Assembly (NCBI GenBank): GCA_017459805.1
Contig: JAFUCE010000144.1
Coordinates: 1 to 45,922, forward strand
Source: Eggerthellaceae bacterium
GTDB taxonomy: Bacteria; Actinomycetota; Coriobacteriia; Coriobacteriales; Eggerthellaceae
Reading direction: 5' to 3'
DNA length: 45,922 bases
Each line of letters opens with the position of its first letter. Positions within the stretch are counted from its first letter, which is position 1. Positions 1-45,922 of the stretch are shown here, in pieces. The notes under the pieces are model-generated. The model was not told the DNA's origin and did no database searches. It saw nothing but the letters and a program-made list of their open reading frames with translations. The translations under genes and the position numbers were made by a program.

Positions 1-30
1 CGGTCTTTAGCCTGTTAAAGCCCGAAAAGC

Positions 31-768
31 CTACTGCAATAAATTATCCAAAAATGCGCGTTCTTCAGGGGAAAGATTTGCCCGCGCAAGCATGTCAGGG
101 CGCAGGCGGGCCGTGCGTTCAATAGCCTGTTGTCTGCGCCATTTCGCAATGGCTGCATGGTTGCCCGAAAGCAGGACTTCGGGTACGTTGAGCCCGCGAT
201 AACTTGCTGGACGCGTGTATTGAGGATACTCAAGAAGGCCATCGTAGAAGCTTTCGTCAATGGCGCTCCCCTCGTCGCCCAAGACACCCGGAAGCTTGCG
301 CACGACCGCATCAATTACCACCATAGAAGCCAATTCGCCACTTGAAAGCACATAGTCGCCCAGGGAAATGCATTCATCAGCCAAGCTATAGGCACGCTCG
401 TCTATGCCTTCATAGTGGCCGCAAATGAAAAGCAGGCGTTCCTTTTCTGCCAGTTGGCTGGCAAGGGCTTCGTCGAAGGGCTTGCCCGTAGGGTTCAAAA
501 AGATGGTATAGGGTTCTCCAGCACTTCCTGCGTTTTCGCCTGACACAATGTCGTCATAGGCTTCAAAGATGGGCTCGGGCTTCATCAGCAGACCCTGACC
601 GCCGCCAAAGGGGTAATCATCCGTCGTGCGATGAACATCGTGCGTCCAATCGCGCAGGTCGTAAGTTCGAAATTCAAGAATGCCCTTTTCCTGGGCAATG
701 CGCATGATTGACGTACCCATGACAGAGTCATACATATGCGGGAAGGTTGAAAGTGTTTCGATAATCAC
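31..768 (-). CDS. trmD: tRNA (guanine-N1)-methyltransferase TrmD
   Basis: SpoU-TrmD (SPOUT) enzyme that methylates N1 of G37 in tRNAs with G at position 36, using S-adenosylmethionine, and so prevents +1 frameshifting. The 245-residue length is normal. The N-terminal half carries the GGGQG segment (about residues 55-59). The trefoil-knot cofactor site is visible as CGHYEGID (116-123) and SLGDYVLSSGE (135-145). The start is GTG, overlapping the TAG stop of rimM by one base, so the two are probably translationally coupled. It is the last gene of the rpsP-khpA-rimM-trmD operon, a standard bacterial order. Identification is secure. Confidence 0.97.
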   Translation of the reverse strand: MIIETLSTFPHMYDSVMGTSIMRIAQEKGILEFRTYDLRDWTHDVHRTTDDYPFGGGQGLLMKPEPIFEAYDDIVSGENAGSAGEPYTIFLNPTGKPFDEALASQLAEKERLLFICGHYEGIDERAYSLADECISLGDYVLSSGELASMVVIDAVVRKLPGVLGDEGSAIDESFYDGLLEYPQYTRPASYRGLNVPEVLLSGNHAAIAKWRRQQAIERTARLRPDMLARANLSPEERAFLDNLLQ

Positions 769-1283
769 TATAGCTCCAACAAACTTTCAGGAATTGCTAC
801 ACGAACGCGCTGGGCACCTTCATCAAGCTCTTGCACAAATTCATCCACAAAAGGTATGAGCACCTGGCCGCGCTCCCCTTCAACAACAAGGGTTGCCTGC
901 GCAGGACTTTCAAGCACATCAACTATCTGGCCTAAGGCGCCGAAAGCTTCGTCTTCAACGCTCCAGCCCGTCATAAGCACCGGTGTATCTTCTGGCTTTA
1001 ATTCGGGCATCGCCTCTTGAGGGACAAGGCAGTAGCACCCACAAATCGCTTGCGCATCTTCGGCGTTGTCTACTCCAGAAAAATGAACGAGCCAGCTTCC
1101 CTCACGCAAATCTTGCACACTTTCAACCTGTGCTGTTCGTGGGCCGCGCAAGCTTGGTGGGACGAAAAACACCTTCTGGCCAACTAGTAAGGAAAAAGGA
1201 AGCGCATCTGCCCCCCTGCAGACAACGCTTCCTTCGAGGTTGCGCGGTGAAACTACGTACGCTGCTCGGGCGTAAGTTTCCAT
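768..1283 (-). CDS. rimM: 16S rRNA processing protein RimM
   Basis: Ribosome maturation factor that binds S19 and helps assemble the 30S head. The 171 residues match the family length, with an N-terminal RimM beta-barrel (about 1-85) and a C-terminal PRC-barrel-like half (about 95-168, with the pattern of a GQIVDVLESPAQ segment). The N-terminal motif, usually an HGxxGE-like turn, is divergent here (SPRNLEGSV). The call rests on its place between khpA and trmD as well as on sequence. The ATG abuts the khpA stop codon directly, which indicates coupled translation. It acts on free 30S subunits in the cytoplasm. Confidence 0.9.
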   Translation of the reverse strand: METYARAAYVVSPRNLEGSVVCRGADALPFSLLVGQKVFFVPPSLRGPRTAQVESVQDLREGSWLVHFSGVDNAEDAQAICGCYCLVPQEAMPELKPEDTPVLMTGWSVEDEAFGALGQIVDVLESPAQATLVVEGERGQVLIPFVDEFVQELDEGAQRVRVAIPESLLEL

Positions 1284-1538
1284 TTAGTCAAGCAGTTCTA
1301 CGTCCACATGCTCGCCAGCACGCGATGCGGCAGCGCGAGCAATGGTGCGAATTGCCTTAATAACACGACCCTGGCGCCCGATAACCTTGCCCGTGTCTTC
1401 ATCATTGACGCGAACTTCAATAAGGAGGGAACCTTCGCCCTGTTCAGACTCTATAATTTCCAGGTCGTCTTTGTATTCAACGATTGGTTCGACCAGCGTG
1501 CGAACAAGACCGACCAGATCGAGAGATTGATCAGCCAT
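1284..1538 (-). CDS. khpA: KH-domain RNA-binding protein KhpA
   Basis: Small 84-residue protein made almost entirely of one type II KH domain. The GxxG RNA-binding loop is seen in the sequence VIGRQGRVIKAIRTI (about 53-67). In Gram-positive bacteria KhpA pairs with KhpB (Jag/EloR) and binds many transcripts, affecting cell elongation and division; khpB is not in this window. The gene lies between rpsP and rimM with no spacing: its ATG touches the rpsP stop codon. That placement is typical of Firmicutes and Actinobacteria. An older family name is YlqC. Confidence 0.93.
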   Translation of the reverse strand: MADQSLDLVGLVRTLVEPIVEYKDDLEIIESEQGEGSLLIEVRVNDEDTGKVIGRQGRVIKAIRTIARAAASRAGEHVDVELLD

Positions 1539-1784
1539 TTATGCGTCCTTGCGTGCCGTTTCGATCAAACGAGCAACCGTGTCAGTTGGCTGTGCGCCGT
1601 TTGAAATCCACTGGTCAATTTTTTCCAGGTCAAGCTTAATCATGGTTGGTTCGGCGCAGGGGTTGTAGCGACCAACTTCTTCAATCAGACGGCCATCGCG
1701 AGGAGCGCGAGAGTCAGCCACAACTACGCGGTAATACGGTGCCTTTTTAGCGCCATGGCGGGCGAGACGAATTTTTACTGCCAT
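1539..1784 (-). CDS. rpsP: 30S ribosomal protein S16
   Basis: Ribosomal protein S16, which binds 16S rRNA early in 30S assembly. I choose the internal ATG at 1784 (protein begins [14 protein letters not shown]) over an upstream in-frame start at 1829. It matches the universal S16 N-terminus and has an AAGGAG ribosome site about 10 bases ahead. The product is then 81 residues, a normal S16 length. Conserved features include [18 protein letters not shown] (14-31) and the [10 protein letters not shown] segment. First gene of the operon with khpA, rimM and trmD; a candidate promoter lies at 1851-1879. Confidence 0.97.
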
Positions 1785-1850
1785 TACTATTAGTCTCCTT
1801 CTTATGTGGTACGCGGGCCTTTTGCCCACGTGTCAAAACAGCAATACGCT

Positions 1851-1879
1851 ATGTTACGTGCAAACCAGCATTTTCGCAA
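1851..1879 (-). promoter_or_regulatory. Candidate sigma-70-type promoter for rpsP operon
   Basis: On the minus strand a TTGCGA -35 box (1874-1879) and a TAACAT -10 box (1851-1856) are separated by exactly 17 bases. It lies about 65 bases upstream of the rpsP ATG. The -35 matches consensus at four of six positions and the -10 at four of six. Location and spacing are the main support. Confidence 0.45.
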
Positions 1880-1981
1880 GTAAACACACATAAAAATGAA
1901 ACACGGGCAAAACTCCTGAATTCAAGCGAGCATGCTCTTGCCTGGTACTATCTGTGCTTCATTTTGTGAGATGATAGTTAC

Positions 1982-2902
1982 ATGGATAAAAACATCATCA
2001 TCCCCGAAGAATGCGAGCTCTGCCCCCGGCGCTGCAGGGCCAAGCGTGCGCAGGGCCGTAAAGGCTTATGTGGGGCGAACGACAGCTTACAAGTTGCGCG
2101 CGCCGCACTCCACGAATGGGAAGAACCTCCCTTAAGCGCTAAAGCTGGAAGCGGCGCGGTTTTCTTTAGCCATTGCCCCTTGAAATGCGTGTATTGCCAA
2201 AATGCCAGCATTGCTCATGACGGGTTTGGTGAAGTTATAAGCGCCGAGCGTCTGAGCGAGATTTACCTTGAACTTCAAGAACAAGAGGCGGCTAACATCA
2301 ATCTTGTGACCGCGAGCCACTATCTTCCTTGGGTCCTTTACTCGCTCGAGCGCGCAAAGCAGCACGGACTTGTGCTTCCTATTGTATGGAACACGTCAGG
2401 CTATGAATGCCTTGAAAGCATTGATGCGCTGGATGGCTTCGTGGACATTTATTTAAGCGACTTCAAATACGCGCCGCATGCTGTCAGCGATGCGGCGCAG
2501 CGCTACTCTCAGGCACCAGACTATTTCGACGTGGCAACACAAGCCCTTGATGCGATGGTGAAGCAGATAGGCGCGCCTGTCTTTGACGCGGAAGGAAGCT
2601 TAAAGCGAGGAGTCGTTGTCCGCCACCTGCTTTTGCCTAAGCGGCTTGACGATTCGAAATACGTCATCGACTATCTATGGCAGCGATACGGTAATACGGT
2701 CCTCTACAGCGTGATGAATCAATATACGCCCATGGCTGAGTTCGAGAAACACCCTGAACTTAATCAGGTACCGCGCGACGAAGACTACGAAGAACTCCTT
2801 GACTATATGGATGAACTTGGTATGGAAGACTACTTTTGGCAAGAAGGTGGCGCCCAAACCGAGTCGTTCATCCCGCCCTTCGATTCAACGGGCGTCAAGT
2901 AA
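1982..2902 (+). CDS. PflX-like radical SAM protein (COG1313 type)
   Basis: Radical S-adenosylmethionine enzyme of the PflX/COG1313 group, related to pyruvate formate-lyase activating enzymes; its natural substrate is not known. An N-terminal four-cysteine cluster is visible (Cys11, Cys14, Cys18, Cys30). The canonical radical SAM CxxxCxxC follows as HCPLKCVYCQN (Cys65, Cys69, Cys72), which would hold the 4Fe-4S cluster. Other family hallmarks are GSGAVFFSHC, NTSGYE, DIYLSDFKY and VVRHLLLP. The 306-residue length fits the family. It is a single gene on the plus strand between two minus-strand operons, with no clear Shine-Dalgarno sequence. It converges on ffh with 63 bases between stop codons and no obvious terminator. 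Confidence 0.88.
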   Translation: MDKNIIIPEECELCPRRCRAKRAQGRKGLCGANDSLQVARAALHEWEEPPLSAKAGSGAVFFSHCPLKCVYCQNASIAHDGFGEVISAERLSEIYLELQEQEAANINLVTASHYLPWVLYSLERAKQHGLVLPIVWNTSGYECLESIDALDGFVDIYLSDFKYAPHAVSDAAQRYSQAPDYFDVATQALDAMVKQIGAPVFDAEGSLKRGVVVRHLLLPKRLDDSKYVIDYLWQRYGNTVLYSVMNQYTPMAEFEKHPELNQVPRDEDYEELLDYMDELGMEDYFWQEGGAQTESFIPPFDSTGVK

Positions 2903-2965
2903 AACACCGCCAAAAGCGCACGGTACTCAGGCACCCTTAAATATATGAAACTGCACTTGGACCGC

Positions 2966-4393
2966 TTAGTTCATTTCGTCCATAAGACGCTGGATTTCGC
3001 GGAGGTCCTTCATGGACATGCCGCCAGGCAGCCCTGGCATACCCATACCGCGCTTCTTCTTTTTCTTGCCCTTCTTGCCCTTTTTGCCACGCACCGGTTC
3101 GTCGGTAAGCGCAGGAAGGTATTGCTTCATCATTTTTTTCGTTTCGTTGTATTGCTTGAGCACCTGGTTGACGTCGGATACCGTAACGCCAGCACCCGCG
3201 GCAATACGTGCACGGCGGCTGCCGTTCAAAATGTCGGGTTTGTTGCGCTCCTCCACCGTCATGGAATGAATAATGACTTCCATGCGGTCAAGCGCACTGG
3301 TGTCAACCTGACCCTGCGAAAGGGCACGGTCGCCGCCAGGGAGCGCACTCACGAGTTTGGAAATGCCACCCATGTTGCGCACCTGGCGATTAATATCCAA
3401 AAAGTCGTTGAGTGTCAGCTGAGCGCGCATCATGCGCTCGGCCTGCTCTTCAGCAATTTCTTCCTCGCGCAGCTTAGCAGCCGATTCGACCAAGCTCACC
3501 ACATCGCCCATGCCCAGAATGCGCTTGGCCATGCGGTCAGGGTGGAACTCTTCTAGGGAATCTGGCTTTTCACCTGCGGAAATAAACTTAATTGGTTTAC
3601 CCGTAACCTCGCGAATGGAAAGCGCACCACCACCACGTGCGTCGCCGTCCATCTTCGACATAATCACGCCGTCGAAGTCAACCTGTTCTGCAAAGGCCGC
3701 CGCAACATTAACGACGTCCTGACCTGTCATGGCATCAACAACCATGAGCACGTTTTCGGGCTGTACCGCATCCTTGATGTTTTGGGCTTCTTGCATCATC
3801 TGCTCGTCGACATGCAAGCGGCCTGCCGTGTCGATGATCACCACGTCACGCAGGTTATCGATAGCGTCCTGTACGCCTTCCTTGGCAATCTTGATAGGAT
3901 TGTCGCCTTCGCCACGATAAACGCGCACGCCCATTTCGTCACCTAAGGTTTGCAACTGGTCAGCAGCCGCAGGGCGGTATACGTCACAGGCAACCAGAAG
4001 CGGATTGTGCTTTTGTTCGCGCAAGAGGTATGCCAATTTAGCCGCTGCTGTGGTTTTACCCGAACCCTGCAAGCCCACGAGCATAATGACATTGGGAATG
4101 CGGCTCGAAAACTCCAGCTTTGAATCGCTTTCGCCCAAAAGATAGGTAAGCTCGTCAAGCACCACCTTAACCACGTTTTGGGCAGGCGTCAGGGAGTCAA
4201 GAATTTCAGCTTCCAGGCAACGCTCTTTCGTGCGCGCAACGAAGTCTTTAACAACCTTAAAGTTCACGTCGGCTTCAAGCAGGGCCATACGAATTTCGCG
4301 CATAGCATTGTTGATGTCGTCTTCAGTCAGCTTGCCCTTACCGCGCAAACCCCCAAAAATATTCTGCAGTCGATCAGACAGGCTCTCAAGCAT
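2966..4393 (-). CDS. ffh: Signal recognition particle protein Ffh
   Basis: SRP54 GTPase that binds 4.5S RNA and signal sequences of nascent chains and delivers ribosomes to FtsY at the membrane. Domain order is standard: N-domain helices (1-90), G-domain with P-loop GLQGSGKTT (107-115), an IDTAGR motif, TKMDGDARGG, then the methionine-rich M-domain. The C-terminus ends in a Lys/Gly-rich stretch followed by a Gly/Met segment, typical of Gram-positive Ffh. The 475 residues are slightly longer than E. coli Ffh. The ATG follows the ftsY stop codon with no gap, so ftsY and ffh are co-translated. Confidence 0.97.
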   Translation of the reverse strand: MLESLSDRLQNIFGGLRGKGKLTEDDINNAMREIRMALLEADVNFKVVKDFVARTKERCLEAEILDSLTPAQNVVKVVLDELTYLLGESDSKLEFSSRIPNVIMLVGLQGSGKTTAAAKLAYLLREQKHNPLLVACDVYRPAAADQLQTLGDEMGVRVYRGEGDNPIKIAKEGVQDAIDNLRDVVIIDTAGRLHVDEQMMQEAQNIKDAVQPENVLMVVDAMTGQDVVNVAAAFAEQVDFDGVIMSKMDGDARGGGALSIREVTGKPIKFISAGEKPDSLEEFHPDRMAKRILGMGDVVSLVESAAKLREEEIAEEQAERMMRAQLTLNDFLDINRQVRNMGGISKLVSALPGGDRALSQGQVDTSALDRMEVIIHSMTVEERNKPDILNGSRRARIAAGAGVTVSDVNQVLKQYNETKKMMKQYLPALTDEPVRGKKGKKGKKKKKRGMGMPGLPGGMSMKDLREIQRLMDEMN

Positions 4394-5329
4394 TTATGCC
4401 TCCGCATCCTCATGGGTAACGCCACGCAGCTCTTCGCTAATAAGCGCAGACGCAAACTCGTTCGCATTAAACACCTGCAAGTCCATAAGTCCTTCGCCCA
4501 CGCCTATCATGGCAATGGGAAGCTGAAGCTCGTGCGATACGGCTAAAGCAATGCCGCCCCTTGCCGTGCCGTCAAGTTTGGTGATAATCAAAGCGTCTAA
4601 GTCGAGGGCTGAGTTGAATTGTCGCGCCTGATTCAAGCCGTTCTGTCCAGTCGTCGCATCAATGACAAGGACGGTGCGAACGGGAATCTGCGAACGCTTA
4701 CGCACCACATTGACAACCTTTTCAAGTTCACGCATAAGGTCATCGGAAGTATGCAAGCGCCCTGCGGTATCAATTAAAACAAAGTTGGCGCCCGTCGCTT
4801 CAGCGCGCTCTATCGTGTCATAGCACACACTTGCGGGGTCTGCGCCCCGTTCGCGCTGCACAATATCAACCTCACTGCGCTGAGCCCATTCAGCCAACTG
4901 CTCGATAGCAGCTGCACGGAAGGTGTCGGCACTACCAAGCAAGACCTTGCGCCCCGCACGCTTTCCCGCGCTTGCGAGCTTGCCCACGGTCGTTGTCTTC
5001 CCTGCCCCATTGATGCCAACAAAAAGCACGAGCACAGGGTTTTCGTCAAATACATTGACTTCACTTGTTGCAAATGTTGCGGCAATTTCTTCAGTCAGGG
5101 CATCGAGTACCGCATAGGCATCAGGCAATGCTTTGCGGGTGGCCGTGTCGCGCATGCGCTCAACAATGCTGAAGGCAGCAGGTGCACCCACGTCGGATAA
5201 AATGAGCGCCTCTTCCAGGCCTTCCCAGAACTCTTCGTCGACGCGCGGGCCGCGGTCGAGCAAAATATTCATTTGTTCAGTAAACTTCGTGCGGGTATTT
5301 TCCATACCCTGCTTAATCGACTCAAACAT
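4394..5329 (-). CDS. ftsY: SRP receptor FtsY
   Basis: Membrane-associated receptor GTPase that docks SRP-ribosome complexes. It consists only of the NG core: N-domain helices, P-loop GINGAGKTT, DTAGR, and TKLDGTARGG near the C-terminus. The acidic A-domain of E. coli FtsY is absent, as in many Gram-positives. I prefer the ATG at 5329, which has AGGGG eight bases ahead, over an in-frame GTG at 5338 that overlaps that ribosome site; the difference is three residues. It sits between smc and ffh in a tight minus-strand operon. Confidence 0.95.
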   Translation of the reverse strand: MFESIKQGMENTRTKFTEQMNILLDRGPRVDEEFWEGLEEALILSDVGAPAAFSIVERMRDTATRKALPDAYAVLDALTEEIAATFATSEVNVFDENPVLVLFVGINGAGKTTTVGKLASAGKRAGRKVLLGSADTFRAAAIEQLAEWAQRSEVDIVQRERGADPASVCYDTIERAEATGANFVLIDTAGRLHTSDDLMRELEKVVNVVRKRSQIPVRTVLVIDATTGQNGLNQARQFNSALDLDALIITKLDGTARGGIALAVSHELQLPIAMIGVGEGLMDLQVFNANEFASALISEELRGVTHEDAEA

Positions 5330-5340
5330 GAGCCCCACCC

Positions 5341-8300
5341 CTAGTTTTCAGCCATTTCGAGCGCACGGTCAAGGCGCTGACTCATGACCTTGGTCACGCC
5401 ATCGGACTGCATCGAAATACCGTAGAGCACGTCAGCCATTTCCATGGTGCGCCGTTGATGCGTAATCATAATAAACTGCGTGTCGTGGCGCATGGAGTCA
5501 AGATAGGCGCAAAGACGGCGCAGGTTTGTGTCGTCGAGCGCGGCTTCGACCTCGTCGAGGATATAGAAGGGTGTTGCACGCGTCTTGTACACCGCAAAAA
5601 GCAGGGCCAAGGCCACCAGCGACTGTTCGCCACCAGACATGAGCGACATTTTCAGGAAGCGCTTACCCAGCGGTTGCGCGCTCACTTCAACGCCCGTGTT
5701 TTCTGGGTCGTCAGGATCTACGAGGGTCAACTCACCCGAACCACCGGGGAACAAAATCGAGATAATCTCTTGATAGTTTTCCTTAACGGTATCGAAGGTT
5801 TGAACGAAGTCGTCCTTCATGCGAGCGTCAATGACGCGCACAATCTTTGCGATGGAGCGACGTGCCGCCTGCATGTCAGCCAATTGGGCCACGAGATAGT
5901 CGTAGCGTGCTTTCAAGGCTTCATATTCAGCGGCAGCGTCAGGGTTAATGGTGCCCATATTCTTAATGCGGCGCTGGAGCTTGAACGCCTGTTCTTCGAT
6001 TTCAGGGCGATTTTCAAGCTCGGGCAGTTCGAGGGCAGTTTCAAGTGGAGTGTCACAATCTTCGGTAATCGTTTGAATGGCCGCTTCAACCTGCATTTCA
6101 AGACGCCCTTTTTCAACGCGCACATCAGCCAACTGACCGTTTGCGGCATCGTAGGCTTCATGGGCCGTACGAGCATTGCCACGTGCCTCGTTAATGCGTG
6201 CATGCAAGCCAACACTCGAATTCTGTGAATCCGCCGTTTGCTCTTCAAGCTTCTTCGCGCAATTCTGGGCAGAACGCACCAGGCTTTCCAGGGTGGCAAT
6301 AACCGGGTCAATGCGCTGCATGACAGCCTTGCGGCGCTCGATGCCAGCACGACGACGGGCTTCAGCTTCATGGGCTGATGCGATGTCTTGCACCCGTGCC
6401 GAAAGAACACGGTCCGCATAGTCGCTGCGCTCCTTTGCAGTAGCGGCGCGAACACGCAAATCAGCCAACTTAGCAGCTGAAACAGCCACTTCATCGTTCA
6501 ATGGCGCCAGGGCAGCACGTTTTTCGTCCATGGCTTCCTTGCCCGCGTCAACCGCACGGCTCAGTTCTTCATGACGACGTGTGAGCTCAGCAGCGTCGGG
6601 CTCAGCCGCTTCCAGGGCCGCACGCGCACGGGCCACTTCTTCAGCAAGCTGTTGCTGTTCTGAAAGAAGTGCATCATAGGCACTTTGCGCACGGTCGAGT
6701 TCTGCTGTTGCCGAATCCGCTGCACCCTGCAATTCGGCCTGGCGCTGCGTAGCCTTTAGGCTTTCCGCCTGTGCGGTCCGAAGTTCTTCTTCGCAACGGG
6801 CATATTCATTCGATGCCTCTTCGAATTGCTGTTCAGTTTTGGCAAGAGCATCACGCGCTTCGTCCAAAGAACGCTTGCCCGAAAGACCCCCAACCTCTTC
6901 GCCCGAAGCGTGGGTGCGCGTAATCTTTCCATTGGGCCAAACGATGGTCGCATCACGCGTTGCCGCGCATGCACCCGGATGGCTGCGCACAAAACTGATT
7001 GCTTCTGCTGGGCTATCAAATAAAGCCACGTCACCCAAAAGAGCTTGAGCAACTTCTTGGGCTTGTGGAGCAATAGTAAGGCTGTCAATTAAGAGGGGTG
7101 CGCCGGTTACTGCCGCTTGCGCACGACGCATGCCAGTACGCGGCAGCAGGGTAACGGAACCAGACTCATCAACCGTCGCCAGGCGCTGCACAAGGCTTAC
7201 CGCTGCGTCGGTGTCCTGAACGAAAAGCGCGGCAACGTCGCGGCCGAGGAGGGCGTCAACGACCGACTCCAATTCGCGCGGAACCTTGATTTCGTTAATA
7301 AAGGAGCCCAGCTTAGCACCCAGCACGTCTTCGTTGTCGAGCACCCAAGAAAGCAGACCATTGGCGTCACGACGCGTGCGTTCCAGCTCTTCCAAACTCA
7401 GAACTTCGGCACTATGAACGACGCGCTCTTCGCGGAGTTGGTCCATGCGCGTACGTGCCGCATCGCGCGAAGTAAAAGCCTTGGATAAAGCATTGCGGGC
7501 ATCTTCAGCCGCCGTACGGGCTTCAGCGAGTTCGGCCTGGGTTGCCCCATGCGAATCTTTGGCGCCAGAAAGAGTGCTGAAAAGGCCCAGCATTTGTTCT
7601 TCGATTTGTGCGGCATGGGTTCCCAGCAGCTGTTCGTTCGCGCGGTTTTCGGCCAGGACTTCCTGCGTCGCCGCCTGCTTGGCACGAACCGCTTCAAGTT
7701 CATTTAAGGATTCGCGGCGCGCTTGAATAACGCTATCCAAAGAAGTCTGCAGTTCTGTACGCTGGGCTTCCAATTCGTCGTAGTGCGCCTGTTCGGTGTC
7801 GAGGGCAGCCTGAGCCGCTTCCGCTTCCCCGCTGGCAGCACGAGCCGCCGCTTCTGCTTCAGCGCGACGCGTTTCCAGTTCCGTTGCAACCGATGCATCG
7901 CCGTCAGCCGACACATTCATTTCGGCTAGGTAGTTCTGGGCAGAGCGCTTCTTTTCGTGCAAGAGCAAAATTTGCGCATCCAGCCTGTCGGCCGCAGCAC
8001 CAGCACGCCTATACTGCACGGCAACCGCGCCAGCGTCTTCGCTTTGCGTTTGCAACTTCAACTGCAGTTCTTCAGCCAAAGCCTCCGCCGTTGATATTTC
8101 AGTTCTGAGGCTTTCAATATTGTTGCCGAGCTCTTTTTCGCGCTCGATAATTTCATCCCAGGTCTTCTGAAGAATACGCAGGTCGTCAACGGCCAAGGTT
8201 AAGGAAAGTTCAGCCAGCTCAGCGGCAAGATCCTTGTACTGCAGAGCACGTTTAGCCTTACGTTCAAGCGGCCGCACCTGGCGTTCAACTTCTGCAACGA

Positions 8301-8880
8301 TATCAGTCACGCGCGAAAGATGCACGTCCATCTGTTCCAGCTTGCGTTCGCTCTTTTGCTTGCGCTGCTTATGCTTAAGTACGCCCGCCGCTTCTTCAAT
8401 CAAGGTACGACGGTCTTCAGGCTTTGACTGCAGAATGGATGAGAGATGCCCCTGCGCAATAATGGAATGCGTGCCCGTACCCATGCCCGTGTCATGCAAA
8501 ATATCGAGCACATCCATGCGGCGTGCCGGTGTACCGTTAATCAAATACTCGCTTTCGCCATTGCGATACATGCGGCGTGTAATAGCAACTTCGGTGTATT
8601 CGACGGGCAGCGTGCCATCGGTGTTGTCAAGAATCAGGTCAACTTCTGCCACGCTTACGGGCTTGCGTGCCGAAGAACCCGCAAAAATAACGTCTTCCAT
8701 AGCCTGGCCGCGCAAGTTCTTCGCGTTGCGTTCCCCCAAGACCCACAAGACCGAGTCGGAAACATTCGACTTACCCGAACCGTTCGGCCCCACAATAGCG
8801 GTAATGCCTGGTTCGAAATTCATAACGCTGCGGTCGGCGAATGACTTAAAACCTTTTAGTACAAGCGACTTTAGATGCAT
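5341..8880 (-). CDS. smc: Chromosome segregation ATPase SMC
   Basis: Condensin subunit of 1179 residues. The N-terminal head has Walker A GPNGSGKSN (31-39). Two long coiled-coil arms (about 170-490 and 660-1000) flank a hinge domain with glycine-rich turns. The C-terminal head has the ABC signature LMSGGEQSLVALALL and Walker B YILDEVEAALDD. Length and layout match bacterial SMC, which works with ScpA and ScpB (not in the window) to fold and separate the chromosome. Start at 8880, seven bases after the rnc stop. The order rnc-smc-ftsY-ffh is a widely conserved Gram-positive cluster. Confidence 0.97.
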   Translation of the reverse strand: MHLKSLVLKGFKSFADRSVMNFEPGITAIVGPNGSGKSNVSDSVLWVLGERNAKNLRGQAMEDVIFAGSSARKPVSVAEVDLILDNTDGTLPVEYTEVAITRRMYRNGESEYLINGTPARRMDVLDILHDTGMGTGTHSIIAQGHLSSILQSKPEDRRTLIEEAAGVLKHKQRKQKSERKLEQMDVHLSRVTDIVAEVERQVRPLERKAKRALQYKDLAAELAELSLTLAVDDLRILQKTWDEIIEREKELGNNIESLRTEISTAEALAEELQLKLQTQSEDAGAVAVQYRRAGAAADRLDAQILLLHEKKRSAQNYLAEMNVSADGDASVATELETRRAEAEAAARAASGEAEAAQAALDTEQAHYDELEAQRTELQTSLDSVIQARRESLNELEAVRAKQAATQEVLAENRANEQLLGTHAAQIEEQMLGLFSTLSGAKDSHGATQAELAEARTAAEDARNALSKAFTSRDAARTRMDQLREERVVHSAEVLSLEELERTRRDANGLLSWVLDNEDVLGAKLGSFINEIKVPRELESVVDALLGRDVAALFVQDTDAAVSLVQRLATVDESGSVTLLPRTGMRRAQAAVTGAPLLIDSLTIAPQAQEVAQALLGDVALFDSPAEAISFVRSHPGACAATRDATIVWPNGKITRTHASGEEVGGLSGKRSLDEARDALAKTEQQFEEASNEYARCEEELRTAQAESLKATQRQAELQGAADSATAELDRAQSAYDALLSEQQQLAEEVARARAALEAAEPDAAELTRRHEELSRAVDAGKEAMDEKRAALAPLNDEVAVSAAKLADLRVRAATAKERSDYADRVLSARVQDIASAHEAEARRRAGIERRKAVMQRIDPVIATLESLVRSAQNCAKKLEEQTADSQNSSVGLHARINEARGNARTAHEAYDAANGQLADVRVEKGRLEMQVEAAIQTITEDCDTPLETALELPELENRPEIEEQAFKLQRRIKNMGTINPDAAAEYEALKARYDYLVAQLADMQAARRSIAKIVRVIDARMKDDFVQTFDTVKENYQEIISILFPGGSGELTLVDPDDPENTGVEVSAQPLGKRFLKMSLMSGGEQSLVALALLFAVYKTRATPFYILDEVEAALDDTNLRRLCAYLDSMRHDTQFIMITHQRRTMEMADVLYGISMQSDGVTKVMSQRLDRALEMAEN

Positions 8881-8886
8881 GGATGC

Positions 8887-9747
8887 TTACTCCTGAATGC
8901 CACCGCTGCGTGCGGCTTCCTTCTTCGACTTCTTTTCAGCGGCCCTGGCAGCTTTTGCCGCAGCCTTGGCAGCACGCACCTGGGCCTTCTTCTCTTGCTT
9001 CGCCGCACGTTGGGCTTCCTTGGCAAGCTTGACTTCAGGCGTATTCCCCAAAAGCATATCGAGGGCACTTGCCGCTGCCTGGCTTTCGCTTTCCTTCTTG
9101 GTACGCCCCACGCCACTTGCAAGTTCCTGAATGCCCGCATAGACCTGCGTAATGAAGGTGCGATCATGCGGCGGGCCCTGTGTTTCGACAAGTTTATAGG
9201 TGGGCGTAATGCCCTCTTCCTGCAGTTTTTCCTGCAAGGCGCTCTTAGGGTTTTCGGGCTCAAGCGCCATGTCGGCACTCATTTGCGTAATAAGCGTGCG
9301 CGACACAAAGCCCTGGGCAGGATCGATACCGCCATCCAAATAAAGGGCCGCCACCACAGCTTCATACACGTTTTCCAATGCCGAATGAAGCCCGCGGCGC
9401 CCCGTGCCCTGTTCGGACTGACCAAAAATGATGAAGTCGGCAAAACCCAGTTCTTCAGCCACACGCGAAAGTGAAGCGCCCGACACCAGGGACACCTTAA
9501 TGCGTGTCAGACCCCCTTCATCGAGTTCAGGGTAAGCATTAAAAGCAGCGTCAGAAACTATGGCGCCCAGGATGCTGTCGCCCAAAAACTCCAGGCGTTC
9601 GTAGGAGTGCTTGACGGGTTTGCCTTCAATGGCTGACGGATGCGTGATAGCCGAAAGAAGGTACTGCTCGTTTTCAAAGCGATACCCTAATATGTTCTGC
9701 GCGAGGTCTAATTTTTCGCGCTGCTCTTCTGTCGAAATCGTGCTCAA
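8887..9747 (-). CDS. rnc: Ribonuclease III with Lys/Ala-rich C-terminal tail
   Basis: Endonuclease cutting double-stranded RNA, for rRNA processing and RNA decay. The catalytic signature ERLEFLGDSILG (50-61) contains the conserved Glu and Asp metal ligands. A double-stranded RNA-binding domain follows (about 165-235). At 286 residues the protein is roughly 50 longer than usual. The extra part is a C-terminal tail of alanine, lysine, glutamate and arginine, likely helical and basic, absent from standard RNase III. It could add RNA or ribosome affinity, but this is inference. First gene of the rnc-smc-ftsY-ffh operon. Confidence 0.96.
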   Translation of the reverse strand: MSTISTEEQREKLDLAQNILGYRFENEQYLLSAITHPSAIEGKPVKHSYERLEFLGDSILGAIVSDAAFNAYPELDEGGLTRIKVSLVSGASLSRVAEELGFADFIIFGQSEQGTGRRGLHSALENVYEAVVAALYLDGGIDPAQGFVSRTLITQMSADMALEPENPKSALQEKLQEEGITPTYKLVETQGPPHDRTFITQVYAGIQELASGVGRTKKESESQAAASALDMLLGNTPEVKLAKEAQRAAKQEKKAQVRAAKAAAKAARAAEKKSKKEAARSGGIQE

Positions 9748-9796
9748 TTCATACTGCCTTTAAAGCGTGCGAAATTGCCATATATCAAATGTCATT

Positions 9797-10792
9797 TTAG
9801 CTGTTCGTTGCCGAAGAATTGACTGTCTGCGCGATTAATTCAGAAACCTGCATAGAAACAGTACGCGCTGTAGTCAAAATACCGTTTTTGATAGCCGTTT
9901 CGTTGGATGAACCATGGCCCACCAAGCATGCTCCTTTTACCCCCAACAGGGGTGCTCCACCGTAGCTGTCGGGTGAGACGGAATCTTTGAGTTCGTAAAG
10001 CCCGCCCTTCAGCACGCCCGCTGCCAAAGTCGAAAGGACATTTTTCTTAAACACGCCCTTCATGGCGCCAAAAAGCTCTTTGGCGGTGCTCTCTAGAATC
10101 TTGATAGCCACATTGCCTGTAAAGCCATCGGTCACAAACACGTCAAAGCGGCCAGCAAGAAGGTCAGCCCCTTCCCCATTTCCCACAAAGTTGGGAACCT
10201 GTTCTTTTAAAAGCGCATAGCTTTCTTGGGCAAAGGTTGACCCTTTGGTTTCTTCCGAGCCAATGTTGAGCAGGGCAACGGTCGGGTTTTCACGCCCGAG
10301 CAACTTTTCGGTATAGATGGAAGCCATCTGGGCAAACTGAACGAGGTATTCGGGCTTACAGTCGGCATTGGCGCCCACGTCGCACATAACCACTGGGCGC
10401 ACTGGCGACGGAATAATGGTTGCCATGGCAGGGCGCGCCACCCCTTTGATGCGGCCCGTCACCAAGGTGGCCGCCGCAAGGCAAGCCCCCGTAGACCCCG
10501 CACTAAAGAAGCCTTGCGCCTGACCTTCTTTTACCAGGCGGCAGCCCACCACGATGGATGAATCCTTCTTCTTGCGCACCGCGTTAGCGGGGTGTTCATC
10601 CATGGTGATTTCTTCGGTGCAGGGCACGGCCTGAATTCGTTCATGCTTGGCTGCCCATTCATCCACGAGCTCTGCAGGACCACAGAGCAAGATGTTCAAC
10701 TGGGGGTTTTCTTTCAAAGCAGCAAGGCAGCCAGGGCCCACCACGGAAATCCCGTGGTCACCTCCAATGGCATCAACCGCTACTGTAATCAT
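9797..10792 (-). CDS. plsX: Phosphate acyltransferase PlsX
   Basis: Converts acyl-ACP and phosphate to acyl-phosphate, the donor for PlsY in phosphatidic acid synthesis. The family N-terminus ITVAVDAIGGDHG and later GFFSAGSTGACLAAA and VMCDVGANADCKPEYL support the call; the length is normal. The start is uncertain. ATG 10792 gives the usual family N-terminus, but an ATG at 10804 and a GTG at 10813 are in frame and none has a strong ribosome site. It lies downstream of rpmF and a small zinc-ribbon gene, the classic rpmF-plsX neighbourhood; fabH does not follow here, rnc does. Confidence 0.95.
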   Translation of the reverse strand: MITVAVDAIGGDHGISVVGPGCLAALKENPQLNILLCGPAELVDEWAAKHERIQAVPCTEEITMDEHPANAVRKKKDSSIVVGCRLVKEGQAQGFFSAGSTGACLAAATLVTGRIKGVARPAMATIIPSPVRPVVMCDVGANADCKPEYLVQFAQMASIYTEKLLGRENPTVALLNIGSEETKGSTFAQESYALLKEQVPNFVGNGEGADLLAGRFDVFVTDGFTGNVAIKILESTAKELFGAMKGVFKKNVLSTLAAGVLKGGLYELKDSVSPDSYGGAPLLGVKGACLVGHGSSNETAIKNGILTTARTVSMQVSELIAQTVNSSATNS

Positions 10793-10843
10793 TGAATCTT
10801 GCATACGGACCACTATTTCTTAGACTAAAACTTTTTTCACCGT

Positions 10844-11017
10844 TTAATCAACCGCAGACCCACATACGGTGCAAAAGCGCATTCCATCCCTTAACTCTAC
10901 ACCTGCAAAAACAAGCTCGCCACAATGCGGGCATCTGGAGCCTGGAGCAGTATCTGCAGCGTTCTGCGGCTTCGAAGAAATTGTAACAGAACGGACAGGC
11001 GATACCTTATCAAGCAA
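10844..11017 (-). CDS. Small zinc-ribbon protein, unknown function
   Basis: A reading frame of about 57 residues between rpmF and plsX. Its C-terminal half is a clear zinc ribbon: CPHCGELVF, then twelve residues on RFCTVCGSAVD and stop. Two CxxC knuckles at that spacing are typical of zinc-ribbon domains in regulators and membrane proteins. No ATG is available upstream of the first knuckle; I propose a TTG at 11017, and the frame is open to a TAA about 60 bases further up, so another non-ATG start is possible. The N-terminal part is Ser/Thr/Pro-rich and looks disordered. It ends about 50 bases before plsX, in the same direction. I do not know its role. Confidence 0.55.
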   Translation of the reverse strand: MLDKVSPVRSVTISSKPQNAADTAPGSRCPHCGELVFAGVELRDGMRFCTVCGSAVD

Positions 11018-11123
11018 CGAAGAAGGCTTTGTTGTTATACCCTGCAGTCGTAGGTCCCTGTCGTGGCCTTCAGTTTAGCCGCCAGCGCCTCTTTGCATAC
11101 CCACGTTTGCAGGCAGCAGCACA

Positions 11124-11151
11124 AACAAAAACCCCGCTCAGTACGCGGGGC
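11124..11151 (-). terminator. Rho-independent terminator after rpmF
   Basis: On the minus strand CCCCGC and GCGGGG pair around a seven-base loop (11132-11150) and are followed by TTTTTGTTTG. It starts ten bases after the rpmF stop codon. It separates yceD-rpmF transcription from the zinc-ribbon gene and plsX, at least in part. Confidence 0.85.
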
Positions 11152-11159
11152 TTCAAAAA

Positions 11160-11339
11160 CTATTCGGTCACGATGACTTCGCGGTCGTGATAGTAGCCGC
11201 AATTCGGGCACACACGATGCGGAAGCTTCACTTCCCCACACTGGGGGCAGGTCGAACGTGCGGGTGCGGCAATCTTGTCGTTTGAAGAACGACGTGCGTT
11301 GGTGCGGGCGCGGCCCATTTTTCTCTTAGGTACAGCCAT
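11160..11339 (-). CDS. rpmF: 50S ribosomal protein L32
   Basis: Ribosomal protein L32, 59 residues. It begins MAVPKRKMGRARTNARRS, a nearly universal L32 start. A four-cysteine zinc site follows (Cys31, Cys34, Cys44, Cys47), so this is the zinc-binding (C+) form of L32. The ATG at 11339 is preceded by AAAGGAGAAAGAA; an in-frame upstream start would add residues unlike L32. A terminator follows at 11124-11151. It lies downstream of the YceD-like gene, the usual yceD-rpmF pairing, though here with a 231-base gap. Confidence 0.97.
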   Translation of the reverse strand: MAVPKRKMGRARTNARRSSNDKIAAPARSTCPQCGEVKLPHRVCPNCGYYHDREVIVTE

Positions 11340-11460
11340 TTCTTTCTCCTTTAACAAACAGGCACATGCCCGTGTAAGTTCAATAGCGCAAAGCGGTATT
11401 CTACACATATGAACACAGCGACGCAAGCAGTATTCACGCATTATTCAAAGAAGGAACTTT

Positions 11461-11508
11461 GTACCAGGCTTTACATCAGGCTTTGTATCAGGCTCTACAT
11501 CAGGCTCT
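11461..11508. repeat. Four imperfect 12-bp tandem repeats between yceD and rpmF
   Basis: Four head-to-tail units of 12 bases: GTACCAGGCTTT, ACATCAGGCTTT, GTATCAGGCTCT and ACATCAGGCTCT, at 11461-11472, 11473-11484, 11485-11496 and 11497-11508. They lie in the otherwise featureless 231-base gap (11340-11570) between the YceD-like gene and rpmF. No open frame uses them convincingly. They could be a slippage-prone spacer or a protein-binding array. Confidence 0.8.
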
Positions 11509-11570
11509 GCCTGGCCGCCTGCGAATGGTGAAAAGCAAAAAGGAAGGGATGGTGCTTAGGCCCAGCAGAC

Positions 11571-12134
11571 CTATGAGTCGTTCGACAGATTAAGTTCCTT
11601 AAGCTTTGCAAAGGGGTTTTTAGCTTCTTCGAATTCCGCATCTGCTTTGGCGCGCGCCTCGGCGCAGTCGCAGCTTTGCTCGTTTAAATTCACGCCACAG
11701 TCGGGGCAGATTCCCTTGCAGTCTTCACGGCACAAGGGCTGTAAGGGCACATCAACCAGAATGGCTGCTTCCAATAAGGGAATGAGGTTTATCGTGTTGT
11801 CTTCGCCCAAAACTTCGAATTCGTCTTCTTCATCTTCGGTCAGTTCTGTTTCTTCGGCGTTGAGCAGGTAATAGGCCTCTACTTCCCCATTGAGAGGGAC
11901 CTCGACCGCTTCAAGGCAGCGCGAGCACTCGGTTGTACCCACACCAGTAACACTGCCCGCAACAAGCAGCGCCCCACCCGTGTTTGACACGAGCACGTTC
12001 CAGTTCAGGGGCTGGGCGAAGGTGTAGGTGTCGGGCCCAATAGACAAGCTTTCGGGCAGGTATTCGCCCGAATAAGAAGAGCTCTCCGCAGGGGCGAAGA
12101 GCTCTGGTCCAACTTGAATAGTCGTCTGGTCCAT
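11571..12134 (-). CDS. YceD family protein (DUF177)
   Basis: YceD/DUF177 protein of 187 residues. In other bacteria and plastids this family is linked to 23S rRNA accumulation and is encoded next to rpmF, as here. The C-terminal third holds the family cysteine pattern CREDCKGICPDCGVNLNE followed by a CDC pair, a likely metal site. A central acidic segment rich in Glu and Asp (ETELTEDEEDEFE) precedes it. I choose the ATG at 12134, which has AGGAG just ahead, over an in-frame extension to 12185 that would overlap the upstream gene. It begins five bases after that gene's stop, so they form an operon. Confidence 0.85.
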   Translation of the reverse strand: MDQTTIQVGPELFAPAESSSYSGEYLPESLSIGPDTYTFAQPLNWNVLVSNTGGALLVAGSVTGVGTTECSRCLEAVEVPLNGEVEAYYLLNAEETELTEDEEDEFEVLGEDNTINLIPLLEAAILVDVPLQPLCREDCKGICPDCGVNLNEQSCDCAEARAKADAEFEEAKNPFAKLKELNLSNDS

Positions 12135-12139
12135 GGCTC

Positions 12140-12613
12140 CTAGTAACCGCCGGAAATGGAATTGGAGTTCAGGCGGTCGCGGCAACGGCGGACATTGGCA
12201 AGCAAGGTGTCCAGGCTTTGCTCAACATGACCAAAGACTTCGTCGGCATAGTCTTCAGCACCAGCGCGTGTTTCGCGTTCCAGCTGACGAGCGTCGGCCA
12301 AAATCATGTCGGCCTGCTGCTGGGACACGCGAACAATCTCCTGCTCACTTGCGATGGTCATAGCCTGGCTGCGCGCATCTTCGAGCAAACGGTTTGCTTC
12401 GTCTTCAGCGTCGTCAAGCAGGCTCTGGCGTTCGCGGACAATCTGGCGCGACTGAGCAAACTCAGCCGGGAAGGTGTCGCGAATGTCGTCTAAAATTTCA
12501 AAAGCAGCAGCAACGTCTACCTGGCGCAGGTTCTGCTTGCCGAAAACCGGCTTAGCGTCTTCCAGCAAAATCGAAAGCTCTTCAATAAGCCCCAATACTC
12601 CCGTTTCGTCCAT
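12140..12613 (-). CDS. DivIVA-like coiled-coil protein
   Basis: Protein of 157 residues without a membrane segment. After an N-terminal region (1-60) it is rich in heptad-compatible residues, with repeats of alanine, glutamate and glutamine (about 65-145) that predict a coiled coil. The pattern QAMTIASEQEIVRVSQQQAD and nearby ILADARQLERETR resembles DivIVA-type and ATP-synthase-b-like proteins annotated in Gram-positives near coaD and rsmD. The start at 12613 (MDETGVLG) has GGAAGGG ahead and is preferred over 12655. It leads the yceD-rpmF group. The exact function is unknown; a role in cell pole or division organisation is only an inference from the family. Confidence 0.6.
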   Translation of the reverse strand: MDETGVLGLIEELSILLEDAKPVFGKQNLRQVDVAAAFEILDDIRDTFPAEFAQSRQIVRERQSLLDDAEDEANRLLEDARSQAMTIASEQEIVRVSQQQADMILADARQLERETRAGAEDYADEVFGHVEQSLDTLLANVRRCRDRLNSNSISGGY

Positions 12614-12656
12614 GGTTAACCCTTCCGTTGCGTGGTTTATCCTTTTAACCTGCATT

Positions 12657-12662
12657 ATTCTA
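12657..12662 (-). promoter_or_regulatory. Candidate -10 box for the DivIVA-like gene
   Basis: Minus-strand TAGAAT, five of six matches to the -10 consensus, about 44 bases before the ATG at 12613. No good -35 box is seen 17 bases upstream. The rest of the 12656-12849 gap is low-complexity CAG/CCC-rich sequence with no supported gene. Confidence 0.35.
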
Positions 12663-12849
12663 GCAGGGATAGCGCAGATGCGTATACATTTTATGAAGAT
12701 GCATCAAAAAATGAAACGCGCGCGTGCGCTGTCGAAGCTCCAGAAAGCCCCCAGCAGGACCCTATCAAGCGCACAGCGGAACCTCAACAAGCCCCAACAA
12801 GCCCCCAGCAAGCAAGGCAAGACCTGGGCACGCACTTCAAAGAAATGCT

Positions 12850-13344
12850 TTAGTCGCCTTCCTGGGCGCTGTTAAACTTGCGCTGCAAAGCTTCTTTCAC
12901 GCAAGGAGTCACAAACTGCGAAATCTCGCCGCCAAGGCGTGCCAATTCACGCACGATAGACGAAGAAAGATACATAAACTTCGTCGGCGACATAATGAAG
13001 ACGGTCTCCAGTTCCCGCGAAAGTTCGTAATTGAGCGCCGCCTGCTGGAATTCGTATTCAAAGTCGGTAATAGCGCGCAGGCCTTTTACGACAATCTTGG
13101 CATCCATACGGTTTGCAAAAGTAGTGAGCAGGTCATCGAAGGGTTCAACGCGCACATTGTCGATGTCTTCAAGCGACTGCTTCGCAAGACTCACGCGTTC
13201 TTCAAGGCTAAAGAGCGGGCCCTTCCCTGCCGATTCCGCAACGCCCACAATAACTTCGTCGAAAATCTGCGCCGCGCGGCGGATGACATCAATATGACCT
13301 TCGGTAATAGGATCAAAAGTGCCCGGAACAATTGCACGCTTCAT
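12850..13344 (-). CDS. coaD: Phosphopantetheine adenylyltransferase
   Basis: Transfers AMP from ATP to 4'-phosphopantetheine, making dephospho-CoA, the fourth step of coenzyme A synthesis. The nucleotidyltransferase motif GTFDPITEGHIDVI (8-21) contains the catalytic His17. The second substrate motif corresponds to YLSSSIVRELA near residues 125-135. At 164 residues the length is normal for the hexameric enzyme. It follows rsmD by four bases, a widespread rsmD-coaD pairing that indicates one transcript. Confidence 0.97.
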   Translation of the reverse strand: MKRAIVPGTFDPITEGHIDVIRRAAQIFDEVIVGVAESAGKGPLFSLEERVSLAKQSLEDIDNVRVEPFDDLLTTFANRMDAKIVVKGLRAITDFEYEFQQAALNYELSRELETVFIMSPTKFMYLSSSIVRELARLGGEISQFVTPCVKEALQRKFNSAQEGD

Positions 13345-13348
13345 TGCT

Positions 13349-13918
13349 TTACACCTTTCGATAGATATCTATGGTTGTCGTGCCATAGCTTTTGTGCGTT
13401 ACATATTCTAATGCTTCAGGACCCATTTCGCGAAGAAGGGGCGCTTCGCCTAAGCTCGCGGAAAACTCGTAGCTTATAAGCGCTTGGGGGGCAAGGAGCT
13501 CATCATTTTCAAGCTGGTAAATGATGCGCGCTACGGTCGCCGGTTCAAGGGCATAGGGTGGATCGAAAAAGAGCAAGTCGAAGGCTTGGGGTGAGCGTAC
13601 GTTACGCTTTAAAACATCACCCGCAACAAGGGCGTAGGAGTCTGCGGGAACAAAACTTAAGTTGCTTTTGAGTGCCGCAAGGGCATGGCGGTCTTTTTCG
13701 CAAAACAGAGCAAAGGCAGCACCGCGCGAAAGGGTTTCTATCCCAAGGGCGCCGCTTCCGGCAAAGGCATCCAAGACGACGGCGTCATCAAAGCCGCCGC
13801 GCGCGCTCGCAAGTGTGCTAAACAAGGACTCGCGCACACGGTCGGTCGTTGGACGCGTATTGCTACCCTTGGGTGTACTGAGCTGTCGCCCCTTAAATTG
13901 TCCTGCGATAACGCGCAC
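13349..13918 (-). CDS. rsmD: 16S rRNA (guanine(966)-N2)-methyltransferase RsmD
   Basis: Rossmann-fold methyltransferase modifying G966 of 16S rRNA on assembled 30S subunits. The N-terminus MRVIAGQFKGRQL and TRPTTDRVRESLFS are family signatures. The SAM-binding loop is LDAFAGSGALGIE (49-61) and the catalytic DPPY is at 119-122. The length of 189 residues is normal. The gene ends four bases before coaD and begins about 58 bases after recG, the common recG-rsmD-coaD order. Confidence 0.96.
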   Translation of the reverse strand: MRVIAGQFKGRQLSTPKGSNTRPTTDRVRESLFSTLASARGGFDDAVVLDAFAGSGALGIETLSRGAAFALFCEKDRHALAALKSNLSFVPADSYALVAGDVLKRNVRSPQAFDLLFFDPPYALEPATVARIIYQLENDELLAPQALISYEFSASLGEAPLLREMGPEALEYVTHKSYGTTTIDIYRKV

Positions 13919-13976
13919 ATCACACCTTTCTTTACTAGCAGTTTCGCTGACGTACTACTGAGCCATAGCAACTCAG

Positions 13977-16136
13977 TTAGCCGCTTCTTTTTACCGCCTT
14001 CTGTGGGAAGGCACGCGCAAGTTCCAAGGCCAGAGCTTTGTGTTCAGGTTCAGCAAGCTCTGAATCGTATGCCATAATGGCAGCCGCCTGCGTATGCGCT
14101 TCTTCGATGATGGCCTTGTCGCGAATCACGTTGACCAACTTTAAGATAGATGCTCCATGCTGCCGGTTGCCCAAGATGTCACCCTCGCGGCGCAAAGACA
14201 GGTCGTATTCAGCCAGTTCAAAACCATCTTCGGTGCGAGTCATAGCAGCAAGACGGTCAAGCGCCGGCTGGGCCTTCGCGCGCGAAATCAAACAGAGCTG
14301 ACCAGGGTGCTGGCCGCGCCCCACACGTCCACGGAGCTGATGCAGCTGCGCCAAACCAAAACGGTCGGCATCTTCAATAATCATGGCCGTGGCATTAGGG
14401 ACGTCCACACCGACTTCGATAACCGTTGTTGAAACCAGGATATCTACGTCACCTGCACGGAAGGCATCCATGGTCTGTGCTTTGTCTTCTGACGACATGC
14501 GTCCATGCAGCACAGCCACCGTATAACCATTGAATACCTTGTTGCGCAAGATCTCTGCTTCCTGCAAGGCAGCGTGGGTGTCGGGGTTTTCCTGCTCCTC
14601 GAAGTCGCCTTCCGTTTCAATATCGATGGTAAGGGCTTCCTGGTCGTCTTCTTCACGTGCCTCGGGCGTGGGTTTGCCAACCAAGGGGCACACGACGAAG
14701 GCCTGGTGTCCCGCTTCAAGTTCTGCGCGTACGATGTCGTAGGCATCGCCGCGTTTTTCGAAGCCAAAGACATGCGTAGTCGTTCCCGCCAAGTTGCGCG
14801 GGCGCTGGCGAATATAACTGAGCGTCATGTCGCCATAAAGTGCGAGGGCAAGGCTGCGCGGAATGGGTGTTGCTGTCAGCGAAAGCACGTCAGCCGCACC
14901 GTCACCCTTGTTGATAAGCGTGGCACGTTGATCGGTGCCAAAGCGCTGCTGTTCGTCGATGATGACTAAACTACAACGAGCAGGCTTCACGTCGGGCTCA
15001 AGAAGCGCATGGGTGCCAAACAAAACACTTAAGTCCCCTGATGCCAGGCGTGTAAGTATGTTTGCGCGCTCTTCAGCAGGCGTTGATCCCGTCAACAGAG
15101 CCCACGATACACCCGCCGCATCCAGCAGCGGCCCCAAGGCCTGCCCGTATTGGGTAGCAAGCACTTCTGTGGGCGCCATCATAAGCGCCTGCGTACCCGT
15201 GTCTGCCGCAGCCGCAAGCGCAAAGGCAGCAACGGCCGTTTTGCCCGTTCCCACGTCACCCAAAAGCATGTGGTTAGCTGGGGCATCCGCTGCCATGACC
15301 TTCAATATTTCCGCGCGCGCCTGCTCCTGTTCGCCTGTTAACTGGAAAGGCAGGGCTGCCCGTATGGATACCTGCGCAGGGCCATCAACCACATGTGCGT
15401 GCGCGCGGGCATTCTTGCGAGCCCGGGCCCCCTGCTGCATAAGATGCAATTCAAGAAGCAGCAATTCCTCAAACACAAGCCGGCGACGCGCTTGCACAAA
15501 CTCGTCCATGCTTTGCGGAAAATGAATTGCCTCAAAAGCGCAAAAGCGGCTATACAAGCGGTAGCGCATGCGCAGCTCCAAAGGAAGCGGGTCTTCAAGA
15601 CCCGTGCAGGCTTCCAAGGCATTTGCGACAAAGCGGCGCATCCAGGCCGTACTAATCTTTTCGGTAGCGGGATGCACAGGAATAATACGGCCGTCGCCGG
15701 CGCTGTCGTCGGTCAAAACTTCAATAAAAGGATTGGTCATGCGCTTGAAGCCATAGTTGTATTCCACCTTGCCAGACACGGCAATGGCATCCCCAGCGTG
15801 CAGCTGGTCGGCCAGCCAGGGTTGACGGAAGCAGGTAATCATCATGGTGCCCGTGTTGTCGACAAGCGTTATTTCAACCAAGGGAATACGCTTGGGACGC
15901 TTGAGCTGAATAGCGTGTATGGTGCCAGAAATAGTAAAGGACTTCCCTATTTCAGCTTCCGCGACCGTGGCAACCGCGCTCAGGTCTATGTAGCGGCGCG
16001 GGAAATGAGTCAAAAGGTCGCGCACCGTGTTGATGCCCAGCTTTTGGAGCGCAGCAGCACGCGCGGCAGAGACCCCGCGTACACTACTCACGCGTTCATC
16101 CAGAAAGAGTGTTGCTTTTAAGCGATCTGCTGTCAT
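13977..16136 (-). CDS. recG: ATP-dependent DNA helicase RecG
   Basis: Branched-DNA translocase that remodels stalled replication forks. The 719 residues hold an N-terminal wedge/OB domain (about 50-170), the helicase core with Walker A GDVGTGKTA (about 290-298) and a DEQQ Walker B (IIDEQQRFG). Motif VI and the C-terminal RecG segment (LRRTEDGFELAEYDLSLRREGD-like region, with GDILGNRQHG) follow. An unusual acidic insertion of about 35 residues, rich in Glu and Asp, lies between VVCPLVGKP and the helicase motif with HGRMS. Codon context and flanks show no sign of frame damage. First of recG-rsmD-coaD. Confidence 0.96.
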   Translation of the reverse strand: MTADRLKATLFLDERVSSVRGVSAARAAALQKLGINTVRDLLTHFPRRYIDLSAVATVAEAEIGKSFTISGTIHAIQLKRPKRIPLVEITLVDNTGTMMITCFRQPWLADQLHAGDAIAVSGKVEYNYGFKRMTNPFIEVLTDDSAGDGRIIPVHPATEKISTAWMRRFVANALEACTGLEDPLPLELRMRYRLYSRFCAFEAIHFPQSMDEFVQARRRLVFEELLLLELHLMQQGARARKNARAHAHVVDGPAQVSIRAALPFQLTGEQEQARAEILKVMAADAPANHMLLGDVGTGKTAVAAFALAAAADTGTQALMMAPTEVLATQYGQALGPLLDAAGVSWALLTGSTPAEERANILTRLASGDLSVLFGTHALLEPDVKPARCSLVIIDEQQRFGTDQRATLINKGDGAADVLSLTATPIPRSLALALYGDMTLSYIRQRPRNLAGTTTHVFGFEKRGDAYDIVRAELEAGHQAFVVCPLVGKPTPEAREEDDQEALTIDIETEGDFEEQENPDTHAALQEAEILRNKVFNGYTVAVLHGRMSSEDKAQTMDAFRAGDVDILVSTTVIEVGVDVPNATAMIIEDADRFGLAQLHQLRGRVGRGQHPGQLCLISRAKAQPALDRLAAMTRTEDGFELAEYDLSLRREGDILGNRQHGASILKLVNVIRDKAIIEEAHTQAAAIMAYDSELAEPEHKALALELARAFPQKAVKRSG

Positions 16137-16274
16137 AGATCCAATTGCCTAGCTTGCTTTAAGCACATAAGAACAAGTTGCATACCCGGCAAAACACTGG
16201 CCTTTGCCCGCACGGCAGCGTGCACATAAAACCGAGCGCAGTATGTGGCTCAATGGCCGTGCCACGCACTGTTC

Positions 16275-17927
16275 TTACTCTAAGGAGAACAGAATAGGAT
16301 AGAGGGGCTGTTCGCCGCGATGCGCATCAATTTCGAGGTCTTCAAACTTTTCTTCAATCGAAGCCACGAGCGCATCAAAGCTATCCTGCGGATAATCTTC
16401 ACCAGCAAGCAAAGTGAGGGTGTCCATGTCGTCGGCACCCATGGTTTCAAGGAGGTCAAGCGTCACTTCTTCGGTGCTCTTGCCCACCGCTTCAATGGAG
16501 CCGTCCGCAATACCGATGGTGTCGCCATTAGCGATGGGGTTACCATGCGCATCATGGCTGTCGCGAATGGCCTGGGTGACTTCACCTGTCAAAACGGCTG
16601 CCGCCGCTTCTGTCATAGCCACGGTGTTGTCGTCAAGCGAAGCTTCCTCATCTGCCACAAACATTGCCGCAAAAGCCTGGGGTACGCTCTTGGTGGGCAC
16701 TACGGCACAGGGAATGTTTGAAACTTCGGCACAACTATTAGCTGCCATAATGATGTTTGAATTGTTCGGCAGAATAATAACCTTTTCCGCATGGGTGGCA
16801 TCCACCGCATCAAGCAGGTCGCACGTGGACGGATTCATGGTCTGGCCACCCGATACCACCACGTCAACGCCAAGGCTTTCCAAAATCTTGGCGTTACCTT
16901 CGCCTGCCGCCACCGCTACAAAGCCAAGCGCTTTGGTGGGCGCTTCGGGTTCACTGGCTGCAGCAGTTGCATCGGCTGCAATTTTGGCGCTGCGCTCTTC
17001 ACTTTGAAGCTGCATGTTATGAATGAAAACTTCAGAGATTTGGCCGCGCTCCAGGAAGTAGGCCAAGACCTTGTCGGGCGTATTGGAATGCACATGCACC
17101 TTAAACTTTGGAATGGCACCAACGCAGAGTTCGCAGTCGCCCATGGTGGCCAAAAACTCAAGAGCTTCGTCCACATCAAGCGTGTCGGAATCGACTAGGA
17201 ATTCGTTGCAATAGCGATATTGCGATCCTTCCCAGTCATTAATTTGTTCGATTTCCACCTTCGGCGCCGCGGTACGTGACGCAGCTAATTCGTCGCCAAG
17301 CGGCTTTTCGCGTCCGATAAGGGCTGTCGCAAATGCATCAAGCAGAATGGCTAGACCAAAGCCGCCTGCATCCACCACGCCGTTGTCTTTCAGCACGGGA
17401 AGTAGGTCGGGTGTGCGCTGCACCGAAGAATAGGCTTCGCCCACAATATAGCTTAGTGCCTCAGACGTTGACATCTTTTTCTTGCGGGCTTGTTTAGACG
17501 CCGTTGTGGCATCCTTGAGCACCGTCAAAATCGTACCTTCAACGGGCTTGCGCACCGCCTGGAAGGCCGTCGTTTGCGCATTGGAAAAGGCCTTTTCGAG
17601 CGAAGCGGTATCGAAGCTTTCCGCGCCTTCGAAACCTTCGCAGAGACCACGCAGAATCTGGCTTGTAATAACACCTGAATTACCACGTGCACCCATCAAG
17701 GCACCGTTAGTAATTGCGCGACGCATATCCTCGGACGAAAAGCCAATGGGCAGGGCCGCCAAATTGTCCACGACCGACTGAATGGTGAGGCTCATATTGG
17801 TACCCGTGTCGCCATCGGGCACAGGAAAGACATTGAGGCGATTCACTTCTTCCTTGCGTTCAGACAGAGTGCGCGCCGCAATAGCAATGGCATTCATGAT
17901 TTCGTTGCTTGTATATGTTTCAGACAT
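16275..17927 (-). CDS. DAK2-domain fatty acid kinase catalytic subunit FakA-like
   Basis: FakA-type protein: an N-terminal DhaL/DAK2 kinase domain (1-200) followed by a long FakA C-terminal region. The kinase domain shows VPDGDTGTNMS (36-46), whose aspartates bind magnesium-ATP, and NGALMGARGNSGV. In Gram-positives FakA phosphorylates fatty acids held by DegV-family FakB proteins; no degV gene is in this window. The 550 residues match the family. It starts at 17927, 46 bases downstream of the Asp23 gene, a conserved asp23-fakA-recG neighbourhood, with a 138-base spacer before recG. Confidence 0.92.
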   Translation of the reverse strand: MSETYTSNEIMNAIAIAARTLSERKEEVNRLNVFPVPDGDTGTNMSLTIQSVVDNLAALPIGFSSEDMRRAITNGALMGARGNSGVITSQILRGLCEGFEGAESFDTASLEKAFSNAQTTAFQAVRKPVEGTILTVLKDATTASKQARKKKMSTSEALSYIVGEAYSSVQRTPDLLPVLKDNGVVDAGGFGLAILLDAFATALIGREKPLGDELAASRTAAPKVEIEQINDWEGSQYRYCNEFLVDSDTLDVDEALEFLATMGDCELCVGAIPKFKVHVHSNTPDKVLAYFLERGQISEVFIHNMQLQSEERSAKIAADATAAASEPEAPTKALGFVAVAAGEGNAKILESLGVDVVVSGGQTMNPSTCDLLDAVDATHAEKVIILPNNSNIIMAANSCAEVSNIPCAVVPTKSVPQAFAAMFVADEEASLDDNTVAMTEAAAAVLTGEVTQAIRDSHDAHGNPIANGDTIGIADGSIEAVGKSTEEVTLDLLETMGADDMDTLTLLAGEDYPQDSFDALVASIEEKFEDLEIDAHRGEQPLYPILFSLE

Positions 17928-17973
17928 GAGTTTTGTTTCTCCTTGAAAATATGTTCATGAGCAAAGCGATGGG

Positions 17974-18321
17974 CTATTTGCGCACTTTCACGTCCTGTAC
18001 GTGCACGTCAACGCCAGCAACCGGAACCTGGGCGTATTGCTGAAGGGCGAAGGTGACTGCATCAACAAGGTTTTTCGTAACAACCGTAATATTGGTGCCA
18101 TACTCAATAACCACGTAAAGGTCCACTTGCACGCCTTCTTCAGTAGAAGTAACCACCACGCCACGGCGCAGGCGGTTAGCAGGCAACAAGGTCACAATGC
18201 CATCTGCCATGTCGGAGGCCACCATGCCAACTACGCCATAACACTGCATGGCCGCATTGCCCACCACGTCGGCCAACACATCGTTCGCTACATGAAGCTC
18301 GCCAGGAATCTGATTAGTCAT
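17974..18321 (-). CDS. Asp23/Gls24 family envelope stress protein
   Basis: Protein of 115 residues belonging to the Asp23/Gls24 (DUF322) family. It contains the typical ANDVLADVVGNAAMQCYGVVGM segment in two overlapping parts (about 10-33), a central VQVDLYVVIEYGTNI strand and a NLVDAVTFALQQYAQ helix. Members are alkaline-shock or envelope-linked proteins, and the one next to fakA is common across Firmicutes and Actinobacteria. There is no membrane segment. It is divergent from rpmB, the usual layout, with 231 bases between them. Confidence 0.9.
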   Translation of the reverse strand: MTNQIPGELHVANDVLADVVGNAAMQCYGVVGMVASDMADGIVTLLPANRLRRGVVVTSTEEGVQVDLYVVIEYGTNITVVTKNLVDAVTFALQQYAQVPVAGVDVHVQDVKVRK

Positions 18322-18453
18322 TGCATGTCCTTTCGCATACGCTTTTAGCTAGTTTTTATTCCAACTGATTAGTATAACGCCCCGTCATGAGGCTGGGTGT
18401 TTTAATGAGCCATTTCCACAACACCACACAACGCGAAGGAAATATGAAGTAAC

Positions 18454-18481
18454 TAGACAAGCAGGCTGTGTGTGATATAGT
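18454..18481 (+). promoter_or_regulatory. Extended -10 promoter for rpmB
   Basis: TAGACA (18454-18459), a 16-base spacer, then TATAGT (18476-18481) preceded by TG and one base, an extended -10 element. Both hexamers are five-of-six matches to consensus. Transcription would begin near 18488, giving a leader of about 65 bases before the rpmB ATG. Confidence 0.7.
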
Positions 18482-18502
18482 ACGTAGGCTGTTTTATACA
18501 CA

Positions 18503-18527
18503 AAAACGCACCGTCCGCGGGCGTTTT
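18503..18527 (+). promoter_or_regulatory. Terminator-like hairpin in the rpmB leader
   Basis: AAAACGC (18503-18509) pairs with GCGTTTT (18521-18527). Inside it CCG pairs with CGG, leaving one bulged A and a TCCG loop, for ten pairs in all. The 3' arm ends in TTTT, so the hairpin could act as an attenuator. It lies between the predicted transcription start and the rpmB ribosome site. Ribosomal protein leaders are often autoregulated, but no binding site can be proved from sequence. Confidence 0.5.
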
Positions 18528-18552
18528 ACGAATACGAACTGGAGTGATAAAG

Positions 18553-18741
18553 ATGTCAAAGGTATGCGAAATTTGCGGCAAGGCACCCAGCGCTGGGCGC
18601 AGCATTAGCCATAGCCACCGTGTGTCGAACCGTAGCTTCAAGCCCAATATTCAGAAGATGACCATTCGTCAGAACGGCCATGTGCGCCAGGCTAACGTTT
18701 GCACCAAGTGCCTGAAGGCTGGCAAGGTCGAGCGCGCCTAA
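18553..18741 (+). CDS. rpmB: 50S ribosomal protein L28
   Basis: L28, 62 residues, beginning MSKVCEICGKAPSAGRSISHSHRVS in shortened form here as MSKVCEICGKAP. It has two CxxC pairs (CEIC and CTKC), the zinc-binding form of L28. The ATG at 18553 has GGAG eight bases ahead; a GTG nine bases upstream lies on that ribosome site and is rejected. A single-gene transcription unit: promoter at 18454-18481, terminator at 18765-18794. It diverges from the Asp23-fakA-recG series. Confidence 0.97.
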   Translation: MSKVCEICGKAPSAGRSISHSHRVSNRSFKPNIQKMTIRQNGHVRQANVCTKCLKAGKVERA

Positions 18742-18764
18742 GCTACAAGGTTACATGACATTTG

Positions 18765-18794
18765 AAAGAGCCCAGCATGGGCTCTTTTGTTTTG
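18765..18794 (+). terminator. Rho-independent terminator after rpmB
   Basis: Ten-pair stem (18765-18774 with 18778-18787) and a GCA loop, followed by TTTTGTTTTG. The A-rich 5' arm gives a U-rich tail on the minus strand too, so it may also stop transcripts from the acidic protein gene ending at 18821. Confidence 0.88.
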
Positions 18795-18820
18795 CCTGAT
18801 TGAATGCGCCAGGTTTAGCG

Positions 18821-19375
18821 TTATTTGAGCCAGGACTTGAAATCAAACATGGTTTTGATGTCGTCCATGGCCTCTTTCATTTCGCCAGCAATAGCTGCCC
18901 CATCGCGCACGATTGAGCCACCAGCACGCGCAATGTCATTGGCGACATCGGTGGCAGCCTGCACGCTTTCATAGGCCAAGGGATTATAGCTTGGGTCGTC
19001 AGGGTCAAGTTCGAAGTGTTCTTCGAGCACGACATACTCAGATTCGTCGAAGGGCACACGCTTGCCATCAACAAGAATGTATTCGCCATCCTCGTCTTCA
19101 AAGACCTCGAAAACTTCGTCGTCTTCGTCGTCTTCGTCGGCGTCGTCGGCAGCGGTGTCATCTTCGTCGTCGGCAGCGGTGTCATCTTCGTCGTCAGCAG
19201 TGTCGGCAGTATCGTCGGCACCAGTTTCGCTCACTTCATATTCATCTGCATCGAAGGGCACAAATTCGCCATCTACCAGGATAAACTCATTGCCGTCCTC
19301 GTCTTCGTAGACCTCAAACTCTTCAACTTCGACAGCTTCTTCGACTTTAGTTTCCTGTTGCGTCTTTTTCGCCAT
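18821..19375 (-). CDS. Highly acidic protein with duplicated EDEDG motif
   Basis: Unrecognised protein of 184 residues, exceptionally rich in Asp and Glu. It holds two copies of a roughly 25-residue module: VYEDEDGNEFILVDGEFVPF (about 22-41, ending FDADEYEV) and VFEDEDGEYILVDGKRVPF (about 92-110, ending FDESEYVV). A DDTAADDE tandem separates them. The C-terminal third is less acidic and ends in a possible amphipathic helix (MKEAMDDIKTMFDFKSWLK). No signal peptide or membrane segment is seen. The start has AGGAG ahead and overlaps the region just after the smpB stop, so it is probably expressed with smpB. Function unknown; an acidic linker or charge-based binding protein is possible. Confidence 0.8.
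   Translation of the reverse strand: MAKKTQQETKVEEAVEVEEFEVYEDEDGNEFILVDGEFVPFDADEYEVSETGADDTADTADDEDDTAADDEDDTAADDADEDDEDDEVFEVFEDEDGEYILVDGKRVPFDESEYVVLEEHFELDPDDPSYNPLAYESVQAATDVANDIARAGGSIVRDGAAIAGEMKEAMDDIKTMFDFKSWLK
19141..19200. repeat. 24-bp tandem repeat inside the acidic protein gene
   Basis: Two exact 24-base copies at 19141-19164 and 19165-19188, each beginning CGTCGTCGGCAGCGG, plus a partial third copy to 19200. The length is a multiple of three, so copy-number change would keep the frame and only alter the acidic DDTAADDE linker. Confidence 0.85.
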
Positions 19376-19384
19376 ATGGCACTC

Positions 19385-19855
19385 CTAATAGCGTTGCGCA
19401 TCCTTCAAGGCGCGTTCAACTTCGCGCTGGCTTTCTTTCTTTGCCAAATCGGCGCGCTTGTCATAGAGCTTCTTGCCCTTGCACACGGCAAGCTCGACCT
19501 TAACGAGATTGTTTTTTGCAAAGTACATCCGCAGCGGAACCAGCGCCATGCCCTTTTCTTTCACCTGCTGCTCAAGACTGCGGATTTCGTTTTTATGCAG
19601 AAGCAATTTACGGTTACGGTCGGGGTCGGGGTTGGCGATGTTGCCGTGGCTGTAAGGCGCAATATGCAGGTTCATAAGCCAGACTTCCCCTTTGCGCACC
19701 ATGGCAAAGCAATCCGTCAACTGGCAGTTGTTTTCGCGCAGGCTGCATACCTCGGTTCCTGTTAAGGCGATACCTGCTTCATAGGTGCGCAGGACCTCGT
19801 AGTCGTGGAAGGCACGGCGGTTCTTCGCAATGTTTTTTTCTTCACGTTCAACCAT
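19385..19855 (-). CDS. smpB: SsrA-binding protein SmpB
   Basis: Partner of tmRNA in rescue of stalled ribosomes. The 156 residues begin MVEREEKNIAKNRRAFHDYEV and contain the OB-fold signatures GIALTGTEVCSLRENNCQL and NLHIAPYSHGN. The C-terminal tail is basic with KKLYDKRADLAKKESQRE, which inserts in the mRNA channel. I use the ATG at 19855; a longer frame runs upstream into prsW but carries no SmpB similarity. It starts eight bases past the prsW stop, so prsW, smpB and the acidic gene look like one operon. The tmRNA gene was not found here. Confidence 0.96.
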   Translation of the reverse strand: MVEREEKNIAKNRRAFHDYEVLRTYEAGIALTGTEVCSLRENNCQLTDCFAMVRKGEVWLMNLHIAPYSHGNIANPDPDRNRKLLLHKNEIRSLEQQVKEKGMALVPLRMYFAKNNLVKVELAVCKGKKLYDKRADLAKKESQREVERALKDAQRY

Positions 19856-19862
19856 AGCTGTA

Positions 19863-20795
19863 TTAAGCCTTGCTAAAGGGACCTTGATTATCTGTTTGGT
19901 TTTGCTGCACAGGGCGCGAAACAGGCGGCATAGGAGCGCCACTGTTTCCGTACTGGTTTGGTGCCGTATACGTAGGCGCTCCCCCATCAAGACTATTGTC
20001 CACATAGGGGCTATATTGCGAAGAATCAAGCGGCGCGCCGTAGGAATAATTACCTGGTGTACCGCTTTGCGTATTAGCTGGTGTATCCGTTTGGCTTGGG
20101 GCACTAAAAATAGGATGTGCCTTCTTCGACATATGCTTCACGAGGTGCATGGCAATTATCATGATGACCAGCAAGAATACCCAAAAGCCCAGAGCAAAGG
20201 CTTCGTTATTGGCGCTTGCGCAGAAGTCGTAAAAGCCGTGGCCTAAGATGGGCACCACGAGTGCAGCAAGCAGCAGGGCAAACATCTGCCCCGTGTTGCC
20301 CGCATGTTCAGCCCGCTTCGCTAAGCCATAGAAGCAACCCATAAACACGCCGAAAATGGCATGCCCTGGCACCGCCGTAAAGGAACGCACAACAGCCGTA
20401 CTCATGCCGTATTCGTAAACATAGCCAATGTTTTCAAGCGCTGCAAAACCAAGCGAAACAAACACGGCATATACGATGCCGTCAAAAACGTAGTCAAAGG
20501 CCGAATTCTTCCAGGTCTTCAGATACAGAAAAACAAACTTACACAGTTCTTCGGAAAGAGCAATAACGATGAAGTTTTCAAGCAAGAGTTCGTTGATGGT
20601 GTAGGCAGTACGCCCGCCCAGGATGACTTCGCTACCCAAGGTTTCAAGAGCAATGGCAGGAAAGCACGCAAGGGCACCCAGGCCAAAAAGAATGGCCAGC
20701 AACTTCACCGGTTCCTTTTCAACCGGATCATGCTTATACACATACCACAGCAAATACAGCGCTGGTGCAAGTGCCATTACGAGCAAGGTATCCAT
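19863..20795 (-). CDS. PrsW family intramembrane metalloprotease
   Basis: Multi-spanning membrane protein of 310 residues related to PrsW, the B. subtilis site-1 protease acting on the anti-sigma factor RsiW. Conserved protease-type motifs are present: the SEELCK pair (Glu82-Glu83), VFDGIVYA (about 103-110), PGHAIFG (His145) and HGFYDF (His186-Asp190). About seven to eight hydrophobic segments cover residues 1-235. The C-terminal 75 residues form a Pro/Gln/Asn-rich tail likely exposed at the surface of the membrane. A clear AAGGAG ribosome site precedes the ATG. The substrate here is unknown; no sigma/anti-sigma pair is in the window. Confidence 0.88.
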   Translation of the reverse strand: MDTLLVMALAPALYLLWYVYKHDPVEKEPVKLLAILFGLGALACFPAIALETLGSEVILGGRTAYTINELLLENFIVIALSEELCKFVFLYLKTWKNSAFDYVFDGIVYAVFVSLGFAALENIGYVYEYGMSTAVVRSFTAVPGHAIFGVFMGCFYGLAKRAEHAGNTGQMFALLLAALVVPILGHGFYDFCASANNEAFALGFWVFLLVIMIIAMHLVKHMSKKAHPIFSAPSQTDTPANTQSGTPGNYSYGAPLDSSQYSPYVDNSLDGGAPTYTAPNQYGNSGAPMPPVSRPVQQNQTDNQGPFSKA

Positions 20796-20924
20796 AAATT
20801 TGTTTCTCCTTATTTAATATTTCAAATATATGATAGCGCAGCCACTCAAAATCATGCACAATAGAGTACGAAAGCATACGCTTTAACAATACGTATGAAA
20901 CGTAGCGGCGAGAAAGGAAGAAAT

Positions 20925-22151
20925 ATGAAGCCCTTTGAGTTCTATGCACCCACCGATCATATTTTTGGCGAAGGTGTTGTCGACCAGCTTGGCACACGCC
21001 TGGCGGCTGCAGGCTGGAAAAAGGCCCTAATTGTGTATGGCCAGGGCTCGGTCGTGAAGAGCGGCCTGCTCGACAAGGTGAAGGCCATGCTTGACGGTGC
21101 AAGCATAAGCTATGTGGATCTGGGCGGTGTGCGCCCCAACCCCGAAGTCAGCCTCGTGCGCGAAGGTATTGAAAAAGTACGCGCCGAAGGCTGCGACTGC
21201 ATCTTGGCCGTAGGTGGCGGTAGCGCCATCGACTGCGCAAAAGCCATCGGTTTTGGTGCTCCTTATGACGGCGATGCGTGGGACTTCTTCAGCGGCAAGG
21301 CAAGCGTAACGGAATGCCTGCCTATCGCGGTCGTGCTCACCATTCCTGCAACGGGCAGTGAAGCCAGCGGAAGCTGCGTTATCAGCAACGACGAACTCAA
21401 GGCCAAGAACGGCTGCAACGGCGACGCCTTCCGTCCGAAGCTCGCCTTCCTTGACCCGACGCTTTCCTACACCCTGCCCCCCTACCAAACAGCTGCGGGT
21501 GCAACCGACATCATTTCGCATGTGTGCGAACGCTTCTTCAGTGGCGTAGGCGAAGTACCCATCTCCGACCTTATTTCTACGGCAATTGTGCGTACCGTTA
21601 TTGATGCGACGCCCATTGTTTTGGAAGAACCCGAAAACTACGACGCCCGTGCAAACATTATGTGGGCAGGCACCCTGGCGCATAACGACCTTTCCGGTTG
21701 TGGGCGCAGCTTAAATCCTGCTGGCCGTGCGGGCGGTTGGGAAAGCCATGGGCTAGAGCATGCCATCTCTGCCTTTGAACCAGCCATTACCCATGGTGCT
21801 GGCCTGGCAGTAGTAATGCCTGCGTGGATGCGCTACGTCTGGCGTGAAGACCCGCAACGCTTCCTGCTGTTTGGCTATGAAGTCTTCGGCATTGAACCCA
21901 TTGCTGAAGGCGACGAAGGCTATGAAGGCGAAGAAGCTGCCATCGAATGGGCCGTGGAAGCCACGATTGAAGAACTTGCGGCCTTCTTCCAGGAAATTGG
22001 CATGCCTTCTACCCTGGGTGAGTTTGGCATTACAGCAGACAACCTCGATGAGATTTGCGACATCGTGGCAGATGCCAAGGGCGAAGAATTCGGTTGCTTC
22101 AAGAAGCTTAACCGCGCCGACGTTAAAGCTATTTTCGAAAGCTGCCTGTAA
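20925..22151 (+). CDS. Iron-containing alcohol dehydrogenase (butanol dehydrogenase-like)
   Basis: Group III alcohol dehydrogenase of 408 residues that likely interconverts an aldehyde and alcohol with NAD(P)H. The cofactor motif GGGSAIDCAKAIG is visible near residues 100-112. The C-terminal metal-binding region shows the HAISAFEPAITHGAGLAVV run, whose two histidines are usual iron ligands. A later FKKLNRADVKAIF segment ends the protein. The ATG at 20925 has AAAGGAAG seven bases ahead and gives the typical MKPFEFYAPT start. It is a single plus-strand gene with its own terminator. The natural substrate cannot be read from the sequence; BDH/YugJ-like enzymes are the closest family. Confidence 0.93.
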   Translation: MKPFEFYAPTDHIFGEGVVDQLGTRLAAAGWKKALIVYGQGSVVKSGLLDKVKAMLDGASISYVDLGGVRPNPEVSLVREGIEKVRAEGCDCILAVGGGSAIDCAKAIGFGAPYDGDAWDFFSGKASVTECLPIAVVLTIPATGSEASGSCVISNDELKAKNGCNGDAFRPKLAFLDPTLSYTLPPYQTAAGATDIISHVCERFFSGVGEVPISDLISTAIVRTVIDATPIVLEEPENYDARANIMWAGTLAHNDLSGCGRSLNPAGRAGGWESHGLEHAISAFEPAITHGAGLAVVMPAWMRYVWREDPQRFLLFGYEVFGIEPIAEGDEGYEGEEAAIEWAVEATIEELAAFFQEIGMPSTLGEFGITADNLDEICDIVADAKGEEFGCFKKLNRADVKAIFESCL

Positions 22152-22182
22152 GGAGCGCACATTCGAAACGGTACGAACCCAC

Positions 22183-22212
22183 AGGAGTCGCTCACGCGGC
22201 TCCTTTTCTTTT
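22183..22212 (+). terminator. Rho-independent terminator after alcohol dehydrogenase
   Basis: Nine-pair stem AGGAGTCGC (22183-22191) with GCGGCTCCT (22196-22204), TCAC loop and one G-T pair, followed by TTTCTTTT. It begins 31 bases after the stop codon. Confidence 0.85.
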
Positions 22213-22256
22213 CCCGTCAAACACGAAATTGCAAGGGTAAGGCCTAGGCGAGCAAG

Positions 22257-22285
22257 AAACCCCCTCGCATCGTGCGAGGGGGTTT
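22257..22285 (-). terminator. Strong terminator hairpin after the surface protein gene
   Basis: Thirteen-pair perfect stem (22257-22269 with 22273-22285) and a three-base loop, 55 bases past the minus-strand stop of the surface protein. The A/T ends give a short U tract on both strands, so it can work in both directions between the two converging genes. Confidence 0.85.
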
Positions 22286-22339
22286 GCTTTTGAAGTATGT
22301 GCGATGCCAGGCCGAAAGGCAGGGCATCAATTAAGGTTC

Positions 22340-24946
22340 TTAACGGTCGCTTTGACGACGCGCACGCAATGCCAGAGCAGCGGAGCCCATGGCAACTACC
22401 AGGGCCAGCAGGGCAACGCCTGTGGCGGTGTCGGCAGTCTTAGCGGTTGTGCCAGTCTTTGCTGTTGCTTGAGCAGTAACCTGGATGGTCTGAGCCTTGT
22501 CATTAATGTCGGCATGAGAAGCAACTTCGTTACCTTCGGTGTCGGTTGCATACTCAAACACAACATACTTGTGGCCTTGCTCGATGGTTACGTCTTCGAA
22601 GACCATCTTCCAGGTGCCTTTGCCCGAATCGGCGGCTTTTACCGTTTCAGTCTTGGTAGCAACTTCCTTAGCTTCTGCAGCTGTCTTAGCGTTGGTTGCG
22701 TCCATAAGCTTACCCGTAAGCGTGTAAGTCTCGCCCCCACCAAAGCCTTCGTAGGCAACAGTGTCGTTTACTTTCTTAACCTTGGAGGCATCGGTTGCAG
22801 CAACGGTGCGCACTGCGTTAGCAGAAGCTGCCTTGCCATCAATATCAACCGTGGTGGACATTTCAAGGGCAGAAGTAGGCACAAGATAATCACCAGGGTT
22901 GTTAACCACTTCTTCAGGAATGATGGTGATGCCATCAGTTGGCAAGACCACAACAGCCTGAGCAAGATCTTGCGGATTCGCGTGCTCAATAGTAGAGCTT
23001 TCGCTGGGCGTAGTTTTATTGGTAGCAGTCTCATAAACAACGTAGTAGGTGTTTTCTTGGAGCGGCTGATGCCCAAAGGACATGGTCCATGTGCCCTCGC
23101 CACTATCAGATGCGGTAAAGGTTACCGTTTCGGTAGCACATTCAGTACCCGTCGTGTCGCTACCAGTAAAGGCCATAAGCTTGCCAGTTACTTCATATTC
23201 AGCACCAGCTTCAAGGCCTTCATACTCAATGGTGTCTTCAACGTACATCATCACAACATCATCTGCAGGCTGCTCAATTGAAAGAAGCTTGCCGCCTGGT
23301 GCACTAGTGCCACCAACCTTAATGGTTGTGCCAATGCTCGCAGCTGGTTCGGAGTCAAGAGCATCCATAAGAATCAATGAACCGTCATCGCCCACCTCGA
23401 CAGCACCAGCGGGATCAACAGTGGTGGTTTTCGGAGTAACCGTACCAGCGGCATCAACCGAAAAGTCGATTTCGGTAGTTACGGTTTGATAGCCATTTGG
23501 CGCAGCTGTTTCGGTAAGGACATAGTTACCAGCAGCAAGGGGAATCTCGTGAGGAGTAGTCGTAGAAGTCCAGCTGTCAACTGTTTTGCCACTGGAATCC
23601 TTTACCACAAGCTTAGCACCTGCAAGCTCTTCTCCACCCATGTCCTGCTTGGAAATCTTAATTGTGGGATTATCGCCGCCTCCACCGGAAGACGTAGTGT
23701 TGGCGAAGGCGACCGTCGTAGCTTCTGCAGAGAGCGTCTCAGTTGGAGCATTCGAGAAAACACCAATCAGGGGCTGGCCATAGAAGCTTTTGCCGTCACC
23801 AACCTGAGCACCTGTAGCATCCGTGCCCGTGCTCCAATACACATACACTTCGGCAGCGCCATCATCAAAAGAATATCCGTCGGCCGTTGTACCATTAATA
23901 GCAAAATCAATGAGCGCCTTGAAAGCCTCGGCATTACCGCTGGCTTCCTGATAGCCACCTGCGTCGATACCGTAGTCAGCATTTCGATAGGCCTTGCCAT
24001 ATTGGAATGTAAACCACAGTGCTTGCTGAGTAAAGTTACCAAGACCTTCTTCGCTCAAGCCTGCTGCATTGTAGGGATATGCGTTCACCATAATACGGCG
24101 CACAGCATTGAACAAGGCATCACCTGTCAACACGCCAGGGTTGTCGGAGCTAGTCCACATGTAGCCATTGGTGTAACCCGTAGGCATATGGCCATCAAAG
24201 AAGTCATAGGAATAGTGATACGCTACAACATCGAGCCAGGTTGGATAATTAGCTTGTCCGGTGCCATCGAAGTAATTTGGATCCCAGTTAACGCCTTCGC
24301 CAGCCCAGTTAGCATGCCATTTACCATTCCAGAACGTGCGGGTATTGAAATCTGTGCTCGATGATGAAGCACCGCGCGCGCCACAGAATACATGCTCTAC
24401 CGTATCATCGGCAAACTTAACCGTCTTGTCTGAGTAAGCACCATCGGCTCCACCAGCGTGGTCGTAGGTAACCTGCTCGCCTGCAGTCGCATGTGCCTTA
24501 GGCGTGTAGCCGCCCACACCTTCGCGTGGGGTATCGCCACCAGAAGACTGGGACGTTACGGTAACGGTAATGGTCTTTGCAGAAGTGTCGTAAGTGATGG
24601 TGGAGTCGGTACCTTCTTTTTCTTTTACGATGTACTCGTAGGTACCAGCAGCCGTATAGGTGGCGTTGCCAAAGCTGATTTTGCCGTCGGCATCGTTAGT
24701 AGCCGTCTTTTTCTCCGGCATCGGGGCACCTTCGGTCTTAGCTTCGATGGTGAACTCGAACTGGTCCGCTTTGAGCGTTCCGCCTTCAAGTGTCTTTGTG
24801 GCTGTAATTTCCTGAGTGATAGAATCTGCAGCATACGCACTCGATGCTGTTGCAACCATTACGGCGACGCCCGCTACGAGGAGGGTAACAATTACCGTCC
24901 ACAAAGCAATAAGCGACCGCGGTTGCACGGTTCTAACCTTGTTCAT
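22340..24946 (-). CDS. Thioester-domain, CnaB and VaFE-repeat surface adhesin
   Basis: Cell-surface protein of 868 residues. A signal peptide ends about AYA-A (39/40). Next is a pilin-type isopeptide (Spy0128-like) domain (about 42-132). A thioester domain follows (about 185-400), with Cys188 in HVFCGAR and the TQQA motif at 306-309; Cys188 and Gln307 are the expected thioester pair. Then come a CnaB/SpaA-like domain (428-505; Lys in KISKQD, Glu in LTETAAP) and two VaFE repeats (about 555-660 and 715-822). The C-terminus has a hydrophobic span (841-861) and a basic tail, but no LPxTG; KTAD is the nearest motif. GAAAGGAAG precedes the ATG. Such proteins bind host ligands covalently; the target is unknown. 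No sortase is nearby. Confidence 0.88.
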   Translation of the reverse strand: MNKVRTVQPRSLIALWTVIVTLLVAGVAVMVATASSAYAADSITQEITATKTLEGGTLKADQFEFTIEAKTEGAPMPEKKTATNDADGKISFGNATYTAAGTYEYIVKEKEGTDSTITYDTSAKTITVTVTSQSSGGDTPREGVGGYTPKAHATAGEQVTYDHAGGADGAYSDKTVKFADDTVEHVFCGARGASSSSTDFNTRTFWNGKWHANWAGEGVNWDPNYFDGTGQANYPTWLDVVAYHYSYDFFDGHMPTGYTNGYMWTSSDNPGVLTGDALFNAVRRIMVNAYPYNAAGLSEEGLGNFTQQALWFTFQYGKAYRNADYGIDAGGYQEASGNAEAFKALIDFAINGTTADGYSFDDGAAEVYVYWSTGTDATGAQVGDGKSFYGQPLIGVFSNAPTETLSAEATTVAFANTTSSGGGGDNPTIKISKQDMGGEELAGAKLVVKDSSGKTVDSWTSTTTPHEIPLAAGNYVLTETAAPNGYQTVTTEIDFSVDAAGTVTPKTTTVDPAGAVEVGDDGSLILMDALDSEPAASIGTTIKVGGTSAPGGKLLSIEQPADDVVMMYVEDTIEYEGLEAGAEYEVTGKLMAFTGSDTTGTECATETVTFTASDSGEGTWTMSFGHQPLQENTYYVVYETATNKTTPSESSTIEHANPQDLAQAVVVLPTDGITIIPEEVVNNPGDYLVPTSALEMSTTVDIDGKAASANAVRTVAATDASKVKKVNDTVAYEGFGGGETYTLTGKLMDATNAKTAAEAKEVATKTETVKAADSGKGTWKMVFEDVTIEQGHKYVVFEYATDTEGNEVASHADINDKAQTIQVTAQATAKTGTTAKTADTATGVALLALVVAMGSAALALRARRQSDR

Positions 24947-25011
24947 TTCTGCTTCCTTTCGTTAAGAACCTTGCCCAGGGCATACTTCACCCCTGGTTAC
25001 TTATAAGACGA

Positions 25012-25017
25012 ATTATA
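25012..25017 (-). promoter_or_regulatory. Promoter -10 for the surface protein, with leader hairpin
   Basis: A perfect TATAAT on the minus strand, about 66 bases before the ATG. A weak TTTTCA lies 17 bases upstream as a possible -35. In the leader, CCAGGG and CCCTGG (about 24974-24995) can pair, giving a small hairpin before the ribosome site. Confidence 0.6.
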
Positions 25018-25098
25018 CTCTCTATCTTGTGAGTTGAAAAGAAAAAATATCTAAATATGGCCAAAGAGTTGTGAGTGCACATAGGGCCAAAAGTTTAC

Positions 25099-26217
25099 TT
25101 ATATGATGAATAAGTCATGGCTCGATTGCGTAAGCACATCAAAACCGTTTTCGGTAATAAGCCCATAGTCTTCAAGACGCATACCAAACTGCCCCTCAAT
25201 ATAGATTCCTGGCTCGACCGTTACCACATTGCCTGCTTCCAGTTCAGCAGTATTTCGCGGCGAAAGAAGGGGTTCTTCATGCACTTCCATGCCTACACCA
25301 TGCCCCAAGCCATGACCCATTTTGTCCCCATAACCTGCGGCTTCAAGCACATCGAGTGCCCGCTGATGCACCTGCGCACCCGTTAATCCTGGGCGCAAAA
25401 ATGCCTGCGCCGCTTCATTGGCTTCACGCAGGGCTTCAAAGGCATGCAGGAGTTGGCCTTCGGGCTGACCCAGAAAGACAGTGCGCGTCATGTCGGCACA
25501 ATAGCCTGCGGCTTTCGCCCCAAAATCCATAACCACGCACTGCCCCGCTTCTAAAACAGTGTCCGTCGGCTGGGCATGGGGGTTGGCGCCATTAGGGCCC
25601 GTGGCCACAATCGTGGGGAAAGCAAGACCGCTCGCGCCATGCAAAAACATATAATTGTCCAGTTCACGCTGGACTTCCTGTTCAGTCATGCCCGGTTTCA
25701 TAAAGGTCAAAATGTAGGCGAAGGCAGCATCCGTTATAGCCTGGGCGGCACGCAAACGCGCTATTTCAGCCTCGTCTTTAAGGGCACGCAGCACCTGTAC
25801 AAAACCTGATGTTTCCTGTAGGCGCAGCACGCTTTGTTCAAGTTCCCCTTCAAGCTTTCGATACTCTGCCAGGCTGATGCTGTCTTCAATACCTAAACAA
25901 GCTATTCCTGGGGCACTGTGCGAAAGCTGGGTGGCCAACCAGGTAGCGTGCGTACTGGCTTCATCATCAACGCGAACGGGGCACTCTTCCCCATGTTCTT
26001 CTGACCACTTAGCGGCAGCGTGCCTGGCAGCAGCCGCATAGCGTGAATCGGTGTGCAAGACAGCTGTAGTGTCCGACACCAACAAAGCATGGGCCTGCTC
26101 GTCGTCAAAAACGCCCTCGAATTGCGTGAGGTAGGCAATGTTTGCGGTATCGCGCACATAAAGCGCGTCAAGCGATGCATCTTGTAGGCGGGCTTGAAGT
26201 TTGCTGATACGGTTCAT
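25099..26217 (-). CDS. M24 family Xaa-Pro aminopeptidase
   Basis: Metallopeptidase of 372 residues that likely removes N-terminal residues before proline. The N-terminal creatinase-like domain (1-135) is followed by the pita-bread catalytic domain. Its metal ligands are visible: VVMDFGAKAAGYCADMTRTV (two Asp), GHGLGHGVGMEVHEEP (His) and VVTVEPGIY (Glu), with a final Glu in GMRLEDYGLI. AAGGA lies eight bases before the ATG. It is the last gene of the alaS-to-aroB series, where pepP/pepQ, efp and nusB often follow; efp and nusB are absent, the surface protein gene comes next. Confidence 0.93.
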   Translation of the reverse strand: MNRISKLQARLQDASLDALYVRDTANIAYLTQFEGVFDDEQAHALLVSDTTAVLHTDSRYAAAARHAAAKWSEEHGEECPVRVDDEASTHATWLATQLSHSAPGIACLGIEDSISLAEYRKLEGELEQSVLRLQETSGFVQVLRALKDEAEIARLRAAQAITDAAFAYILTFMKPGMTEQEVQRELDNYMFLHGASGLAFPTIVATGPNGANPHAQPTDTVLEAGQCVVMDFGAKAAGYCADMTRTVFLGQPEGQLLHAFEALREANEAAQAFLRPGLTGAQVHQRALDVLEAAGYGDKMGHGLGHGVGMEVHEEPLLSPRNTAELEAGNVVTVEPGIYIEGQFGMRLEDYGLITENGFDVLTQSSHDLFII

Positions 26218-26259
26218 GTAGTGTCCTTACGCTAGTTGCTTATTGCACAAATCTTTGAG

Positions 26260-27363
26260 CTATTTTGAACGCGCCCAGGCACTCAGGTGTTCTTCAAGCG
26301 TTTCTTCGTCAACACGCTGAAGGACGCATTCACCCACATCTTTAAGGAGCACGAAGTTAATTCCATCGCGCGAGGCCTTTTTGTCGCCGCGAAGCGTAGC
26401 AATAAGCTGGTCGGGTTCAGCCGAAAAGTCGAGGCTTGCAAGCCCCAGTGTGTCGAGCACGGCATCCTGAGCTTGCACCAGTTCAAGTGGCGTGCCCACC
26501 ACGGCAGCGCCTAAACGTGCCGCAAAGCGCATACCTTCTGCCACCGCTTCCCCATGGCTGTACGTTCCATAGCCAGCAAGTGTTTCGATGGCATGGCCAA
26601 GGGTATGGCCATAGTTGAGGCACGCCCGTAGGCCGTGGCGATCAAACACGTCGGTGGCAACAAGGTCTGCTTTGTATACGACGCATTTGGTAATAGCATC
26701 TTGGACAAGACCTGCCTCGCGCGCCGCCACAGCCTCCGCATGGTCTTCAAGCCAAAAGTAAAAGTCGTCCGACGCGAGGATTGCCATCTTGGCAATTTCG
26801 GCGCAAGCGCTTTTCCATTCGCGGTCGGGCAAGGTATCAAGCGTGCTCGTGTCGGCACATACATAGGCTGGCTGCTTGAAAGCCCCAACAAGGTTTTTGC
26901 CTTCACTCAGGTTGATGCCGCACTTGCCGCCCACAGATGAGTCGACCATGGCAAGCAAGCTGGTGGGTAGCTGCACCAGGTGCACCCCGCGCATATAGCT
27001 TGCAGCCACAAAGCCAGCTATGTCGCCCACAACACCCCCGCCCAGGCCAAGCACCACGCAGTCGCGGTCGAGCTTTGCCTGAGCCATAGCGGCCCATATC
27101 TCGTTCACACAGTCCGTTGTTTTCGAGGTTTCACCTGCAGGAATAGTAATAAGCGTAGTAGACAGACCGGCCGCCTTTAGGCTTTGCTGAACCCGCGCCG
27201 CATACAAAGGCCCCACATTGCTGTCGGTCAAAAGAAGCGCTGAACTTGCCACAGGAATACCCGCTTTTACGCGTTCGCCGATTCCATCTAGAATGCCACT
27301 GCCGATACGCACGTCGTATGACGGAGCATCGTTTAAGTTAACGACTATCTTGGTTGCGGGCAT
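26260..27363 (-). CDS. aroB: 3-dehydroquinate synthase
   Basis: Second enzyme of the shikimate pathway: DAHP to 3-dehydroquinate, NAD- and metal-dependent. The 367-residue protein has the NAD-binding GLGGGVVGDIAGFVAASYMRG region in two parts (about 101-121), VDSSVGGKCGINL with conserved lysine, and the metal-binding ALNYGHTLGHAIE-like segment (here CLNYGHTLGHAIE), plus SHGEAVAEGM. The start is an ATG with AAAGGA ahead. It follows aroC by 73 bases in the aroE-aroC-aroB series. No fused or adjacent shikimate kinase is present. Confidence 0.96.
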   Translation of the reverse strand: MPATKIVVNLNDAPSYDVRIGSGILDGIGERVKAGIPVASSALLLTDSNVGPLYAARVQQSLKAAGLSTTLITIPAGETSKTTDCVNEIWAAMAQAKLDRDCVVLGLGGGVVGDIAGFVAASYMRGVHLVQLPTSLLAMVDSSVGGKCGINLSEGKNLVGAFKQPAYVCADTSTLDTLPDREWKSACAEIAKMAILASDDFYFWLEDHAEAVAAREAGLVQDAITKCVVYKADLVATDVFDRHGLRACLNYGHTLGHAIETLAGYGTYSHGEAVAEGMRFAARLGAAVVGTPLELVQAQDAVLDTLGLASLDFSAEPDQLIATLRGDKKASRDGINFVLLKDVGECVLQRVDEETLEEHLSAWARSK

Positions 27364-27436
27364 AACACCATCCTTTGTTTACATGCAGGCCTTTGCTTGC
27401 GCGTGCGTCTTGCAGGCTTTTGCGTGCGGCCCGAAG

Positions 27437-28603
27437 CTATCCTTTAAGCAATCGTTTTTTGTAGGCTGCAAGGGCGGCTTGAATGTCGTCCATGTTGTCG
27501 GAGCCGAACTTATGCAGGTAGGCATTGGCAAGCACAAAGCACACTTCCGCTTCAGCAACCACCGCCGCAGAAGGCACGGCACAGACGTCGCTGCGTTCCT
27601 GGCTTGCCTCGGCTTCTTCCAGGGTGTCCATGTTGACTGTTTTTAAGGGTGAAGCCATCGTGGGAATAGGCTTCATGGCGGCCGTAATGATAAGAGGTAG
27701 GCCCGTCGTCATACCCCCTTCAAGACCGCCCGCGTTGTTACTTGCGCGCGAATAGCCAGATTTTTTCGTGTGCGTAATAAGGTCATGAACCTCCGAACCG
27801 TTGCGCTGCGCCGCCTCAAAGCCAAGCCCGAATTCCACGCCCTTAATAGCCGGAATAGAGAATAGCGCCGCCCCCAATTGACTGGTCAGGCGCTCGGGCC
27901 CGCTTTCAAAACCGCCAAGCCCCGGCACAAGACCCGTTGCCACCACCCTAAAGCAGCCACCCAGGCTTTCGCCTTTGACTTGGGCAACCTTTATCATCTT
28001 GAGCATGTGCTCCGTTGCTTCTTCGTTTGGGCAACGGACTTCCGACATTTCTATGTCGAGCGGTTTATAGTCTGGCGCCGATTCAAGGGGTGCCTCTTCA
28101 ACAAATTCAGCGGTACCAATGCGGGTGACGTAGCTAAAAACTTCCACGCCAAGGGCTGCCAAGAATTCGCGCGCAATGCCAGCGGCAGCCACCCGAGCAG
28201 CCGTTTCGCGTGCACTGGCCCGTTCGAGCACGTTGCGGCAGTCATCAGTATTGTTCTTAAGCGCACCCACGAGGTCAGCGTGCCCCGGGCGCGGCGTCAC
28301 TTCACGTGCAAGGTTTTTGGGGGCTTTGCCAAAGGTGGACATGCGGTCAGACCAGTTTTTGCCGTCGGCGTTGGCAACCAGAAGCGTGACGGGCGACCCG
28401 AGCGTCTTCCCAAATCGCAGGCCTGAAGTTATAGACACCGTGTTGTGTTCAATTTCCTGGCGTGAGCTGCGGCCAAAACCGCTTGCCCTGCGCGCAAGGT
28501 CGGCATTAATTTGGGCTTCATCAATAACAAGGCCAGCTGGAACGCCACTTACGATGGCACACAACTGGCTTCCATGGCTTTCGCCAGCAGTTACAAATTG
28601 CAC
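27437..28603 (-). CDS. aroC: Chorismate synthase
   Basis: Last enzyme of the shikimate pathway: EPSP to chorismate, requiring reduced FMN. The protein starts (V)QFVTAGESHGSQLCAI, where GESHG is the family signature. RPGHADLVGALK, RASARETAARVAAAGIA and SRASNNAGGLEGGMTTG are further conserved blocks. I choose the GTG at 28603, which has AAGGA six bases ahead and matches the family N-terminus, over an in-frame start at 28639 that would overlap the upstream control region. The product is 388 residues, the usual long Gram-positive form. Confidence 0.96.
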   Translation of the reverse strand: MQFVTAGESHGSQLCAIVSGVPAGLVIDEAQINADLARRASGFGRSSRQEIEHNTVSITSGLRFGKTLGSPVTLLVANADGKNWSDRMSTFGKAPKNLAREVTPRPGHADLVGALKNNTDDCRNVLERASARETAARVAAAGIAREFLAALGVEVFSYVTRIGTAEFVEEAPLESAPDYKPLDIEMSEVRCPNEEATEHMLKMIKVAQVKGESLGGCFRVVATGLVPGLGGFESGPERLTSQLGAALFSIPAIKGVEFGLGFEAAQRNGSEVHDLITHTKKSGYSRASNNAGGLEGGMTTGLPLIITAAMKPIPTMASPLKTVNMDTLEEAEASQERSDVCAVPSAAVVAEAEVCFVLANAYLHKFGSDNMDDIQAALAAYKKRLLKG

Positions 28604-28646
28604 GCGTATCCTTTCAAGAGCTTTTGAATTACCTACCATGTAGCAT

Positions 28647-29558
28647 TTATTGAGCTGCAGCAGACATCAGATCAAACATTTCATCCCAAGACAATTCATG
28701 GGGTACTTCGCACTGATTCAGCAAAACAATTGCATTTTCAACGGCCTGGGCAACCACCATGGTGCGCCCATCGAAAGCTGGCACACCTGCTGCACGCGCG
28801 GCCCTAAGCAGCTGTGAGTCGCCTTGAGCATAGACCACGTCGAAAACGAGTTGCTGGCTTTTAAGCAAGTTTTCTGCAAAGGGCGCTGGGTCGCCCGCAT
28901 TCATGCCGAGGGGCGTTGCGTCAATCAGAATATCGGCCCCGGCAATTTCTTGCGTTGATGTTTCGTAGGATCCAAATACAAAGCTTGGCTCTTCATAGGC
29001 AGAGCGGAAACTGCGCTCGTCAGGGCGGACGGGCTCAAAGTCAAAGGTGGCATAGGCCAGTTTTTTGTAGCGCGTAAGAAAAGCTTCAAGCACTTCCTTG
29101 GTACGGTCACGGCTGCGGCCAATAAGGGCTACGCGCGCCGCCCCCGCTTGCGCTGCCGCTGCCACAATAGCAAGCGACGTTGGACCGGTGCCGCAGACCA
29201 CCACACGCCCATCTTGGAAGGAAAAGCCTTCCTGCTGAATGGCTCGCACGCAGCCAATGCCGTCGGTGTTAAGGCCGACGATTTGCTCATTGGCCCGAAA
29301 CAGCATATTGGCTCCGCCAGAAAGCTGCACGCTTGCCGCTTTTACTGAAGCCAGGTCAGCCGCAAACTGTTTATAGGGAGTCGTCGCATTAGCAGAAAGC
29401 CAGTCATTACTGTCCAGGAAGCGGCGGGCATCTTTGTCACTGGCTAAATCGACCGCTTCATAGCGCCAGTCAAGCCCAAGCTTGTTATAGAGCGCCGCAT
29501 ACATGGCAGGCGATACCGAATGGGCAATGTTTTTCCCTACTAGGTAGAGCTGTTCCAT
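28647..29558 (-). CDS. aroE: Shikimate dehydrogenase
   Basis: Reduces 3-dehydroshikimate to shikimate with NADPH. The substrate domain has GKNIAHSVSPAMYAAL (8-23) and the catalytic lysine in NATTPYK (57-63). GLNTDGIGCV contains the catalytic aspartate. The cofactor loop is GTGPTSLAIVAAA, followed by a GRSRDR basic patch typical of NADP preference. Length 303, slightly longer than E. coli AroE, with an internal loop around 180-205. It lies between yqeG and aroC in the same direction. Confidence 0.93.
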   Translation of the reverse strand: MEQLYLVGKNIAHSVSPAMYAALYNKLGLDWRYEAVDLASDKDARRFLDSNDWLSANATTPYKQFAADLASVKAASVQLSGGANMLFRANEQIVGLNTDGIGCVRAIQQEGFSFQDGRVVVCGTGPTSLAIVAAAAQAGAARVALIGRSRDRTKEVLEAFLTRYKKLAYATFDFEPVRPDERSFRSAYEEPSFVFGSYETSTQEIAGADILIDATPLGMNAGDPAPFAENLLKSQQLVFDVVYAQGDSQLLRAARAAGVPAFDGRTMVVAQAVENAIVLLNQCEVPHELSWDEMFDLMSAAAQ

Positions 29559-29592
29559 AGCTTTCCTTTACTTTTGCAGAATAACCCTCAAG

Positions 29593-30123
29593 TCACCGCG
29601 TTGGCGTGTCACCTGTGCACGCTTGGGCACCTTCAGGGGTTCTGGCCCCCAGCAAGGCGCGCTCGAAGTTGCGCAGTACGACGGTATGACGCAGGTCTTG
29701 TTCAACCAAGGGGCAAACCAAGTAAGCTTTCATGCCCAGCAGGTGCGCCCCCACCACGTCGGTTGAAAGCTGATCGCCCACCACCACCGTGTTAGCGCTT
29801 TTCGCACCCAGCTTTGCGCGCGCAGCAATATAGCCGTGCGGCAAAGGCTTGCACGCTTTGGCAACAACGGGTAAGTCCAGCTCAGCCGCCCATTCATAGG
29901 GCGTTGAATGCCAGTTGTTCGAAAGCAAGCAGATGCCTACCCCAGCTTCGCGCACTTGGCGCAACCAGGTTTTCACGTCCAGGGGAATGTCGTGGCTGGC
30001 GCGCGAAAGAATGGTGTTGTCCATGTCGAGCAACATGAATTCAAAACCACATCCGACTAAATCTTCTGCAGGCGAAATACGCGTCACGCGCGCAAAATAG
30101 CGGTCGGGCTGCAGGAATGCCAT
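29593..30123 (-). CDS. YqeG family HAD-type phosphatase
   Basis: Haloacid dehalogenase superfamily protein of 176 residues, YqeG subfamily (HAD-IIIA). The catalytic motif I is LLDMDNTIL (about 31-39). Motif II is CLLSNN, motif III lysine lies in AKACKPLPHGYIAA, and motif IV is VVVGDQLSTDVVGA. Members are phosphatases of unknown or phosphatidylglycerophosphate-like substrates; the B. subtilis family name is YqeG. It begins two bases after the mltG stop and precedes aroE. In many Gram-positives yqeG also lies next to aroE, which supports the call. Confidence 0.9.
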   Translation of the reverse strand: MAFLQPDRYFARVTRISPAEDLVGCGFEFMLLDMDNTILSRASHDIPLDVKTWLRQVREAGVGICLLSNNWHSTPYEWAAELDLPVVAKACKPLPHGYIAARAKLGAKSANTVVVGDQLSTDVVGAHLLGMKAYLVCPLVEQDLRHTVVLRNFERALLGARTPEGAQACTGDTPTR

Positions 30124-30125
30124 GC

Positions 30126-31346
30126 TTAACCTTCGGGGTTTTCGGGCGGTGCTTCTTCACCTTCAGGCGCTTCTTCGCCTTCAGATGCTTCTTCAACGGG
30201 TGCCTGCTCGCCATCGGCCACGATAGCATCCTGGTGTTCATCGTAGGTTTCGCTGAAGGCATAGTTCATGCTACCGTCTTCATTTTGCGTAAAGTAGAAG
30301 TACAGGTAGGGCGTTTCCTCTGGCTTGCACGCAGCCTGCAAAACCGCCAAGCCAGGCGAGCAAATGGGCCCTGCAGGCAAGCCCTTATTAAGGTAGGTGT
30401 TGTAGGGGCTCTCGATTTCAAGGTCTTCAGGGCGGGGGTCGGCGTTAACCAAATAAGCAACCGTCGCATCGGATTGCAGCGGCATGTCCTGCGCCAAGCG
30501 ATTATAAAAGACCGACGAGACCGTCGCGCGGTTATCCTGCGAAGCTTCGCGTTCAATAATCGATGCTAGCTTCAAAACATCGTAAGCGCTTAAGCCATGT
30601 TCTTCGGCATAAGTGTAATCAAGGCTTGCCACTTCGGTTTGATATTGAGAAAGCATACGCCGCACGATAGATTCGGCGGTATCGCCTTCGGTTTTTGCAT
30701 AGGTCTTGGGGAAGAGGAATCCTTCAACTGAATTGTCGTAGGCATCTTCCAAGAAGGGGAAGTCGGCCTGGAGAGCGCTCGCGTTGTTAGCAACCGCAAC
30801 GAAGTCTTCAGCTTTAATGCGTCCGTCGTATGCTTCTTCAACAAGTTGGGCAGTGCGCGCAATGGTTAAGCCCTCAGGAATGGTAAAGGTGCTTGCTTCG
30901 GGCCCCGCCTGCAAAAGCTTGATGATGTCTTCAACGCTTGTGCCGCCCAGAATGGAATAGGCGCCAGGTTTAAGCGTGCTTTCTGCACCCTTGGAAGTGA
31001 CTTCTTTGGTGAAACTATCGACATTGCTGATGAGGTGCGCGTTTTTCAGCGTACGCCCAATGTCGGCCACGCTCGCGCCTTCAGGGATGACGATGTAGGT
31101 GTCTGCCCCATGGGCGATGGTTCCTTCTTCTTCGCCAAACAAGTTTAGGGGATGATTCGAAAACCACCAGCCGCAGGCAACGGCCGCAATAAGGAGTAAG
31201 GCAACAGCGAAGATAGTTGCAGGTAGGGCGCTTTTGCGCGGGTTAATAGCAGACGTGTCGTAGTAGCGGAATTGCTTGTCACCCATGGCGTGTGCGCGCC
31301 GCGTGGCACGAGTGGGATGTTCCGAATACGTCACTTGCTTTTTCAT
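30126..31346 (-). CDS. mltG: Endolytic transglycosylase MltG
   Basis: Membrane-anchored YceG/MltG lytic transglycosylase that cuts nascent glycan strands and sets chain length. A basic cytoplasmic start (about 1-40) leads into one membrane segment (about 43-63). A LysM-like part with IPEGASVADIGRTL comes next, then the catalytic domain, including the glutamate in LASIIEREAS. NTYLNKGLPAGPICSPG is the conserved C-terminal block. The tail carries a Glu/Pro/Ala-rich repeat (EEAPEGEEAPP), unusual but not rare. A good AAGGGG precedes the ATG. It overlaps the classic alaS-ruvX-mltG-aroE order. Confidence 0.95.
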   Translation of the reverse strand: MKKQVTYSEHPTRATRRAHAMGDKQFRYYDTSAINPRKSALPATIFAVALLLIAAVACGWWFSNHPLNLFGEEEGTIAHGADTYIVIPEGASVADIGRTLKNAHLISNVDSFTKEVTSKGAESTLKPGAYSILGGTSVEDIIKLLQAGPEASTFTIPEGLTIARTAQLVEEAYDGRIKAEDFVAVANNASALQADFPFLEDAYDNSVEGFLFPKTYAKTEGDTAESIVRRMLSQYQTEVASLDYTYAEEHGLSAYDVLKLASIIEREASQDNRATVSSVFYNRLAQDMPLQSDATVAYLVNADPRPEDLEIESPYNTYLNKGLPAGPICSPGLAVLQAACKPEETPYLYFYFTQNEDGSMNYAFSETYDEHQDAIVADGEQAPVEEASEGEEAPEGEEAPPENPEG

Positions 31347-31363
31347 ACCTACCCCTTGCTTGC

Positions 31364-31819
31364 TTATTCAGTCTGCTTGGTTTGCACAGAGGCATTGCTC
31401 TTTGTTGCTGCTTGTTGTTCGTCAAGCCAGGCTTGCAAAAACAAACTTGCTGCTATCATATCGACTTTTCCGCGCATCTCGCGTTCGCTCAAGCCGCTTT
31501 CATGCAAACTACGCTTAGCCTCGGCGGAACTCAGTCGTTCATCTGTGTATTCTATAGGTAGCACTGACCTTTGTGCAATGCTTTGCGCAAGGTCTTTTGT
31601 GCGCTGTGCCTGAGCGCCCACCTTCCCTGAAAGAGATTGAGGCAAACCCGCAAGCAAAAGTTCGGGTTCCCAGTCTTGCAGGACGCGCTGCCAGGCTGTG
31701 GTGTTATCGACAATGTCGCTGGTAGAAAGAACGCAGACGGGGGTTGCCACGCGCCCCTGCGGGTCAGACACCGCAATACCAGTTCGCACCTTTCCGATAT
31801 CTAAAGCCAAGACCCGCAT
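31364..31819 (-). CDS. ruvX: Holliday junction resolvase-like RuvX (YqgF)
   Basis: RNase H-fold nuclease of 151 residues implicated in 16S rRNA 5'-end or pre-rRNA processing and possibly DNA junction cleavage. The N-terminus RVLALDIGKVRTGIAVSD holds the first catalytic Asp. GLPQSLSGKVGAQAQRT and a second acidic site in YTDERLSSAEA are conserved. Length is normal. It lies 35 bases after alaS and 17 before mltG. Confidence 0.95.
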   Translation of the reverse strand: MRVLALDIGKVRTGIAVSDPQGRVATPVCVLSTSDIVDNTTAWQRVLQDWEPELLLAGLPQSLSGKVGAQAQRTKDLAQSIAQRSVLPIEYTDERLSSAEAKRSLHESGLSEREMRGKVDMIAASLFLQAWLDEQQAATKSNASVQTKQTE

Positions 31820-31854
31820 GTTGCAAAACCCTTGCTGGTGTACACCCTGGGTGC

Positions 31855-34494
31855 TTACAAGAGAAGTTGCCGCGCGGCATCAAGGGCGGCTTCAAGGCCA
31901 CTGGCATCCTTACCGCCAGCCTGGGCCATGGCAGGCTTTCCGCCACCGCCACCTTTGATGTGCCCAGAAATCTGCTTGATAAGATCGCCCGCATTAAAGC
32001 CTGCCGCAACCGCGTCGTCGGATGCTGCAGCCATCAGAAGCGGAGTCCCTTCATTGTCGCAGCCAAGCACGATGGCCGAAGGACCAGCCGTGCGTGAGCG
32101 AGCGATGTCCCACACGTTGCGCAGGGCACCGGCGTCCATGTCGTCCACGCGCACGACATAAAGGGTGTAGCCGGCAGGAGCCTGAAGTGCGTTAGCTTCA
32201 AGGATTTCTTGCAGGTTGGTAGCCATGGCGCTTTGCTTTGCACGCTTTGCCATAGCCTGCATTTCCTTCATGTTGGCCAAGTTGTGTACCGTGCGCTCCT
32301 TCACATCGGTCAGAGGCACGCCAAGTTCGTCGGCCGTTTCGCGCAATTCGCGCTGAAGACCGTTTATGTAATCAAGCGCATCAAAGCTGGTCACCGCTTC
32401 AATACGACGCTGATTTGCACCAATACTCGACTCAGAAATTATCTTTACGAAACCAATTTCAGCGGTGCTATTAACGTGGGTGCCACCGCAGAGTTCCTTG
32501 GAAAATTCGTCCATGTCAATAACGCGCACGGTGTCGCCGTACTTTTCGCCAAAAAGTGCCGTCACGCCTGCAGCGCGGGCTTCGTTCAGGCTGGTTTCAT
32601 ACACCGAAACAGGATGGTTTTCCATAATGCGCTGGTTGGCCAAGGCTTCAATCTGGTCAAGCTGTTCACGGCTGACCGCTTCGAAGTGTGAAAAGTCAAA
32701 GCGGAGGCGGTCGGGTGCCACCAAACTACCCGCCTGCTTCACGTGGCTGCCCAGCACTTCGCGCAAGGCCCAGTGCACTATATGCGTGGCGCTGTGGTTG
32801 CGCTTGATGCGTTCGCGACGGAGCACGTCGATTTCTGCCGTGGCAGCTGCACCCAGGCCAACACTTCCTTCGAGCATGCGAACCTGATGCGCCACCAGGC
32901 CCGGTTCGGGCTCCTTCGTGTCCAGCACTTCGGCCTTCCAGCCATCACCAGTGATGGTTCCCACATCACCCACCTGTCCGCCTTTTTCGGCATAGAAGGG
33001 TGTCTTATCGAGCACGATGGAGCCTTCCCCACCCGCTTCAAGGCTTTCAACGGGAGCGCCGTCAGCAAGGAGCGCCAGTACGGTCGCTTCGCTTGCCACT
33101 TCGGTATAGCCCGTAAATTCAGTTGCGCCCACTTCTTCAAGCACGGCAGACATGGTGCCGTCGAAGGTGGACCAGGCTGCTTCAGAGTCGTCCTGGGTGG
33201 CGGCACGAGCACGCGTACGCTGCTCGGTCATGCAGGCGTCGAATTCATCGATATCAACTTCGATTCCCTGCTCCGCGCAAATCTCCTGCGTCACTTCCAG
33301 CGGGAAGCCATAGGTGTCGTGCAGGGTAAAGGCTGTCTCGCCTGAAAGCTGCTTTCCCTCCAGTTTTTCCAGGGCGTCTTCCAAGTATTCGCGCCCTTTA
33401 ACAAGCGTTAGGTTAAAGCGATCCTCTTCGGCATGAACCGCCTTACGGATAAAGTCGGCGTTTTCTGTGAGTTCAGGATACACGGGCCCCATGACGTCAA
33501 TAATGCTGTCGACGAACTGGTTCATGAACAAACCCTCAGCACCTAAAAGGTTGCCTTTGAAGACCGCACGACGCAGCAGGCGGCGCACCACATATTCGCG
33601 GCCTTCATTGCCCGGCAAAATGCCGTCGCCCAACATGAAGGTCACACTGCGGGCATGGTCGGCCATAACGCGCAAGGCCATATCGTCCTTTTCGTTGGCA
33701 CCATATTTCTTGCCCGTAATGTGTTCGCCCACTTCGATGAGACCGTGGAGTACGTCGGTGTCGAAATTAGACGTGACGCCTTGCATAATGGCGGCCATGC
33801 GCTCCAAACCCATACCCGTGTCTATATTCTTTTTGGGCAAAGGGAGCAAGGTGCCATCTTCTTGGCTGTCGTACTGGGTAAACACCAGATTCCAGTATTC
33901 CAGGAAGCGGTCGCAGTCGCAGCCAGGTGCGCATTCGGGGCGCCCGCAGCCTACGTCTTCGCCCTGGTCATAATAGATTTCCGAACAGGGACCACAGGGG
34001 CCCGTAGGGCCTGCACGCCAGAAGTTGTCGTCTTCGCCCAGGCGTGTGATATGGCTCGGGTCAACGCCAAGGCCCTTCCAGATTTCGATGGTTTCGTCGT
34101 CGTCTTCAAACACGGTGAAATAGAGTTTTTCAAACGGAAGTTTGAGCACGTCCACGGAATATTCGAGAGCCCACTTGCACATCTCTTCCTTGAAGTATTC
34201 ACCAAAGGCAAAGTTGCCCAACATTTCGAAAAAGCTTAAGTGACGCCCATCAGTACCAATGATGTCGATGTCGTTGGTGCGCACGCATTTCTGCACGGTA
34301 GTCGTGCCAATATAGGGTGCCTCCAAGTGTTTTTGCTGGAGGAAGTATGGCTTGAACTGCACCATACCCGCGCTTGTTAGGAGCATGGATGGGTCGTCTG
34401 GCACCAGGCTTGACGAAGGCCAACGCTGGCAGCCCTTTTCCTCGAAGAACTTGAGGAAGCTTTCACGAATTTCGGCGGTTGTCATGTACTGCAT
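31855..34494 (-). CDS. alaS: Alanyl-tRNA synthetase
   Basis: Class II synthetase charging tRNA-Ala. The 879-residue protein has the usual order: aminoacylation domain (1-about 240, with TSAGMVQFKPYFL and motif region NFAFGEYFKEE), tRNA-recognition part, the editing domain with the zinc motif HSATHIVHWALRE and ELCGGTHVNSTAEIG, and a C-terminal DHHA1 domain with VLGCDNEGTPLLMA and GHIKGGGGGKPAMAQAGG. All key editing histidine and cysteine residues are present, so mischarged Ser and Gly would be removed. It begins the conserved alaS-ruvX-mltG block. A hairpin lies between it and the upstream DUF948-type gene. Confidence 0.98.
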   Translation of the reverse strand: MQYMTTAEIRESFLKFFEEKGCQRWPSSSLVPDDPSMLLTSAGMVQFKPYFLQQKHLEAPYIGTTTVQKCVRTNDIDIIGTDGRHLSFFEMLGNFAFGEYFKEEMCKWALEYSVDVLKLPFEKLYFTVFEDDDETIEIWKGLGVDPSHITRLGEDDNFWRAGPTGPCGPCSEIYYDQGEDVGCGRPECAPGCDCDRFLEYWNLVFTQYDSQEDGTLLPLPKKNIDTGMGLERMAAIMQGVTSNFDTDVLHGLIEVGEHITGKKYGANEKDDMALRVMADHARSVTFMLGDGILPGNEGREYVVRRLLRRAVFKGNLLGAEGLFMNQFVDSIIDVMGPVYPELTENADFIRKAVHAEEDRFNLTLVKGREYLEDALEKLEGKQLSGETAFTLHDTYGFPLEVTQEICAEQGIEVDIDEFDACMTEQRTRARAATQDDSEAAWSTFDGTMSAVLEEVGATEFTGYTEVASEATVLALLADGAPVESLEAGGEGSIVLDKTPFYAEKGGQVGDVGTITGDGWKAEVLDTKEPEPGLVAHQVRMLEGSVGLGAAATAEIDVLRRERIKRNHSATHIVHWALREVLGSHVKQAGSLVAPDRLRFDFSHFEAVSREQLDQIEALANQRIMENHPVSVYETSLNEARAAGVTALFGEKYGDTVRVIDMDEFSKELCGGTHVNSTAEIGFVKIISESSIGANQRRIEAVTSFDALDYINGLQRELRETADELGVPLTDVKERTVHNLANMKEMQAMAKRAKQSAMATNLQEILEANALQAPAGYTLYVVRVDDMDAGALRNVWDIARSRTAGPSAIVLGCDNEGTPLLMAAASDDAVAAGFNAGDLIKQISGHIKGGGGGKPAMAQAGGKDASGLEAALDAARQLLL

Positions 34495-34523
34495 GTATAT
34501 GTCCTTTTGCTTCTTACAGTAAA

Positions 34524-34548
34524 CGGGGTGCCATGTGCCAGCACCCCG
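34524..34548 (-). terminator. Hairpin between DUF948-type gene and alaS
   Basis: CGGGGTGC and GCACCCCG (minus strand, 34548-34541 and 34531-34524) form an eight-pair stem with a nine-base loop, followed by TTTACTGT. It starts about 30 bases after the upstream stop codon. The U tract is short, so it may only partly stop transcription before alaS. Confidence 0.6.
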
Positions 34549-34576
34549 CCAAAACTACTTAGTGGGATGGTTACGT

Positions 34577-36127
34577 TTACTGCTGTGCTGCTCCGTCATT
34601 TGTTTGGTCAAGTTTATTGGCAATGCGCGCTTTGGCTGCAGCAAGGGCGGCATCAACAGCCGACATTGTTTCGCCCGCAGCACCTTCAACGGCCTCTACC
34701 GCATCCGTTGCGGCATGGGCTGCCTTTTCGGCTGCTACTTCGAGGCCCGAACCGGCGGCGAAAGCCGACACTGCATCGGCCGGTGCTTCAACAAAAGCGC
34801 CGGATGCTTTGCTTTCATCAGCTGCAAACGATGCCGCAAGCTGGTCGGCAATGCTCGCAGGATCTTCAACGCGAGCGCTTCCGGGCGCCGGAACCGCCTC
34901 CTCTGCTTGGACAACGCCGAAATCAGGCACGAGATTGGCCGCCGCTTCAACCGTTTCTTCAACGGCGCCCGCAGCAGCATCCGCCTGTGCAGCAACTTCA
35001 GCATCGAGTGCTGCAGCAACTTCAGGAGCGGTGGTCGTAAATTCGGGTGCAGGAGCCACTTCGGTCTCGGGAACCACAATGCTGTCCAGCAAGCCATCAA
35101 GGGCTGCAACATCAACATTGCCTGCATCGGGCGTGGTTGCTACGTCGGCAGGCTTGGTGGCAAACAGGTCGGAAAAGTCAACGGGGGCTGCTTCGGCGCC
35201 ATCTTGGACGGCGGGAATTTCGCCCGTTGTCTGCTCATTAAAATTAAGTTCGCCCAAGTCGGCGGTGATTTCATTTTCAGAGGCAGCTTCCACACCTGCA
35301 GCAAAACCAGCTTCGAGTTCAGCTGCTGCCGTTTCAAGTTCAGCCGCCGCTTCAACCGCTGCTGCCGTTTCGAGTTCAGCCGCCGCTTCAACCGCAGCCG
35401 CAGCTTCGAGCTCGGCCGCCGCTTCAAGTTCGGCCGCCGCTTCAACCGCTGCTGCAGCTTCGAGCTCAGATGCTACCGCTGGAACGTCGGGCACAGCAAC
35501 CTTGGTCGCAACCGCAGCAGCAGGAGCAGCATAGGTGTAGTAACGCTGACCTTCAGCCTGTTCAGCGTCTGCAGCAGGAGTAGCGCCCTCCGCTTCTAGG
35601 GCTTCGGTACCAACTTCAAGGTCGAAGCCAGAAAGATCGGGCTCGCGAAGACCTTCTCCTTCACTCGTGGCCGCTTCGCCCTCGCCTTTGACATGGGCAC
35701 CCGCAGCAAGGCGTGCAGATTCGTCAGAGGCGCGCGAAGGAGAAAAGACCTTGCGCACCTTGTTTGTTACATTCGTAACTGCCTTAATTGGTGCCTGCGT
35801 TACCGAATCAATCGCGTTGGTAGCATTAGTTACGCTCCCAGAAATTTCACCAACGTTTTCGAGAATAGTGTCAACACGCATAAGTTCAAGGTTTGCAGCA
35901 TCTACCGTAAGCGAAATGCGCTCCACCAAGGGGTCAACGCGCTCCATGGCAGGCCCAAGCTCCTTGGTAATGTGTTCAACGTTTTTAAGCGTTGGCTGCA
36001 AGTTATCAAGCGTCGCGCGCGCAGATTTAAGCGTACGAATAAGCTCGACAAGCAAGAACACAAGGGCAATACCCACCACGACAAACACGGCGATAAGAAG
36101 GATATTGAGGATTGATGCGGCATCCAT
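34577..36127 (-). CDS. DUF948-type membrane protein with Ala/Glu-rich repeats
   Basis: Protein of 516 residues. Residues 6-28 form one membrane span (ILNILLIAVFVVVGIALVFLL). A DUF948-like coiled-coil region follows (about 30-130) with the pattern LKNVEHITKELGPAMERVDPLV. A variable Ala/Glu-rich part (about 200-300) contains repeats such as AAELEAAAAVEAA and AAAELETAAAVEAAAELE in short form, and the rest is acidic and alanine-rich. The upstream AGGGAG at a good distance supports the ATG. Members are found next to alaS in many Gram-positives and may be envelope-associated. The repeated DNA makes the region length-variable. The role is unknown. Confidence 0.75.
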   Translation of the reverse strand: MDAASILNILLIAVFVVVGIALVFLLVELIRTLKSARATLDNLQPTLKNVEHITKELGPAMERVDPLVERISLTVDAANLELMRVDTILENVGEISGSVTNATNAIDSVTQAPIKAVTNVTNKVRKVFSPSRASDESARLAAGAHVKGEGEAATSEGEGLREPDLSGFDLEVGTEALEAEGATPAADAEQAEGQRYYTYAAPAAAVATKVAVPDVPAVASELEAAAAVEAAAELEAAAELEAAAAVEAAAELETAAAVEAAAELETAAAELEAGFAAGVEAASENEITADLGELNFNEQTTGEIPAVQDGAEAAPVDFSDLFATKPADVATTPDAGNVDVAALDGLLDSIVVPETEVAPAPEFTTTAPEVAAALDAEVAAQADAAAGAVEETVEAAANLVPDFGVVQAEEAVPAPGSARVEDPASIADQLAASFAADESKASGAFVEAPADAVSAFAAGSGLEVAAEKAAHAATDAVEAVEGAAGETMSAVDAALAAAKARIANKLDQTNDGAAQQ

Positions 36128-36295
36128 GTAAAGCTCCCTTCGAAAAGCTTATATACGAACTAAATATACTACCACGTAAACAAGAGTTTTATAGTGCAAG
36201 ATAGGCATTTTCACGATAGGTTCCCAGGAGTGCATACAAAAGGCATAGTACAGGCATCGCGGGAAGCTCTTGTTATCCGTATTAAAGATTGCGCA
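36128..36295. other. Intergenic stretch with no recognised element
   Basis: AT-rich spacer between the DUF948-type gene and the structured RNA candidate. I see no open frame with a ribosome site and no clear promoter pair for the downstream minus-strand gene. Confidence 0.5.
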
Positions 36296-36466
36296 TAAAT
36301 AAAACTCCACCCACCGCTCTAGGATGAACCCACCTCAGAAAGGTGGGTGCTCGCAGCCTGCTTCCTAGCTTTCGTATCAACGGATACGAATCCCTATTTT
36401 ACATGCAATGTAGAGCTCCCCTATAAAATGCATCGGTCCATCGCAATATAAGCGGAGGTGGAGCTA
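36296..36466 (-). ncRNA. Structured small RNA candidate, 6S RNA-like
   Basis: A stand-alone element of about 170 nt. Its 5' end (36465-36452) and 3' end (36303-36317) form a closing stem of 14 pairs (two G-T wobbles plus one bulged base), including CTCCACC with GGTGGAG. Inside are hairpin ACCCACCT/AGGTGGGT (36341-36348 with 36328-36335) enclosed by CTAGG/CCTAG, an eight-pair TTCGTATC/GATACGAA hairpin (36371-36390), and an eight-pair ATTTTATA/TGTAAAAT helix with an 18-base loop. A U-rich tail TTTTATTTAT follows. The ACCCACC...GGTGGGTTCA hairpin on the 3' side and the size resemble 6S RNA, but the internal branches do not match a simple 6S rod. The RNA call is moderate and the 6S identity weaker. 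Confidence 0.5.
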
Positions 36467-36472
36467 CTTGCG

Positions 36473-36478
36473 AGTATA
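36473..36478 (-). promoter_or_regulatory. -10 box of the small RNA
   Basis: TATACT on the minus strand, with its last base seven positions before 36466, exactly where the closing stem begins. Five of six positions match consensus. No strong -35 is present at 17 bases. Confidence 0.55.
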
Positions 36479-36565
36479 AAACACCCCGCATATAAATTGC
36501 AGTCTTGATTTTCTTGAGACTTAAGAGTATAGATGCGCACATTGCCAAACTAAGGCACGAAGAAA

Positions 36566-37636
36566 ATGCCTGTTAGCGGTATAATAAAGTGTTGTGCGCA
36601 AATGCCGCATCATCTGCGTTTTTGCGCTGTGGAAGTTCTGCGCGAACACGAGGTTAAAACGAAAGCACAACGCGAACAGAGCATATGTCGGAGCATGCTG
36701 GGTCTTCTATTGGCTACCGTATGCACCCTCTGCACCGCTTTCCTTTTGTTTGGGTGCGCATCTAGTCCTGCACCAACGCCTGCTTCGCAGCCAACCGACA
36801 ATGAAACACCAACCGCAAGCGGAGTAAACACGGGTTACGCCGCTGAGTTCCATGATGCAGAATTCAACCCCGGTGCTGCCGAAACCGATGGCGTGAACTA
36901 TATCGACCTTAGCCACACCCAAGATGGCTATATTGGGGCGGCTTCAGAGAACGATAACCGGCTAAAACTACAGGTCACTCAGGGTGATATGAGCTACAAC
37001 TACGACCTCCCGAACACGGGAGAGCCCATCATTGTTCCCGTAAACATGGGTAACGGCAACTATGCAGTTCGCATCATGCAAAACACCACGGGTGATCGCT
37101 ATATTGAACTATTTTCAGCTACAGCCGATATAAGCCTCAGCGACGAACTCGCACCTTTTGTGCGCCCCAATGTCTTTTGCAACTATTCGCGCACCAGCGC
37201 AAGCACTCAACTTGCCAGCGAACTGTGCGCAAACGCCGCAAACGAAAGTGAAGCCTTCGATGCTGTCTACGAATACATTGTCAACAACATCAGCTATGAC
37301 TATGAAAAAGCGGCTCAGCTTGCTACGGTTACAGGCTATATCCCCAACCCCGATGAAACGCTTGAAAGCGGGTCAGGCATTTGCTTTGACTATGCATCCC
37401 TTGCGGCGGCCATGCTTCGTAGTCAAGGAATTCCTACAAAAATACTCACTGGCTACGTTTCTCCTGATAATGTTTACCATGCTTGGGATATGATATACAT
37501 CAACGGTTCATGGGCTTCTTTGCATATAAGTGCACAACCAGGCCGATGGGCGCGTGCCGATTTGACTTTCGCTGCCAACGGTGCAGCGGATATAATAGGC
37601 GATGGTTCTGCGTATGCGGATCGTTATACGTATTAG
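36566..37636 (+). CDS. Transglutaminase-like lipoprotein
   Basis: Protein of up to 356 residues. A hydrophobic stretch (45-62) ends in the lipobox LLFGC with Cys64, so it is probably a lipoprotein. The C-terminal domain (about 215-330) has the transglutaminase-like fold: Cys273 in GSGICFDYASLAAAML and His305 in YHAWDMIY. The third position, usually Asp in a D-P/T context, reads WASLHIS (His320), so activity is uncertain. The start is unsure: ATG 36566 has a weak AAGG ten bases ahead, but a TATAAT at 36580-36585 would exclude it from a transcript and favour ATG 36602 or later. It ends 15 bases before the PilC-like gene, whose job it may share at the cell surface. Confidence 0.75.
   Translation: MPVSGIIKCCAQMPHHLRFCAVEVLREHEVKTKAQREQSICRSMLGLLLATVCTLCTAFLLFGCASSPAPTPASQPTDNETPTASGVNTGYAAEFHDAEFNPGAAETDGVNYIDLSHTQDGYIGAASENDNRLKLQVTQGDMSYNYDLPNTGEPIIVPVNMGNGNYAVRIMQNTTGDRYIELFSATADISLSDELAPFVRPNVFCNYSRTSASTQLASELCANAANESEAFDAVYEYIVNNISYDYEKAAQLATVTGYIPNPDETLESGSGICFDYASLAAAMLRSQGIPTKILTGYVSPDNVYHAWDMIYINGSWASLHISAQPGRWARADLTFAANGAADIIGDGSAYADRYTY
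36580..36585 (+). promoter_or_regulatory. Candidate -10 box for the pilus-like locus
   Basis: A perfect TATAAT on the plus strand, but with a poor -35 (ACGAAG) at 17 bases. If used, transcription would begin near 36592, and the transglutaminase-like gene would then have to start at or after 36602. Confidence 0.35.
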
Positions 37637-37651
37637 TGTAGGAGGATGTAC

Positions 37652-38704
37652 GTGGCACGGAAGAATATGGAAAGCGGTGCAGTAAGCGTTTTCTGCGAAA
37701 GTATTGCAGTCATGCTTGGTGCAGGCATCCAGACCGAAGATGCACTCGGTTTGCTTTCGGAAAACACCAATGATGCTGCATTTCAAAGCACCTGCGATGG
37801 TGTTTACCGCGGCTTGATTGAGCAAAAACCCTTAGCGGATGCCATGGAAGCAACGGGGACCTTCCCCGCCTTTGCCATTGACATGGTGCGCACCGGCGAA
37901 AACTCTGGACGCCTTGAAGCGACCTTGTCGTCTTTGGCGCGCTACTATAACGAAGAGGACAGGCTTATTTCGAAGCTGCACTCCTCCATTGTGTACCCGG
38001 TAGCGCTGTTTGCCCTGATGAGCATCATCCTCCTGTTTACGCTCATCGTCATTATTCCAATCTTTATGGACACCTACACCAAAGTTTCTGGCGGCCTGGG
38101 CACGGGGCCCTACACCTTTGTCGCGGCGTCGCTGGTTATTGGCTGGATTGCATTTGTGCTGGCGCTTTTGGGCACCATTTTCACCTTTGCGATTGCCAAC
38201 ATGACACGCTCGCAAAAGAACCTACGCGGGCTTGAAAAAATGCTCGAAAAGCTACCCTTCACGCGCGAAGCTGCCAAACAGTTGGCCCTTTCGCGCTTTA
38301 CTTCGGTGCTCACTTCCTACGCCGCTATTGGTGCGCCAAACGATGTTGCGCTTGAAGAAGCTGCCAAAACGGTAGACAGCGCGCAGCTACGCACGAAGCT
38401 GGACGCGGCAGTGGCCCAAATGCAAGACCCCGCCAACCCCAAGTCGCTTTCACGTGCCTTGGGCGACAACGACATCTATGGCCCGGTGTACACCCGCATG
38501 ATGACGGTGGGCGACACCAGCGGCAACTTGGAAGAAATTCTTGACTCCATGAGCAACACCTTCTTCGAAGATGCTCTTATTCAGATGGACGAAAGCATGG
38601 ACCGTATTGAGCCTGCTCTTGCAGCGTTTTTGACGATTACCGTGGGCGCTACGCTTATTGCGGTTATGGTCCCGCTTATCGGTATTTTAGGCTCGATTGG
38701 CTAA
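37652..38704 (+). CDS. PilC/GspF-like platform protein
   Basis: Type II secretion/type IV pilus inner-membrane platform protein of 350 residues. Two GspF domains are visible: the first (about 5-125) with MLGAGIQTEDALGLL and MVRTGENSGRLEATLSSLARYY, then a second copy (about 210-325) with YAAIGAPNDVALEEAA and MMTVGDTSGNLEEILDSM. Three hydrophobic spans (about 120-145, 155-185 and 325-348) embed it. I choose GTG 37652, which has GGAGG six bases ahead; an ATG at 37646 overlaps that site. It should hold the base of a pilus or pseudopilus and couple to a cytoplasmic ATPase, here most likely the PilT-like protein at the end of the same operon. Confidence 0.92.
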   Translation: MARKNMESGAVSVFCESIAVMLGAGIQTEDALGLLSENTNDAAFQSTCDGVYRGLIEQKPLADAMEATGTFPAFAIDMVRTGENSGRLEATLSSLARYYNEEDRLISKLHSSIVYPVALFALMSIILLFTLIVIIPIFMDTYTKVSGGLGTGPYTFVAASLVIGWIAFVLALLGTIFTFAIANMTRSQKNLRGLEKMLEKLPFTREAAKQLALSRFTSVLTSYAAIGAPNDVALEEAAKTVDSAQLRTKLDAAVAQMQDPANPKSLSRALGDNDIYGPVYTRMMTVGDTSGNLEEILDSMSNTFFEDALIQMDESMDRIEPALAAFLTITVGATLIAVMVPLIGILGSIG

Positions 38705-38742
38705 GGCAGGCGTAAGCAAGCTTCAGGGGTAAAAGGCAAGGC

Positions 38743-39069
38743 ATGTACCATCCGGAATCAACAGATCAAATTCGCCGTCGCCAGCAAAGCTGGGTGCGCA
38801 TTATCGTAATTGTTGCTATCGCTATTGTTTTGGGCACCCTGGCATTTATTGGCGCGCGCGATGCGGTACGTGAACAGGGCGCGCTTTCCATGCGCACGGC
38901 CATTCTGGAGCACGCAAAACAATGCTGCGCCGTGGAAGGTGCTTACCCGAAGTCAATCAACTATTTGGTCGACCATTACGGTTTAGTTATCAACGACAAA
39001 GACTACGTTATCAGCTACGAATGCTATGCGGACAATGTTGTTCCAAGCGTGGCGGTGGTGCCTAAGTGA
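38743..39069 (+). CDS. Small membrane-anchored pseudopilin-like protein
   Basis: Protein of 108 residues. A positively charged start (to about residue 17) is followed by a single hydrophobic helix (18-38, WVRIIVIVAIAIVLGTLAF) and a small globular part. The globular half resembles the C-terminal part of ComGC/GspG-like pseudopilins: CAVEGAYPKSINYLVDHYGL (61-80) followed by a beta-like end. No GFxxxE prepilin peptidase site is present. It lies 38 bases after pilC and overlaps the next gene by four bases, so it belongs to the same machine. Likely a minor pilin or an assembly factor; its identity is inferred from context. Confidence 0.7.
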   Translation: MYHPESTDQIRRRQQSWVRIIVIVAIAIVLGTLAFIGARDAVREQGALSMRTAILEHAKQCCAVEGAYPKSINYLVDHYGLVINDKDYVISYECYADNVVPSVAVVPK

Positions 39070-39782
39070 ACAACAATGCGGTAAATATTTCCCTCACCCG
39101 CCTGCGTGAATATGAACGTGGCCACAGCCGCAATTATTTCGTTATTTTCGAAATTGCGCTCTTCATTATTATTGTGGGCTTGCTCATGTTCACCTTAGGT
39201 TCAGGGGTAAATGTATACCGCAACATTTCCGACCAGCGCTGGAATGACGAACAAAGCCGCACGGGGCTTACCCTTATCGCGAACAGCGTGCACATTACCG
39301 ACACCATTGATGCCGTCGGTGTTGGTGTGGGTCCTGAAGGCCAGGCACTCGTACTTACCGAACTCTTCTCAACCGGTGCGTACGAAACGCGCATTTATTT
39401 GCATGAGGGCAACATTGTTGAAGAATACGCCATGGCTGGCACGCCCTACACACCTGAGCGTGCTACCCCCTTGGTGGAAAGCGACTTCTTCGATTTTTCG
39501 TATTCGAATAATTTGCTCACCGTCAATTCTGCGCACGGTAGCGAAAAGATTATGCTTCACAGCGTGCGCAAGTCTGGCACGGGCACCTTGCTGAGTGAGC
39601 AGCGCGCCGCTGAAGCTAGCGGCAGCAGTAGTGCTGAATCTAGCGTGGTTGAAGCAGAAGCCGCCAGCAGCACCGCAGCTGAAGCCATATCCGACGAAGC
39701 AAGTTCGGCGGATGCAGCCGCAGGCGACGCCGCTACGCCCGACAGCACAAGCAGTACTGAAGAAGGTGATGAACGTGGCTAA
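39066..39782 (+). CDS. DUF4860-like membrane protein with Ser/Ala/Glu-rich tail
   Basis: Protein of 238 residues. One membrane span near the start (about 27-46, VIFEIALFIIIVGLLMF) is followed by an extracytoplasmic domain (about 50-170). This part resembles DUF4860 (QSRTGLTLIANSVH, LVLTELFSTGAYETRIY, GNIVEEYAM), a family found with type IV-pilus-like clusters of Firmicutes and Actinobacteria. A low-complexity Ser/Ala/Glu tail (about 180-238) follows. The start ATG or GTG overlaps the upstream stop by four bases. It probably serves as a minor pseudopilin or surface part of the apparatus. No cleavage motif for prepilin peptidase is seen. Confidence 0.75.
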   Translation: MNNNAVNISLTRLREYERGHSRNYFVIFEIALFIIIVGLLMFTLGSGVNVYRNISDQRWNDEQSRTGLTLIANSVHITDTIDAVGVGVGPEGQALVLTELFSTGAYETRIYLHEGNIVEEYAMAGTPYTPERATPLVESDFFDFSYSNNLLTVNSAHGSEKIMLHSVRKSGTGTLLSEQRAAEASGSSSAESSVVEAEAASSTAAEAISDEASSADAAAGDAATPDSTSSTEEGDERG

Positions 39783-40245
39783 TAGCAGCGCTTCACCTTC
39801 CCTTAACATTCGCCGCAAGAAGACTTCAAGCGTAAATGCAAGCAACCGCGCTTTTGTCATTGAAGCCCTTATCCTGCTTGCTTTCTTGGCGGTTTCTGTC
39901 GCCATTATTCTGCAGCTGTTTGCCGCTGCTGGCGTTCAAAGCCGCGAAGCGCACAAGCTCAGCATGTCGGAGCACCTTGCTACCAACATGGCTGAAAGCT
40001 TCGCCGCTAACCCGAAGTCGGTTCCCAGCATTGTCTACTATGACAAGGACGGCAATCCAGTCGACGAACAGCGCCAGGCGACATATTCTGTTGAGTCAGA
40101 AGTTGTCCCCCAGCGTACCGAGGCTGGCACGCTGTATTCGGTGCATATTACCGTCACCAACTACGAACTGCGCTACGACGGCAACGTACTCTATGAGCTT
40201 GATACCAAGCGCTATCTTTCCGCCCTGGACGGGGGTGGTATGTAA
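39775..40245 (+). CDS. Type IV-pilin-like minor subunit, unknown
   Basis: Protein of 156 residues. I choose GTG 39775, with AAGG eight bases ahead; an ATG at 39769 is too close to it. A short basic leader (RRKKTSS) precedes AFVIEALILLAFLAVSVAI (about 24-42). This resembles the prepilin helix, with a glutamate five residues in from Ala (AFVIE), but lacks the Gly before the cleavage point. A soluble part with LYSVHITVTNYELRYDGN (about 120-137) follows. It overlaps the DUF4860-like gene by eight bases and the next gene by one base, so all are translated together. Probably a minor pilin; not a recognised family. Confidence 0.65.
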   Translation: MANSSASPSLNIRRKKTSSVNASNRAFVIEALILLAFLAVSVAIILQLFAAAGVQSREAHKLSMSEHLATNMAESFAANPKSVPSIVYYDKDGNPVDEQRQATYSVESEVVPQRTEAGTLYSVHITVTNYELRYDGNVLYELDTKRYLSALDGGGM

Positions 40246-40709
40246 TGAGCCTGCGCGCCAATGAAACGGTTATTCGCATGGGGCCCATTACGGTCATATC
40301 CCTGCTTATTGTTATCGCACTTGCAACCTTGGGCGTTCTTTCGCTGACCACAGCGCGCGCTTCAAACGTGGCCGCTTCCAAGCAAGACTCGGCCATCGTA
40401 GCCCTCTACCAAAATGAATCTGACGCCCAGCAATTCCTTGCGGATTTGGATGCGGCGCTCATACCTGCACGCACTAACGTGATGACAGCAACTGAAGCCG
40501 CCGCCAGCGTCAAAGATGCGCCGGCTCTTGAAGGTGCAGACATAGACGGCATAACCATTAGCAAGTCCTTCGAAAACGAAAAGCGCAAACTTAATGTGAT
40601 AGTAGTCATACGTGACGACCTGAATTACCAGGTCATTTCGTGGAAAACGGAATCGAAAATCAACACGGCCGAAGAGGTCGAACTTTGGCAAGGGAATAAT
40701 GCACAGTAG
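40245..40709 (+). CDS. Membrane-anchored protein of the pilus-like locus, unknown
   Basis: Protein of 154 residues. One membrane helix near the N-terminus (about 13-35, GPITVISLLIVIALATLGV) is followed by a soluble domain of alternating Asp/Ala segments and a C-terminal beta-like end (KLNVIVVIRDDLNYQVISW). The ATG overlaps the previous stop as TAATG. The pattern of small type II membrane proteins in a row is that of minor pseudopilins or PilN/PilO-type assembly parts. No known family is certain. Confidence 0.6.
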   Translation: MSLRANETVIRMGPITVISLLIVIALATLGVLSLTTARASNVAASKQDSAIVALYQNESDAQQFLADLDAALIPARTNVMTATEAAASVKDAPALEGADIDGITISKSFENEKRKLNVIVVIRDDLNYQVISWKTESKINTAEEVELWQGNNAQ

Positions 40710-40731
40710 TGCTTATTGAAAAGGAGCAGTC

Positions 40732-41808
40732 ATGGACATTAAGACATTACTAGGCAAAATGGTGGAGGTTGAGGCATCCGACATCTTCATCATTGCAGGT
40801 CTGCCACTTTCATATGCCATCGGGCGCAGGCAGATTCGCACCGACACGGCCCCGCTGAAGCCCGCCGACACCAAGGCGCTGGTTGACGCCATCTATGCGG
40901 TTTCAGGGCGCGACGTGAAAGTGTTCGAAGACAACCAAAACCACGACGATGACTTTAGCTTCAGCATCCCAGGGCTGGGGCGTTTCCGTGCAAACATCTT
41001 TAGGCAGCGCGGTTCCTATTCGGCGGTTATCCGCGTTATCCCCTTTGGGCTTCCGTCGCCCACGGATTTGCACATCCCCCATGCCGTTATGCAATGCGCC
41101 GACCTCAAGAAGGGCCTTGTTCTGGTAACGGGACCATCTGGTGCTGGCAAGTCCACCACACTAGCTTGCCTGATTGACCGCGTGAACAAAACGCGTACGG
41201 CCCACATCATTACGATGGAAGACCCCATTGAATACGTGCACCATCACGAGAAGTGCATCGTTACCCAGCGCGAAATACCAACCGACGTAGCCACCTATTC
41301 CGAAGCCCTTTCTTCGGCACTGCGCGAAAACCCCGACATTCTGCTCCTGGGCGAAATGCGCACGCTCGACACGATTTCCACTGCAGTTTCGGCTTCTGAA
41401 ATGGCTCAGTTGGTATTCTCGACCTTGCATACCATTGGTGCTTCATCAACCATCGACCGTATTATCGACACCTACCCTGCGGCACAGCAACACCAAGCAC
41501 GTCTGCAGCTGTCCATGACTTTACAGGCTATTATTTCGCAGCAGCTTATCCCCACGGCCGACGGCAAGGGAACGGTTCCTGCGTTCGAAATCATGCTGTG
41601 CAACGCTGCCATCCGCAACCTGATTCGTTCGGAGAAGACGCATCAGCTTGACAGCGCCATTGCTGCGGGCACGGCGCAAGGCATGTGCACCATGGACCAG
41701 AGCTTGTTTGACTTGTGCAAGGCTGGAACCATCACCAAGGAAGCCGCGCTGCAGCATTCGAGCCACCAAGAAGCCTTGGTGCGCCGCTTCGAAGTCGAAG
41801 GGATCTAA
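40732..41808 (+). CDS. PilT-like retraction ATPase
   Basis: Secretion ATPase of 358 residues, PilT class. Walker A is GPSGAGKST (134-142), the Asp box is TMEDPIEYVH (161-170), and Walker B contains ILLLGEMRTLDT (203-214). The His box reads FSTLHTIGASSTIDRI. The PilT signature AIRNLIRSEKTHQL (293-306) near the C-terminus distinguishes it from the PilB/GspE extension ATPase. AAAAGGAG before the ATG. It closes a compact locus with pilC and four membrane proteins. In other bacteria PilT powers pilus depolymerisation; here no PilB-type ATPase is present in the window, so it might power a simpler device or act with an extension ATPase encoded elsewhere. Confidence 0.93.
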   Translation: MDIKTLLGKMVEVEASDIFIIAGLPLSYAIGRRQIRTDTAPLKPADTKALVDAIYAVSGRDVKVFEDNQNHDDDFSFSIPGLGRFRANIFRQRGSYSAVIRVIPFGLPSPTDLHIPHAVMQCADLKKGLVLVTGPSGAGKSTTLACLIDRVNKTRTAHIITMEDPIEYVHHHEKCIVTQREIPTDVATYSEALSSALRENPDILLLGEMRTLDTISTAVSASEMAQLVFSTLHTIGASSTIDRIIDTYPAAQQHQARLQLSMTLQAIISQQLIPTADGKGTVPAFEIMLCNAAIRNLIRSEKTHQLDSAIAAGTAQGMCTMDQSLFDLCKAGTITKEAALQHSSHQEALVRRFEVEGI

Positions 41809-41838
41809 TATTCCGCCGGCTTACCAGCCGGCGGAATA
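41809..41838. terminator. Long inverted repeat after the PilT-like gene
   Basis: Perfect 12-pair stem, TATTCCGCCGGC (41809-41820) with GCCGGCGGAATA (41827-41838), and a TTACCA loop. It begins directly after the stop codon of the PilT-like gene. A U tract is missing, so it may be a transcript-stabilising stem or a factor-assisted terminator. Confidence 0.6.
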
Positions 41839-41924
41839 GCCAACGCTGCGAAGTATGAACTCACGACATCGCTTTAAAGCCTAGCTGCTCGCCCTCGGTA
41901 ACGCAGTATGCTGTTTGGGGTTGA

Positions 41925-42194
41925 TTATTCGACGGTGCCGTAGACTTGACCCCAGGCGTGCCCAGCGATGGCACTGTTCAGCTGATCGCAGAGGTCCTGG
42001 CGGAAGTATTCGCCGGGGGGCAAAAGTTCGACGATTTCGATGAGGTCATCGGGATATTCGGAAGCCTTGGCGTAGGACACAACACTCATACGGCTTACAA
42101 ACTCGGTGTCAACAAAAAGGGCGTCGACCATTTCTTGCAAAAGCCCGAAGTCTTCACTTCGTTCAAGATTGGTGATGGGTTTGCGCTGCGACAT
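41925..42194 (-). CDS. Small hypothetical protein
   Basis: Protein of 89 residues, starting MSQRKPITNLERSEDFGLLQ. No domain is recognised. It is soluble and acidic (pattern SEYPDDLIEIVELLPPGEYFRQDL), without signal peptide or membrane segment. The ATG at 42194 is one base past the stop codon of the methyltransferase-like gene, so they are probably co-expressed; a GTG at 42203 is possible. The final part (NSAIAGHAWGQVYGTVE) is glycine- and alanine-rich. Function unknown. Confidence 0.55.
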   Translation of the reverse strand: MSQRKPITNLERSEDFGLLQEMVDALFVDTEFVSRMSVVSYAKASEYPDDLIEIVELLPPGEYFRQDLCDQLNSAIAGHAWGQVYGTVE

Positions 42195-42195
42195 G

Positions 42196-43083
42196 TTATT
42201 CACGTCCCAAAACAGTTTGGCCCATTGTGGCAGCTACTAGGGCACCCGTATAGGCCGCCGTTGCCGCACCCGTCGCACGCAGGAATTGCACACCAGCACG
42301 ACGAAGTGGGTCAGCTGCCTGCATGGCAAGGTCGGCGCACCAATAAGGGCTGTCGTCATGAGGGTCGCGTGCGTGAACGGTATCAACCTTAATCTGAACA
42401 AGAATCGGTAAATCACTTGCCGCTTTCATGCGCCCCACAAGTTCAACGATATGTTCTACTGGCGCCTGCGTTTGAATACCGGCAACACTTGCATCATATT
42501 CATTCATGATTGCAAGCAAGGCTTCCAGGGATTCCCCACGCCCCGCCACGGTACCAAATTCGTCAACATCAACGCTTGCAAAAACCGGCCCTTCAAAGGC
42601 CGCACGCACCCCTTCAAGCGCACACTGCAAAGCAGGGCCACTGTTGATGCCGTTAAGGAAAAAGCCATCAAGCTGCGAAGTATCGAATGCGGATACCGCC
42701 TGGGTGTATTGTTCGGCATTCGTTGCGCGCGAAAGCTCGTTTGACGCATCAAGGGGCAAACCACAGGGGCCTATTTCGGCAAGAATATGCTGGGGCCGCA
42801 GCTCGCGTGCAAGCTCGACTGCCACACCAGCAATGTTGCGTGCGGCATCTTCGGCGCGGACGTGCGCCAAGCGCGCTCGCGTAATGCCTGCCGTTGGCAG
42901 GACAAGGCACTGAGCCCCGGCTACCATGTTCAAACGCAAAGGCTCGAGCACGGTTTCGGGTTCGGTAACCAGCAAGACTTCCCGTTCTTCGGGCGCATCA
43001 AAACCACGTTGGGCAAGCGCAGCGTCAACGGGCGCTGTCAGCACAAGCATGTCGTAGTTGAAACGCAGCTGAATGTCGGGCAT
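42196..43083 (-). CDS. Homocysteine S-methyltransferase-like protein lacking zinc cysteines
   Basis: Protein of 295 residues with the likely TIM-barrel fold of homocysteine methyltransferases (MetH N-terminal/BHMT type). Matches include NMVAGAQCLVLPTAGITRARL (about 50-70), HILAEIGPCGLP and a central DGFFLNGINSGPALQCALEGV region. The family zinc motif GGCCGT near the C-terminus is replaced by LRATGAATAAY, and the usual ET pair is LNGINSG. A direct zinc-dependent homocysteine methylation is therefore doubtful. ATG 43083 has AAGGA five bases ahead; it starts two bases after galU. The true reaction is not readable from sequence. Confidence 0.6.
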   Translation of the reverse strand: MPDIQLRFNYDMLVLTAPVDAALAQRGFDAPEEREVLLVTEPETVLEPLRLNMVAGAQCLVLPTAGITRARLAHVRAEDAARNIAGVAVELARELRPQHILAEIGPCGLPLDASNELSRATNAEQYTQAVSAFDTSQLDGFFLNGINSGPALQCALEGVRAAFEGPVFASVDVDEFGTVAGRGESLEALLAIMNEYDASVAGIQTQAPVEHIVELVGRMKAASDLPILVQIKVDTVHARDPHDDSPYWCADLAMQAADPLRRAGVQFLRATGAATAAYTGALVAATMGQTVLGRE

Positions 43084-43085
43084 GA

Positions 43086-43889
43086 CTATCCTTGCATGAG
43101 GGCGGCGTTGGTTGCAAACCAAGACTCAACCGTACCCGTGTCGTAGCCCTCACTTGGGCTTATGACCAGCGCATACATTTCTTCTTCGGCCATTACAGCT
43201 TCAAGCGCATCGGTCAGCTGAATTTCGCCACCCACGCCTGGTGCCTGGTTAGCAAGCAGCTCCATAACGCGCGGCGAAAGCAGGTAGCGTCCAAACACGA
43301 TAAGGTTCGACGGGGCGTCCTCTAAGGCAGGTTTTTCAACAATGCCGCTCATCTTCCATACGCCTGGTTCAACTTCGACACCAGCAATCACGCCGAAGCG
43401 CGAAACCTCTTCTTCGGGCACGGGAAGCACGGCAATCACGCTCGCACCGCCATGGGCGTCAGAAACCTCTTTCATGCGCGGAAGCATTTCATTGCCCGGT
43501 ACGATAACGTCACCAAGCAGCACATAGAAGGCGTCGTTGCCAGTCTTTTCTGATGCGCAGTGCGCGGCATGGCCCAAGCCCAAAGGTTCGTCTTGATACA
43601 CGAAACTCACCGGCAAACTGCCGGCATGCGCAACTGAATCGGCTAGGGCATCCTTGCCCTTCCCGCGCAGGGTGGCCTCCAGTTCAGCATCGGGGGCAAA
43701 GTGGGCCTCAATCGCCTTCTTTTCGCGGCTATTTACTATGATAACTTCGTCGGCAGATGCAGCCAGGGCTTCTTCAACCACGTATTGGATAACGGGCTTG
43801 TTACCCACGGGAAGCATTTCCTTGGGAATAGCTTTGGTGGCAGGCAGGAAACGCGTGCCCATGCCCGCAGCAGGGATGACAGCTTTCAT
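43086..43889 (-). CDS. galU: UTP-glucose-1-phosphate uridylyltransferase
   Basis: Makes UDP-glucose from UTP and glucose-1-phosphate for glycan and glycolipid synthesis. The N-terminal nucleotide site is PAAGMGTRFLPATKAIPKEM (6-25), with the conserved Lys. GLGHAAHCA, VLLGDVIVP and the IVEKPALEDAPSNL region are family blocks. The C-terminal GGEIQLTDALEAVM is also conserved. The 267 residues are slightly shorter than the usual 290. It is separated by 11 bases from ccmD and 2 from the methyltransferase-like gene, all on the minus strand. Confidence 0.95.
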   Translation of the reverse strand: MKAVIPAAGMGTRFLPATKAIPKEMLPVGNKPVIQYVVEEALAASADEVIIVNSREKKAIEAHFAPDAELEATLRGKGKDALADSVAHAGSLPVSFVYQDEPLGLGHAAHCASEKTGNDAFYVLLGDVIVPGNEMLPRMKEVSDAHGGASVIAVLPVPEEEVSRFGVIAGVEVEPGVWKMSGIVEKPALEDAPSNLIVFGRYLLSPRVMELLANQAPGVGGEIQLTDALEAVMAEEEMYALVISPSEGYDTGTVESWFATNAALMQG

Positions 43890-43900
43890 GGCGCGCTCCT

Positions 43901-44095
43901 TTATTGGCGGTCGTTCATGACGCGATCGTTCATAGTGCGCTCGACCAAGGCGAGCTGTGATTCCACCGTCTTAAAACGACGCATGGCAAAAATGACGTAA
44001 ACAAACAGCGCTACCCATACCAATACGTAGGCCCCAATAATAAAGGGCATGGAAGGGAGGATGGTTGAGTATATCTCTTGCAAAACGGAATTCAT
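43901..44095 (-). CDS. ccmD: CcmD family protein
   Basis: Small 64-residue membrane protein: a short N-terminal part, one hydrophobic span (about 17-38, FIIGAYVLVWVALFVYVIF), then a charged cytoplasmic tail (MRRFKTVESQLALVERTM). The YVLVWVALFVYVI pattern and the tail fit CcmD. CcmD helps to release holo-CcmE from CcmABC in System I cytochrome c maturation. It lies 48 bases after ccmC. The small size makes the identification depend on the neighbourhood. Confidence 0.82.
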   Translation of the reverse strand: MNSVLQEIYSTILPSMPFIIGAYVLVWVALFVYVIFAMRRFKTVESQLALVERTMNDRVMNDRQ

Positions 44096-44143
44096 GAGTT
44101 TCTCCTTATTCCTTCTTGGTTTCTCTTACTTGAAAACCTAAGT

Positions 44144-44920
44144 CTAGTTACCGAGTTTGTTATCGAGCGCTTCTTTGAGCACGTCCACGCGCTGGCCAAT
44201 GATTTCGGTGCGCGTACGGAAGCGATACAAGCCATACGAGATGAGGGAAAAGCCGAACAGTGCGCACAGCATAGGTGCGAGCATGTCGGGCGAAAGCCCC
44301 GAGTCCGTACGTAAAATAACAGGGTGAACGCTCGATGGAATCAGGCGCGTAATCATAAAAGAGATAGGCACGTCGATAAACATAATGATGCTGAATACAC
44401 TCGCGAATGTCGCGCGGCGTTCTGGTTCATCAACAGCAGCCCGCAAGATGAAATAGGCAATAACCATAAGGGTTAGGATGAGGTAGGTGGTCAGACGCGG
44501 TTCCCAGGTCCACCACACGCCCCATTCAAAACGCGTCCAAAGGTCGCCGGTAATCATGGTGCAGATAACAAAAACGAGGGCGAGTTCTGTACATATTTTC
44601 GCCTTAAGGTCATAGAGCGCATCACGCGTCATAAGGAAACGGATAGCGAAAAAGGCCGTACCCGCAAGGACTACCATGCTCGTTACCGCAACTGGCATGT
44701 GGAAGTAGAAAATCTTTTGCGAAAGCAGGATTTGGTTCCCAATCATTTCGTCGCCGATAAGCTCTACCCCATTCACTTTCGCACCCATAACAGGGCTTGC
44801 TACGGTAAACGCCAACAGAAATGCTAGGGCTGTCAGCACCGTACCCAGCGTCAAGGCAGGCAGCGCAAGCTTGTCGGCAAGACCGCCGATGGGATGCTTC
44901 GATTTGCGCATATCTTCCAT
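44144..44920 (-). CDS. ccmC: Cytochrome c biogenesis protein CcmC
   Basis: Haem-handling membrane protein (258 residues from ATG 44920) of the CcmC/CcsA/CcmF haem-handling family. Six hydrophobic spans are visible. The tryptophan-rich haem motif reads WGVWWTWEPRLTT, with two external histidines available (FYFHMPVAV and SSVHPVI). In System I CcmC loads haem onto CcmE. AAGGA lies five bases before the chosen start; an in-frame extension to 44965 would overlap ccmB. The Glu-Pro replacing Asp in the tryptophan motif is a variant also known in Gram-positive and archaeal-type CcmC. Confidence 0.93.
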   Translation of the reverse strand: MEDMRKSKHPIGGLADKLALPALTLGTVLTALAFLLAFTVASPVMGAKVNGVELIGDEMIGNQILLSQKIFYFHMPVAVTSMVVLAGTAFFAIRFLMTRDALYDLKAKICTELALVFVICTMITGDLWTRFEWGVWWTWEPRLTTYLILTLMVIAYFILRAAVDEPERRATFASVFSIIMFIDVPISFMITRLIPSSVHPVILRTDSGLSPDMLAPMLCALFGFSLISYGLYRFRTRTEIIGQRVDVLKEALDNKLGN

Positions 44921-44931
44921 CGATTTCCTTT

Positions 44932-45645
44932 CTAAGCTGAAACGACAAAGTCGTAGAGTACCCAAGACAATAACACCATGACGAGGTCATAACCTGCAGC
45001 CATGAGAACAGAATTCCTAAAAATGCCTTCAATGTCGCCTCCTGCTACCACAACCGTTGTAGCAGAAACGCAGGCGAACAAAAGCGGGAAGATCAGCGGG
45101 ATAAACAGCACCGCCAGCATGACGTCTTTGCCGCGTGTGTTCACGGTAATGGTTGAAAGCAAAGTGCCAATGCCCGCAATACCGATGGTGCCCACAAAAA
45201 GCGGCAGGAGCATCATGGGCCAGGTGGGCGCAGGGGTCGTGGTGGTCAGAAAAAAGAAAAAGAACAGCGGCAATATCAGGACCTCAACCGCCAGCAAGAA
45301 GATAAGATTGCTGCAGGCCTTTGAAAGAAAGACTACGCTACGATCAAGCGGCACGAGCAGAATACCTTCCAGACAGCCGTCTTCTTTTTCGTAGGAAAAG
45401 GAGCGGTTAAGGCCAAGCAGGCTCGTGAAAACAATAAGCGCCCACAGCAGGCCACCACTCATTTGCAAAATGTCGAATTGACGCCCCGTTTGCGAAAGCG
45501 CCGCGCCGTAGACCACCAACACAAGCAGCGCATAAATTGCCATGGAGGACAGCATGTCTTTCGTGCGAAATTCACGCTGCAAGTCTTTGATGAGCAGCGT
45601 CTTAAATTGCGCAAAGGTCGACGGTTTTTTGACAGATACGGCCAT
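44932..45645 (-). CDS. ccmB: Haem exporter permease CcmB
   Basis: Membrane permease of the CcmAB ABC transporter, 237 residues. It has six hydrophobic spans and family blocks LIKDLQREFRTKDM near the start, RSFSYEKEDGCLEGILLVPLDR in two parts (about 83-104) and GTIGIAGIGTLLSTI. The start ATG 45645 gives MAVSVKKPSTF. It is four bases after the ccmA stop, so ccmA and ccmB are coupled; the frame continues upstream only as a shadow of ccmA. With CcmA it uses ATP to release haem-loaded CcmE from CcmC. Confidence 0.93.
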   Translation of the reverse strand: MAVSVKKPSTFAQFKTLLIKDLQREFRTKDMLSSMAIYALLVLVVYGAALSQTGRQFDILQMSGGLLWALIVFTSLLGLNRSFSYEKEDGCLEGILLVPLDRSVVFLSKACSNLIFLLAVEVLILPLFFFFFLTTTTPAPTWPMMLLPLFVGTIGIAGIGTLLSTITVNTRGKDVMLAVLFIPLIFPLLFACVSATTVVVAGGDIEGIFRNSVLMAAGYDLVMVLLSWVLYDFVVSA

Positions 45646-45649
45646 GGCT

Positions 45650-45922
45650 TTAGGCCACCCCCATACCAACCGTGTCGTGGTAAACGCGCGAAAAGTCTGC
45701 GAAATCAAGTTCTTCCTTCGCGGCATAGACCACCTTCGCCCCGCGGGCAAGCACCAGCGCATGGGTGCAGGCGTCAAAACCCTTGCGCAGGTCGTGGCTG
45801 ACCATAACGAAGCTACGGTTTTCACGCACGGAATCAAGCAGTACATCAAAGATTTCAACCGCATGAGGGTCAAGGCCAGAATATGGTTCGTCAAGCAGGA
45901 CCACCTGGGGGTCGTGCAGCAA
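45650..45922 (-). CDS. ccmA: Haem exporter ATPase CcmA, 3' part
   Basis: C-terminal 90 residues of an ABC ATPase, cut by the window edge at 45922. Walker B is VVLLDEPYSGLD and the H-loop is VMVSHDL. The Walker A and signature motifs lie outside the window. Adjacent ccmB, ccmC and ccmD make CcmA the likely identity. The frame is open at the right end, so the gene is partial only because of the window. Confidence 0.88.
   Translation of the reverse strand: MLHDPQVVLLDEPYSGLDPHAVEIFDVLLDSVRENRSFVMVSHDLRKGFDACTHALVLARGAKVVYAAKEELDFADFSRVYHDTVGMGVA

Follow-up and report, generated by a model that had tools for sequence, protein, structure and literature searches.

The spacer and its 6S RNA gene

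The window, the whole 45,922-nt stretch analysed from Eggerthellaceae bacterium (class Coriobacteriia), contains a spacer bounded on one side by the start of a DUF948 gene (36127) and the end of an overlapping plus-strand ORF (36131), and on the other by the start of the next gene (36566). The spacer is gene-free, as the initial annotation had it: no ORF of at least 60 aa lies between 36132 and 36565. A structured element occupies its minus strand, and the DUF948 gene follows about 170 nt downstream on the same strand. Coordinates of all features are given in Table 1.

6S RNA, long known, mimics an open promoter, restrains RNA polymerase and is a global transcription regulator. At the gathering score, Rfam finds no family anywhere in the whole window. 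When the thresholds are relaxed, one family appears in the spacer, 6S RNA (RF00013), whose model aligns over its full length (1–187) at 36.5 bits (E 7.3e-6), below its gathering score of 46.4. The initial annotation had suggested this search and had named two alternatives, a divergent 6S RNA and a new RNA class of the lineage. The end-to-end alignment, with covariation supporting a rod, agrees with the former, and the latter does not hold, as the whole length is matched by the 6S model. The 6S-like size of about 170 nt also stands: the predicted transcript is about 168 nt, and the match extends over its full length. Full-length RF00013 alignment and comparable size are shared with E. coli ssrS and B. 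subtilis 6S-1 (bsrA), although the E. coli RNA is annotated at 184 nt. The window copy differs from the RF00013 family in its score under the cut-off, and has little closing-stem sequence in common with it.

The proposed -10 box (TATACT) is located a few nt ahead of the closing stem, which starts at about 36465. A generic sigma-70 scan finds no two-box promoter at the 6S gene, since the conserved box farther upstream departs from the canonical -35 sequence. This box could be either a regulator site or a -35 region of unusual type. In several relatives, the box reads TGTCAAGnCTTT and mostly lies 21–23 nt upstream of the 6S TATACT. Of 10 relatives, 8 contain the pattern GTCAAGWCT-N18-24-TATRMT a single time, always at the 6S gene; a pattern of this length should rarely match by chance, so that its being unique counts as weak evidence. 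At the other end of the gene, the 3′ terminus reads GGAGUUUUAUUUA, the U-rich end described initially.

Table 1 Features of the 6S RNA gene in the window, listed from upstream to downstream.
Feature	Position	Strand	Evidence
Conserved upstream promoter box TCAAGACT, non-canonical, replacing or upstream of -35	36501..36508	-	Kept in relatives
-10 box TATACT	36473..36478	-	In 76 of 81 relatives for which the script found a -10
6S RNA gene (ssrS homologue), predicted transcript about 168 nt	36299..36468	-	RF00013, 36.5 bits; lineage model R1, 160 bits
Closing stem, 5′ arm	36450..36465	-	Two-sided changes at all 14 alignable pairs
Predicted pRNA template GCGAUGGACCGAU, start opposite U at 36432	36432..36444	-	Aligns with E. 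coli ssrS CCGAU; start placed by homology
Helix P2 (downstream duplex), 5′ arm GAUGGACC	36435..36442	-	100% of cells paired
Central bubble, 5′ strand	36421..36434	-	Unpaired in the consensus fold
Upstream stem, 5′ arm GGGAGCUC	36413..36420	-	Covarying pairs
Apical hairpin UUCGUAUC-CGUU-GAUACGAA	36371..36390	-	Two-sided changes at 5 of 8 pairs
Upstream stem, 3′ arm GAGCACCC	36345..36352	-	Covarying pairs
3′ central-bubble hairpin ACCCACCU/AGGUGGGU, candidate release hairpin	36328..36348	-	7 of 8 pairs invariant in 29 sequences
Helix P2, 3′ arm GGUUCAUC	36323..36330	-	Covariation counts
Closing stem, 3′ arm, then U-rich end	36303..36319	-	Covariation counts and constrained fold

Distribution and gene neighbourhood in Coriobacteriia

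Coriobacteriia include common gut bacteria, for example Eggerthella and Gordonibacter. A lineage model with a 45-pair rod (R1), built from 29 orthologues, finds a single copy in the bacterium's own genome (160 bits), as it does in 144 of the 149 Coriobacteriia genomes sampled. RF00013, a model built independently, detects the element in 137 of the same 149 genomes, 40 of them over the cut-off (best 87.5 bits), and the coordinates of the two models match wherever both are listed. Among 60 relatives, RF00013 gives one match per genome in 47 (6 above the cut-off), at sites that coincide with the DNA-match sites where both were listed. By DNA comparison, almost every genome sampled in the family has the same element, and weaker matches extend across the order; the plasmid records compared with it contain no similar DNA. 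In this lineage, the element is a stand-alone 6S gene that has a promoter of its own and occurs once per genome. Among 14 control genomes, only 4 or 5 give an RF00013 match (E. coli, B. subtilis, Caulobacter, Synechococcus, and Lactococcus). R1 misses E. coli ssrS, indicating that the 6S RNA of the lineage has drifted far, and the model gives annotators a means of detecting 6S where the Rfam cut-off misses it.

In Firmicutes, rarA neighbours the 6S gene in lactic acid bacteria and B. subtilis (PMC8414754). Many Eggerthellaceae resemble them in this respect: 46 of 92 loci contain rarA, in most cases no more than a few hundred bases from 6S, and the remaining loci are often too short to tell. 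It lies upstream and opposite in 37 of the 46 loci, downstream on the same strand in 8, and in another arrangement in 1.

Several further observations concern the neighbourhood. In the window, rarA is absent between 6S and DUF948 (36127–36300), unlike in four genomes of the same genus; the best rarA match of the own genome is a 45% identical protein on contig C68. Members of the genus differ in which way 6S points with respect to the alaS block. In one genome of the phylum outside the class, rarA is also near the RF00013 match. A type IV pilus-like cluster with PilC-like and PilT-like ORFs, judged by eye, lies beside the 6S gene of the window on the plus strand (37646–41808), and is kept in same-genus relatives.

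The nearest alternative is an RNA of the Ms1 type, known from mycobacteria and Streptomyces, where this 6S-like rod is reported to associate with core polymerase lacking sigma. Ms1 is structurally related to 6S RNA, belongs to the same phylum as the window, and has been reported in the majority of Actinobacteria (PMC9130861). However, RF00013 aligns with the whole element and scores above its cut-off in 40 genomes of the class, and the parts used in pRNA release (helix P2, template CCGAU/C, and the 3′ bubble hairpin) are kept. The rarA neighbour is the synteny of Firmicutes 6S, whereas Ms1 is reported with another synteny and in Actinobacteria described as being without 6S. No other Rfam family matches the spacer, although Rfam 15 may hold no Ms1 model. 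We therefore consider an Ms1-type RNA very improbable. Nevertheless, since Ms1 binds core polymerase in the same phylum, holoenzyme binding by the Coriobacteriia 6S RNA is not certain.

A cis-acting leader of the downstream DUF948–alaS operon would suit the window, where DUF948 follows the gene at about 170 nt in the same orientation; this reading was rejected on gene orientation in relatives, as 6S points away from rarA and alaS in most of them (the 37 loci above) and keeps its own promoter, and is less probable still than Ms1.

Fold and covariation

The 171-nt minus strand (36466–36296) has a minimum free energy of -64.0 kcal/mol (z -3.91), and none of 200 shuffled sequences is as stable. 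This single-sequence minimum-energy fold is branched. The rod, at -63.6 kcal/mol, is 0.4 kcal/mol less stable, so that the two folds nearly tie in the window.

Covariation, the test named beforehand in the initial annotation, gives a strong result in favour of the rod. In 88 distinct sequences, 94.9% of the rod cells are paired, compared with at most 49.3% when the partners are slid, and 457 two-sided changes are counted, compared with at most 89 in the slid controls. The alignment behind these figures had been fitted to the structure, and the counts were therefore repeated on a MAFFT alignment that had not been. Here, 89.1% of the cells are paired versus at most 51.4% in slid controls, with 117 two-sided changes versus at most 38. 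Pairs that occur in the branched fold alone are kept in 71% of cells versus 95% for the rod, and those beyond the 3′ hairpin are often lost in relatives. The branched fold was rejected on this ground, and the multi-branched centre, which had been taken as a misfit to the 6S rod, gives way to the rod.

RNAalifold, without a given structure, predicts the rod together with a five-pair hairpin on the 3′ side of the bubble. The three internal helices noted initially are therefore correct in part: the comparison with relatives favours a rod that is unbranched save for one small side hairpin. The closing stem is missing from the RNAalifold prediction, probably because the MAFFT alignment places it poorly. 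The 14-pair closing stem that had been described is nonetheless real; the constrained fold has 16 pairs with one bulge, of which 14 can be aligned. The covariation-supported rod, with its closing stem, helix P2, central bubble, upstream stem, and apical loop, has the architecture of the 6S family (ssrS and 6S-1/bsrA).

The branched fold would be the structural basis for a new RNA class with a multi-branched centre. With its unique pairs kept in 71% of cells against 95% for the rod, many of those outside the 3′ hairpin being poorly kept, and with the 6S model covering the whole length, we consider such a class as improbable as the cis-acting leader. Conversely, it is highly probable that the minus-strand element is the single 6S RNA gene of this bacterium, a rod with an open-promoter-like bubble which, by homology, would bind holoenzyme and be released by pRNA synthesis.

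Template, 3′ bubble hairpin, and 6S RNA in Actinobacteria

E. coli pRNA starts at the U of CCGAU, and 6S RNA is released once polymerase copies it. The template motif CCGAU/C, on the 5′ side of the bubble, is conserved among relatives and aligned with E. coli ssrS; CCGAU is common to both RNAs. The predicted pRNA is 5′-AUCGGUCCAUCGC. It has GG at positions 4 and 5, a feature conserved beyond lactic acid bacteria (PMC8414754).

The ACCCACC/GGTGGGT hairpin, pointed out initially as a 6S feature, sits in the 3′ central bubble, the site of the E. coli 6S release hairpin. Its inner pairs are compatible with the rod. Its outer pairs involve nucleotides of two other helices, GGU from helix P2 and CCC from the upstream stem, and therefore cannot coexist with either. 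When the template strand is blocked in the fold, the full eight-pair hairpin forms.

The side hairpin in the 3′ bubble is shared with the 6S RNAs of E. coli and B. subtilis. A 9-bp hairpin arises in the 3′ bubble of E. coli and its relatives once the downstream helix has opened, and is a major contributor to release, whereas B. subtilis 6S-1 has a shorter hairpin that is present already in the free RNA (PMC8876501; the account of the gamma-proteobacterial release hairpin there follows Panchapakesan and Unrau 2012). The hairpin described here resembles that of 6S-1 in that the predicted fold of the free RNA already includes its inner pairs. It differs from the gamma-proteobacterial hairpin in having eight pairs rather than 9 bp and in also invading the upstream stem.

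By homology, the Coriobacteriia 6S RNA would be transcribed, and its rod would bind polymerase carrying the primary sigma factor and hold it back at growth stop. When nutrients return, polymerase would use the 5′ strand of the bubble as template, placing the first nucleotide opposite the U of CCGAU and giving the predicted pRNA. This synthesis would unwind helix P2, and the GGU in the 3′ strand of that helix would become free. The freed GGU would let the hairpin close fully, pulling the CCC from the upstream stem, and the polymerase would be released.

The RNA of the window is an ordinary 6S RNA, known as a kind, from a lineage in which 6S seems under-reported. We found no literature on 6S RNA in Coriobacteriia or Eggerthella, a search that did not cover the survey of Wehner et al. 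2014, in which part may already be recorded; a broader search over further genera gave no 6S RNA paper among the best 20 matches. 6S RNA has been stated not to be found in Actinobacteria, candidates aside (PMC9130861, PMC11077062). Judged from sequence matches, the Coriobacteriia 6S RNA and the matches of up to 122 bits in further families contradict the reported absence. It is possible, though we hold it at somewhat less than even weight, that these papers are wrong at the phylum level, with a canonical single-copy 6S RNA in nearly all Coriobacteriia and strong matches in further families, that the RNA has an E. coli-like extended release hairpin, and that a lineage-specific promoter box, TGTCAAGnCTT, maybe ties its transcription to a dedicated regulator. 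The presence of 6S RNA throughout the class leaves fewer lineages in which 6S may have been lost and replaced by Ms1.

The strong RF00013 matches outside the class come from further actinobacterial families; in the phylum, 72 of 296 genomes are over the RF00013 cut-off.
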